Shown: piece after piece, positions 1-64,000 of the stretch
Layout of the letters: every line of letters starts with the position of its first letter
How positions within the stretch are numbered: position 1 is the first letter of the stretch
Source: Hesseltinella vesiculosa
Taxonomy: Eukaryota > Mucoromycota > Mucoromycetes > Mucorales > Cunninghamellaceae
DNA length: 64,000 nucleotides
Reading direction: 5' to 3'
NCBI GenBank assembly: GCA_002104935.1
Contig: MCGT01000001.1
Location: forward strand, 806,001 to 870,000
Program-made: the position numbers and the translations under genes
Notes under the pieces: model-generated
Database searches by the model: none
What the model was told of the DNA's origin: nothing
Seen by the model: only the letters and a program-made list of their open reading frames with translations

Positions 1-3000
1 GGCGAGTCAGCTTCTTGATGTACTTGCGCAAGTACGAATTGGGGTTGTACATGTGAATAGCTGCGACGTTTTCGATGCCGTCAAAAGGAAGCAGTTGGAT
101 GATTTGGTTCATCCAAAGATTCGAGAGTTCGCATGAAGGTCCAAACAGGGTCAGATCTACCACCAATTCGAATTGTTTGCTGGTCGTGGCACGTTCCAAG
201 GTCTAAGGACAAAGTAGGCAGTGAAAAGGATAGGTGAGATACTGATATGAAAGATTTTTTTTTTTTTACCTGGAGAATGTAGTAGGTGAGCAATTCAAAG
301 TCAATGGAGTCGCTGATGACATTGCGGGTAATAAAGTAGTAGATGCGACGGCCAGCACGCGACACGCCTCCTTCGTAAAAGATGTTTTTGGACGCAATGG
401 GCTCGACGCTGCGATGGCTGTTACGACGCATGAACTCGGCATAGAGCTGGTTGGACGCTGCGAAGTTGTAGGAGCGTAGGCCACTGACTTCCTGCTTGGG
501 GATCTCGGGCGGGCGGCCCAGTTGGGCAAGAAGGTTGGAGAATTTGTCGAGCTGGCGTTTCCAGGTCGTCATGGATTCCTGGTCACCATGGCCACGGAAG
601 CGGCGGGTGGCCAAGTCACGGGAGATGCGTTCGAGATTGTCGGCGAGCACACGGTGAAGCACAGCATAACTCTTATCGTCCATGGGGCTGGTGTCGGTTT
701 CCTGATCGGGTGTGCCGGCTGTAGGAGGGGGCACAATGGAGATTTCGCGCAAGAAGCTAGTGACCTTGTAGATGTTGTTGGTCAAAAAGTCGTTGAGAAC
801 AATCATGTAGGTTTCCTTGGACCCAAACAGGACATTGTTGGCGAGATTCTGGATGACCTTGGTGGCCATCAAGTGGCCGCGCCGCATCTCGCGAGAGACG
901 GTGGTCATGGGCTTGATCAGGCCCTCAGATTCGGGAGAGGCAATGGCTGGACAGAAGAAGCGCAAGAAGATAAAGGCACCCACAGCAGTGTACTTTGCAT
1001 CAGGGAATCGTCCACGCACTGACGCCAATATACAATTACACACTTCGCGGAAAGATCTGCAAAGTAAAGAGAAAAAAAGTCAGGGTCAATGATAAAAAAA
1101 GGAAGAGTCCTTTCTTACCTTGGGGCTTGATCTGCCGATTGACAAATGGCATTGAGGAGCATTTCGGTGGAGCTCACGACATTGTCTTTGTTCCTGGCAA
1201 CATCTTCGCTTGGTCCGACCTTGGAGGAGTCGAGTTCATAGGTGCGTTCCTCAGGTGGGCGTTCAAGCGATTTTTGGAAGATGGGTTGTAGGACAGATTG
1301 AACATACTCGGTACCGTTCTTCTTGGCAAAGGCTGACAGCAAGCGGGTGGCAATACTGGTGCGGCGGAACAATTCGGTTTCGCTTTCGGTGCGTTGCACT
1401 TCCTTTTCAATGACAGCTTTCAATAATACCATTGTCTTGCCACGGGACGCAAAGCTTGCCAGTAGAGCATTGGCTACATCATCCACGTCACTTGCCGGGC
1501 ATACATCACACAGCGACAAACTGATACTGAGGTCGGACTCGACAAGCATCTACAGGGAAAATAAAAAGTGTAAGCCGCTACAGCCTCCGATTCTTTGCCT
1601 CTGACTTACATCCACCAGCTTTTCATAACGATCGGTCATGACAGTTTCCGCGAGGTTCTCAAATTCGGTACCTTGGTTTAGAATGTTGGTCAGGACTTGC
1701 ATAAAGGCGGTACGCATGCGAGTATCTTCATGGTAGCCCATGGACAGTGAGTACTTCAGACCAGCATCCACATTGGCACTGAGCAAATTCGACATGGCAA
1801 GAATGGTGCAGTCTTTCAATGGGGCAAGATACGTAGCATTTTCCTTGCTCTGAATCGAGGGAGGGGGGGAAGAGCGAGAGTGAGTGTTACGATGAGATAA
1901 AAAAAATAGATGCGTACCTTGTTGATATTGGCAATGTCTTGACCGCGTCTCGTTGAAGCAACAGCTTCGGTCTAATATGCGAAAAATCAATGAGACCCTT
2001 GGCGTTCGATTTTTGTATATAATCTATTTTTTTCGCTCCTTACCTCGGACAGACGACAGCGATTCAGTAGTTTCAGAAAGAAGGAGAAATATTTGTAAAA
2101 GATCCGGCTTTTAACTTGAGTAGAATCAGCTTCATGCGAGGAATCGGAAGGTTGGAGAGGCAGCTGTTGCAAGAGGCCAACAATGGTTTTCAAACAAGCC
2201 AAATCCAAATCACGATGGAACTTATCACCTCGATCGCCAGACACTGTCACCAAAGGATCGGGATTCTAGAGTTTTTTTTTAAAAAAAAAAATTAAAAGAT
2301 AAGTTTTTTTTTTTTTACAAGCCTTAACATCAACTCCTCCATTGTTTTCTATTTGAATGGCGTAGCTTTACCAAAGAAAAGTCACTGGTCCATTCGACGA
2401 TGATTTCCAGTAGCTTGTTACGGAGCTTGAATTCTTGACGGATGTTGATCCGGTCCTTCTTGGCCATCATGACCTCGCAAAGATGACAGAACCGGCTTTT
2501 CATCTTGAGGGCCAGTTGGCTGGAGCCTAGCTTGTTGAGGTATTTGGCGTACTGGTCAATCAGGCCACCAAAATCGACGGTGAACAGACTGTCGACATTT
2601 TCTTCCATGCGGTCCAGAACGAGCTTCAGGACACTGATGGCTTGTTCGACAAACAAGGTGTAGCGGGGACTGCAAAGTGGGTCGCCATCGGGGCCAAAGC
2701 ACTTGCCCAGGACATTTTCCAGATGGCGGAACATGATGGGATACAGGGCAGGAGAAAGGTCGGTGCCGAGAATGTCCATGACCCATTCGCGCACAATCAC
2801 GTTATCGCACAACAGCAGATCAACCATATCCATGATGAACTTTTCGACCATGACGGCAGATTCCGAAGGTGAGGAGGTGATGCGGGTGTTGCTAGGGTCA
2901 TTAAAGGAGCGTGGGCCAGGAGAGGCTGGAGACGAGGGGAGGGTGTCGGCCATCAAGCAGATGCCGCCCAAAGAGGCTAGGAAGCCGGCATAGTTTTGCC

Positions 3001-6000
3001 ACTCGGCTGCGCGGTCGTCGTCCAGGCCGTCGTTGCGGGCCATGGGGCTGATGGGAGGTCGATTGGACGTGCGCAGCTTGTCGTGCCACTGAGAGCTCTT
3101 TTTGGATGAGGAATCGACGACTTCGTCCTTATTGTCATCGTTGGGGCGCACCATGGTGGGAGTCATGTACTTCCAGCGTTTCCAGGCCTCTTCCCAAGCA
3201 GCCAAATTACCAGGTGCGTGGTGGGTGGTCATGCGTAGGAGGCGACGGATGCGTTTCTGCTGCGACTTGCGGCCAGCGACAATGCCGGTGTTGGACGTCA
3301 GTTCTACATAGATGGGCAGGTTTTCAACAATGGTCAAGGAAGCCTGGCGAGGATCGTCAGCGCTTTCGGTGATGTTGGCCTCGACACACAAATGGCCCAA
3401 GCAGGTAATGGCGCCCGAGCAAATATCCCCGTCTGCACTACACAACAAGATCAACAAGGCCACTTCTAAACCAATGGAAGCCTGGAGCCGTTCACGCACA
3501 TCTGTCCCATTCATGCAGACATCCTATGCAAAGGAAAGAGGTAGGTCAGGTAACATGTAGCCGTTTTTTTTTTTTTTTTTTTTCGCTTTTACTTGATGGA
3601 GGGTCAAAAAACGATTGCGGCAGACCAAGAGGCGTTGGAGTAGATCCAAGAGCTTCTTAAGACTGTCATTTCGCTCACGGGAATCAAGGAGCTGCTTGGC
3701 AATGGTAAATACAATTTGTGACGAAATGATCCAAAAGGCTTCCATGAACTGCTCGTGACGTCCCCACTCTTCAATAGCATCGGTGGAGTGAAGCTTAAAG
3801 AGACACTCGGCAGCGGCTTGGCGTACGACCGGGTTGGGTTCACGCAGGCAATTAGCCATGGCAACCATGGTTGCGGCGTTTTGTTCATAGAGGTCGTCCG
3901 CATCGCCACGGATGGCCAGCATAGGGTCGTTTTGGTACAGACGCAGTAGGTCGAGGATCAGCTCAAGGCGTTCATTGGAGGCTTCGGCGCGTTGTTGCAG
4001 GACTTCCTTCTTTTTCTTTTCAGCATTGGCCATGAGATTGGGTTTGCGTGGCAGGGCATTGGTGGCGGTGGGAGCAGTGTCGGATTTGATTTCACGGCTA
4101 GTGACGTCGAGGAAGAGGAGGCGCAAGGGTGTGCCAAGGTAGCTGTAGAGCAGTTCGGGTGACGGGTTCCAAGGCAGGGCGCATTCGTCGGAGGTGAGAG
4201 CAAGGCAAGCCTTGACTACGCTAAGCTTGAACAGGGTGGGTGAGCGGTCGGAGAAACAGACAGGGAAGAGGTTGCGTAGGACATGGTGTGGGTTTAGCTT
4301 GAACATGGCGACCAAGCTGTCGGCAAGTAAGCAACGGTGGTCGATGATGACACCAAGATTCTGGCTTAAGCTGTCACTGATGAGGGGTTGATGAGGGTCG
4401 AAGAGTTTTTGCTTCAGCTCGGCTTCGATGTCAGGTACAATATGGCGCAGGGCAATCGATGGGTCCTTGAGTGGCAAGAAGGTTGCCGCCTTGCAAAGGT
4501 CGACAAAACACATGGCTGCCAATTCAGCATTCCTCCCTCCTTTCAGTGATTTACGCAAGGTCGACAAAAAGGCCGTCTAACCGAAAAAGAAGAGTGTCAT
4601 GTCAGTTTGTAAAAAGACGAGGAAAAATGATTCGTCTTCCTACCTTTTTGGTGTTGATACCACGGCTCTCAGAGACAGTGGCAGCCAACAGGAGATCAGG
4701 ACAAAGGACGAGCAACATGGTTTGCAACGGCCAGAGGATGGATCGTTTTCGCGGGGTGTCGGCAAGGGAATTGCAGATGTCGAACAGGACTTCAGGACCG
4801 CCTTCCAAACGCTTTTGATTCTGGCACAGCCGAACAAATTCCAATGGATAAGTCTCGATCCAACCCCAAATAGCACGACGCAACACCACAGCAGCCATCA
4901 TTTGCGACGATTTTTTCAAATGGATAAAGGCCGTGCAGAATTCTATGGAGGCAGGTGAGAATTTTTTTTTTGTTTGTTTCATTTGCTCTCTACTTTACCG
5001 ATCAGAACGGCGCCAAGGCGCTTGGAGTTCAAGGCACAGCATTCAAGAAGACGCAGATCAGCGAAATTTGGGGCTTCATCCATGGTAGTGGTCAGGTAGA
5101 GGATCCGGGTCTTGATTTTGATGAACAAAGTGTGCCAGTTGCTTGCGCTGAGATAAAAAATGACACGACTGGCAGCCTTGTAGATGTCGACAATAATGTC
5201 GGACGAGATGCCGGCAGCGCTGGTGGATGTATAGTATTCGGTACGCGAGACATTGGTAGTGTGAGTGCTGCCGTTTTCACGTTCTTCCATATAGTAGAGT
5301 TGGTGCATGAAGCGTGATAAGACAACAACCATCATCTTTGTCAGGGACTCTTCTAAAGGAGGAGGGTCTTCCAGTTCGGGAGGAAGGGAGTCGGTAGGCT
5401 GTTTGGGCAAGGGGTCGGGGACGTTGCTGTCGCGCTGAAAGTGATTGCTTTTGCTGATAGCAGGATTCGACTTTCGAACAAACTGCCAGTGGTGTTGCAT
5501 ACAGGCCGATAACAAACGAAGTAGGAAAAGCTGGGACTGAAGTACATCGTGTGGTATATATTCATCGGTAATAGAGTGAGTCTATGAAAAAAACCACACA
5601 TTGGTTAGGTTTGACATTTGTTCCTGAGGCTGATTTGGTCTTGGCTCCTCTCTTCCCCTTTTTAAATACCTTGCAAATGTTTTCAACGACAGAGACAAGC
5701 GTCGTTGCAATGGTTGGTAGTCGATATTTTGATAGGTCTATCAAGGCGGACACTTGAAGAAGCACGAAAAAAATAAGGTTAGTGTCTCCACACCTTTAGT
5801 TTTTTTTTTTTTTTATCGATGGTTGCGTTTGTCCTACCACTGTGATTTTATGGTATATCGAAGGAAAAAGAGAAACAATGTGAGTGTTTTGAAGAAGAAT
5901 GGGAGTCATGTCGAAAGACGAAGGGCCTTACGTTTGCTGCACCAGAGGATCATTTTCTATCGAGTCTAGTTTTTTCCCGCTATTGCTCGGTAGCTAAGAT

Positions 6001-6106
6001 TAAGAGAAGTTAGCATCGACTATCATTTTGGATGGAACGTTCAACAGCTTACTCGAACAGTAATGCGATTCACCAAACTCAGGATAAGCTTGGTATCAGG
6101 TCCCAT
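1..6106 (-). CDS. IRA1: Neurofibromin/IRA-type Ras GTPase-activating protein (C-terminus cut by window edge)
   Basis: A large multi-exon gene for a RasGAP that would stimulate GTP hydrolysis on Ras and damp cAMP/PKA or MAPK signalling at membranes. The start is placed at 6106-6104 (MGPDTKLILSLVNRITVR, ending at a GTAAGC donor at 6052); the next exon, 5993-5932, continues LPSNSGKKLDSIENDPLVQQ, the usual N-terminus of fungal IRA proteins. I could not join exons 2 and 3 in frame, so that junction is uncertain. HEAT-like helical sequence follows. The GAP domain lies at about 1.55-0.5 kb: ELFRRTSIATRLL carries the arginine finger (codon near 1364-1366), and FLRFFCPAIASPE is the FLR motif. Downstream, GRRIYYFITRNVISD and YNPNSYLRKYIK match the Sec14/CRAL-TRIO-like module that follows the GAP domain in NF1, which separates it from simple RasGAPs. 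At least nine short introns. The family assignment is firm; the exact exon list is not. Confidence 0.9.
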
Positions 6107-7521
6107 TGTGTATCGTGTGTTGACTTTCTCCAAGGGCAATAAAGGGTGGTTCACAAAAGAAAAAGAAAAAGAAAATAAAAAGAGAAATCGCCAACAGGTA
6201 TCAAATCTACAATGCCAAATTAGACGTCAGTAAGATAAAGGAGAAGGCGAACAGCAGGGTGGGATCAATGTCAAAAAAAAAAGGATGTGGTGGGAAAAGA
6301 GAGGAGATTTCAGATTGTTATTCTTTTTACCTTCAAAAACGAAAATGATAGACGGGGAGGAAGGGAGATTAAGGGAGGAATCACAATGGTATTAAAGGGA
6401 TAGGGATCGTTTATGCTTTTCTGCTGAAAATAATCAATGGATGAGGTGTGTGAATGAAAGAAAAAGGAGAAGAAAAACAAGAGGTCGTCCCCATACGTCT
6501 TTTTTTTTTTTTTTTTTTAAGCTTTGCTCCTCGGCCAATCAGCGCTTCGGGAATTGATTCTAATGGTTTGTGCGACAAGGATCTGCTCTCCTGCTCTCTT
6601 CCTGATCCACAACTGCTAGAATTTTGCCAATGAGTGACCTTTTGCTCCACCGATAAACTTACCGTTTCTAAATTAAGAAAAACAGGATGGTAATTGATCA
6701 AGCTGGTTTTATTTGGTAGGTTTGTTAAACTGGAGATCTGGATTGGTGAGGGTCATACTTCCAGCCCATTTGTCATTCCATACGTGTGTTCAAAATTTGA
6801 GGTCAATCAAAATATTGATGGTTGTCGCACTGATATTTTTCACAGCCAATAACTGCCGAGATCAGAGGCGAAAGGCGGCGGCCCAGCAAGAGTCATTTTT
6901 TGCCATTCAAAGCAGCATAGCGCCTCTTCTATTGGGTGTTGTGGTATAAAGTAGCAGCGGGGGAGACGTTTTGGATGATGTAGCCAGCATCGATGCCGCG
7001 AAATGATGGTGTGATGAGCGGTGTTGGTGAGATTCACATGGGGCTTCTCATGAGATAGTTGGGTCACTCAGTTAGATCTCGGTCAGCAGTTCATTGCTCA
7101 CAGGCTTGGGCTCCAGGAGATGTTGGCTCTGAGGAACAGAGACAGGCACTTTCGTGGCAAGTCAGATCGATTGTGGCCGACTTTTATTGAGACAAACGCA
7201 ATGCAGTTGTCAATAATGAAGCTCGTCGCCGCAACAGGTAGATCAGATCCACATCCAGGTGTAATCGAGAGGTGGTGCCGTTTGTCTTGATGCTTGGTTG
7301 GCATACCTGAAAGTCATTGATAGCTAGTTAATATGATGGTTTCTTGTGGCGTGTTCGGATGCTCTTCCACTATGGAAAAAAAGAAAACTCCGTTACCAAT
7401 CAGAACGTGTGTTAACTGTTGGCTAAAAGCACCAGTTACCAGATAAAAGCATTAAACACGTTCTTGCCAGAGCAGACGGTAACCCCTTTTGCAGGGTTGC
7501 TTTGGAGAAGAAATATGAAAA
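6107..7521. other. Intergenic spacer between RasGAP and Fanzor genes
   Basis: About 1.4 kb lying 5' of the RasGAP gene and 3' of the Fanzor gene. It is rich in A/T homopolymers, with a long T run near 6500-6520. The short open frames on both strands look like chance. No tRNA or transposon ends recognised. The last ~80 bases beside the Fanzor stop would be the place to look for a guide RNA, but I see no structure I can defend. Confidence 0.5.
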
Positions 7522-10500
7522 CTAAGCGGTAGGAGAGGTTGGAGGGCGTCGGCGTGGGCAAAAGGCCAGGGGGCGTTGCTTGTGTTGGAAAAAGTGTTGA
7601 CCAATGGACACCATATTGCAGGCCGCCATGACATCCCGGTCAAAGATGACCGCACAGGAGCTGCAGCGCAGAAGTCCATAAATCTTGCCACCATTCACGA
7701 CTGGGTTTTTGGTTGGGCCATGGCAGATAGAGCAGAGCTGCATTGAAGAAAAAGAATGAGCCACCTCGTTGCTGACATGCTTTTTGTTTTCACCCACCTT
7801 GCTTGTTTTGAACTCATTCAGTGAGATAACAGCAAGCTTGCCCTGACGTTGTCGGTTTTCCAATTGGTCAAACACCAGGGAAGACGAGCCAGGAAGCTGC
7901 TTTTTGAGCGGGGCGGCGACCTTCCGGCCCTTGAGGCCATCACCAAAGAGTATTAATGGAACTCTTTCGCTGGGAAACTTTGTCACACCGTGACGAAGAC
8001 GTGTGCTTGGCTTCATTTGCGGCGCAGGTCTACAACAAAAAATAAGCCCACCTGGACCTCCTGAATACTACGACGACTTGCCTCTTTTCTTCCATTTCAT
8101 TGATCAGATCAATGCGGTGGTCACGGTCCAGGTCTCGTTGGGTGCGCATGGTATGTAATGTTGCTTCCCATAAATCCGTTGTCCCAGGTAGCATCGAGCC
8201 AGCAGAGCATTTTAGCAGATTTTCAGTCTTCATGATAGAAACATCCAGCGCTGCAAGGTGTTCCACCATCGCCTTCTTGGCCTTGCTGATCTTGAAGGCC
8301 TTTTTCTTCCGAGCTTTCTTCTGACGCTTGCGCCGATTGCGGTGGGTACGTTTGCGGTGGCCACGCACATTGCGCTGGGACTTGACATACTTCTTGGACA
8401 GTCCAGCAAGAACACTGGCAACGTATGCAACACCCCGCTGGCGGCCTCTGTAAGCATTGAAGCGGTCGATGGAATGCTGAAGGCCGTAAAAGTCGAAGAA
8501 GAGCGGGAGACGATCGATCAGGTATTGGATTCGGATGGCATATTCGGAGGCGCTGGTGCTTCGGTGGGAAGGGATGGCAGCCTCCAGCTGATGGAACGGT
8601 AATTGCTGACCTCGGAAAGAGTATGTCGTGGAAACCTTGCGTCGTTCCAATTGTTGAATTCGTCGCTGCGTTCCACATTGCGAGCGATATTCCTTTGCCG
8701 ATACCTTGATGACTCGGTAAGGCAGATGGCGAGATGGGGGGTCTGGGGTGGTAGGTACAGCACTGCCAATCAAAGGCATGCTGATGAGGCTTGCTTGTTC
8801 CATATCAGCGCTGTCAGTGGCGTTGTCAAAGTCCTGTTGTTGGTGTAAAGGCAGGGAAGCACGTACAGGGCATGGTGCATCTGCATCCGCCTTTTCCTCG
8901 TCATTATCGTCATCAGGTTCTTCATCAACAGAATCTTCGTCATCCTGGGTTTCACGGAGCATGGAAAGTGGATAAGGCGTGCCATAGCTGCCAGTAACGA
9001 TGGCACGGCGACCATGTCGAAACGTTCTACCAGTTCGGTATCCCAGTGATCCAGGCTGGGCAGCTTCATCGTTGAGCGATGCGTGGTTGGCAAACGAATA
9101 AATTCAAAGCAGCACGAAACGCCATCGCACCAAATGTGGCAAGCAAACAATGGACAGTTGTATAGTACTCCCGCAAGCATGTCCCGGACACTAGGCGAGA
9201 AGAAGAAGAAAAAATCAGAAACTACTCTCTCTTTTTTTTTTTTGGTGTCTGCAAAACTTGCCTCCCGTACCCAGGGCCGCCAAAGTTGAACTTCTCCATG
9301 TGGAACACCTTGAAAAACATGGGCAAGGCACGGATGAATGCGGCGTCGGGTTCACCAGCCATATCACTGTTGCTTGCTTCACCACCAGCGGTAGCCACAG
9401 CGTGACCAGGAGCATCGCATTCGGCTAGGTATTTGATCGTGTCGGGTAGGATGGGGATGAATTGGCGTCCAAAGTGGGGCTCAGGAAGGATGGTAAGCTT
9501 TGGGCATTTTTTGGGGTTAGCATTGGGCTGGGACTTGTACTGCTCGTATTGCTTGTTGATGTTGATGTAGACAAGCAAGGGACTGCTAGGATTTTGGGAC
9601 AGAGTTGTTGATGTCAATTTACCAACGTAGTGGGGTTTCAAGGCCAGTGTTTTCGCCTTCACATCGGCAATCGCCGCTTCTTCGGCAGACACGCCAGGGA
9701 CACTGTTTGTGGCCGATCCAGATGTGACCCCTGATTGAGGGTGGGAGGGTCTTTCTGCGAAGTTTGTGTAGATGCCATCCACCTGCTGGTCAATATGAGG
9801 GATCTGAAAGAGACAAAAAAAAGTCGAACACATTCCCTTTTTTGGTACCGCCCTTTTAAAAAACTTACTTGGACATCCGTGATGGCAAAGGAGAATCGAA
9901 TAAACTTCTTGACCTTTTTCTCAAAGTCGATCACCAAGCAATTGGAGTAAGCGGAGGCAAGCGCTGACAAACATGGCCCAAAAGTACGTCCATAGAATTT
10001 ATGCGGGTGATGGAAGTGAAGGCTGCGGTCATCAGCAGGAATGAGTAGGGCTGCATTGTCGAGCGGATCCATGCCGTGGTGGTCGTTGGGGTTGTACACG
10101 ATGTTTGGGTGGTCGCGGACAAACTGGTTCCAGTGAGGCAGAAAGGTGGGAGGAAGGCTTCGCAGGATGTGAGCGTTGGTGATCCCCGGTCGCCGCGGGT
10201 TGCGGGGGTAGATGAGCTGCGAGATGGACAGGAGACCGTTCTGGCTGATCATGATGCTTTTAAAGTCAGACGGGTGAGTGAGAGCGAAATGGTTGATAAA
10301 CAATTGGAGGCGGAAAAGGATGTTCTTGTTGCAGGCGCTGGTCGATTCTATGTTGCGCTTCAAAGCGAGCTTGAAAGGCTGCCGGACGGCATCTTCAAAG
10401 CTTTTTTTTATGGTGTAGCGCTCACCGCCTGGCATCATCTCGTTGATATAATCCTTCTTGTTCGTGCGATGGAAAGGACAGAGGCGGCTGGCAGACGAAC

Positions 10501-10846
10501 AGTGTCCCATTTGGCCGCATGTGGCACACGGTCCCACAGCATCAGGATTTCGCTCATCTTCTTGGCGCTGCCGTCTCCCCTCGGCGCGATCGTTTTGTTC
10601 CTGTTGTTGGGCACGTCGTTGTGGCGTGGGCCCAGTTTCCCGTCCTACGAAGATGGGTAAAGAAAAAGACATGATTGAAATTATGGATGAATTATGTTTG
10701 CGATAGACTTTTGCTTGTGACCAAACAGTGTAGAATTGTTCGGTGGTCATCCAAGCTTGGCCCAACTGATCAGGCAACGCCCGGCGGAAATCTTCTTCAG
10801 GGATGTGGCACAGAGTTACGTAGACGGATTGAAGAAGCGATTGCAT
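7522..10846 (-). pseudogene. Fanzor (eukaryotic TnpB-like RuvC nuclease), frame-broken at RuvC-I
   Basis: Fanzors are eukaryotic relatives of transposon-encoded TnpB and act as RNA-guided DNA nucleases. Exons inferred: 10846-9869, 9803 to 9262 or 9271, 9190-8082, 8029-7798, 7737-7522. In order one sees a CCHC knuckle (CATCGQMGHCSSASRLC), the N-terminal helical region (SFEDAVRQPFKLALKRN), LTILPEPHFGRQFIPI, the CDGVSCCFEF segment before RuvC-I, a Lys/Arg-rich helix region, LILFGDG, the RuvC-II glutamate in NEFKTSK, a CxxC...CxxC zinc ribbon (LCSICHG...LLRCSSC), and the RuvC-III aspartate in FDRDVMAACNM. Exons 4 and 5 join exactly as FKTSK|LCSICHG through a GT-AG intron. Exon 3 carries a frame break near 9001-9018: upstream reads ...VERFDMVAV, downstream reads GRRAIVTGSYG in the -1 frame, so the DPG aspartate is missing. 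It is therefore probably inactive unless this is a sequence error. The start is the first ATG of the long frame; an earlier exon is possible. Family call is confident. Confidence 0.82.
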
Positions 10847-12309
10847 CAGGGAAAGATAGAAAATGAGCAGAAATAAAGAAAAAGATAGAAGAGCCTAGAT
10901 AAATAAACAAACAAACAAAAAGAATCGCGTGTTGCGGAAGATCAAACCAATGCCAATGCCAGTGAGCATGACCGCCAATCACATCCTTAGCCCTTTTTTT
11001 ACTATGTACCTTTCTTTTTGAAATATAAAATGAAGTAGCGTACCATCAATGATAAAGGTAGCACTCTTTGCCTATCTCTATTGCTCATTTTACTGTGCTT
11101 CTTAAATAAAAACTTAACACTGCCTGGCAAACCAAACCACGAAAAAAAAAAATTCAAGACCCAGAGTCATCCTCAGTTAAACAAAAATGCTCCAGATTGG
11201 AGAAGTTGCGACTATCCATATCATTCTGTCTATTTCACGCATGCCTCTCCCTATGCCTTACCATGCTTGGTCTATAAATCCAAGGTGGTAAAAATAACAT
11301 GCTTTGCAGAAAGATGCGACAAATTCTTTTCTGCAAGCGGATCATGTTAGTGCGCTTAGTAGCGCATATGCAGCTGGCTATTTGATTGGTTGCGCTGTTT
11401 TTTCTTCTCAAATCACCAAAAGCTGAAAAGTGATTGAAGGTCAGAAACAAAAAGCGCGCTTATTTTCACCGTCTTTTTTTTTTTTTTTTTTTTTTTTTTT
11501 TCCGGCTGGAGATAGACCTCTTTGCTTCCCATAATTAGTACTATCTTGAGGGAATATAGTGTATGGGACAGTATCGACACCTCAAATTGCATAGAAATAA
11601 GGAGAAGGTAGAAAATAGGGTGGCGTTTTTTTTTTCCTTCTTTTTCACCGACGCAATATGCTCTTGAACATCCTCTTTAAACGACAGCCAACAAAAGTAC
11701 GGGAAAGGCTTATTGGTCTTTCAGTTCAAACATTATCTCGAGGCCTCTGGTGCAAAAAGCCCATGTCTTCTCGGATCAGGAAATTTTCGGCCCACTGGCT
11801 TTGACCAGCCAGAGAGAGGGGGGCCTTTTTCAAGTCAGGATGGCGCTAATCTAGCGGTAGACCCAGTAATCAAGCGTCATCACAATCTAAGCCGTGGCAA
11901 GCGAAAACCACGGTGGGTTGCTCAAGCTAAAGTAGGGTGATGTGATGAATGGGTGGGGTTGTTGTTCCCAGGAATTGCGGAGATCGTCAGAATATTGCTA
12001 GCACTGACGCCTACTCCATTCGATTTTTTCCCCACTTGGAAGTACGATTGATCTGAAAATGATGCAAAACCGGCTTGAGCATTCCGAATGTTCCTGAGGT
12101 TCCTTTTCAGAACGCCTGTATTTCTACTCATGTCCCTTGTTCTCATTGGTTAAACGTAAAGGGATCCGCGCTTGATGAAGAATAAATGGGAGACGAGGGG
12201 TAGAGGGGAAAAAGTGATAGACCTATTATTGTACTCCCTAAGAAAACGACGCAAGGAGTCTGAACGATGAAGGGAGGGTCATGCATTCGACACGGAGGAG
12301 GGAAACAAT
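10847..12309. other. Intergenic spacer with long poly-T tract
   Basis: About 1.5 kb between the divergent Fanzor and M13 peptidase genes. It contains a T run of roughly 28 bases near 11474-11501 and scattered A/T runs. No coding feature is supported on either strand. Confidence 0.5.
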
Positions 12310-12317
12310 TATAAAAG
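12310..12317 (+). promoter_or_regulatory. TATA box of the M13 peptidase gene
   Basis: TATAAAAG lies 64-71 bases before the chosen ATG at 12381. The spacing fits transcription starting around 12340-12350 and supports that ATG over an upstream exon. Confidence 0.5.
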
Positions 12318-12380
12318 ATAAAAAAAAATATCCATTTTTATTTTCCTCTTATTCCCCTTTAATTTTTTTTCCTATTTGTC

Positions 12381-14925
12381 ATGCCCATCTTGCCAACACT
12401 TTTGGGTCTCTCGAGTCAAAAAGTGTGCAATACACCTGTCTGCCATCAAATCGCCGAGACCCTGAAGCATGACGTTGACTTCAATTTGGATCCATGCCAG
12501 GACTTTTACGCATTCACCTGTAAACCCTAAACTGGATACACGCTTTCTTTCAAGTTTCTTTTATTAATGCATTTGACTTCTTATTTTCCTAGGTGGCGGC
12601 TGGATTCCCAGTGCGGTACTTCCCCCAGATCAGTCGCGTAATTAAATTAAAAATTTTCATTTCGACATCCTTTTTCTCACACACTTTTTTTTTCCCTTTC
12701 TCAGAGGTTTCTATCATTTCCAATCTTGATAACAAACATGTTGAAACTATCCATCGCATCTTAGAAGGTTCCTTTGAGGATCTGGCCCGGCGGTCTTCTC
12801 ACTCTTCACTCTGGAATGACCCCGAGATCGATAGAGCGAATTTTGCCCTGGTCAAGAATTACTACAATTCATGCATGGATCAGGCGGCCCTCGACCGCTT
12901 GGGATCAGCACCAGTCTATCCGTCCTTGGTCGACATCTTGAACTACACCGATCTGACCGACGCCCTGCTGAAATTGGTTGACAATGCCAACCACGCCCTT
13001 GTCCGCTTCACCATCGGCACCGATGACAAAGAGCCCAGCAAGAACCGTATTTGGATCGACATTGGGCATTTCATGGCCCCCTCCAAGAGCAACTATAAGG
13101 ACCAGCCGTTTGTCGAAAAATACAAGGAGCGGCTGTTCAACTTGATGCACGCCATCATCGGTCCAGGCGTCGACCTCGCCAACCCCGACGTCGCCTCCAC
13201 TCTTGCCCGAACCAAATTCCAACTGCTCACCACTGAACAGCTCCATACCGCCATTGACCGGTTCATCCTGGTAGAAATGTTCCTGGCTGATACCACCTTG
13301 GAAGCGTAAGTGCTAGCCAACGAGTGGCTTCTTTTTCGCCTCCATCATTTCTCACCTCCTTTTTTTTTTTTCCCGCTTCCGCCGTTTTCCTTTTTTCGTC
13401 TTCTATCTCATTCAGTGAAGATGCATTGAATCCAGCCCTCAGTTACAACCCTATCACAGTCAACAGCCTCGAAGAAAAATACCCAGTGCTCGATTGGCGC
13501 CGGATCCTTGCAACCATGGTGCCGGATCCTTCCTTCATTCCGGAAGAAGTTCTCGTCACGGCCATCTCCTACCTGGAGAATCTGACCACCTGGCTCCAAA
13601 CCACTCATGACATCGATGCCTTGTTGCATGATTACTTCTTGGTGCGCCATGCCTACATCAAAGCACCCTTAATGAGTGAAAAAATCAATCTCTTGTATTC
13701 GGCCATCAACGACGATCTCTTTTCTGGCGTCAACAAACTGTCGCCGCTTTGGAAACGCTGCACGGAACAGGTCAGTGCTGACTTTGGCCCATTGACCGGC
13801 CGCTACTATATCATGGAGAACTTTGGTGGCGAGGATGAACGCTTGGCCTTGCTCAACTTCCTTGACGGCATCCATGACAGCTGGCGATCCAACCTGCCCA
13901 AGCTGGACTGGCTCGACAAGCAGACCCTCGAATACGCCATGCTGAAGCTCTCCAAGATCACCCGCCAGGCTGGTTACAGCATTAAATCACCGGACGTCCG
14001 CTCGCCTTCTTCTCTTCGTGACTATTACGATGGCCTGGCCATGAACGCTGCCGCCTATTACGAAAATGTTGAGAGCGTCTATCGCTGGTCCTACAGCGAG
14101 CTCCTCGATAAGCTGCTCAAACCCGTAGATAAGGACGAATGGGAAATGTCTCCCCAGACTGTCAACGCCTATTACACCCCTACTGCCAACCAAATGGTCG
14201 TGACCGCCGGCATCAGTGCTCCACCTTACTACCTCCCCGAGGCGCCTGATTATTTGAACTATGGTGCCCTGGGCGTTGTCGCCGCTCATGAAATCACCCA
14301 CGCTTTTGACAACGACGGCCGCCTCTACAATGGCGATGGCGAGCTCAAGAACTGGTGGACAAATGAGACCTTGCAAAAATTCAATGACAAAACCCAATGC
14401 TTCATCGATCAATACAGCAAATTTGTAGAAAAAAATGACAAAGGCGAAGAACAGCATCTCAATGGCAAGGTAATCCTTGTCCCCTTGGCCCTACTCGAAA
14501 GAGAAGCTCATCTTTTTTTTTTTTTTTTTTGTATTAGCTTACTCTGAGTGAAAACCTGGCCGACAATGGTGGCATTGCTGTGTCTTACGCAGCCTATCAA
14601 GCAGTTGCCAAAGTGAAGCCACAGGAAACGCTACCTGGGATCAACCTGACCCCCGATCAGCTCTTTTTCATCAACTTGGGCCGAGCCTGGTGCACAAAAG
14701 CAACGCCGGCTTCAATTATGAATCAGGTTAGATTTTTTCTTTTTTTTATATGCAGCCTTGGCTAAACAGATCTCCTTTTTCTTTTTTTAGATCCAGACGG
14801 ACCCTCACTCAACTTCCAGAGCCAGAGTCAACGGCATGGTTCAGAATTTGGAGGCTTTTGCTCAGGTGTTTAAATGCCCTGTGAATTCCCCGATGAACCC
14901 CCAAACCAAATGTAAAGTATGGTAG
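12381..14925 (+). CDS. M13 family zinc metallopeptidase (neprilysin/endothelin-converting-enzyme type)
   Basis: Six exons (12381-12519, 12593-12637, 12705-13305, 13416-14469, 14538-14726, 14791-14925) join in frame to about 720 residues, the normal family length. The N-terminal part has the conserved VCNTPVC...DPCQDFYAFTCGGW cysteines. The catalytic part shows NAYYTPTANQMVV, the zinc site HEITHAFDNDGR (codons at 14287-14301), and the third zinc ligand in SENLADNGG. The end, CKVW, is the canonical M13 terminus. The family cleaves short peptides, usually as type II membrane ectoenzymes. Here no clear membrane anchor is visible before the first cysteine; MPILPTLLGLSS is only weakly signal-like, so an unseen upstream exon or a non-classical location is possible. 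Cysteine retention suggests a secretory or extracytoplasmic fate. The introns are short, with T-rich acceptors. The family call is certain; the substrate is unknown. Confidence 0.95.
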
Positions 14926-15737
14926 CCACGCTCCTTCATCACACATAGACTTGTTTTTCTTGCTTTCTACAATAAATGCGTCTCGCTCTTGTACTGTATA
15001 CACCTTTGACGGCCCTTTTGGTCCCTGAATCAACAGGGATGACGATCACAACGAGCACGATCTCAGGGTGGATCGAACACGAGGAATTTTTTGAAAAGTG
15101 AACGCCAACACCAAAGACATGGAAGCAATTTCCAAGCATGGTCGTCATGACGATGCACAACGAGAATAGTAGTAAAAAAAAATAGCCAACCGCCGACCAT
15201 TTCGAGAAGACACACGCAGGGAGGAAAGGGGCCTGTTGCATTGCCAACAAAATGTCATACACGTCACGATGCATGCATCAGATCATCTACAATCCATCAG
15301 AGATTTGCAAGAGCAAGTAATGACGATTCTGAAAAAAATCAAGTCGATTGGCCTTGGTCAACCAGCCAACATGTCATCCCCACCAAAAAAAAATTTTTTT
15401 TACCCACCTACTCACGCACGCCCGCAAATCAAACTATACCTGTCCTCTCCTAATGGACACCAGAATTTACATACAGATAACGCATGACGAAAAGTAATAC
15501 TGCTCCGACTTGAGCTTTCAGCAACATCATCATTTACTATTTATTACGCTCTCGTCGAATTTCACGCGAGTTACTTCCTTCAAAAATAAGTTGCACAGCC
15601 ATTTTTGTTTCAAAATCACTCCTTGCGGTCTGATAAAGAAAGAAAGGCGGTTGCCATAGTAACCGGAAATCCGCGTTGAAGGAGGACAAAAAGCCTTCAA
15701 GCTCTTCCCTCCAGTGTGAGAGAACTGTAAGTTTAAT
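14926..15737. other. Intergenic spacer
   Basis: About 0.8 kb 3' of the M13 gene. It holds the probable 3' UTR (ACAATAAATG near 14968) and then A/T-rich sequence without a supported gene. Confidence 0.45.
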
Positions 15738-15975
15738 CATGGTCATTTCTCACCATTTTGTACTGGTATGCAACATTTGGGTTGAGTTTATGTAGAGCAG
15801 TTTTACACTGTGATTTTAGATCCCCTGGCGAAGATGGCCGATTTTTCTTAGCTGGGGGATTCGGAGGTGTATTTCAGCGTCATCATCACTCATGCTTGTG
15901 GACACTCGCTCAAAATCTCACACCGATCAAATCACTCAAAAACTCTTTGGATCTATTTTTTTTTTTTTTTCAAAA
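15738..15975 (+). repeat. Dispersed repeat, copy A (left arm of an inverted pair)
   Basis: Shares GATCCCCTGGCGAAGATGGC, then CGATTTTTCTTAGCTGGGGG, with copies at 16.3-16.5, 23.7 and 48.3 kb. This copy lacks the ~50 bp block (GTTGGCTGGGCAAC region) seen in the others, so it is internally deleted. It ends in ATCAAATCACTCAAAA, which is mirrored at the inner edge of the right arm. Confidence 0.7.
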
Positions 15976-16274
15976 TGGGATTGTCATTTCAGCCTCCGCA
16001 CTTTGCTTTCGTTCCTTGACCATGCCGCAGGAGAACTCCAAAATATTTCATAGGTCCAATGTCCAACCTTCTCCAAAGCAATCCAAGAATCCAAAATTCC
16101 GATTTGGTGAAGAACTAGCTTCAGTACATTGATCATGTTGCACTTGACAATGGCACATCCTTTCATTGATCGTGTACCAGTTGTCCTGGGCCCATCCAGG
16201 AATAGAGTCATCGGGCGGAGACTGAATATGGTAAATACATTTTTTTTTCAAAAAATAAAAATAAAACGGTGTCT

Positions 16275-16540
16275 GCACAATCCTTTTGAGTGATTTGATC
16301 GATCTGAAAATTGGTGTAGGTGTGCAAATGCATGAATGATGAAGATGCTGAAAAATTCAGGACGATTGGTGGAGGTTGCTCAGCCAACTTTTGGTCACCC
16401 TCGCTTTGGCACCTCCGATCCCCCAGCTAAAAAAAATCGAAAAACCGGCCATTTTCGCCAGGGGACCCCAAGCGATCTGATAATCACAGCGCAAAACTGC
16501 TGTAAATAAATTCATGTAAAACTACAGCTCGTTCTGACTG
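16275..16540 (-). repeat. Dispersed repeat, copy B (right arm, inverted)
   Basis: The reverse complement carries the repeat core (GGGGTCCCCTGGCGAAAATG, then AGCTGGGGGATCGGAGGTG) followed by GTTGGCTGAGCAACC and ATCAAATCACTCAAAAG. Together with the copy at 15.74-15.98 kb it forms a large imperfect inverted repeat around ~300 bp. Read on the plus strand, it keeps an open frame related to copies C and D. Confidence 0.7.
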
Positions 16541-17756
16541 CCGAGTGAGCAGTTAGAAGACGGGCATACATGCGCTTAAAATGGCATAGCGCGCGCTTGA
16601 TTTTACTTTTACACGCACTTGACCGGTCAAAAAAAAAAAACACCTGACAGCCCACAGGACGGAAATCTGGTATACATTAATTAAGCAGACAGAAATGGCA
16701 GATCCTCCTCTATTTTTTTTTCGGACGATTTCACGCCCTTTTAGTGCCGGGGGGATTTTCTGAAAGTCCTCATGCATTCAGTTGTCATCATTTGGTAAAC
16801 TCACTTAGCTACGCTTCGAAAAGTTCACGGCTTCATCGCTCTCATCTTCAACATCCCTGCCAAAAAAAGAGCTCCACCGATTCAACCCATGTTTGGGGCA
16901 CGAACAATACTTGCTGGGATATGTTGTTAACTCCAAGCTCTGGACTTGTATACAACATGACACCAAATGAGAAGCATTGAAAATCATGGCTTTCCAGCTA
17001 TTTTCCCGGTTTGACCCGTGTTGTTGGTGGCCCCAGCTCTGTGCCATCCAACCCAAGCGAGTGGAGCATTTAAACAATGCTAGTGGTCATCATGTTCCAA
17101 TTATATGCAATGTATGGAATTATTTGGAATATGTTTTCTCACATAACAATCATCAGCAGCTGGGGTCAATCGTCAGAAGTCGACGCTGACAAAAAAGGAA
17201 ATCAATACAGATTTTGATGTTTTTGATTCAACAGCAGACCTAGGGAACTATTTAGCCGAACCGGGTAAGAAAGGGTTTTGTCAAAAAGTTGGCTAGTGCG
17301 CGTTGAGATGTTTGTGTTCCAAGCCGAAATCATTCGCAAACACCCACGATGTTGATGTTGCTTTACTGCACGTCAGGCCACAGCTGCTTAGCTTTGTTGA
17401 GCGATGCAGCGTTGAAGAAAAAAAAGACGTTTTTCGGCTGTTGAAACGCGGTGTGGAAAAAAAAAGAAGAGAAACGGGGCTGTGGGCATGTTGAATATCC
17501 TCAATCAAGAAGCCAGTAAAAAGGAGCCCAAGTGCCCTAGCACTATGTTCCCATAGAACGGCAAATGTTTCGGCAGGGGATGGGCAGCCGTTTCCTTTTT
17601 AGATTCGATGTGACGTTACCCACGGCAGTATTGTCAAACATGAAAGCAAAAGGATAATCACATCACATGACGGAACCACAACAAAGATAAAACCGCGTGG
17701 AGACGCCCATCTTTCTTGGTGATTCATTTTTTTTTTGTCCTTTGTCGTTCAGCAAA
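16541..17756. other. Spacer with a relic of a mucoralean accessory gene exon
   Basis: On the minus strand near 16820-16870 a peptide FFGRDVEDESDEA ends at a GTGAAC donor-like site. It matches the exon end GRDVGDESDEV of the small spliced gene at 50.3-51.0 kb. The remaining exons of that gene are not found here, so this looks like a relic. The rest holds no supported gene. Confidence 0.4.
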
Positions 17757-19254
17757 ATGGCACCTATTGTGATTACCAGCTTTGTTACCACCGGTGAACC
17801 TGGCAAGTTTAAAGAAGCCAAGCGTGAAGTAGATGGGCTGAAGCCGCATGAAATCTTGATCAAGATCCGCGCATCAGCCATCTGCCACACGGACTGCTAC
17901 TACATGGGTGCGCCCGATCTCTGCCTTGGGTACGCTCACCAATATTTCTGCAGCGTGGTACTCACCCTTTTTTTTTTCTCAATAGCCACGAACCCGTTGG
18001 TGACGTGACGCAAGTTGGAAGTGACGTTGGTAACTTTAAAGTCGGTGATCGCGCAGGGTAAACAGCACCGTCGAGACGGAGTCTAGACTGAGGATTTTTT
18101 TTTAATTTGAGCCGTGCCCATTTTCTTTCTTCAGATTTTCTTATGTGAAGTCGGCCTGTTGCATGTGCTCTGAATGCATTGCTGGGCGTGACAACTATTG
18201 CCCCGACCGTGTCATGTAACATTATGCCATGTTAATATGTAAATTGACTTACGCCACACCACCTAGGTTCCCTGGCGATGGTAACAATAACGGTTTTGCT
18301 GATCAAGCCGTGGTAGATTCCAGGTCAGTGAAGCATCCCTTCTTTTTTCAATGCAGCTGACCTCTTTTCCTTGGTAGATTTGCCTACCACATCCCCGATG
18401 CAATGTCCTATGTTGATGCTGGCCCTATCATGTGCGCAGGTTTGTAAACAAACAAGACAAACAGAAAAACAGGAAAGCTTCTAACATTTTGCCGGTTTGT
18501 GTCCAGGTGCAACTGTATTTAATTCGTTGTTCTCGACCGCGACATCGCCTACTCACCGTGTGGCTGTGGTTGGCGTCGGGGGCCTGGGCCACTGTCAGTT
18601 ATTTTCTTTTCCACCCTTTCGTTCAACTCGCCCTTCTTTTTTTCTTTATTGACGTAGTGGCTCTACAATTTGCCAAAAAGTGGGGCACAGAAGTGGTGGC
18701 CATTTCGACAAGCGACTCCAAAAAGGAAGAAGCAACGTCATTTGGCGCCAACGAATTCCTGAACTCCAGAAAGTTTGACGACGCAGCCTTTTTAAGCAGT
18801 GTGGAAAAGTTTGATCTGATCATCAACACCACCAGCGCCGATTTGCCCTATGATCAGTACATGAGCCTCCTGAAGCCGTAAGTCACAATGGAACTGGAAA
18901 ATAAAAAGGAATGGAGGGGGCTGATCATCTTCTACTGTAGCCTTGGTAAATTCTTGGTGGTGGGCGTGCCTACCAAGCCAATGCAAGTCGAAGGTTTGCC
19001 CCTCATCCTTAACGGATCAGCTATGCAGGGTAGCCAAACCGGCGGTCGTGTCAGTTTGAACGAAACTCTCAAGTTTGCTGCGCGCCACAACATCCGCCCC
19101 CAGATCGAGATATTACCCTTTGTAAGGCAGGAAAAAAAAAGTGTATCTTTGTTACTGACATTGCTGTGTAGACCCTCGATGGCTTAGAGCAAGGTATACA
19201 GCGAGTGCTCGACAACAAAGCCCGTTATCGTGTCGTGCTTACCAACGAGGTCTA
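17757..19254 (+). CDS. Zinc-dependent alcohol dehydrogenase, MDR superfamily (copy 1)
   Basis: Nine exons (17757-17929, 17986-18057, 18135-18215, 18267-18323, 18378-18439, 18507-18593, 18658-18877, 18941-19121, 19172-19254) join in frame. The enzyme would interconvert alcohols and aldehydes or ketones with NAD(P)H. Visible motifs are the catalytic zinc region ICHTDCYYMG and GHEPVGDV, a structural-zinc cysteine cluster (SACCMCSECIAGRDNYC), and a Rossmann GVGGLGH glycine motif followed by LQFAKKWGTEVVAISTSDSK, typical of the cinnamyl-alcohol-dehydrogenase-like branch. The ATG at 17757 sits right after a T-rich stretch ending in CAG, so a 5' UTR intron is possible. A polyadenylation-type AATAAA lies at 19276. 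The stop is only 81 bp from the stop of the convergent oxysterol-binding protein gene. A close paralogue lies inverted at 25.5-27.1 kb. Substrate cannot be read from sequence. Confidence 0.95.
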
Positions 19255-19335
19255 AAAACCTCGGCTGCAGTTTAAAATAAAAAGTAGCATGCCAGCTCCT
19301 CGTTTGGAATTTTCCTTTATTCCTTGTACATGACT

Positions 19336-22300
19336 TTACCAGAGATTTTCTAGGTCGTCAGGCCATTGCTTCTTGAGTCTAGCTTCCCAGTAGCCTCCTT
19401 TGTAAGTCCAATCAGATGGATCGTTGGGCGATTGGCTGAACCAGCGGGGCTGAGGGGATTTTCCTTCATGTTCATACTGTGTACGTCGCTGTCGTTGCAT
19501 GGTTTCCAATCGCTGTTTCTCGTCCTCGGCTAGATCCATTTGGCCTAATCAAAAAAAAAAAAAAATACGGGGTGAGAACGACGGCTTATCGTTTCTTCTG
19601 CTGGTTATTTTTTTTAGTACCGTGTTCTATGCATCGTTGATCAGGTCGCAAACGAGTATCGGTGGGTGGCAGTTGGTGCTGTTCAATCTCCGTGATTTCG
19701 TTGAGCTCCATGCAGTACTGGGTGTAACCAAAATAAGCCTCATACTCTTGGATCTGGGGTGGATGCACCTTCCACAGACGCTCAAAGTTACGCTCGTCAT
19801 GGACCAACTTCAGTTCATCGCTCCAGGTGCCTTCGACTTGTCGAACCGCCTTTCCATCTCGATAGCACACCATCGTGATCTGGTTGGCTTCCTTTGGCTG
19901 AGATGACCACACACTTGTTTTCCCTTCCTTGTACGTGATCATGGCATAGTCACCGGTGGTCTCGTTCATAACCTTGACAGAACCCAGGTGTTCTAGATAT
20001 GGCGAACCCACTCCAACCATGTTGCGGAGATGGCTCGTCGGTTTGTTGAAAGAAAAATGGTGGCCCGAGGATTTTAGATGTACATGTGCTGCACCTTTGG
20101 AGGTGAATTCCATCGACCGGCCTAGCAGATAAAATCAGAAAAAAAAAAAAAAAAAAAAACGGGCCGTCCCCGCCGGCTTACCCCAGAATGTGGAAGAGCA
20201 CTCTGCTGATTGCCAAAAGCTGTACTGATTTGATTCAGCATGGCACTGTAGAGTAAGGAATAAGTATCTGACCACTGTGAATGATTGTATGCTCTCGCTT
20301 TCTGATACTCACAGCCATGACGTTGGGTCGGTGCGACACTTTTTCAGCAATAAACTTAAAGCCACGATCAGGACGGACACATTCATAGGTTTCAAAGAGC
20401 AGTGGGTTAAACGGTTTTTTGCTGCTGCGATATTGGCTTGAGGCAAAGGCGGTGACAGAGAAGACAGCAACGTACATCAATTGATCGATTGGATCGGCAA
20501 AGCCATTGGCCCGGTCCAGGAGTGAAGAGTACTCTAGCTCTTCACAAAGACGCTGGAGCAGATTGAGGGGTTCATTGAGCGAGACAGGCATGGAGATGGA
20601 CGACAAGTCTTTGCCGACAGCCTTCCGTATCAGGCCGAGGTAATTCACAGAAGATTCATCCATGCGTTGGGGTAAGCGGCTGCGTCGTTGGATCGTGGTA
20701 TGGGCCATGGTGACATCCAACTTGATCGTCATGCTAGATCGCTTCGATACCGTTTCATCTTGACCTAGTGAAGCAGAAAAATAAAAATGAATAAAAGGGT
20801 AGACGACCAGTAGCTACCCTTGGTTCTCACCTTCATCTGAGCTTGAATCGTCTTGGGGGTCATCATAGAGGCAGCGGTCAGTTGATTCACCGTCATCCTG
20901 AGAATCGACATCGTCTTCCTCATAAAAGTCCTGTGCATCGGCATATTGGCTTGTAGAAGAGGACATGGAATAGAAGCTAGTGGAGCTGGGGGTAGTGATG
21001 GCTGACGATTGCTGATATATTGTGCTGAGGCGATTGGTTTGACGTTTGTACTGGAGCTGGAGCCTGGCGTAATCCTGTTCTAGGCTGGCCCGGAGCTGTT
21101 GCAAGTGCTGGATTGTGTGCTGCATCTGTTCCAACTTGAGCTGGTGTATCGGTGTCGTTTCCAAGGGCTCTGTGGGTGACAACGGTGCCTGTGATCCTCT
21201 CCTGAAAGTGAACTTGCGCTTTATCCGTTGAGAATGGGAACTGCTAGCACTGCTGGGAGGTGATTGTTGAAGATGAAGGCTACTTGAGTTGGTGGATGTG
21301 GGCGATTGCAAGGGTGACACAGGTAACGTCAGATCGTGGTGTTGTAGGTCCTGAACATTTGCGGTTTCGGTCCAAGTCTTCATCAATTGATGCACATCTT
21401 GGCTCAGGGAGATCAAATCTTTGTTCATCATGTCAAAGCCAACTTCCATGCTGTTGGGCTGGTCGTCATCCTCTTGCTCATCGCCACTGCTGACCAGGTC
21501 CTTGTCTGAGGTATCCTCTTCGGTATCGTTGCCCTGCTGAGAAGTGGGAGAAGCAGGCTGAAGGCTGGCGGAATAACGGTTCTTAGCATCAGGCAATAGC
21601 CACTCGCCATCGACAAGAATCCCATTAGGGACGCTTCCTCGGTGACTGAAGCGAGAAGCATGATGCTTGCGCAAGGCGTTGACCCATTTGTTGAACTGCT
21701 CCTTTGTCAAAGCTTTCAAATGATAAACGTTGGTCCCTGTGTCCATGTGAATGGTGCGCTGCTTTGGATAGATGGTCATGGTTGTCAAAGCCACTTGAAT
21801 GGATCCTCGTTTGATGCAATACGGGTCGACTGAATAGGACAGCGTGCCATCAGGAAGCAATTGGAACCATCGTTTTGCCCAGCCTGGTAGCACAAAAAAA
21901 AGTGAGTTTGACGAGCTTCCATGCTTTCATTTTTCATTGGTTACCTTGCATTCGCTTGCGACGTTTCTTCAATAGGTAATCGGCCATAATTTGATCTTCT
22001 TGCAAGTGCTCATCCACGGATTCATCACTGGTCACGGAGAAGCTCAGTACCTTGGGCTTTTGAATCGAGCTTGTATTGTCTAGGTTTTTTTTAAAAAAAA
22101 AGCTGCGTTGAACAAACATACCAGCCGTTTCTATCCAGGGGATCTGTTTTCTTGCCGCCCCTTGTCAACCCCCTCACACCTCTCCCGTTTCCTTGGCTTA
22201 CCAAAGAGCAGGACAAAGTTGCCCGGTTCGCTCGCCACATGCGATCCTTGGATGGTTCTATCGGATGACGGTACGTGACTGACAGGAATAATTTCCTGAA

Positions 22301-22628
22301 AGTCTCGTTCAAGCATAAGGGACGTGGCGACGGACTTACGGCGGCGTGGAGGTTGAGTTTGAACGGTGGTAAAGGAGAGTAATGAGCCGTTATCTTGCTG
22401 CTGAGTCAGGGAATGCGACGATTGATTTAGTTTGGAGGACACAAGAGATGAGCTATTTGGCGGAGAGGTGATTTTGGAATCGATGAATGGAGGGCCAGGG
22501 CAGTAAAACAGCCCAAAGCTTATGTTGTTCTTTTTTGTTGAAAAGGACCATGCTATAGTTGACCCAGGATTACGAATATACACATGATGTTCATAGACAT
22601 CGCGTGCTTGAATCTGTATCTCTTGCAT
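19336..22628 (-). CDS. OSH3: Oxysterol-binding protein with GOLD and PH domains (OSH3/ORP type)
   Basis: The protein starts at 22628 with an N-terminal GOLD-like segment (VYEHHVYIRNPGSTIAWSF). A PH domain follows across an intron (ADYLLKKRRKRMQ, then GWAKRWFQLLPDG ... FNKWVNALRKHH), then a long low-complexity linker with a coiled coil and an acidic stretch (DFYEEDDVDSQDD, weakly FFAT-like). The C-terminal lipid-binding domain has LNEPLNLLQRLCEELEYSSL, CHAESNQYSFWQ and FWGRSMEF, ending PDDLENLW. GOLD-PH-ORD is the architecture of yeast Osh3, which acts at ER-plasma membrane contacts in sterol/PI4P balance. The signature normally read as EQVSHHPP is EKVSHRPN here, changing one of the two phosphate-binding histidines, so lipid exchange may differ. 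Several short introns with pure T tracts; convergent with alcohol dehydrogenase copy 1. Confidence 0.94.
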
Positions 22629-23104
22629 TACAAGAGAATGAGGATGGAGAGGTGATAAGCAAGCTGTTGAGGTGAAACGATTGTAAAAAAGAAGGAAAGA
22701 TAAAAAAAATTGGCAAAGCGAAAAAAAAGGAGAAATTGATTTTTTGGGAGGACGGCTAGCCTTTCACCCTTCCCCCCCCCCCATTTTTTATTTCGACATG
22801 CCTGGGCAACTGAAGGCATCACCTGTTGTTCGTTTTTCAATTGACCAAATGACAAGGCTTTGTTCCCAAATCCTCGTCAATTAGCTTCACGTAACGAACT
22901 TTGTTGCATGTTAGAACCGTGTAACCTCATTTCCTTTTTCATTTCCTTGGGATCGATTCACAGCCAGCTCAAGCAAACCTTTTTTTCATCATCTGACCAG
23001 GAGCCTCTTCTGCCAATTTTCATGCTCGAAGCAACCAAAAGAATACGTCATTACAGCCGCACTATGTAGAAAATGTCTGAGGGATATCATGTTTGAAAAA
23101 AAAA

Positions 23105-23559
23105 ACTAGAGGTGAACCTGGGAAAAAAACTAAACATCGGTGACAGTGGTGACAGAAAATTAACCGGAAAGTGCCACCGATGTTTAGTTTTTTTTTCTTA
23201 ACATCGCTTATTATATCATGCCAATTGGGTTCGCATCCAAATTTTTGTTCTAGTCGCAACAGGACAAGATCATCCGCGCCGAACGGTACTTTCCTTTTTA
23301 CTGTGGCATCCCAACGTTTTTTTTTTCGCCTTGTTGTTTCCAAGCGGCCAATGGCTGTGGATCGGTGTTCTTCTAGGGTTGTCAGATCATCAGCGGCGCG
23401 TGCTTCGGCAACCTCGTCTTGACAGAGATATGTCTTGAAAAAATAAAGCTGTAAGTGTTTTGATTTGGAGGTCAATGGAAAGAAGATAAAAGCAGCAAAA
23501 ACAAGTAAAAAAAAACACGTCTTCCTTTTCTTGATTTTGATTGGCCTGCAACCTCTAGT
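23105..23559 (-). mobile_element. Retrotransposon Pol C-terminal remnant
   Basis: On the minus strand at about 23430-23210 an open stretch reads RRKKKRWDATVKRKVPFGA followed by DDLVLLRLEQKFGCEPNW. This resembles the end of LTR-retrotransposon integrases, where a basic region precedes F-x-x-G/D-D-L-V-L-L-R...W. No protease, reverse transcriptase or RNase H lies nearby, so it is a fragment. A 9-bp inverted match (ACTAGAGGT at 23105, ACCTCTAGT at 23551) brackets it, and a 20-bp perfect inverted repeat lies inside at 23123-23142 and 23175-23194. Confidence 0.45.
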
Positions 23560-23739
23560 GTCCGGCGACATCAATTCCCATCACCATTTGGCAAGCCTAG
23601 GTTTCTTTGTGAGCCGTGAATAACGTTTTTTAGCAGTCAAAGCAATCAGGCGAGCCTCCATATTATTTGCTAGTGCACAAGAAACCTGTTCTTGTGCTTG
23701 CAAGTCAAACAGAAACCGGAAGGGAAAAGAAAGTTGCGG

Positions 23740-23965
23740 CCATTTATAGCGTTCTGGGGGTCCCCTGGCAAAAATGGCCGATTTTCCATTTTTTTTAGCG
23801 GGGGAAACGGAGGTGTCAAAACGAATTTGACCAAACGTTAGCTGGGTGACCTTTCCCAATCGACTTGGTTTTTTCAGAATTATCATCACCATGCATTCAA
23901 ACCCTCGTACAAAATTTCACAACGATCTGACCACTCAAAGTGCTGTATAGCATCTTCACTTTTTT
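23740..23965 (+). repeat. Dispersed repeat, copy C
   Basis: Contains GGGGGTCCCCTGGCAAAAAT, then GGCCGATTTTCC, AGCGGGGGAAACGGAGGTG and GTTAGCTGGGTGACC, matching copies at 15.7, 16.4 and 48.3 kb. The minus strand keeps an open frame with KKPSRLGKVTQLTF and SPAKKNGKSAIFARG, closely related to the frame in copy D. Confidence 0.7.
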
Positions 23966-24724
23966 TTCAAAATGGAGAAAAAGGAATTGGTAGTCATATT
24001 CAACTTCAGCTCAGCACCTTCGATTGGCCAGAGCACACATGGCATAATGCATCCTGTAGGTAAGTTGGTAGGATCAACGGGAACAGCGGTTCCAATGTCG
24101 TGCCTCTGGTCATGTTGCATAAATCTGGCGATGCTCGACTGCGCTTTCATGTCAACGAATTCTTGCAATACATTCTCGAGTGTATTTTTTCATTTTTTTT
24201 AATTGCACCTATCACCCGTCGTCATGGGTGAACGGTCAAGGATCTTCAGCGCCGGTCAAGTCAAGCAGATCATGATGCTGGACATTGCAATGTTCTCCAG
24301 TCTTTGAATAAATGAACCACTTTTCATTTTCTCTGCATGCAACTTGAGGGACTTCATAGCTACATTAATACACTTGCACATCTAGCGCGTCGCACTTTTT
24401 TTTTTTTTTTTTTTGCTGCTAAACAACTGATACTTTGGCTGGGGTGGGAAAGGCTATGCTTCCTCAGTTCAGCTTGCCATCCTTGTTGACCCTATTATCT
24501 CTTTCCTCTTAATCATCCATTAACATTATTCTAATTCGTCTTCTCTTCAACCTTTTCTTTCCTTTCACGCTTTCTACTCGCATGCTTCCATAATGGCGTG
24601 GATCCGTTTTTTGTATCAGGGTGCGCCCAGTTTTCATTTTAAAAAGGCTCCATTTTGATAATGGAGTTAGTTCAGCTGGGAAGAATAAAAAGGGATGGGG
24701 TATCTAAAAGCAAGAGGAGAGTGC
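23966..24724. other. Spacer 3' of the COG7-like fragment
   Basis: No supported gene. The part next to the repeat (23966-24200) may be a less conserved extension of the repeat. A T run lies at about 24398-24414. Confidence 0.4.
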
Positions 24725-25288
24725 CTAGCTGTCAATGTTGTTGAGTGCTTGGTTCATCTGAGATTCGAGTTGATTCCAGTTCTGAGCTTCGGTCAAGGCG
24801 TAAAGGCTGTCTTCCATCCTGGTCTTGCAGATGTGGAGGAGTCGAAGCTTTTCAATCGAATCGTCGGTTTCATCTGTAGTAGGTTGGTTTTGGTCAAGTT
24901 GCTTTTGAGCTGCCTGAATCTCTTGTTGGGCTGCGTTTGCCTTGTCAGTCACAAGCTTCAAGTCATACACAATTCTGGGCATAGACCTAATCACTTGGTC
25001 GGTGAGGTGAGTGATCTTTTGGGATGTCTGTTCACTGTGGAGCTGTAGTTTGGTAGCGAGGGTTGTGATGTCTTGCTCAACGGATGTTAAGGAGGATTCC
25101 TGGGCGATGCCGCTAGATGATGACACATCATTGCTTTGCAAAAGGTTGCTGCTTGATTCACTGGCCCCGCCATCGTTTCCTATAGTTTGCTCAAACACAG
25201 TCGAGCGATCACCAAGGGCTTGATTAATCCATTGTTTCACATCAAAATCAGGACTAGTAAATGCAGAGAGATCAACCACGCCTGACAT
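24725..25288 (-). CDS. COG7: COG7-like N-terminal fragment (conserved oligomeric Golgi subunit 7)
   Basis: A single-exon frame of 187 codons plus stop, with start ATG at 25288-25286. It opens MSGVVDLSAFTSPDFDVKQW, then INQAL. This matches the start of COG7, where an F-x-x-D-D-F-D-V-K-x-W-I-N motif begins the protein, and continues with the long coiled-coil region of the family (MPRIVYDLKLVTDKA; RMEDSLYALTEAQNW). COG7 is part of the tether for retrograde vesicles at the Golgi and is normally around 700-800 residues. Here a stop (24727-24725) follows NNIDS, and nothing downstream for 500 bp resembles the rest. It may be a truncated duplicate or pseudogene with the full gene elsewhere, or a missed splice. 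An upstream in-frame ATG at 25372 is less likely because it would add a T-rich, non-family segment. Confidence 0.7.
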   Translation of the reverse strand: MSGVVDLSAFTSPDFDVKQWINQALGDRSTVFEQTIGNDGGASESSSNLLQSNDVSSSSGIAQESSLTSVEQDITTLATKLQLHSEQTSQKITHLTDQVIRSMPRIVYDLKLVTDKANAAQQEIQAAQKQLDQNQPTTDETDDSIEKLRLLHICKTRMEDSLYALTEAQNWNQLESQMNQALNNIDS

Positions 25289-25467
25289 TGCTGAAAAGAC
25301 AAACTGAAAAAAAAAATCACTGGAACTGAAAAGTGAGGCGATCGGAAAAGAAGGAACGAATCCCCAAGCCAATCAGATGAGACAGATGTTATTTTTTAAA
25401 TCATTGGTTTATTTAACTAGTAGCACTAGTCAATATTTAATGCGAGGGGAAAGGGTGTGCTGGGGAA

Positions 25468-27132
25468 TTATTCTTGAGCAACAAGGACAACTCTGTAACG
25501 AGCCTTGTATTGGAGACAGCGGTCGATGCCTTCTTCCAAGCCTTCCAAGGTCTGGGAAAAAAAGAAAAAAGTGAGTGGAGCCGTATTTTATCGACCAGTC
25601 GTTCATTTGTCATGATTTCTTACAAGAGGCAATTCTTCGATCTTGGGGCGGATCTTGTGTTGAGCAGCGAAAGCGAGCATTTTACGAACGGTTTCACGGC
25701 CACCCACAAGGGAGCCACGCATGCCAATTTCGTTACCAATGAAAGGAGAGCCTAAAAAAAAGAGGGCCATGAGTCTCTCGCTGGACTGCCATGCTTCATT
25801 TCTCGGTTTACCGTTGACTGTGATAGGCTTCATGGGTACACCGACCAACAAGAATTTACCCTTGCTAAAGAAGATGGAGGAGATAAGCGACATGAAAAAA
25901 ACCCCCCAGGCTGGCCAAACTTACGGTTTCAAGAGCTTGATGTATTGATCGTACTCCAGATCGGCACTGGCGGTGTTGATGATCAGGTCAAACTTTTCGA
26001 TGGAAGCCGTGTAGTCAGCATCATCAAATTTCTTCGAATTCAGGAAATCATAGGCACCAAAGGACAAGGCTTCCTCCTTCTTGGAATCGGTGGTCGAGAT
26101 GGCGGTGACGTGGGTGCCCCATTTGTTAGCAAACTGCAGGGCAAGATGGCCAAGACCACCCAAGCCAATAATAGCCACACGGTGAGTGGGAGATGTATTA
26201 GTCGAGTACAACGCATTGAAAACCTGGCAATGAAAAAAAGCCGAGTCAGTTTTCATTTGTCATATCAGACTTTCTCGTGGTCCTTACGGTTGAGCCTGCG
26301 CATTGTGAAGAGAAAATTCATTTAAACATGAGTATGCTATTTAGTCGCGTTTGTTGCAAAAAAAAAAAAAATAATACCTGCACACATCAATACACCAGTG
26401 TCCTTGAGATCGAGGCCTTCGGGAATTTGGTAGGCAAATCTAAATGAGATAAAAATAAAATAAATCTCAGCTCAAACGTTTTTTTGCGCTTCTTACCGAG
26501 AATCGACGACGGCTTTGTCGGCATAGCCGTTCATGTTGTCATTGCCTGGGAACTATGGTACAGAGAAAGAGATTTAAGAACTAGTTTCTCAAATTGTACA
26601 AATAAAAAAAAATGAAACATGGCTTACAATAACGCGGTTTTGGCAGTACAAGTCATCACCAGCAACGCATTGCTCACATACTAAACAGGCACTCTTCAAA
26701 TAGGAGAAGCTAGCAACGAGCAGAAAAATGAGCACAAGAGAAAAATGTAGATGCCTCTCTAGAACTTACCCAGCACGATCTCCAACCTTGAAGTTAGTCA
26801 CTTCAGATCCAACTTCCTCGACCACACCAGCAGGTTCATGACTATCTCGAGTAAAAAAAAAAAAAAGATGAGAGACTGGAAAAAAAAATAAGAGCTGCTG
26901 GACTTACCCAAGACAGAGTCCTTCTTGACCCATGTAGTAGCAATCTGAAAAAAAAAATTTTTAGTAAAAACCGAAAATGCCTCAGTGTTGTAGTTTTACC
27001 CGTGTGACAGATACCAGAGGCAAGGATCTTGATCAGGATTTGGTGGCGTTCAAGACCTTCGACTTGACGGGTAACTTTCTTGAACTTGCCAGATTCACCA
27101 GTGGTGTTGAAGCTGTTGATAGTGATAGCCAT
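25468..27132 (-). CDS. Zinc-dependent alcohol dehydrogenase, MDR superfamily (copy 2)
   Basis: A paralogue of the gene at 17.8-19.3 kb with about nine exons. The protein starts MAITINSFNTTGESGKF (27132); the first intron splits ICHT|DCYYMG, followed by GQEGLCLG, a cysteine cluster near 26.68 kb, and the Rossmann motif GLGGLGHLALQFANKWGTHV. It ends RYRVVLVAQE with a stop at 25470-25468. Intron positions match copy 1 where I could compare them, so the two arose by duplication of a spliced gene, not by retroposition. TATAAAAA at 27209-27202 is 70-77 bases before the ATG. Role as for copy 1: oxidoreduction of an alcohol/aldehyde with NAD(P)H and Zn. Substrate unknown. Confidence 0.94.
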
Positions 27133-27201
27133 TTTGATTGTAAGAGTTTTTTGTTCTAGTAGATTAATGAAACAAGAAGAGATGTGGAGAAATCCTGTGC
27201 C

Positions 27202-27209
27202 TTTTTATA
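27202..27209 (-). promoter_or_regulatory. TATA box of alcohol dehydrogenase copy 2
   Basis: TATAAAAA on the minus strand, about 70 bases upstream of the ATG at 27132, followed by a short purine-rich leader. The spacing resembles that of the M13 gene. Confidence 0.5.
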
Positions 27210-28529
27210 ATTGACAGAAGCTTGATTTTAATCTGCAATTAAAACGAGACAATGAGAATCAGAACACTTCAGCCCTTCATTATTCATCAATGGTTGGCCA
27301 CCCAACGTTCACCCGAATTCCATCCAGGAGGTGGGAATTCACCACATGCTGACGTTAACGTTTATTGGTTATCATGCAAAAGTCGACACACAAATGACGC
27401 GCGATCGACCGCCGTGGCTACCCATGCTTTCATTGTCGGAATTTACTAGATAGAAAATAGCCTCGCGTGGCTTGGATGACAAATCATTGCACGACAAGAA
27501 AAAAAAAAAAAGACGGAATTTTCAACCATCTCTCAAATATTATGACCTACCTAACTTCGTTTTGTTTTTTTCATGGAAAACGGGAGCGAGAACAGGCACG
27601 GAGAAAAAGAACAGCCTGCTAGATCGACGACAGTTTGTGCAACCAAGCGGGCTTTGAACAAGTGACAGGTGCTCCTGACGGATTTGTCAGCTTTCCAATG
27701 GTGGCCCGTGCACGAAACAAAATAAAGGAAGGATGGAAAAAGGAACAGGCGTTCTATTATAAATCATGGTATTTTTTTACATAGGCTCATATAGTGGAAT
27801 GCATCCACAGAATTGGAAGAGAACTTAAATTCATACTTGAGAGCGAAGACTCTGCATGGCAATAACACCACGTACCAGTGCTGGAATAGCCACAGCTTTT
27901 AACAATTACTAATTACGTTATGAATCATGAAAGCCAAGTTCAAGGGTAAAAGAAGGTTTAGGTGATTGGATTATTGGTGACTATGAGAAGATCAAGCATG
28001 GTCTCCTCGGGAAAAATACCCCAGCTGAAAATGCATCATTTTTGAGCTGAAGGATCGGCGTAATATTTTTCCTGGTGCAGGAACTCGTGCGCGATGTTGT
28101 ATTTTCATAGACATGCTGATCTGTGACGGCTATCTAACCGAGTTTTATTATTTTTTTATTTGCCACTGCCGATCTCGACGAAAAAAAAACATTCGATCTC
28201 CGCAGAGTGATCTCCAAATTTGGTACCTTCCGCAATTGACCTCAAACCGTGCATGTTGTTAGGGTGATTTTTAAGGAAACGTTTTTTTTTTATCCCAGGT
28301 AATTGCTCACTGCAATACTCAGTGCTATGGATGTTAGATCAAATCTAAAAAAGAAAGTCTTTTGTACAGTCATTATTGCCTCGTCAAAGTGATTATCAAG
28401 ATATTGATCGCTTTTCACTGGCTCGACATTGGTTTTTATTTGTAAGCAAGTGTATCCTGTCACTGAAATAGATGAGAAAAGTGGGTAACCGGGTGTTTTT
28501 GGACTGAGTATCTATAGGTTGGGTATGTC
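27210..28529. other. Intergenic spacer
   Basis: About 1.3 kb upstream of alcohol dehydrogenase copy 2. The sequence is A/T rich with several T runs. No coding region on either strand has family features or plausible splice structure. Confidence 0.45.
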
Positions 28530-29330
28530 ATATTGTGAAGTTATTAAAAAAAATTAGACGCGCTTGCTGAAGAAGGAGACTTGGCCGATCAAAGCTTCAC
28601 TGACTTCAGGGGCTTTATCGAGAGGAGAGGGTTTCCTGGTGCTCATCTTGTAGGAAGCATCATCCTCGGGCTTGACACGCTTGGTAAATTTGCGAAAGAT
28701 CATGCTCATACACATTTTTCTTGACAAAGCTGCTGCTTGTGGGATGGGAGTCTACCTTTTTTTTTTTTTTTTTTTTTTTTTTGATATGCACAGTCATTGA
28801 CAGCCTCTCTTTTATAAGTTTTTGGTCATTTTTTCGTCTCGGTGTGCAGCTGACCTCAACGGCAACAAAGCCTCTTTCCCTCAAAACTCTGCGCGGCTTC
28901 GTCGACGATTGACAACTGCCTTAACTTAATTTTCATTGAATCAAATGAAAAAGTTATTGTGGGACGCCTTTGAAAAAATGTCATTTTCCACCTGTACATA
29001 ACGCTCAACATTCGTGTGGTTGGAAGCACGATTGCAGAAAATTATCATTCGGATGCCTTGACGACGCTCTCCTATTTTTTTTTCTCAAGCACAGCCAACA
29101 ATCATGAAGTCCATTTTTAGACGAGGTCATGACTTCGATTGGTCCCAGTGTTACAAAATAATTCTCTTTATCTTTTTTTTTAGGCATGCCAAGAAGAATG
29201 CCCAGGGAGAACAAAAATACATCGGGTCGGAAGCTTGCCAAGACCAGTACATGATCCGGTTGTTTCGAGGGACACGAGTTATGGCTGCGGTATCAGATAG
29301 TGTAAAACCTTCTGGAAATGAGACCGAATC
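28530..29330. repeat. 0.8 kb direct duplication, unit 1
   Basis: Begins ATATTGTGAAGTTATT and is nearly identical to 31287-32096 in the same orientation. Differences are a few substitutions, homopolymer lengths, and a small indel near the right end (ATAGTG against CCTTTCGTACCATAGTG). Each unit contains a 53-codon minus-strand frame and a plus-strand segment after a T-rich AG that reads KNAQGEQKYIGSEACQDQYM. Confidence 0.9.
28554..28715 (-). CDS. Short conserved frame in duplicated unit 1 (hypothetical)
   Basis: 53 codons, MCMSMIFRKFTKRVKPEDDA ... IGQVSFFSKRV. The frame is kept in the second copy with one K-to-R change and silent differences. It reads like the C-terminal exon of a larger protein (hydrophilic, Lys/Glu-rich), preceded on the minus strand by an A/T-rich intron-like stretch. 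I do not recognise the family. Whether it is expressed is unknown. Confidence 0.3.
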   Translation of the reverse strand: MCMSMIFRKFTKRVKPEDDASYKMSTRKPSPLDKAPEVSEALIGQVSFFSKRV

Positions 29331-29709
29331 ATCACGAAGTTGCGGCAGTAGCTTAGTGGCAGAAAAAAAGTTGAGCGTCTGTTACTGTTAATTTCGAGCT
29401 CTCATGTACCATCACAGCTGGTTTTTGATTGGGCGAGTTGGCCGTTACATCATAAAAATGTAGATACAGAATTTTTAGTGATGATTTGGCGCGCAGGATA
29501 GAAATTTTAGCAGGCAAAAGAAAACCAATTCACTGGCAAAATAAATTCGAGTGCACGCAAACCAGGTCTGATTTGCCGCAAACCTGATGTTCTCCACTCG
29601 CAAACCAGATCACCGACTCCCGCAAACTTGATTTCGAAGTGCGGGAAGGCTTGGATAGTAGAAAGGTGTCATCAACATGACTTGCCCGCCCAACCTTACA
29701 TCTTATCGA
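29331..29709. other. Spacer after duplication unit 1
   Basis: 380 bp with the loosely repeated word GCAAACC plus GAT (about 29570-29635, several near-copies of 'caaaccagatc/gcaaacctgat'). No gene seen. Confidence 0.4.
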
Positions 29710-30309
29710 TCACTTCGGAGCAGTTGGAAGCAGCAGTTGCCATAGCGTATGTTCGTTTGCGTTCCTTCCAAATTCCGTGCAATCAACTGTGAGAGTCCAG
29801 TTTTTCAACTCTTGAAGGAGGCGAGCTTGTTCTGCTTTGAGTATGTTGTTGACAACAATTGTTTTGTATCGACTGTGACATTGCCGGCGTTCATAGTGAC
29901 CATGCTCCAAAGCAAAATTTTTAACGGTGAGGTTATTGACGTTATGAACACACCATTGAGCATCCGCTGCTAACACCCCTGGTCGTTTGCTGTTTGATTT
30001 TGAAGTGCTGGTTGTTGACCTTTTGCCATCGCGGGGCGTCTTCGGTTCTTTTGGCGACTGTTCCCTATGTTTGTTTGCTTTACTGTTCACGTCATTGTTT
30101 TTGTGACTCAATTGAGGATCTCTGGTTGTAGATATCTGTATGGGTTTGTCACCATTTCGATATAAGCGGAAAAAGATGAGAGAACCAAAGAAAAGAAGCA
30201 AAAAAAAATGTGGAGCCAGCAAATTCTCTCTGACTGCATTGTTTAGCCAATAGCGAAGCAGCAGGGATTGACGCATCCAAGTCAGACGGAAATCAATGGT
30301 TTGTACCAT
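29710..30309 (-). CDS. Hypothetical protein with one membrane segment
   Basis: A single open frame of 199 codons. A hydrophobic stretch APHFFLLLFFGSLIFF near residues 32-47 is followed by a basic, Ser/Lys-rich linker (HREQSPKEPKTPRDGKRSTT) and a C-terminal part with spaced aromatic and basic residues (NWTLTVDCTEFGRNANEHTL). No family recognised. It lies between the two copies of the 0.8 kb duplication, in a region that looks accessory. It could be a real lineage-specific membrane protein or a chance frame. Confidence 0.35.
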   Translation of the reverse strand: MVQTIDFRLTWMRQSLLLRYWLNNAVRENLLAPHFFLLLFFGSLIFFRLYRNGDKPIQISTTRDPQLSHKNNDVNSKANKHREQSPKEPKTPRDGKRSTTSTSKSNSKRPGVLAADAQWCVHNVNNLTVKNFALEHGHYERRQCHSRYKTIVVNNILKAEQARLLQELKNWTLTVDCTEFGRNANEHTLWQLLLPTAPK

Positions 30310-30371
30310 TTTGTTTTGCTTTCATCCATCACCGCGTAAGTAGTTTATGTTGTTTGGAAGCTCTTCGTGAA

Positions 30372-30620
30372 GAGATGCTTTGAGTCAGTAGTCCATAGCG
30401 ATGAACCTCTCTCGATACCAACCCTTTGGAGTGGTCCAATTATCTTGCTTTGGACATATTCCTCGGGCACTGGGTTCTCTTCATAATGCGAAGGAGATGC
30501 TTTGAGTCAGTAGTCCATGCGGATGAACCTCTCTCGATACCAACCCTTTGGAGTCGATTCAATTCTTTTGAATCATCTTGCTTTTGCCAACTCCTCGGGC
30601 ACTGGGTTCTCCTTGTAGAA
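30372..30620 (+). repeat. Tandem duplication, ~122 bp period
   Basis: GAGATGCTTTGAGTCAGTAG recurs at 30372 and 30494, then CGATACCAACCCTTTGGAGT and TCGGGCACTGGGTTCTC in both units. The second unit has a short internal insertion. Two units, imperfect. Confidence 0.85.
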
Positions 30621-30717
30621 GAGCCTTCCTCCATTCACATTGGACATTTGATGCACTAATTTTTTTTTTTTTTTCGAGGGTTTCTGCACCTTAATGAAAT
30701 GTGATTCTTCGATTTAA

Positions 30718-31295
30718 CAACAAGCCAACCAATATCCCTTGATGCCATTTTGTCTACCTTGGTCCAACGCAGATTTGGACAATCCCTTGGTTTCGGGGAA
30801 ATCAAGCCTGATGATGACAGCACCACCAACCACTCTCTTTGCATTGATACACTCAAACTTGCCGTTTTGTCGCGCAACAGCGTCTTGAATCGTGGCCATC
30901 CGATTCTCACATTTCAAGCCAATGGTAAGGAGAGAAAGATCAATAAAGCGTGTTCCGAGTCATAACCATTTTAAAATTTTTTGATAGGGTGCCAATTGGT
31001 TTTCTACATGACGCAAATGATCCATCGCCACTTCTTTACCACGACAGAAATTGGCCGTGTCACCATGCCCGAGGCGTTTCACTCGTTTATGACATTGACA
31101 AACCTCAGTACGTTGTTGCGCGTTACTCATATGTTTTGGCATTGCTGTTACCAAGCCGATGCATCACCATCTGAAACTACATCTGCCAGCACATCGTCTC
31201 CCGTCAAGGCAACCCCCACCAACGCTCTTAGCCAGACAGGTTCGGATACCTCAACTTCTTCTCACTCTGCAAGTCCCCATATTGTAATATTGTGA
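30718..31295 (+). pseudogene. Mucoralean accessory gene, N-terminally truncated (hypothetical)
   Basis: Two exons join in frame: about 30718-30925, ending ILTFQAN|G at a GTAAGG donor, and from about 30988 (TAG acceptor) to the stop at 31293-31295. The conceptual protein has GQSLGFGEIKPDD, ILTFQANGCQLVFYMTQ, TEIGRVTMPEAFHSF and a Ser/Thr-rich tail. The layout (an EIKP motif, then 'fqanG-x-v-fY', then 'tEiG...P') resembles a lineage-specific family I associate with mucoralean genomes but cannot name. The frame runs back only to a TGA near 30705 with no ATG, so the N-terminal half is missing or lies in an exon I cannot place. Function unknown. Confidence 0.4.
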
Positions 31296-32096
31296 AGTTA
31301 TTAAAAAAAAATTAGACGCGCTTGCTGAAGAAGGAGACTTGGCCGATCAAAGCTTCACTGACTTCAGGGGCTCTATCGAGAGGAGAGGGTTTCCTGGTGC
31401 TCATCTTGTAGGAAGCATCATCCTCGGGCTTGACACGCTTGGTAAATTTGCGAAAGATCATGCTCATACACATTTTTCTTGACAAAGCTGCTGCTTGTGG
31501 GATGGGAGTCTACCTTTTTTTTTTTTTTTTTTTTTTTGATATGCACAGTCATTGACAGCCTCTCTTTTATAAGTTTTTGGTCATGTTTTCGTCTCGGCGT
31601 GCAGCTGACCTCAACGGCAACAAAGCCTCTTTCTCTCAAAACTCTGCACGGCTTCGTCGACGATTGACAACTGCCTTAACTTAATTTTCATTGAATCAAA
31701 TGAAAAAGTTATTGTGGGACGCCTTTGAAAAATGTCATTTTCCACCTGTACATAACGCTCAACATTCGTGTGGTTGGAAGCACGATTGCAGAAAATTATC
31801 ATTCGGATGCCTTGACGACGCTCTCCTATTTTTTTTTCTCAAGCACAGCCAACAATCATGAAGTCCATTTTTAGACGAGGTCATGACTTCGATTGGTCCC
31901 AGTGTTACAAAATAATTCTCTTTATCTTTTTTTTAAGCATGCCAAGAAGAATGCCCAGGGAGAACAAAAATACATCGGGTCGGAAGCTTGCCAAGACCAG
32001 TACATGATCCGGTTGTTTCGAGGGACACGAGTTATGACTGCGGTATCAGCCTTTCGTACCATAGTGTACAGTAAAACCTTCCGGAAATGAGACCGA
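31287..32096. repeat. 0.8 kb direct duplication, unit 2
   Basis: Second copy of the unit at 28530-29330, same orientation, with starts 2757 bp apart. Homology begins at ATATTGTGAAGTTATT, immediately after the accessory gene's stop, and fades after GGAAATGAGACCGAA. Confidence 0.9.
31312..31473 (-). CDS. Short conserved frame in duplicated unit 2 (hypothetical)
   Basis: Counterpart of the 53-codon frame at 28554-28715; it differs by K-to-R in PLDRAPE. Frame retention between copies is suggestive, but the copies may simply be too recent to have decayed. Confidence 0.3.
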   Translation of the reverse strand: MCMSMIFRKFTKRVKPEDDASYKMSTRKPSPLDRAPEVSEALIGQVSFFSKRV

Positions 32097-32215
32097 AACA
32101 ACCAAGTCCCTGCTCCACCCTTTGACATACCTGACTCGGCCGCTGATAGTGCTGGTTAATAATTGGTGTCTTCATTTCATACCCTTTTTTTTAATTCACT
32201 GGTAAATTTGTTCCA

Positions 32216-33268
32216 CTAAAGATGGTGATCAGAAGCATCGGACTCATTGAGAAGATCGTACGAGGACAGAGATTGAGCGTGCGACGAAACAGAATGCGTT
32301 CGAGTGGAGTTTGAACCGTGAGGTGACATGACAGAGGCAAGAGGAGATGTTGCGTCGGTATTCCAATCATGTGATTGCAGGTCCATGTCATGGGGTTCAA
32401 GTTCAGTTGAGGATGTTGGAAAGGCAAGTGACATGGTGATGCGATCGTTTACATCTTCGCCAGAAACAAGGGGCTGGGATTGGTGGTGGGCGTCAGAAGT
32501 TGTGGATAGCGGTGAGGGTGAACGATCGGAAAGGGTGTGGTAGGGACTTTTGTCATCACTGATGGTGGTATGTTCTCGAAGAGGTAATTGAGGAGGAGGC
32601 ATCAATGAAGACTGGAAGGACTCAGAGAGACCGACAGATGATAAGTGCTGGTTGTTGTCAGAGCGACTGTCCAAGGCGGAGGTCGCTCGGCTGTTGCTTT
32701 TGCTTTCCAAGAGGTCCAACTTGGAAAGCTTCAAGCTGAGTTCTGAAGCTTGGCGGTGAAGCCGAACTTCTTCGTCTTCCAAATCCTGTCGTCGTTCTAG
32801 CATAGCCTGTCGTTCGAGCAGCTTGAGCTCCAAATGAGCAATTTCTTGGCGTTGCTGATCTACCAGCTGTTCACGACGAGCAATTTCTCGTTCCAAATCA
32901 TCCATCTCGTAAGCTTGTGGCTAGGATTTGAAATTAATTCAATATAAAGTCAGCTAAAGACCTATCCTATGAGGGAAAATGAGGGTCATGCTCCTTACCG
33001 TTGTTTCCTTTACAGGACGGCGGCGTAGGGCTGTGCTGTTTGTGTGTTGAGCACCGGTGCTCTTGGCAGGATGGCGGTCGTCATCATCTTCGTCATCAGA
33101 GGCTGGCGTAAATTCATGAGGACCAAACTCTTGGTTGAAATGGCGAACGTAGTTGTGGTATTCTTGGCGTTCGCGATGCATGTTTATGTGGTGAAGAACA
33201 ATTCCGGTTCCGACCATGAGAACAATGGCACCGCTTCCAAAGATTGTCAATGCTAATAAAGGATGCAT
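32216..33268 (-). CDS. Single-pass membrane protein with coiled coil (hypothetical)
   Basis: Two exons, 33268-32999 and 32920-32216, joined through a GTAAGG...CTAG intron at a codon boundary, give 324 residues. An N-terminal hydrophobic segment (LLALTIFGSGAIVLMVGTG) is followed by a His/Arg-rich region and an acidic stretch (ASDDEDDDDRH). The second exon begins a coiled coil (LEREIARREQLVDQQRQEIA) with heptad-like Leu spacing, then a long Ser/Thr/Pro-rich tail ending NESDASDHHL. The topology suggests an anchored protein with its coiled coil on one side of the membrane. No family recognised. It is tandem with and downstream of the HMG-CoA reductase gene. Confidence 0.7.
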
Positions 33269-33640
33269 GTTTTTAAAATGACGGTCAGATTAAAAAAAAA
33301 GAAGGTAAGAAAAAATAGCAAAGAGAGTGGGAGGGAACAAAGGAAAATATGGGAAAAAAGAAAAAGGGGAGTTGGCCAAGACCAGTCATTTTTTTTTTTT
33401 TTAAAAAAGCTTGGCTGCTTCTCTTTCTATTCCCGATTCATGCAATTGGATGGCGTGGAAGTGTGGGAGATCGCTTTTTTATAGAAATTGTAGCATTGAT
33501 GGGAAGGGGGAATCAGCATTAACGAGAGCAAATAAATGACTTTGGGAACAATGAATTTGAGAGCGTGGAAAATGGGAGGGGTAAAATAAGTTACGAAGTA
33601 GGAGAAAAAAAAAAGATTGACAAGAGAGTGTAGGAGGATT

Positions 33641-36600
33641 CTATGATCTGATGCAAGTACCAAGCTCGGGCGTGGGAGTGGCACCGCCATTGGCAGGTGT
33701 GGTAGAGGGGGTGACAGGAGCGGCGGTGGTGCCACGGTTGTGAGCCATATGGGCCTTGACCAAATGGCCAGCCTAAAAAGAAAAGATGGGTTATTATATA
33801 ATGCCACCCTGTCTCATTTATCTTTCCAATTTTTACTTACAGCAAGCGCACTCAACAAGGAGAGTTCTCCGGCCATGACAGCAGCACAGATAATACGAGC
33901 AAGACGCTGGGCATTCTTACCAGGCTGATCGGGATGAGGGCCACTGACGCCCAGGAGATCGAGCATGGATCGTTGAGGAGGCAAGATAGTGCCACCGCCA
34001 ATGGTACCGACTTCGATGCTGGGCATAGTGCAAGAGATGTGGAGGTCCTGGCCGTCATTGACAGCCTTCATGAGAGTGATGCAGTTGGAGCTTTCGACGT
34101 TTTGAGCAGGATCTTGACCAGTAGCCAAGTAAACAGCTGTGAGGATGTTGGCAGCGTGAGCATTGAATCCACCGATGGAGCCAGCCATGGCACTTCCAAT
34201 CAAATTTTTGCTGGTGTTCAGCTCAACCAGGGCAGCGACCGAGGTCTTGAGCACCTTTTCAACGACAGAGCCGGGGATCACGGCCTCGGACACGACCGAC
34301 TTGCCACGGCCTTCGATCCAGTTGATGGCAGCAGGCTTTTTGTCGGTGCAGTAGTTGCCAGAGAGCGAGATGATTTGCATGTCTTCAAAGTGTTCTTGCA
34401 GTACTGACAGGGCCTTTTCACAGCCCTTGGAGATCATGTTCATACCCATGGCATCACCGGTTGTGGTGGAGAAACGAATGAAGAGGAGTTTACCAGCAAT
34501 AGCCATTTTGAGTTTGCGTACGCGCGCGAATCTCGAGGTTGAGTTGAAAGCGTCCGTGATAATGCTGTAGCCTTCGGCTTCGAGCCAGAGTTTGCAGGTT
34601 GCCGCACGTACAGCCGAGGGAAATTCCACACAAGGGCCCCGGGTCATGCCATCGGCGGTCACGACAGTTGCGGCGCCACCACCAGCATTGATCGCTTTGC
34701 AGCCACGCGCTGTCGAGGCCACTAAACAGCCTTCGGTTGTTGCCATTGGGATGTGGATCAAGTCTCCATCAATATTCATCGGGCCAGCAATGCCGACTGG
34801 CAAGGGCATATAACCGATCACATTTTCACAACAAGCACCCATCACCTTATCGTAATGGTAGTTTTCCAGAGGCAAGGCGCTGGCTTCGAGGGTTTTGGTC
34901 ATTGAGGCACGCGAGATCAAGGAGCGGCGGATGCTGACGGCTCGCTCAAAGTCACCCAGGGTTTTTTCTAGGGCATACGGGGCCATCTTGCCAGCTTGCA
35001 CGAGTGTAACAATCTCTTCGTCGTGCAATTCATCAGGCGAATGCAGCAGCGTCATGCAGGATTCCAAGGATCGGATGGGCTGATCGTCGTTATTTTGGTG
35101 GCGGCGGTGATGCTGGCGACGGTGAGTTGGTGGATGGACAGCAGGCGAGGGGACTCGGGCAGGGGCAGGGGCAACGGGAAGTTTAGTTGCTTGGGTGTTA
35201 TCCATGGTGAGGGGTGTGGTGGCCGCGGTAGGTTTGGGTTGTCTGACCACATTAAACAAGTATGTGTTGAGGAACAAGGACACGAACAAGGCGACTGTCA
35301 GCCACTTGCTGATAACGGGGTGCTGGATGTAGACATCGTATACATCAAACAGGGAGGCGAGAGGTTGAACAATCGTGTCGGGGAACAATTGCCATCTTGA
35401 GCGAGCCGTGTGGAAGAGAACGGATGGAGATACTTCGACCATCACTGGGAAGACCGCATTGGTGTCCATTTTGTATGCGTCCAACAGGGTGTGCAAGAGG
35501 TCGGCCACAGCAGGCTGTGTCACGTCAAGTTGTGGCCCCGACTCAAAAGTGGAACAAATGTTCAAGACTTGCATGCCAACGAAGCCAGCAATCTAAAAAA
35601 AAAAAAAAAAAAAAACTGTGAACACAGTCATCGAAAAATGCATACAGGTAAACGATTCGACCAACAACTCACCAACAGAAGTTTGATGCGGCCAATCAAT
35701 GGGTCGTTTGCTTTAACGTCGTCTTTGCCAAATACGTCAGCATCGTTGTTGCTGAGCGCTTTGACCACCGTTTTCTCAATCAGATCTTTTTTGGCTTGCG
35801 ACACAGGTGAAACAAAAAGAGAAGCATTGTCATCACCGAGCGTATTGATTTCGCGGATGCGTCCGAGCTGGAGGGAAAAAAAAGGGCGGTGAGCAATTTG
35901 ATCGACAGATGAAAAGGTTATTTTGTCCTACCTCGAGCTTCAATGCCAAGACGGCAGTGTACCAAGTAAACATAAAGAAGAGGTCAAAAGCCAAAAGAAT
36001 AGCGCTGAGCAGGCAAAATTCGCGCAGACCGCCGATGCCTGACTTGGCACCCAAACAAAGGACGAGGATTTCAATACAGCAATCACGAGCCAAAGGGAAC
36101 GCGACGATATCGACAGCCATCAGCAAGGTCTTCCAGATGGTTTGTTTGGGCACTGGTGATTTTTTGTGAGCCATCAGCACACTCTTGGTCAGTTTAAAAT
36201 GGCGTTCGAAGCCAATAGTAACCACAAGGAAAGGTAAGGCTTCACTATTGCCAATTAGAAAAGGTCACACAAAATCAGTACATGGTTGAGAGATAAAATA
36301 GAACGGGTTGAGCGCCGACTTACGCCAAGGTGCTTGCATGAACCTTGATCCCGAGCATGTGAACTGTCAAGAAGCCAAGCATGAAGGAGAACAGGCCATT
36401 GACAACGACAGCAGTAGCCAGAGTATAGCGGGAGCCCATGGAGCGCATGTTCAAGTACAGAGAGATCACGGTGGAGATGGCCATGACATAGCCAACCAGT
36501 ACAACGACGATGTCCACATTGTCAGCAACCTGGAGAGTAGAAAGGGAAGATGAGAACAGGCATATGCTATTGGTTATTTACCTTGATCATTTCACAGAGG

Positions 36601-37271
36601 TGAAAAAAAATGTTGCGGGATACGATCATGACCCAAAGAAAGGCGTTTTCTTGAGAGGCAGAGGAGGACGAGATAAATTCAGATGACGGCAAGGTAGCTA
36701 CCTTGTGTTCCCAAATGTCGGCCAGGTTGTGGCGGACATGGGTAGAGGTGTTGAAGACAAGAGGTATCAGATAATCATTGTTGGTGGTGGTGAAAGGCTG
36801 GACGGTCAAGCACTGGTCGTGGCTGGTCTTGTAGCATAAGCCTTGGTAGTTGAACTGATGAGCGCTATTGTCGGGGACATAGATATCGTTTTCAATGAGA
36901 TGCTGGAATTGACGAACAGCAGGTCGAGATTCATGACGTGATGGAGCAGAAGTGATCAGGACTTGTTTGACAGCAAGTTTGACAGGTGCGCCCGCAGTGT
37001 CGGGCATCAAGCCAAAGGGTTCACCTTGAGCAGAATAGACGATCGCAGGAGAGAGGTGGGCTGTTGCTGATCTTGTGCCAATAAAGAGGTCGGACGATCG
37101 GGCAAGGTTGAATAGATAGAAATAAGCGAACGATGCCGCCATCAAGACTGACACTATCATTTCAATAGGATGTCGGGCTGACACTTGTGCCACTCGGTGA
37201 ATTCCCTTTCCGACTAGACTAGCATACGAAGACGTCAAACCTCGTGTAGACCCTCTTGGCAATAAGGACAT
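33641..37271 (-). CDS. HMG1: 3-hydroxy-3-methylglutaryl-CoA reductase
   Basis: The rate-setting enzyme of the mevalonate pathway, reducing HMG-CoA to mevalonate with NADPH; an ER membrane protein. The N-terminal exon (37271-36582) has a membrane anchor ([19 protein letters not shown]) and a luminal loop. The next exons carry the sterol-sensing region ([52 protein letters not shown]). The catalytic part has [33 protein letters not shown], the NADPH motif DAMGMNM, and GTIGGGT. The last exon (33772-33641) continues [14 protein letters not shown], with the catalytic histidine region, and ends GTCIRS. Introns are short and T-rich. The sterol-sensing domain implies sterol-regulated stability as in other fungi. 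Full length; no defects seen. Confidence 0.97.
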
Positions 37272-37542
37272 GTTGAATGAAAAGAGTCAACAAGGGATGA
37301 ATGTACAAAACGAACAAGAGGAAGGGAAGGAAAGAAAACTGGGGAGCGGAGAGACAATGCAAAAAAGCAAAAATTTTCGTTTCAGTCATTTTTGTACTTT
37401 TCGGTGAGGTCGGCTCTGGCATCACACCTACCCAATCCAAATGCCTGAGAACTCTTTTCAATGGAAGACACTGTTGTGTTCAATGGTCAGGGGCACAGCC
37501 CTCCTCCAATTAAGGAGCAGCAAAAAAAAAAAAAAAAGTTTA

Positions 37543-40500
37543 TCAAGTGAAGACGATGGTGGGCACGGCGTCTTGGAGGAGGCTCGTCGAGAGATTCACC
37601 TGGCTAAGATACTGCGTTGGAAATTCTACTAGATGACCCCGTATTTTATCAAGGCTAGCTTGAGTGTCTTCGGCTGTCATCCTCCAAGGATTGGCAATAT
37701 GACCTGGTGGGATAGCTGAAATGCTGGGGACAAATGTACGATGACCATCGGTTGTCAACACTATAAAAAAAGTCAACAATGAGAATTGGAGGGAAAGAAA
37801 CATGCAAACCACCTCTGCCCCTTGCTTTTTTTGATGTCTCCTGTAATTTTTTGATTCTCTTTACCCGTGTCATCGGGCACACAGTGGAATACACGGCGGT
37901 AGATCCGAGTATTGCCTTTCGCTGTCTTGTTCCAAACATTCTCCAAAAATTCGTCATCCAATGGGTCCATCACCACCTCGTCTGCTTCACGCTCGGTCAA
38001 ATGGCCGTGCAGCAAACCCAAATGTTCTTTAAACAGATGCAGGCGCAAGGTCAATGCAAAACGCCCGGCTTGGTACTGCACCAAAGATAGGAGGGCTGCG
38101 TCAATTGTCTTTGTTCAGGTTTGGGATGCTCCTTACCTCCTTTCCATCCATTCTCGAGGTCACGATGTCTGTGTCTTCTACCACGACGGCAATTTCAGAA
38201 TCACGGTTGCCTAATTGGGATCGATCGTTGAGATTGGCTAGAAGTAGAGAAACATGTTTCAATGTGGCATTGGCTATTTTTCCGTTTTACTTACCCGAGC
38301 CACATACCACAATACGGTCGTCGACAATCATCAATTTAGAGTGGATGTAGATCTCTTCGGTCACAAAGTCCATGCGCCCATCTTTCCAGTTTTCTTTTTC
38401 CCAGTCTTCGCTATTGGATCGAGAGCGTTGCTTTTGCCCCGAAGAAGTCGATTCGTCGAGGCCAGAGTTGTATCCTGTGCGGATCGTTGCCAGCGATCCC
38501 ACCGAGTTGCGGATCTTGCTGGTCTTTTTTAGCTTGGAGCGATAGCCATTCATGACACGTCCATCGAGCGAATTGTTTCTTGAAACATCGGTGCCGTTGA
38601 CCGAGGAAGGTGACGAAGGATCAGATAGGATGCCGCTGGCGTTTGGGCTGTTGAGGTTGCTGCCAGTTGGCTTTTTGACCTTTCCCCAATTGCGCAGGCT
38701 GTAGAATTCAATGTATTCCTCGGCAGGGATGTTTTCTTGCTGCAGTGTTTCCAAAATCGAGCGACCGCCGCGAGAGATCGATTGGTATTGATAATGAGCA
38801 ACGGAGCTGTGGGACTAAACATGTCAGGTTGAACGCAACTCCTTTCTTTGCTCTTACCGAAGTGGCATGGCTTTCCGTGTGGGGATGGCAAAGTCGCCCT
38901 CAAAGCTTGGCGCCAATGGCATCAAAACAATGACTTTGAACTTTTTTTGCTCGAGGTATGCACGGCGGATCCGTGCTACAATGGCCTAGATGGATATGTA
39001 CAACAAAAGATATGCATGAGACTACATCCACCCCCTTCCTTTTTTTTTTTTACCTGACCAATTTTGTTCTGTATCAATTTGTCGCTCGAGGAGGTGGCCG
39101 TAACTAGATTGAAAAAACCAGTTATGTCGTCGGTGCCGGTGTTGGATCACTTACTGAAGAATTGGTTTTCAATGTAAATAAAATGCTTTGCCTTTGTAAT
39201 GCATTCCATGTAAGCGTTGTATATTGAGTACTGGAAAAAAAAACGGCGTCATTGCAGCAGATCGTCATGATGCAAATTCCCGGGGTTTTCCCTCCTTACC
39301 TCTCGACTAATACCAAGGCTCCATTCAGCACTGCTACGGATAATTTGGGCGCGACAGGTTCCTTTGAATTTGAGTTCATCTTGGGGTGAGACATATTCGC
39401 CCTTGGGCAGTAGTAACGGGAGGTCTTCTCGGACTTTGGCAGCCTTGGCCTTGATGAAGTTCCATCGTTGAATAAAATGGCGTGCTATGTCTCTGGCAGG
39501 CTGGCCCACCATGGCCATGTGGATGTCATGCCATGGCATACGAGGATCGACTTTTTTGTTGATGGTTTCCATATTGTATTGGCTCACTTTAAAAAAAAAA
39601 ATAAGGATCGCCACAATTTTCTGCTGGTCTGTACCATTGTGAAAGTCCTTGATACGAGGATTGGAGTAGTCTTGGCCAGGGAAGATTTCTGACTGATCGC
39701 TGCTTGATGTGTGATCTGTCAAGGGATGAGCATACGTGTCATAACGTCTACGAAAATAAATGAGAGTCGTCCTACAATGAAAAGTAAGCAGCTTTTTTTA
39801 CCCAAAGCATAAATCTAGTCCACCAATGAAGGCAAGTCGGTTGTCAATGACCAAAATTTTCTGTCAGGTCAGAATATTCAAACTGTCAGTACGGGGTTGG
39901 TCGCACGCCAGCATCCAAGAGTCAAGTGTACATGAAGTTACCTCGTGATGAGCCCAAAGCGGAGCACTAAGTTGATCGGCATGGCGCAGCACTGTTTAAA
40001 TGAAGGAGAAAAAAAGTCAGCAGCCTGCTGTGTTCCCCATGGTGACTTACCCTTGATGTTCTTGTGAATGTTTTGTAGCCAATCTCGGGTATGCTGAGAA
40101 TCAAGAGGTAGGGCAACAGACATGTTCTTGTAAATGACGATGTAAATCTTCACACCTTCCATGGCCTTCCGCTTGAGTAGCCGATCTAATCTATATTCTT
40201 CATTTCCTTTTGGCGGCCGGCGCAGATACTACCAAAAAAATAGGCCAAGTTCGAACGAGTTCCATTTTTAAATTGCCTTACCAATTCAGGACTCTGCCAA
40301 GACAAACGATGGTAAGTGAGATACTCTACAATGGCCATACTCATCACTTACTAACCACCAATCCTCGATATATATCTCAGATTTTGCAGAGAGTAGCGCT
40401 TCAGCAACCGCTTCAAAATACTCTGCCCAAAAAAAAATATGTCAGAGGCTTTCTACGATTTTCTTTCTCCCTCTTTACCAAGGAAAGTCGGGCTTACCAT

Positions 40501-42392
40501 GACCATCCACAAACCATTTGACCTTTGCATTTTGTCGCACGGGAGCGAATGACATGTAGCGGTGGTTGCCAATCCAGGGGCTTTTCTTCATCACAGTGTC
40601 AAAGCATTCCTCCCAGTCGTCAATGTGGCGATTGGTGGGGCCTTTGATTTCGATTCTACGCGTGCTGTTGGTGATGATCATGTGTGTATGGTGATAAGGT
40701 GAAAACGTGCCATGGCTGCGTTCAATTTTAAAATGGCGATCAAACAAGATCACTTCGCTTGGATAGCTTGCACTAACGTCTTTGCAAAAGGCAATGTATC
40801 TACGAAAAACATAAATTAAAATGAAGATGTCAGCCTATTTCTTTCAACTTGCGAGTCTCGCACAAGCACCCATTTCTTGGCCCAGCGATTCATCCAACGA
40901 TGGGCATTGGAGATCTTGAAGGACGTAGGTTTGACTTTATGTTCGAGGTAGCCCTCTTTGCCTTTCCAGCCCATGTCCTTGGTGATGCTGATGGCCGATA
41001 ACTCAAGAAATTCGCACAGGTCATAATTGGTGCCCAGGCGATAGTTGAGAATCACATCCTTGAGGTACTGCTCCAGAGCATTGCGACGCTTGGTGGTGAC
41101 ATGCGACCAGAGTTCATCTTCTTCGTCGGCTGGACGAGTGATGCGCATGGACGTCAGGGCAGCGTTGCACAGATGGGCCAGCTGACTGGGAAAGGAAGGA
41201 GGTGCTTCTGTGTGACTCCCAAGACCTGCAGCCTTGAATTTGAGGGTCAGGTGAAGGTTGTAAAATTCGATAATCGAGCGCCGCACAGTCCACTTGATGT
41301 CGCCGTAATGAAGGCCAATCCGGACCGTCCAAAGGCGCATGGCGTTGTGATCAATTTCTGAATCCAGGATGGACACATGCAACACATCAAAAAGAATGGG
41401 TGGCTGCGCCAAAGATAAAAAAAGGTATCAGGTGCCAAGCACTCTTTTATTTTTTTTTACTTACCGGACGACGGCCATGTTCGTCGCGAGAAAACATAGC
41501 GTAATGAGGCACTACAAACAAAGGAGGGTAATAAGGTACAAGTGGGTGGATTGACCAAGTGATTGGAGCCACGCTGGATCGACGGTGGTGATGAGCCATG
41601 GAAGACCTGGTCACTTTTTCCTTACTGTCAGCTAATGATAAGAGAGAAAAAAAGTGTCAGTTGTCAAGCTCGATTTTTATTCTCCTCCTTTTTACCACTG
41701 TCCAAGGTGATTGGCTGTGGGGAAGAATCAGCCATAAGATGATGCGAGGTGGAGGGTGATGGTGGGGTATGATCAGGTGACACTTTGCTGTCATAGCTGG
41801 ATGACCATCTGGGCATAAACGGGCGAGAACGATGGGACTCGGCAGAAGGGGCCAAGGGGTGGACGAGGGTGGCGATTTTTGTTTCGGGTTCCGATTCCGA
41901 TTCAAAAGGGTGCTCAAAGTAACTGGGTTTCAGCTCGGTGAGGGGGACCACCACGGCCGTTTCTTGGACGACTTCTTCGATGGATGGAAGATGATCGTCT
42001 TGAGCAGGCGGCATGGGAATCGTCAACATCAATTGTTTTTCATGTTCAGTCGGTTGCTGCAACGTTCCTGACACAATATCGCGATCAGGCGTGCCGTTTT
42101 CTCGCTGAATTGTCACAGACATACGACGCATCAAAGACTGCCAGCGCTTGGCCAGGTACGTTGACTCTTCTTCGTCCATTTCGCTTTCAGACGAATGGGT
42201 GCTTTGGTTATCATGCAACGACTGGTTTGACGACTGACGGAACGACTGGAAACTGAACGGTAAGCCAAGAAGGGTGGTACCATTGTCCAGAGTGTCCTGC
42301 TGTTGTTGTTGGCCATCCAATCGCTTGAGTTGTTCCTGTTGATGTTCTTGTTCCATTAGGAACTCAAGATTATCTACAATTGGGTTGGCCAT
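37543..42392 (-). CDS. SPO14: Phospholipase D with PX and PH domains
   Basis: Hydrolyses phosphatidylcholine to phosphatidic acid and choline at membranes; eukaryotic PLD1/Spo14 type. The start at 42392 ([17 protein letters not shown]) opens a long low-complexity N-terminal exon. A PX domain follows ([15 protein letters not shown] ... [19 protein letters not shown]), then a PH-like region ([15 protein letters not shown]). HKD motif 1 is HEKILVID, split by an intron (39942/39860) between HHE and KILVID. HKD motif 2 is HSKLMIVD, near 38.3 kb. The C-terminus PTIVFT at 37543 is typical of the family. A Ser-rich insertion lies between the catalytic halves near 38.4-38.7 kb. More than ten introns. 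It shares a 240 bp divergent promoter with the CaM kinase gene, and its stop is ~270 bp upstream of the HMG1 start in tandem. Confidence 0.95.
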
Positions 42393-42632
42393 AAGAAAGA
42401 AAACTAAAATGGAGACTGGGTCGCCAAAACTAAAAGAATGGAGGCAAAAAAAAGAAAAAGAAAAGAAGAAAACAAGGCGTCGCTTTTGGCAGACGGACAA
42501 AAAAAAAAAAAAAAGGCGCAACACAATCACCCTTTTTTGGACGTCTGCTTTTTTGGCTTTGCTTGAAAAAACTCTTTTTCCATTGCACCTCTTCTTTTTT
42601 TATCTCTGTTTTTTTTCTTTCCCATTGTAAAA
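42393..42632. promoter_or_regulatory. Divergent promoter region between phospholipase D and CaM kinase
   Basis: 240 bp separate the two start codons on opposite strands. It contains several T and A runs (for example at 42499-42514 and 42594-42601) and no clear TATA box, so regulatory elements for both genes must be here or in their 5' exons. Confidence 0.6.
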
Positions 42633-44082
<1,450 letters not shown>

Positions 44083-44178
44083 ATCTCATGATTTCCGTTC
44101 CGCCTTTGCCCACCGTGTTTCACTCTTGCGTCAATAAAGCCATCAATGCTCCCGCTTTTTTTTTTCTATCGTACGATT

Positions 44179-44965
44179 TTATTGCGATTTTTTGCTTTTC
44201 GACGCAATCCATTGTTGGTGTTCCCATTCCAAGACATTGTCGATATGTCGCATGTCACGCAGGTAAACCAAGCTGGCTAGACGTGTGCTAAGCAGCCAAT
44301 CCACCCAGCCTTGTTTTCGCAGCTGTTCCATCGATGAGTACCAGATCGTTCCAAAGACCACACCTACCAAACTTCCCACGAGTACCTGCTCCAAGGTGTG
44401 ATAGCCGAGGTAGATCCTACAAAAAAAAAAGTATAAACTTTCCTTGCCGTATCAACCCGATTGGCTTTACCGTGACCAGCACACCATCAAGGACATCAGC
44501 ATCATCAATAACACAAGCACCTTCTTCCATATCCATGCTTGATTCACTTGGATATGTGCTGTCATATAGAGCGTTCCAAATGTGGTGAAAAACCAAACAA
44601 ATTGGGAGTGACTGGAAGGCATGCCGTATCCGCTGCCAAGATGATCTACGTGCATCATAAAAAAGATGAGGAAGCTGAATCATCTACGCTTATGCTGAAA
44701 TTGGGAGTCGCCTGTTACCATAGGGTCGAGAAATTTGAAAGTATTCCTTCAGAATGGTGTTCAACACTTCGTTCGCAAGCTGGCCAACAAGCATCAGGGA
44801 CATGGCAACTTCTCGTCTAGAAACGATGACAGACGCATAAAACACCATGATGGCAATTGGACACAGCGTAATATAGGCAAGAGCATAAGCCACAAGGTCA
44901 TTTTCATCAAATTGAACATGTGTTAAGGATAATGAGGTCAACACAAGCCCATCAGCAGCCGCCAT
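44179..44965 (-). CDS. CAX4: Dolichyldiphosphatase (PAP2 superfamily)
   Basis: Removes a phosphate from dolichyl diphosphate on the ER lumenal side, recycling the carrier for N-glycosylation. Three exons start at 44965 (MAAADGLVLTSLSLTHVQFD). PAP2 signature motifs are KEYFQISRP, then after an intron HLGSGYGMPSSHSQFVWFF (the PSSH box), and after a second intron IYLGYHTLEQVLVGSLVG with the catalytic histidine. Several hydrophobic segments (YALAYITLCPIAIMVFYAS; VLVLLMMLMSLMVC) fit a polytopic membrane protein. About 230-240 residues, usual for the family. Convergent with CaM kinase; its start is ~155 bp from the stop of ACH1 on the same strand. Confidence 0.93.
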
Positions 44966-45119
44966 TGCTTGATATGACAGAGAAAGTAAAAGAAAGAGCT
45001 GACCTCAAAAATTGGAAATGGTGCAAGGCATTTGCATGCCACGTGTGATGCGACGCCGCTCAAAAGGGCGAGAGGGATGAACATGGTACATTTTTAATGC
45101 AAAAGGATATACAAAGTGG

Positions 45120-47232
<2,113 letters not shown>

Positions 47233-48319
47233 CTTTTTTTGTTTCTATTTTGCAAAAAGAAGAGAAATACCAGAAAACGAAAAGAAATTTCTGGTTTTTT
47301 ATGACATCGTCGGATTTTCAATGTTGATTGCCTTTTGGGATAATCGTTTTGTCGGCCAATCACGCTTAGCCTTGCATCAGACCCTTTGGTTGTGGACCAG
47401 GTGCGAGGCGCTGTTGCTTCTTTTTACACTTGCTGCATGTAAGGAAAAGTTGGAGGGGTAATCCATCTGTATTTCGTTTGAACTATCTGATGCCTGCAAC
47501 ATGGGGAAGCCAGGGGTTCACTGAAACTATGACCGGATAAAACATAATGCGACGGTGCGGAGCACGCTCCGTAAAGCTCAGATTGGCTGGCAACAGCTGA
47601 AACCTTTGCACGTTCACCCCAGGAGATTATCCATTTCAAAACAAAAAAATTTGCGGGGCAATTCATTAGTGCAAAAAGAAGGGGTAAGCCGTGGGGTGCC
47701 GCACCAAGAAAACACGTGCACCTGCTTGATTGTCAATCTCAGGTCACAAAAGTATATGTTCTTGACCCTTCAGGCTGACGGTCTTTACAAACGGGAAGCA
47801 ACGCGCTCCCTTTTGTTCGAAAAAAAAAAAGGAGTTTGGCGACAGCGGCAGCATTCCCGACTTTACTTTTTTCCGGGTCTTTTTCCAGCGCCTGGCACGA
47901 AATAGTAGCTCAGTCTTGTGCGTCTCTAGCATTGCACCATGTACATCCGAAAGGGCAAGGAATTAGGCCATAACTCCCATCATATCTTTACCAGACTTCT
48001 GGCCAAGTTCCGGGCGATGATCTATTCCTTGTGGCATGTTGACTGGGCATCCTTGAGTGTCCGACTTGATTTTTCAATACCATGACCATTTATCATTTAT
48101 TTATTTATTGAACTAGTGGGAATGTCGTCTCGATCTATTGGCACATGCGATCTCTATAGGGCATCATTTTCGTAAAGGTGGCAACGGGAGACTGGCGCTA
48201 GCCGGCATTCATTTTCAGCTGCGCAAGAAAGTAAAATCTGTGGAGACGTACCTAGCGCATTTTTCCCGGCCCTCTTGCCGCTCGCCCCGTTGCATGAGAG
48301 AGTTGCAATTTTAATCAGA
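47233..48319. other. Intergenic spacer upstream of ACH1
   Basis: About 1.1 kb. The proximal ~150 bp are the ACH1 promoter, with an AT-rich CATAAAAAAC element on the minus strand near 47300. No gene recognised in the remainder. Confidence 0.45.
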
Positions 48320-48650
48320 GTCATTTCTCATCATTGTGTACTCGTTTGCAAAATTTGGGGTGAATCGACTTGGAACAATTTTGCACTGCGATTTTTATCA
48401 GTTCGCCTGGGGATCCCCTGGTGAAAATGGCCGATTTTTCATTTTTTTTAGCTGGGCAATCGGAAGTGTCAAAACGAAAGTAAGCAAAAGTTGGCTGGGC
48501 AACTTTCCTCAATCGACCTGGTTTTTTCAGTATCATCATCCTTCATGCATCTGCACATCCTTTCAAAATTTCATACCGATAATCACTCAAACGTGTTGCG
48601 CAGTGTTTCTTTTTTTTTTTTCATTTTGAAAAAAACGGATGCCCATTTTC
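48320..48650 (+). repeat. Dispersed repeat, copy D (longest)
   Basis: Includes TCATTTCTCATCATTGTGTA (shared with copy A), GGGGATCCCCTGGTGAAAAT, AGCTGGGCAATCGGAAGTGTC, GTTGGCTGGGCAACTTTCC and the distal AATCACTCAAACGTG. The minus strand keeps a frame KKPGRLRKVAQPTFAYFRF, then DTSDCPAKKNEKSAIFTRG, parallel to copy C. Confidence 0.75.
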
Positions 48651-50262
48651 ATCTTCCGCCGCTGTGCTTTCTTTTTTATTGTCATCCTGGGTCCTGGGTT
48701 TTGTCTTTTCCCATGGTTACCTAATCTACTGCTTTTTTTCTTTGTCATCCAATTGCCAGTGGCTTCCAACGATGTGAAATGGTACATGAAAAGCGTCACT
48801 TACGAGTCATATCTCATTGCTATCACAAAGCCGCAAGGACACCATACCAAACGCAAGGGTACAGTCCAACCTGTCTTAAGGCTGGTGTCGACTCCATGCA
48901 TAATTTCGTCTTCGTTGACAAGTCAATGGCCTAAATTCCTACTCTCCATCACATAGAAAACAGAGCTGTGAGCCTGTGCAAGGAATCTTATATGTGCCCC
49001 TGCTAGTTATTAAAAAATCTATTTTCAAATATTAATATGACGCCATGCATTGTTGTAATCTCTAGGCTCAGCTCTTGAATCCCTGTTGAATGCACTTGGA
49101 GCGACACCTTGGAGCCCAATGTTGAAGGAGGTGTGAGAAAATGAAGAAAGGAAAAAAAATTAAGGCGCTGGCTTTTTAATCACCGGACCGATTAGTTGAG
49201 GCTTGACTTGGTGGCCAAGCCTAGAATCGTAAAAGCTTCGACATTTTGATCTAGGAGAGTTAATGACCTTTTGCTTGCTACCACCAATACAAGACATATT
49301 TTGTAGGTGACGATGGGCGAAAGGTACAATTCCTTATTTGGAAGGAAAATGTCAACAGAAAAATTGGCAGAGTGAGCGAATGACGAGAGGTAAAAAGGAG
49401 TTTAAGTCAGGTCGACATTGAGGCATGGTGAACGAGTGAAGACATAGTTTTACTAGGGTTGTGCAATGACTGGTTGAGGAGATATGGCTAGGAAAGGCTG
49501 TGGGCTTGTAAGCGGAGGAAAAGGCAAAATGGGATGCCAGAGAAGATGTATGTCAGAGTTTGTGCGCGAGTGATGCTTGCTGTCTGTGTCCTTGCAGAAG
49601 CGGCAACACTCCCAGCCTGAATTTTACTCCCTCCAGCTGTCAAAACAAAGCACCTTGGCAATATTTCAACATGCCAAGGATCACCAGCTCTGAGAGAGGT
49701 CATTTTGACAAGCAACCGCTGCCCTTTGTGCACCGTTATAAAATGTCGTGAACTCGGTTTTTTTATTTTTTTTTTTTAGTTTCTTCTTTTTCAATTCTGA
49801 GCGAGGGAAGCAACAGTAGCATTGAAGTTTTTTTTTTTTTTTTACGAAACAAAGAGTATAAATGGACCAATGGCAGTCGCCTTCCAGGTCACTGCCAGGT
49901 CGCTGTTTTAATTTTCGATGTGCCAGGTGCCCGCCTTCCTGTTTTACGTTGAATATACGGAAGAAAACGTAAAAAAAACATAAGGTAATACTCGAAGTGA
50001 TTAAAAACTTTGATATTTGCTACAACATCGATGAAACGCAACCTATCTTGGTACCTTTGACAAGTACATTGAGTGTCTTTTGTTGCAATCAAAGAAGACA
50101 TTCTTCAGTATAACTCCGGAGTTTTGAATTTATTTAATGCCAATATTTTTGTAAGTTTCTTTTTTTTTTTTTTTTTTTTTTTTGTGTTCATGCAGAACAT
50201 CCGACTAGCTTCTCCCTGCAGTTGAATTTAATGAGTTCACGTTCAGAAATTAAACGCTTAGA
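48651..50262. other. Spacer, no gene supported
   Basis: About 1.6 kb. It holds T runs at ~49829-49844 and ~50160-50183, and AT-rich sequence. Short open frames lack family features. The first ~350 bp may be the distal part of the dispersed repeat. Confidence 0.4.
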
Positions 50263-51007
50263 TTACAATAAATAACAGGTGTTGCTGCTATTGAACAATT
50301 CGATCGCGATCATTCCAATGCTTGGGTTTTCCTCCAGGAGTTTCTTGACGTGAGGGCTCCCTGATGACAACCCTGCGAAATCAATAGCAATCAAGCAAAT
50401 GCTGCGTTTTGAGGACTGCAAATATTCCAGCAAATCTAGCATAATTAGAGATTAATAAAGCTTTGTGAAGAGTCCATTTTGTATTTCTCACCTTGTGTGT
50501 TTCCTTTGACGCTGTTTAGCTTGTCGTAAATCACAAACTCGGTATTCAAATCTCTTTCGTGGAAGGGTTCAGATGCACGAAATGAAGGTGACACATACAC
50601 TCTTGTGCACAGAGATCGGCATATAAGATTGTCAACCATGGATTGAAGCAGCCTGATTCTCGTTTGTGAATCATCTTCTGTGGTTGATTTTCGGGCGTAC
50701 CGATAATTTCGTAGCCTTCGGATTTCAAATGCCTAAATATTTTTTGATCAATCTAATCTAAAGGAAATTCAAAACGCAAATATAAAAACAAGAAATTAGA
50801 GAAGATAGGTGATGAAGTGATCTATTTAGGTGTGGGAGGGAGGGAGTTTACCACTTCATCGCTCTCGTCTCCAACATCCCTACCATTAGGAGTCACAGCA
50901 GCTAACCTAATGGGTGTTGTTGTCGACTCCGGCTCCGAAGTGGTATTGTTTTCAGTTTTGATCAAAAAATAGACTTGACAGGCGTTGGCTTGACGCCAAA
51001 AACACAT
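50263..51007 (-). CDS. Small spliced protein with resolvase-like Y-A-R-K-S motif (hypothetical)
   Basis: Three exons, 51007-50852, 50732-50492 and 50435-50263, join with matching phases to 189 residues. Exon 1 ends GRDVGDESDEV. Exon 2 runs AFEIRRLRNYRYARKSTTED, then DSQTRIRLLQSMVDNLICR, VYVSPSFRASEPFHERDL and KLNSVKGNTQ. Exon 3 gives DLLEYLQSSKRSICLIAIDF, then AGLSSGSPHVKKLLEENP. The sequence Y-A-R-K-S-T followed by a Gln/Arg-rich helix recalls the N-terminus of serine recombinases (Y-x-R-V-S-t...Q), and the later hydrophobic strand plus D-F-A-G recalls their fold, but the match is by eye only. Exon 1 overlaps the end of the tyrosine recombinase fragment in another frame, so the true start is unsure. 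A relic of exon 1 lies at ~16.85 kb. Confidence 0.5.
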
Positions 51008-51722
51008 CCGAGGACTTCAGATATGTCTTTTCCCATACACGAGATCCTTGCGACCAATTCCCGTTGTATTTAATCCAGGCTTCGTCTTTCGGGAGTTTTG
51101 CCATGGCTGAGGATGACGCAGCTCGTGGGGAGTGAGCTTTGAATTTTGATGTGTTCACTCCAGCTTGTTCTAGCACCCTCTTGATCCTGTTTGCAACAGA
51201 GGCAGCCCCCATTGATCTTATTGGCAATCCATTATTGATTCCCAGGAATCCCATAAAAAGACGTCGGTCCTCCGGTACGTTTCTTCTTGCTTCAGTAGAT
51301 CTTTCAAGGAAACATTCCAGTGTAGCGACCGGGTTAAGCAGTGGATGGTCCACACTGCCAAAATGGGCAAACTTGTATTTTGCTTCCTTTGGTTCCCTCG
51401 CTAGGACATGGACGCCTAGGGTCTTGTTTCCTTCTTTTACTACGCATATGTCTTTGAATAGTAAATTCCCTATGTCGGAGCCCGGGCGCCAAAATGTTGC
51501 AATAGATAAGAGTATCATGGCCTTGTCCTGTAGGCGAGATATATCCATCTCTTCATCGACACCCCATTCCATGAGCAGCTTAAGAATCGGAGTTAGAGAA
51601 TAAACTTGTCCTTTTGTAGCCCAGTTCTTGGGGATGGGTGTTCCAGCTTTGCTTGTGCGTTCCGTGAACAAGTCCATCCAACTCTTACGTGATGAGTCCC
51701 GTCTCTTCTTACCCGCTACCCT
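50952..51722 (-). mobile_element. DIRS-type tyrosine recombinase fragment
   Basis: An open frame from about 51722, right after a TTTTTAG, to 50952. Catalytic landmarks of tyrosine recombinases are visible: first Arg in TFWRPGSDIGNLLF, the HxxR pair in FKAHSPRAASSSAMA, and the nucleophile tyrosine in NWSQGSRVWEKTYLK. The order and the 'aHSPRaA ... gnWs ... Y' wording fit DIRS-like retrotransposons, whose recombinase integrates circular cDNA. The partner reverse transcriptase/RNase H is not present, so this is a fragment of a longer element. It abuts a LINE fragment on the same strand at ~51.73 kb, suggesting nested insertion. Confidence 0.7.
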
Positions 51723-51729
51723 CTAAAAA

Positions 51730-52721
51730 TATCTCTCGCTACCTTTTTGCCTTGACCTCTTACATAGTTACGTCACTGCCAAATAAGATGCACTTGATCT
51801 CCTCCCACACTGCAGAAGGGGCGTCGCAGGGATGGTGGGCGAGGAACTGATCAATGTTGGAGTAAAGGTGTTGGACAAACTCTGGGATAGACGCAAGGTG
51901 GAGATTTGCGCGCCAACACGAGATGGGGCCACGAGAGGAGCCTAATCGCCGTAAATATTGAAGGAGCGCATGGTCTATCCATTCAGAGGGGAAATGGATT
52001 ACCCGGGGGTGACAAATGTCGGTAGAGATACTGTATCAGGTGAGCAATACATGAAGTCAATGACTGAACGTGAGCCGTTGGCGGAGTGAGTAAAGGTGGG
52101 GATGCCTTGGAGGCTGGGGTCGGAAGACAACGCGTCATCAAAGGATCGATGTAGAGCACTGTGCCAGTCAGCACCGTCGGGCTTAGGAGTTTGGTTGAAG
52201 TCTCCGATTAGCAAAGTGCGAGTTTGAGTGGACAGAGTGGTCGGGTGTATGAAATCAGACAAGTGTAGGAAGAACCGTTGCCGGGCACTATGGGCTGCGG
52301 GAGCGTAAATGATCAGTAGGTTGAAAGGAGGGAAGGTATTCTGGGAGTGTTGAATGGCGGTGGAGATGACTCGCTGATTAAGGTCGTCAGGGGTTTCGTG
52401 GTTGGTGACAGTGAGGTTGGGATCAAAACTTATGAGGCCGCAATGGTTCGTCCATATGGATGAGGAGCATTGAAATTGCATGTTCAGGGACTCTTGATGT
52501 GCTAGGGTCGTGACATGAGACTCTTGAACAGCAAGAAGGGACAACGACAATGACTGGAGGTGTCGAATAAAAAGGGGTTGGTCGTTGGGGGTTAGGCTCT
52601 TGATGAGGCTACGGCAGTTCAAGGAACCAAAAGAAAGAGAGTGGGGGTGGGGGGGTGACATAAAAGGAGTAGGAAGGAGGAAAGGGAAGTAAGGGTAAGA
52701 GAGAGAAGAGGGAAGAAACAA
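51730..52721 (-). mobile_element. Non-LTR retrotransposon (LINE) endonuclease domain, broken
   Basis: The minus-strand frame 52721-51999 reads like an apurinic/apyrimidinic-type endonuclease of LINE ORF2: FGSLNCRSLIKSL at the start, LLAVQESHVTTL with the catalytic Glu, LLIIYAPAAHSARQRFFLHL, LLIGDFNQTP with the GDFN motif, and GSRSVIDFMYCSPD. It stops at TFVTPG; the expected continuation (HPRVIHFPSEWIDHALLQYL), with the terminal D-H pair, lies in another frame just downstream (52000-51760). A frameshift therefore breaks it. Reverse transcriptase is missing. Upstream, 52.66-52.80 kb is almost pure purine on the plus strand. Confidence 0.75.
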
Positions 52722-53116
52722 AAAAGGAAAGGAAAAGGGAAGAGAGAAAAAGAGGAAGAGAAAAGAAAAGAAGAAAAAAAAGGAAAAGGGAACTACGCTA
52801 CGCGAAGACGAAGGAAAGGATTGACTAGGAAGGGATTACCTTCTAGGCGTTGGTGATGCCGGATGGGAATCCATGAAAAAGGTGTTTTTCAAAACGTTTT
52901 TTTTTTTCTTGAATTTGGATGGTCAAATTCAGCTTCCGCACAGACGCACGCATTAGGGAGAGTTCAGCCTTCACCTATGAAAACTGATCCAATAATCCAG
53001 GGCCCAAAACCTCAAGCCCAGCCATTTCCAAACAGTCCGAAGGTCCAGAATTCTTCTTTAGAACCAAAGTCCAGCCTATTCCAAAGCAACCCAAATATCC
53101 AAGTCCCGATTGGATA

Positions 53117-53368
53117 ATGAAGTGTCAATGCCATGGACGCCCTGATCAACTGCACTTCACAAAGGTGATTCAATTTGCCCAAGCGATCATCTACTTTTCT
53201 GATGACCACTTGCATTGCGTGGATTTAAAAATGGTTTCGTGCGCAATTCTCTCTTGCGCACATGAAAAGGATTTAGCATTTCGCCCGCTTGGCCCACACG
53301 CCAAAACGGTTTACTCGTACCTTGCAGAAAAACCTGGCAGGCGGCAAAGGATGGCCAAAATCCGGTAA
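53117..53368 (+). CDS. Hypothetical short frame next to repeat debris
   Basis: 83 codons starting MKCQCHGRPDQLHFTKVIQF. The upstream segment (52.9-53.1 kb) resembles sequence beside repeat copy A: 'ccaaagcaa(c/t)cca...tccaa' precedes both (16.07 and 53.08 kb). It may therefore be part of an old repeat, not a gene. No family recognised. Confidence 0.2.
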   Translation: MKCQCHGRPDQLHFTKVIQFAQAIIYFSDDHLHCVDLKMVSCAILSCAHEKDLAFRPLGPHAKTVYSYLAEKPGRRQRMAKIR

Positions 53369-53786
53369 AGTAATGCTAGAGCAGAGCGCTGCCTCGAAGA
53401 AAATGAAGCCATTGCCATTCCCTGCATAGAAAAAAAAAAAGCGTTGAACAGTTCTTTTTTTTTTCCGAAGTCAACCGAACATTCTCTCAACTTGTTATGA
53501 CTATCAGGATGCCATGACTCCCATTTGAAGCTATTCAATGTAGTTGGAGAGAAAATACCCTCGAGATCATCCCGAAACAAAGCCTACGCAGGTTGCCTGC
53601 TCTTTTTTTTTTTTTCTGGAAAATCTGGGATCAAGGGGCTCCAGAGAAGGTCGAGGGGGGTTTTTTTTCTACACTCTTGCCACCACTTTGCATAAACAAT
53701 TTCCAGGATTATCGGAATAATTTCAACAATGAATGCAAATTCTTTTTCGTTTTTAGTTTCGTTCTTGATCTCTCCCCAGCGTCATT

Positions 53787-55378
53787 ATGTATAGAACGCT
53801 GCTGCTGCTTTCGGTATTATTTCTGACCCAGTTACTTCATGCCATTCCGTTCAGCCCAAGAAAAAGACTAGATTACGGATCAAGAAGATCCAACATGCCG
53901 CCACTGATCGAAGCCCGCTTGCAGGCTGCAAGATCGGATGCCAGCGTTGTCCATATCCCAGAGCGCAAGCTAGTGACTTCGGCTAAAAGTCATTCGTCCG
54001 ACAAAGAAGGGAAAAACACAATACCAGCCTCCTACGCCGTTGTTAACTACGCTGAGAAAATGGAGCCAGTGCTAGGCATTTCTCAAGTGAGCCATGCTGG
54101 CGTCAGTGAGCTCACACACCATGCTAATTTGGCCGCTGCAGCATATTGTCCTCAAATCATGACATCTCCCAAATATCCTGAAGCTTTAGGAAGCGTGGTA
54201 GCCGCATTTAATTCGTCCTCCCCACATAATGCCACTGCATTCGTCAGCGTGTCGGATGAAAACATGGCTATCTACGTTGCATTTGCAGGTATGCCTTTGC
54301 GTTAAATACAAGGAGGGCGACTCATTCCTTTGTGTTTGCCAGGATCTGTTGGACCGCGAGATTTTATCGACGTGAGTGAGAGTGCTACTGATAAAAGAAA
54401 GAAAAAAATCGGCTCTATGATACCTATGAGATTTATTTTCACTCTGTCATCATGGTGGTGTTCAGCATTCGAGCTATAACATGACGTCTTACACACCTGT
54501 TGACAATGCCCATGTGAATTCTGTAAGAAATCATGCGCAAGTCCCCTGTCAGCCACGTCCTCACCCACCATTCATTAGCAAATTTATGACGCTTATTTAT
54601 CCATCGAGGAAAAGCTCATCATGACTCTGGCAGACCTTATTCCAAAAAAGGATGGATATCAGATCAAAACCGTTGGGTAAAAAAAAAAAAAAAAAAAAAG
54701 GACGTTTATTTTTGACTTGTCATATGATAGTCATTCCATGGGGGGAGCATTGGCTACGTTTGCAGCTTTGGACATATATCAACGATTCCAAGGCGCCAAT
54801 AGCACTGATATTTTTATCTACTCTTACGGTAAAATCCATCACGTTGACTTGATATAATTGAGGTCGCTCCAGCTGCTCTCTTTTATCTATTTAGGCGAGC
54901 CAAGAGTAGGTGATCTCGCGTTTGCAAAGTATGCTAATGCCACCAACATTTCAAAGTACCGCGTGGTTAATTGGGCAGATGGTACACCTCAGTGAGCTTT
55001 GGAGCAGCTAGCATTGATTTTACTTCATCCTTTTGACATAGCCGTGCCGCATATGCCAAATTTAGATAACAACGGCACCTTTGTTCATTTTGGTTTAGAG
55101 ATGCTCATTGGGAACGCTATACCTCAATTGACTTGTATGCAAAGAAACTTTCTAATCCAGAAATTGCCGCTCTTTCTTACTTTTATTAATTTAGGGCAAT
55201 GCGATACAGACCAACTCGAATCCGAATACTGCTCAAATCTTTTACCCGATTATGACATCTCATACAACTTTCGGTATGATAGAAAAAAAAAAAGCTTGCT
55301 GGAAGAAGCGAAGAGTGCTCATGCTTTTTTATTTTCAAACCCAGGTATTATGATGCATCCATGGGTGAATGTCCGTGA
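53787..55378 (+). CDS. Secreted class 3 lipase (Rhizomucor/Rhizopus type), copy 1
   Basis: Nine exons (53787-54288, 54343-54371, 54466-54522, 54579-54676, 54731-54828, 54895-54981, 55042-55134, 55195-55273, 55345-55378) join in frame. A signal peptide (MYRTLLLLSVLFLTQLLHA) precedes a pro-region with basic residues. The mature part has SELTHHANLAAAAYCPQIM and SYTPVDNAHVNS, the nucleophile elbow GHSMGGALATFAALD (usually GHSLGG), YSYGEPRVGDLAFAKY with the acid region, the histidine segment AVPHMPNLD, and a C-terminal cysteine cluster (ESEYCSNLLPDYD ... GECP). Triacylglycerol hydrolysis outside the cell is the family role. The exon structure nearly matches copy 2 at 59.2 kb. The exon 7/8 junction (LT|W) is inferred from phase. 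Confidence 0.93.
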
Positions 55379-55394
55379 ATCCACACATCCACAT

Positions 55395-55413
55395 ACACAC
55401 ACACACACACACA
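55395..55413 (+). repeat. (AC)n microsatellite
   Basis: A run of AC dinucleotides just after the stop of lipase copy 1, followed by an A-rich stretch. Simple sequence only. Confidence 0.9.
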
Positions 55414-55920
55414 AAAAAATAAAAATTCTAGCAGCAGTTTGCTTCCAGCTGGGTCCATTCAAACGCAGTTTTTTTTTTTTTTTTCCATTCTGGAGTGAGC
55501 TAGCAGGTAATTAGTAGGAGCGCGTATCAGGTTGAACCCGGAAAATCACGTTGAGCATTAGGTTGTCCTGGAAACCGTTATAAACTTGGTCCAATACACA
55601 ATAAGGTACGCTGTGGTAGAACCTCATGGTAAGGTAGAATAGGACAGGGTATAAAAATTGCACTGGACGCACCGCCCTTTCCTCTTCTCTTTTTGTCTTT
55701 TTTATATTTTTTTTTTAAATTTTTCTTCTTCCATCGTCCTCTTTCATCGTTGAATGCAAGGTTTCGCCTGCAAATGGCAAAAAGGGGTTTAGCTTGTACT
55801 TTGTTTAACAGATGAAGCTAACCTTTTATTTTTAACTTCTGGTGTCACACTCGTCGCAGTCGATCGTATTAAAAAACGAACGTCGCACTCTTTTGCTATT
55901 TTGCTTTTGATTATGTACCA

Positions 55921-57918
55921 ATGACGGCGTCAGATGACTCACCTGCATTTATCTTGACATTACCATGGGAAATCGTTTACAAGATTGTCGATTACATTCA
56001 TCTCGATGATCTCTTGACCTTGCGTCTCGTCTGCCAACACTGGGACGTAATGGTATGTTCGATGGTATTCAAATCCTTGACACTTATCAGTGATTTCAGC
56101 TATCACATGGATCCTTGGCAGGTCCGGATCAACTATCTTGAAAATACTCTACATCCTTCAAGATCGATTGGCACTAATGTACAAGAAATCCGCGTAGAGA
56201 CCAACTGCGTAACTATGGACGAGCTCTATCTCCTGGTTCAAAAGTGTAGCAATGCTTCAACTCTGGTGGTGCCGTTCTTGACCTTGCGACAATGGAATTT
56301 ATGGCTCCTGAACGATACGGAATGGACGAAGAAGAAAATGAAACGAAAACACCGAATGCGAATCGATGACCTGCCCGCCGCTCCGGAGCTCTTGCAGCTA
56401 TTTGACCGCCTGTTTCTCGAAACGTCACTGACCACGCTCTCCATTCCAAACATGATGAACGGCGACATCTTTGAAAACGGCATCCTTCACCACTTGTCTG
56501 GGCTGCAGCACCTCGACCTTGGACATTTTATTTGCCAACCATACCTCAAGTCTACATTTCACCTCAGTCTTCTGGCTTCTCTCTGCGATACTTGCCCGCT
56601 GCTGGAGTCCCTTGTCTGCGGCCTGTCAAGTGCAGTTGGTGACAGTGTAGATCTAAAGCAAATCATAGACAATCCACCATTTGTCTGGCTCAACATGAAG
56701 CGATTGGACATCCACGTGCTTAGCTCCACTCTCCATGACGACCCCAGCTGCCCAATAGATCATACAAAAATGATCGCCTACCTTTCGTTGACGATGCCTC
56801 AGTTGTCCTCGTTAAAATATGTTTGCTGCAACAAACGGTATGGAAACTTCAAAGATCCCGAGCAAGAATTGGCCATGCTTGAGCAGCAGTTTGGGACACT
56901 GGAGACTTGGAAAATCCGCTTTGAATCATTGACCGAGCTTCACCTGGCAGGCTTGGAGGTCAACCCCTATGTGGCTCGTCTCATCTTTGTCCGGACCATT
57001 ACCTCGCTTCACATTGAGAACTGCGCTTGGGGATCATTTTTACCCAAACGAAATCACCCAACCGCTTCCTGGTGGAACAGTCACCTTGCCACTATGCCAA
57101 ATCTAGTGACGCTTGCCCTTGCTCCTTCCCAATCAGTTAATCAACATCGTGGCTCTTTTATCAGCGGCAGCTTTTGCATCCAGCAGATCCTCGACACTCT
57201 GCCTCGCCTTGAATCTCTGAGGCTGGAAAGCACAGGGATCGATTGGCTGGGGCCTCAAGAAAAAAACCTATCGGCCTCGGACCTGATTAGGATGCTCGTT
57301 GTTTCGCCAGAATCTTGTGGGCCGGCACATCCTTTGGTCTCCTTGAACCTCTCTGGCGTAACCTGCAGGGGCACTCGCCTGTTTGAATATCTCTCTGCCA
57401 GGTGCCCAAAGTTTGAATCGCTTACACTCTGGGCCGTAGTAATTGTGAACAGCACTGGACGTCGGCCCATGGCATTTCACACTCTCTTGCCTTCCCCATC
57501 CAATGATGTCGAGGATGCCAGTCAGCCTTCTCCCAGCAATGGAAGCATCAATTTATACGACCGCTTGTCTGCCTTGCACCAGATACACATCACCTGGCTA
57601 CCCTTGATCCATAGCAGATTGTCCACACTCGTCATCTGGAGTGGCTACCGACGCCCTGCTCGTGGCGGTACGCAATTCAACGCACGATACACACATTTTA
57701 GTACTTGTGCTGCACCTTCTTTTGCAAAAGATCAAGGTCATACCTTCAAAGGCTACGGCGTCGAGAACTACCACTGGGACAACGTTCACCCCGACATTCC
57801 TGTGCCGATGAGCTTTCCCGTCTTTCTTCAGTTATCTGAACATGATAGCTCCATTGGTGTGCTATGCAAACAGATGCGTTGCGACCCTCTCTTCTATGGG
57901 TACCCTCTACCTAGCTGA
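55921..57918 (+). CDS. F-box protein with leucine-rich repeats, copy 1
   Basis: A single-exon frame of 665 residues. The N-terminal F-box reads ILTLPWEIVYKIVDYIHLDD, LLTLRLVCQHWDVMVCSMVF, which would bind Skp1 in an SCF ubiquitin ligase. The rest contains degenerate leucine-rich repeats (LTTLSIPNMMNGDIFENG; LSGLQHLDLGHF; LPRLESLRLESTGIDWLG; PLVSLNLSGVTCRGTRLFEY), expected to recruit a substrate. Absence of introns is unusual beside its heavily split neighbours. A TATA-like GTATAAAAAT lies at about 55650, and AATAAA follows the stop at 57927. It has a paralogue at 63.4 kb in the same orientation. Substrate unknown. Confidence 0.85.
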   Translation: MTASDDSPAFILTLPWEIVYKIVDYIHLDDLLTLRLVCQHWDVMVCSMVFKSLTLISDFSYHMDPWQVRINYLENTLHPSRSIGTNVQEIRVETNCVTMDELYLLVQKCSNASTLVVPFLTLRQWNLWLLNDTEWTKKKMKRKHRMRIDDLPAAPELLQLFDRLFLETSLTTLSIPNMMNGDIFENGILHHLSGLQHLDLGHFICQPYLKSTFHLSLLASLCDTCPLLESLVCGLSSAVGDSVDLKQIIDNPPFVWLNMKRLDIHVLSSTLHDDPSCPIDHTKMIAYLSLTMPQLSSLKYVCCNKRYGNFKDPEQELAMLEQQFGTLETWKIRFESLTELHLAGLEVNPYVARLIFVRTITSLHIENCAWGSFLPKRNHPTASWWNSHLATMPNLVTLALAPSQSVNQHRGSFISGSFCIQQILDTLPRLESLRLESTGIDWLGPQEKNLSASDLIRMLVVSPESCGPAHPLVSLNLSGVTCRGTRLFEYLSARCPKFESLTLWAVVIVNSTGRRPMAFHTLLPSPSNDVEDASQPSPSNGSINLYDRLSALHQIHITWLPLIHSRLSTLVIWSGYRRPARGGTQFNARYTHFSTCAAPSFAKDQGHTFKGYGVENYHWDNVHPDIPVPMSFPVFLQLSEHDSSIGVLCKQMRCDPLFYGYPLPS

Positions 57919-58318
57919 TATTGTAAAATAAACGCTCATGCTAATATTCGTGCATGAGACCGTTCGTTGCAACATACTCTGGTCATACAAGCCAAATATA
58001 AAGGAACGTCTGAAAAAAAAAATTACGGACCAGGCATCCTTCAAGCCCGGAGCCCGGTCGGTCTTGAGACAAGGCCTGTTGAGGAGGACGACCGGATGTC
58101 ATGGGCAGGGAGGCTCGTTCGTTGTAGCGAGGGAAAGGAGATGTGCCATCGAATCAGTCGGCTGCGTTGGGGGGGGGGGGTGCAAGGGATAATAAGGCTG
58201 ATGTCGTTGGAACGCGTTGGTGGGCTGCCGAATCCATCTCACTCTGAATATGGCTCTTTGACAATGGATTTCGGTAGGACTTGTGTACCTGAATGTGATT
58301 TATCCTGGACACTGGTAG
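57919..58318. other. Spacer with G12 run
   Basis: 3' flank of the F-box gene; a run of 12 G occurs at 58169-58180. No gene recognised. Confidence 0.4.
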
Positions 58319-58975
58319 ATGTATGGTATGCTAAGTATTCTCCTTGGATATACATTTGGCAGTCTTGTCTCCAACAATCACGGTTGTTTCTTTACATCCT
58401 GTGGCAAGCAATCCATGCAAAAAAAAAAAAAAAATAACAACGGGTCAAGGTCACCACCGTTCCTCTCCGACCCTTCCGCCATATTCAAAGTCGTCTCATC
58501 GGTTGCTTTCGTCACCAATGAAGAAACGCCCATTATCACTCCAACAAAACACGCAAAAACAGCACGGGAAGAGCTTGGAACGACTGCGGATCATCACAAA
58601 GCCATATCCATGCCACCCACTGTCACTTCGAACGTTTCCACCTTCACCCCAGGATCCGCCATCGCCGCCGATTCACCTCGCTCACCAGCAGACGATCTAT
58701 TGCAGTACGCATTTCTTTCAAATGTGAAAATCGCGGAGCACTGTGGCATATGGATTGCAACGCGGCACGCACCATCCTCTCAAACGCAACACATGTCATC
58801 CAATTTGGGTGCGGCCCCTCCATCCTTACTAGACCCATTGCCGATCCGCAAGAACCCACTTCTCTCAGACAGATTGACACCTGACATGTGCATCAATACA
58901 CATTTAGTGACGCCGAGTTTGTCTTTTATAAATAAAGAAATTGGCTGTTCAACAATTACTTATTTTTTTCACTAG
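58319..58975 (+). CDS. Possible hypothetical protein exon (Ser/Pro/Thr-rich)
   Basis: An open frame whose part after ~58440 has a coding-like composition (FKVVSSVAFVTNEETPIITP; STFTPGSAIAADSPRSPADD; EHCGIWIATRHAPSSQTQHM). It is preceded by an A run, and no clear start or family is seen. It could be an exon of an unrecognised gene or chance. Confidence 0.2.
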   Translation: MYGMLSILLGYTFGSLVSNNHGCFFTSCGKQSMQKKKKNNNGSRSPPFLSDPSAIFKVVSSVAFVTNEETPIITPTKHAKTAREELGTTADHHKAISMPPTVTSNVSTFTPGSAIAADSPRSPADDLLQYAFLSNVKIAEHCGIWIATRHAPSSQTQHMSSNLGAAPPSLLDPLPIRKNPLLSDRLTPDMCINTHLVTPSLSFINKEIGCSTITYFFH

Positions 58976-59175
58976 AAAGCGGGAATCGTAAAAAAAAAAA
59001 AAAAACAGGGAATGTAGCAGGGCAGTATTTTAAGACCCATTGATGGCGATGCAGAAAATTAGAATGTGCCATTCGTAAATTTATTTTTATCATAGCAGTT
59101 GCACGTTTTTTTTATTGCACCGCTTTCTCGTCGCCAGCTTTTATTCTCCATTCTTTTTCACTCGCTACAAATTTC

Positions 59176-60655
59176 ATGTTGATCAAATCTGTTGCCTTGA
59201 TCACAGGTCTAATGGCTCTCAGTGCCAAGGCTGCCAACAGGGACAACTTTCCGCCGTTGATCCCTAGCCGATGTGAAGCAAGTTCAGACTTGGTATTCTA
59301 TCCCTACACCTTGGAAAACGACATTTCTCGACTCAACGGTGTTGCAACTTCAAATGGGGATACTACCATTGACGGGTTCACAATTGACTATGACATCCCC
59401 ATCAATAAGACCACTATTACCGAGGCTGACGGTGTATACCAGGCTACCCCCGATCAAATCAGCAGAGTGAACATGCGCTCCAAATTAGCCGCATTAGCCT
59501 ATTGCCCAAGCATCTCCCACAAAGGCAGATGGGATTGTTCAAACTGCGTCGAATATGTACCTGACGGTGTTGTCAATGCGACATTTGTTTCTCAAGACCA
59601 AGATATCCTTGGCTATGCTCTGGTCAGCGACACCATGGAGACTATCTTTTTGGTGTTTGGTGGTAAACTGAAAAAAAAAAAAATCACTTGACTCAGACAC
59701 CCTCTTAGGCACTTTTGAAACGGCCGATGGCGAGCCAGTAAGCCCGTTTTAATCTAGCTTCACCCATAATTCTCATCACCCCTTCCTCTTTATTATTATT
59801 ATTGCTAGAGAATCGATTTTAATGCGACCTCTTATACGCCTGTCGAGTATACCAATGTGAACAAGGCACGCCATGCAATGCCTTTATTTTTCGATAATGA
59901 CTAATCTGCATATCAATTCTGTAGGATCTTTATGAATTGTATTCGCAAACCCAAGAAGATGTCATTTTCACCATTCAAGATCTCATTGAAGACTACCCTG
60001 ATTACAATGTCGATATCATAGGGTAATGAAATCTCCGCTTCATTTTTTTTTTTAGCAAGCGCTTACCTATTTATTTCAGTCACTCCCTGGGTGGTGCCCA
60101 AGCCGAGTTTGCCACGTTAGATGCTTACCAGCGATTGGAGCAATTGACATCATCCAACCTGTTCCTCACGACTTTTGGTAATGGCATTAAATAGGAAATA
60201 GACGGGTTTTTTTCTGACTTGTGTAATTTTAGGAGAGCCACGTGTTGGAGATAAGGAATATGCTTCGTATGTGGCTGCCACTGAAATCGAAAAGATCCGC
60301 GTTGTCAACGGCCGTGATTGTAAGTATACCAGTTAAAAGACATGAAAATGATTGAGCACGACTCTTTTATCATCATCCCTTGTAGTGGTAGCTCATCTGG
60401 CTCCCATGGATCTTGACTTCGTACACGGCGGCTCCCTTGAATATTGGGTCATCGACAACGAAACCGACTTTGTTCGTAAGTGATTTTATTTTTAAATCTC
60501 CATAGGGACCACTGTCTCACAATGATACATCTCAACTAGAAATCTGTGAGAACAAACTGGAATCCAATGAGTGCTCAAATAGTATTGTACCATTTCTCAA
60601 TTACGATGATAATATGGGCTATCCCGGCTTGTCTTCAGATGTCGTCTGTGCTTGA
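59176..60655 (+). CDS. Secreted class 3 lipase (Rhizomucor/Rhizopus type), copy 2
   Basis: Eight exons (59176-59662, 59709-59737, 59809-59865, 59925-60022, 60080-60177, 60233-60319, 60386-60475, 60540-60655) join in frame. A signal peptide (MLIKSVALITGLMALSAKAA) is followed by a pro-region, MRSKLAALAYCPSISHKG with CSNCVEYVPDG, SYTPVEYTNVNK, the nucleophile elbow GHSLGGAQAEFATLDAYQRL, TTFGEPRVGDKEYASYV, LVAHLAPMDLDFVHGGSLEY with the histidine and the EYW motif, and a C-terminal NECSNSIVPFLNYDDN ending SDVVCA. All triad regions are present, so it should be active. The intron after VNK begins GC rather than GT (59866). Paralogue of the lipase at 53.8 kb; likely extracellular triacylglycerol hydrolysis. 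Confidence 0.95.
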
Positions 60656-61470
60656 AAAAAATAAGAATAAAAATGGACCCCATTTTTGGCCATCATCGCT
60701 GACATTCCTGCACATGCGGTATTTGCACTTGACATGATTTGTTCTTGTGTTGAGCTTGTCGTTCATCTTGAACGGCATTTTGGGGGCTCCAATTTTACTC
60801 AAGACAAATGCCATGCGTTAATGGCAACCATTGTCAGGTCTCATTTACCTCTGCGCATAATATGAGGAAAATCGACGGAGGTCGGATTTTTTGAAAACAG
60901 ACCTCTCGCCCAATTTCCGATCCTTTCGCTTACATGCGCGCCAGTAAATCATCAAAACCAGATATCCACCAACCCACTCCCAATTTTTCATAAACTTGGT
61001 TAGAGTGAGAGAAAATTAAAGGTTAGAATCGCAATCTGTGACACACTATCGCAAAGCTTGAGCCAAGAAATCTCCACATACTGCAAAAACAAAACTTTTT
61101 TTTTTGAGATGGAAAATCAGAAATTTTATTTGGCAATGACGTAGCAGAGAAAGAGGCCAAAGCAAAGAGGTAGCAATGGACTTACTGACGGTGGCAAATA
61201 CGTTGGTGATGGTGAAGGGGATTTCGTCAAAGATATGGCGCCAGTGGGCTGACCAGATGGCGACGGGACCGAGCTGAAATCGAGGGAGGACGAAAGAGAC
61301 GAGGTGCCCGGACGTAGCGATAGCCAAGACCAGAAGGTGACGAGTGAAAAAAAAACAAAAAAAGTCGGCAGAATTTTACCCTGGGTTCGCCAGTGACCAG
61401 ATCTTGACAATATCTTCAAGTCTTGCCTTTGTTGCCTCGGGAAACAAATTCTGTGTGATCCTTTTGCTGA
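60656..61470. other. Spacer 3' of lipase copy 2
   Basis: About 0.8 kb with no confident gene. The minus-strand frame at 61126-61419 is Ser/Pro-rich and intron-like in places. Confidence 0.35.
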
Positions 61471-62170
61471 TCAAAATATGCGCCTGGAGAGCATCGCACG
61501 TGTCGAGGCTGATGTGATGTGAAGATCGGCATGTGTTCGACCGTGCTTCAAGAGGAGAATGGACGACAGAGTGAGAATGTACTGCACATTTTCCTCCAAC
61601 GTCAAATGCACTTTCTGATCGACGCGTCTCTTGACTGCGAGTTGAGATTGGCGAGTTAGAGATTGGCGGAATTTGGCTGATAAATCGCCGTCCATAAACA
61701 GCATGCGATCGCTGTCATCAGTTGGCTACGTGCTTCTGGCGGCCACTGAGGCATCGGATAAAGAGTATCTTGTCTGGTTGGTAGAGAGCCTTGAGGAATC
61801 TGTCGCGCCACCGCTGCTGGTTCAACTGGTTCAACTCGGAAGGCATCCGATGGCAGTGAATCGACGATGAACGTGCAAGAAAGCTTGTGCTATTGCTTCT
61901 TCGAAGATTTCTTGCATCCAGGGCAACCAATTCCAGACCCGCAACGTGCAATAATTGTATCATCTATGAAGTAGTTGGCAAGGCAACATTTGCCAAAAAG
62001 AAAAAAAAAAAAAAAAGACCAAAAAAAGCTTTGTTAGCACCATATTGTAGAGAATTAGACCGAAACTCACTGATTCTGACACTCGAAACATGGTTCTCAT
62101 GAGTGTGTGCATTGCGTTTCCCTTTCGCTGAGAAGGATTTCTCACAATGGCGACATGCAACCGCCATGTT
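61471..62170 (-). CDS. Putative zinc-finger protein, exon structure unresolved
   Basis: From 62170 on the minus strand, MAVACRHCEKSFSAKGKRNA, then HTHENH, shows a C-x2-C-x-n-H-x3-H pattern of a C2H2-like finger, ending at a GTGAGT donor (~62069). After a T-rich intron and a CATAG acceptor near 61964, frames with ARCGSGIGCPGC and, further on, RRVDQKVHLTLEENVQYILT and LSSILLLKHGRTHADLH follow in different phases, so the downstream exons are uncertain or frame-broken. Possible DNA-binding protein; no further assignment. Confidence 0.35.
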
Positions 62171-62895
62171 GACCGCGATAAAAACAAAACGGAAGAGATG
62201 GACAGAAGATAAAATGCGCAACAACAAAAAACCAAACAAACAAACGGATGTCCATCGATTGGCTGGAATGCTTGTGCGGCTTGGGGATACCACTGGGATT
62301 GTATTGGGATTTCAGGCACTGTTGGTATTCTATTGGAATTCTGTCGTATCAGACCAAACCGACCCTAATAAAATAGTCATTATCGAATGAAAGCATACGC
62401 GGCAAATGACGATGGATCGCAACAAAAAAAATGAGTCTTCGAAAAGATCAGCCATTTTCATGGAGCACCGCGCCGTTCTGAACGCTTGGCCAAATGATTG
62501 GTCTAAATGAACAATGGTGCCTGAATGGTCCGTGCGGGACATGTGTTCAGTCTAAACATCTTCACATCAATCTATATCTGTATCTTGACACCTTAGCTTT
62601 GGTTATTTCATTACGATGAAATTCCTCATGAAGAAAATTGGTGTCGTGATCCTGACTGCTAAGCGTAATAATGGCACCTTTATTCATGATAAAAATAATA
62701 ATGAGTATTTGAGACAAAGTGAAAGATATTTAACAAGCAATCTACCGAATCCATTCAGTGCTTAACCTTGAAATTAAAAAGGGAGCAGTAGAAAATCGTG
62801 AAGCAGTAGAAAAAACATAAAAAAAAAGAGATATTATTGGGATGGCTTTTCATTGAGCAGCTTTTTTTGTTCGTTTGTTCCTTTTGTTTACAACA

Positions 62896-63196
62896 ATGTC
62901 GGTTGTGTGCAATCGTTGCCACAATAAATTTAAAACAATGAGGACCAGAGAAAGTTGATCTGCTGCAGCATGAATTTAGGAGAGAGTGTACTTTTTCGCG
63001 TCGAAAGAAACAGTTGGCAGCCAAATCCAGAAAGGGCCTCTCTTCTCCATTTCAAAAGCAGAAAAAGCATTTTATTGGGCGATTTCAAGCCCTGTGTAAT
63101 GTTCATATCCGTGAATTTTTTGAACCTCCTCGTTCATGTCCAAAATTTAGCCTTTCTTTCTTTCATCGCACTTTTTTTTATCTGTTCCATAGGTAA
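62896..63196 (+). pseudogene. Degenerate zinc-finger-like fragment
   Basis: MSVVCNRCHNKFKTMRTRE begins like the divergent minus-strand finger at 62.17 kb (M-x-V-x-C-x2-C-x3-F). It runs into a TGA; the continuation KVDLLQHEFRRECTFSRRKK is open one frame away. It is best read as a frame-broken copy or a mis-assembled exon. No function assigned. Confidence 0.3.
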
Positions 63197-63381
63197 ACGT
63201 GGCATGTCCTATGTAAGAGAATATAATGGACGAATATGTGGAGCCAACAATTGCATTGTCGCAGGCGAGAGTAACCTATTATATCACAGGTGTCACAGCT
63301 GTCGCAGTCATTATCGAACGCTCTCAAAATGGTGGCTCATCGTCACACTCACACATTACCATCCCTCTTTTGTGAATTCCA

Positions 63382-64000
63382 ATGTCGACTTCAAACAATG
63401 AACGTCCCCCTATCTTGACTGCTCCATGGGAAATCATGTTCAAAGTCACCGAATACATTGGCCGCGATGACCTCTTGACTTTGCGTCTTGTCTGCAAGCA
63501 CTGGGACGCCATGGTGTGCTCAGCTGTCTTCAAAACGCTGTCGCTTACACCTTATTATGGATACAATGTGACGCCATGGCCATCGCTAATTGAATGTCTT
63601 GAAAACCCTCTGGATCCTTCACGGTCGATTGGCGCCTATGTACAGCATATCCATATTCAGACCAACTGCGTGACCACCGACGAACTTTTTCAGTTGGCTC
63701 AAAAATGCTTGCATGCTAAGACCCTGGAGATCCCCTTTCGAACGCTACGACAACTGAACAAATGGTTTCTTAACAGCGCTGAAACCACCAAGAGCAAAGC
63801 GAACGATGACCTTCCCGCCGCCCCTGAACTGCTGCAGCTGTTCGATCGCCTCTTTCTCGAAACGTCGCTGACCACGCTCTCCTTGCCCAACATGCTAAAT
63901 GGTACCATTTTTAAAACCGGTCTCTTGCATCATTTAGCTGGACTGCAACGCCTTGATCTTGGCCAAAACACTCACCCTCCCCACCTCAAAACTGCCTTTG
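63382..64000 (+). CDS. F-box protein with leucine-rich repeats, copy 2 (C-terminus cut by window edge)
   Basis: Starts MSTSNNERPPILTAPWEIMF; its F-box (KVTEYIGRDDLLTLRLVCKH, WDAMVCSAVF) aligns directly with copy 1 at 55.9 kb. The following text keeps the same landmarks: DPSRSIGAYVQHIHIQTNCV, DLPAAPELLQLFDRLFLETS and LTTLSLPNMLNG. The frame is open to the window end, 206 codons visible. Probably a substrate adaptor of an SCF ubiquitin ligase. A short acidic/lysine-rich piece present in copy 1 (KKKMKRKHR) is replaced by TTKSKAN. Confidence 0.85.
   Translation, partial: MSTSNNERPPILTAPWEIMFKVTEYIGRDDLLTLRLVCKHWDAMVCSAVFKTLSLTPYYGYNVTPWPSLIECLENPLDPSRSIGAYVQHIHIQTNCVTTDELFQLAQKCLHAKTLEIPFRTLRQLNKWFLNSAETTKSKANDDLPAAPELLQLFDRLFLETSLTTLSLPNMLNGTIFKTGLLHHLAGLQRLDLGQNTHPPHLKTAF

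Follow-up and report, generated by a model that had tools for sequence, protein, structure and literature searches.

Fanzor elements of the Mucorales were described in 2013; in one Mucor family the 3' end is fixed, the 5' ends are fuzzy and the duplications are led by a motif (PMC3627910). Most Fanzor1 proteins are 600-700 residues long, and PpFz1 of Parasitella, also in the Mucorales, carries a RuvC insertion of about 100 residues (PMC11423790). The published Fanzor fingerprint combines DPG with a glutamate that precedes the zinc ribbon by six residues, at a spacing of DPG-x(120-160)-E, the range being printed as 120160 (PMC10711439). We analysed a stretch of 64,000 nucleotides (the window), in which an earlier note made from the letters alone had seen a Fanzor gene, together with the 27-Mb genome that contains it. 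The element found there is a degenerate member of a family of Fanzor DNA transposons; the family is probably new, its kind is known, and it is set apart from the named Mucorales elements by their descriptions. The earlier note had also taken the genome for a fungal one, which the relatives of an HMG-CoA reductase gene at 33814-35574 (Pfam) bear out, placing the host probably in the Mucorales or close to them: identity was 73% with Apophysomyces and 71% with Absidia; Rhizopus and Mucor were also matched, and the top match reached 75% among the best 120 listed. The window further holds ordinary fungal genes recognised by Pfam, an M13 peptidase at 13324-14547 (+) and a PH-domain protein at 20814-21893 (-), as well as an F-box-like protein at 55921-57918 (+) that scored under its Pfam cut-off.

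A DNA search of the genome with window positions 6800-11600 as query returned at least 22 further near-full-length copies, 89-97% identical and ending near the equivalents of ~11413 and ~7366. With the window copy the family therefore counts at least 23 near-full-length members, a lower bound set by the scoring of 40 out of 65 candidates. This copy family is far beyond chance. Its unit measures about 4.05 kb, the window copy (7366-11413, minus strand) being 4048 bp long, and the single gene recognised in it is a five-exon Fanzor of about 1030 residues; no second gene was recognised inside the 4.05-kb element, short of a full domain search of the remaining frames. The features of the window copy upstream of its 3' non-coding part are as follows.

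7366..11413, minus strand: whole element, right (3') end at 7366 and left (5') end at 11413, left terminal repeat absent; borders common to 22 other copies, give or take a few bases to some tens
9869..10846, minus strand: exon 1, start codon at 10846 (ATG kept throughout the 23-copy alignment, GT donor in all copies but one)
10478..10528, minus strand: CCHC-like N-terminal knuckle (alignment A4; position read from the sequence)
9262..9803, minus strand: exon 2, followed by a GC-AG intron in the window copy (23-copy alignment)
8082..9190, minus strand: exon 3, followed by a GC-AG intron (23-copy alignment)
9008..9009 (about), minus strand: site of a 16-bp loss, RuvC-I motif gone and frame shifted (alignment of 23 copies; placement ambiguous owing to a short repeat)
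7798..8029, minus strand: exon 4, RuvC-II glutamate at 7815-7813 (alignment; glutamate position read from the sequence)
7522..7737, minus strand: exon 5, with C4 zinc ribbon at 7734-7654, RuvC-III aspartate at 7635-7633 and stop codon (PF07282, alignment A1; positions read from the sequence)

The three motifs read in the earlier note were all found at the positions listed: NEFKTSK with the RuvC-II glutamate, the CxxC...CxxC zinc ribbon and DRDVMAACN with the RuvC-III aspartate. NEFKTSK is joined to LCSIC across the window exons, so that the rearranged glutamate stands six residues before the ribbon (ExxxxxxCxxC), and the aspartate of the exon 5 DRD is invariant in alignment A1. The note had described spliced exons whose junctions restored the motif order exactly. 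Five minus-strand exons separated by GT/GC...AG introns were indeed recovered; a single protein was not confirmed, exon 3 being 16 bp short and the frame shifted. The GC-AG introns begin at 9261 and 8081, and the one at 9261 is GT-AG in many other copies. We also considered a separate first intron within exon 1 (~10708-10645) and rejected it, as its removal would put the knuckle out of frame and the 978-nucleotide length of exon 1 is kept in 20 of 23 copies. The knuckle, which the note had presented as something added by this copy, is CCHC-like as claimed but is no peculiarity of the window, for three other Fanzor families of the same genome have CPTC...H...C knuckles that align with it.

Several profile searches bear on the family assignment. 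In the search of the genome itself PF07282 scored 28.8 bits in the window, above its cut-off of 26.3, on a stretch reading through the last intron, while exon 5 alone gave 21.4 bits, under the cut-off; the protein of an intact sister copy, L013, reached 35.2 bits. Across the genome the same profile gave 46 matches, 42 of them above cut-off, including four that passed only with their in-frame neighbours. NCBIfam TnpB models matched the intact protein weakly, far under their cut-offs. A C-terminal profile built from five sequences of this genome (alignment A1) matched TranC (1.8e-7), TnpB-like L79 (2e-6) and several TnpB and Cas12 chains in the PDB; the Fanzor chains followed with E 0.0026 for Guillardia Fanzor1 and 0.015 for the Spizellomyces Fanzor. 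In a protein database that includes Mucorales proteins, no Fanzor relative was found at 1e-5 (7764 candidates) or at 0.01 (58 candidates), and phage records gave no match. An AlphaFold2 model of window 7522-8028 from one sequence only had a pLDDT of 38.8, too poor for a fold search. Judged on motifs and profiles, the gene in the window is a Fanzor gene by descent, probably of the Fanzor1 rather than the Fanzor2 type.

The protein differs from the published fingerprint in its spacing. The stretch from DPG to the glutamate is 381 residues in eight intact copies and 377 in L024, far above the published 120-160, and neither D-X(125,275)-[TS][TS]XX-C4 nor DPG-x(120-160)-E describes it. L020 has an extra, earlier DPG by chance, and its count of 580 starts from that one.

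The part of the earlier call that did not stand concerns the nuclease. It had listed RuvC-II, the ribbon and RuvC-III, leaving RuvC-I unmentioned, and it is RuvC-I that the window copy has lost: 16 bp of exon 3 present in 21 of 23 copies are missing in the window copy and in L017 (23-copy alignment), so that the DPG motif is absent, the reading frame is shifted and the first stop falls at codon 647. Family and descent hold; as it lacks the RuvC-I aspartate and is out of frame, the window copy should, from its sequence, make no RNA-guided nuclease. A group of four copies, L009, L010, L011 and L017, separates from the other 19 with support 100, and every member of it is broken. Within this group L017 pairs with L011 (support 77) rather than with L009, so the shared 16-bp gap may be inherited or recurrent. 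The window copy shows that RuvC-I belongs in any list of motifs on which a gene is to be named a nuclease.

Reading frames were followed in all 23 copies, and the signature DPG...ExxxxxxCxxC...CxxC...D was sought in the 11 uninterrupted copies and in that of the window. The frame is uninterrupted, over 1016-1030 residues, in 11 of 23 copies, and ten of the 23 combine it with the full signature; in the eleventh, L029, a splice donor is altered and the RuvC-II glutamate is replaced by an aspartate. Among the ten intact copies dN/dS was 0.26 (0.142-0.384 per pair), from 45 non-independent pairs by a simple counting method. The intact copies are under purifying selection. One fungal genome thus offers 23 near-full-length copies with mapped ends, ten with an intact frame and full signature and 13 decayed or altered, a set that bears on what Fanzors do for their transposons.

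We then compared the non-coding ends, where the earlier note had expected any guide RNA, at about 7.3-7.6 kb. The corresponding features of the window copy are the following.

7366..7379, plus strand: right terminal repeat TCCACTATGGAAAA (pattern scan)
7366..7457, minus strand: conserved 92-nt module of the 3' non-coding part, a candidate scaffold of a guide RNA (contains 42 of the 51 columns invariant among 18 right ends)
7346..7365, minus strand: putative guide, first 20 nt past the right end (by position only)

The alignment of right ends comprised 18 of the 31 found, several of them deleted or rearranged further up, which inflates the contrast between the module and its surroundings. Pairwise mismatch in the 3' UTR was 0.040 (gaps 0.002); introns showed 0.08-0.14 and exons 2-5 0.06-0.08. 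We rejected this low divergence as proof of a guide RNA, since the 5' non-coding part (0.037) is equally little diverged; exon 1 stood at 0.036. Low mismatch is therefore not what distinguishes the 3' end; only the invariant block and the scarcity of gaps set it apart. An RNA structure was unsupported: folds of single sequences gave z of -1.34 and 0.01, and an RNAalifold structure was discarded as just 3 of its 24 pairs changed on both sides, each in one sequence, with a covariation term of +0.19. Rfam gave no match up to E 1. The putative guide 20-mer (7365-7346) has no second site in the genome when up to 3 mismatches are allowed. The predicted location thus fits the element end at 7366, the structure of an RNA there found no support, and a guide RNA at the right end is a prediction.

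The termini of the element are unequal. Right ends are near-constant, with single-base variants in a few copies, while left ends range from complete to missing, the left repeat being gone in the window copy. The left repeat starts CACTATGG, the inner motif ACCAATCA is common to both ends, and in L019 and L030 the full terminal repeat TCCACTATGGAAAA is exact at both. A pattern made of the element end and the inner motif matched 28 times, 27 of them in family copies; the remaining one is a solo end, L060 (G000:C85:260219), a right end of the element with the rest absent. The search for an autonomous partner with the same ends led to two near-repeats on contig C45 (L059), and the stretch between them was not similar to the element and contained no recognised transposase frame.

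Of 21 copies, 11 have YGA in the left flank at -4/-3, numbered from the C of CACTATGG, against 0-3 copies at 18 other offsets; L022 and L029 offer no anchor and do not enter this count. As the motif was picked after viewing the same copies, a binomial value would be an unfair test, and the contrast with the other offsets is the fair one. We propose YGA as the target motif and, by the logic of TnpB and Fanzor, as a candidate target-adjacent motif. Direct repeats of 6-12 bp starting with the GA of the right end were found in 5 of 20 copies compared with 1 of 380 swapped pairs, and each of the five has C or T before it in the left flank; repeats of at least 4 bp occurred in 9 of 20 copies and 55 of 380 swapped pairs. 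In the other 15 of the 20 copies no direct repeat of 6 bp or more was present. A wider comparison gave 6-7 bp matches in five swapped pairs too, four of them running into the element's own CA. The 4-bp repeats of L012, L013 and L015 abut a complete CACTATGG. L019 and L030, in which both terminal repeats are complete, have neither YGA at -4/-3 nor a direct repeat, and inspection of the window copy by eye revealed no GA-led direct repeat.

Other irregularities were seen at individual copies. At the left end of L028 a short stretch appears by eye to be doubled in tandem, the outer unit adjoining a 6-bp direct repeat. The left flank of L010 (G000:C56:356890-363946) equals the right flank of L011 (G000:C12:569614-576624) over 7 bp, and the reverse pair agrees over 5 bp, as if flanks had been exchanged between copies or the assembly joined crosswise; this is suggestive only because 5-bp matches are common in swapped pairs.

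We also looked for paralogues of the empty sites of 20 of the 23 copies, all but L009, L022 and L029, and saw none among the 40 candidates scored out of 73. The 20 joined flank pairs gave, in the candidates scored, 41 matches, 40 of which were the flanks themselves and one a repeat-like match of 42 bases.

The reading that we consider likely is that the window copy is a degenerate DNA transposon of Fanzor1 type in a Mucorales-like fungus, and that intact copies should encode a guide-RNA-using nuclease and would be moved by a transposase from elsewhere. In the intact copies the gene would make a TnpB-like RuvC nuclease working with a guide RNA that is transcribed through the right end of the element; the guide would be the flank immediately past that end. 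The presumed target is the empty insertion site, recognised beside YGA, and a cut there may favour retention or copying of the element. Movement to new sites would most likely depend on a transposase encoded elsewhere; cutting, homing and this mobilisation in trans are inferences. Since its ends are mapped, its protein bears a signal of selection and YGA is a predicted motif, the position of the guide and the motif itself are directly testable.

One form of such mobilisation in trans would be a non-autonomous CACTA/EnSpm-type transposon that acquired a Fanzor, its ends starting CACTA and PF02992 transposases moving it. CACTA elements begin with CACTA, as does the left repeat with its CACTATGG, and the genome holds seven matches to PF02992; at the six loci that carry them (L061-L066), no pair of such ends was seen in the 1.9-3.5 kb examined at each, and GA-led repeats of 4 to 12 bp fit poorly with a constant short duplication, so that we hold this particular form to be possible but rather unlikely. 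No PF02992 transposase lies within the element, all seven matches being outside the 23 copies. At least four of the seven are within ~2.4 kb of a contig end.

The genome also contains a second Fanzor family, represented by L041 (G000:C1:1364200-1371200) with L042-L050, in which seven copies are long (the query and six others at 96-99%). Its left ends begin TACAGTCTTTC in 4 of 7 and its right ends read GGAAATACAGTA in 6 of 7, which gives TACAGT at both ends; no further duplication was seen by eye. A repeated gene that adjoins the Fanzor copy (L041, 4285-6978) looks like a MULE/FAR1-type transposase.

A transposase could be dispensed with altogether if the element spread through DNA repair at breaks made by the Fanzor, its right end being joined at GA and its left end with variable trimming or filler. 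The near-constant right and variable left ends would suit such a process, as would the 4-12 bp repeats beginning at GA and the left flank of L016, where by eye a 12-bp duplication is followed by apparent locally copied filler ahead of the element start. The Fanzor is, moreover, the sole recognised gene and no other element was seen with these ends, and the Mucor MCi-2 and Chlamydomonas CRe families have similarly fuzzy 5' ends (PMC3627910). However, the expected target of a guide copied from the former flank is the former site, and no second target was seen for the 20 flank pairs (40 of 73 candidates scored). Terminal inverted repeats, moreover, are typical substrates of transposases. Cuts by the Spizellomyces Fanzor have also been measured 16-21 nt from the motif, not beside it (PMC10432273). 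We judge spread by repair improbable. The same low standing applies to its explicit version, a self-contained, Fanzor-only element that would enter YGA sites through a staggered break with an overhang of up to 12 nt, joined precisely at the guide end and loosely at the other; were it true, insertion sites, duplications and target-adjacent motif would follow from the nuclease and not from a transposase.

That the RuvC-I gap arose in assembly, the window copy being really intact, is scarcely credible, for although it sits between two near-identical short repeats, a place where errors might occur, the identical gap is found in L017 at a separate locus.

The closest counterparts are the Fanzor1 elements of the Mucorales (MCi-2, MCi-4, MCi-5, ROr-4 and PBl-3, and PpFz1), which likewise have a Fanzor gene in a Mucorales DNA transposon (PMC3627910, PMC11423790), and among them MCi-2 shares the fixed 3' end, the fuzzy 5' ends and the duplications led by a fixed motif (PMC3627910). 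Compared by description, our family differs from them in its terminal inverted repeat CACTATGG, in the motif YGA instead of ATAATT, and in a protein of ~1030 residues whose DPG and glutamate are separated by 377-381 residues. SPu-1 of Spizellomyces, with SpuFz1, also combines terminal inverted repeats with one encoded Fanzor and is present in 17 full copies, nine of them intact (PMC3627910), and SpuFz1 is the Spizellomyces chain matched by our C-terminal profile (E 0.015); SPu-1, in contrast, has 33-bp repeats, a putative TA duplication, a length of about 2.1 kb and a single open reading frame. In CRe-1/2/3 of Chlamydomonas (Helitron2 with Fanzor1) the 3' end is likewise kept, the 5' end is variable and duplications of variable length follow a fixed motif (PMC3627910), but these elements have Helitron2 ends, the motif TTTT and much 5' truncation, whereas the variation of left ends here ranges from a few bases to some tens. 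With TnpB of IS607/IS605 the protein shares the C4 zinc ribbon and the RuvC residues; it departs from TnpB in its eukaryotic introns, its DPG and its rearranged glutamate, and NCBIfam TnpB models stay far under their cut-offs.
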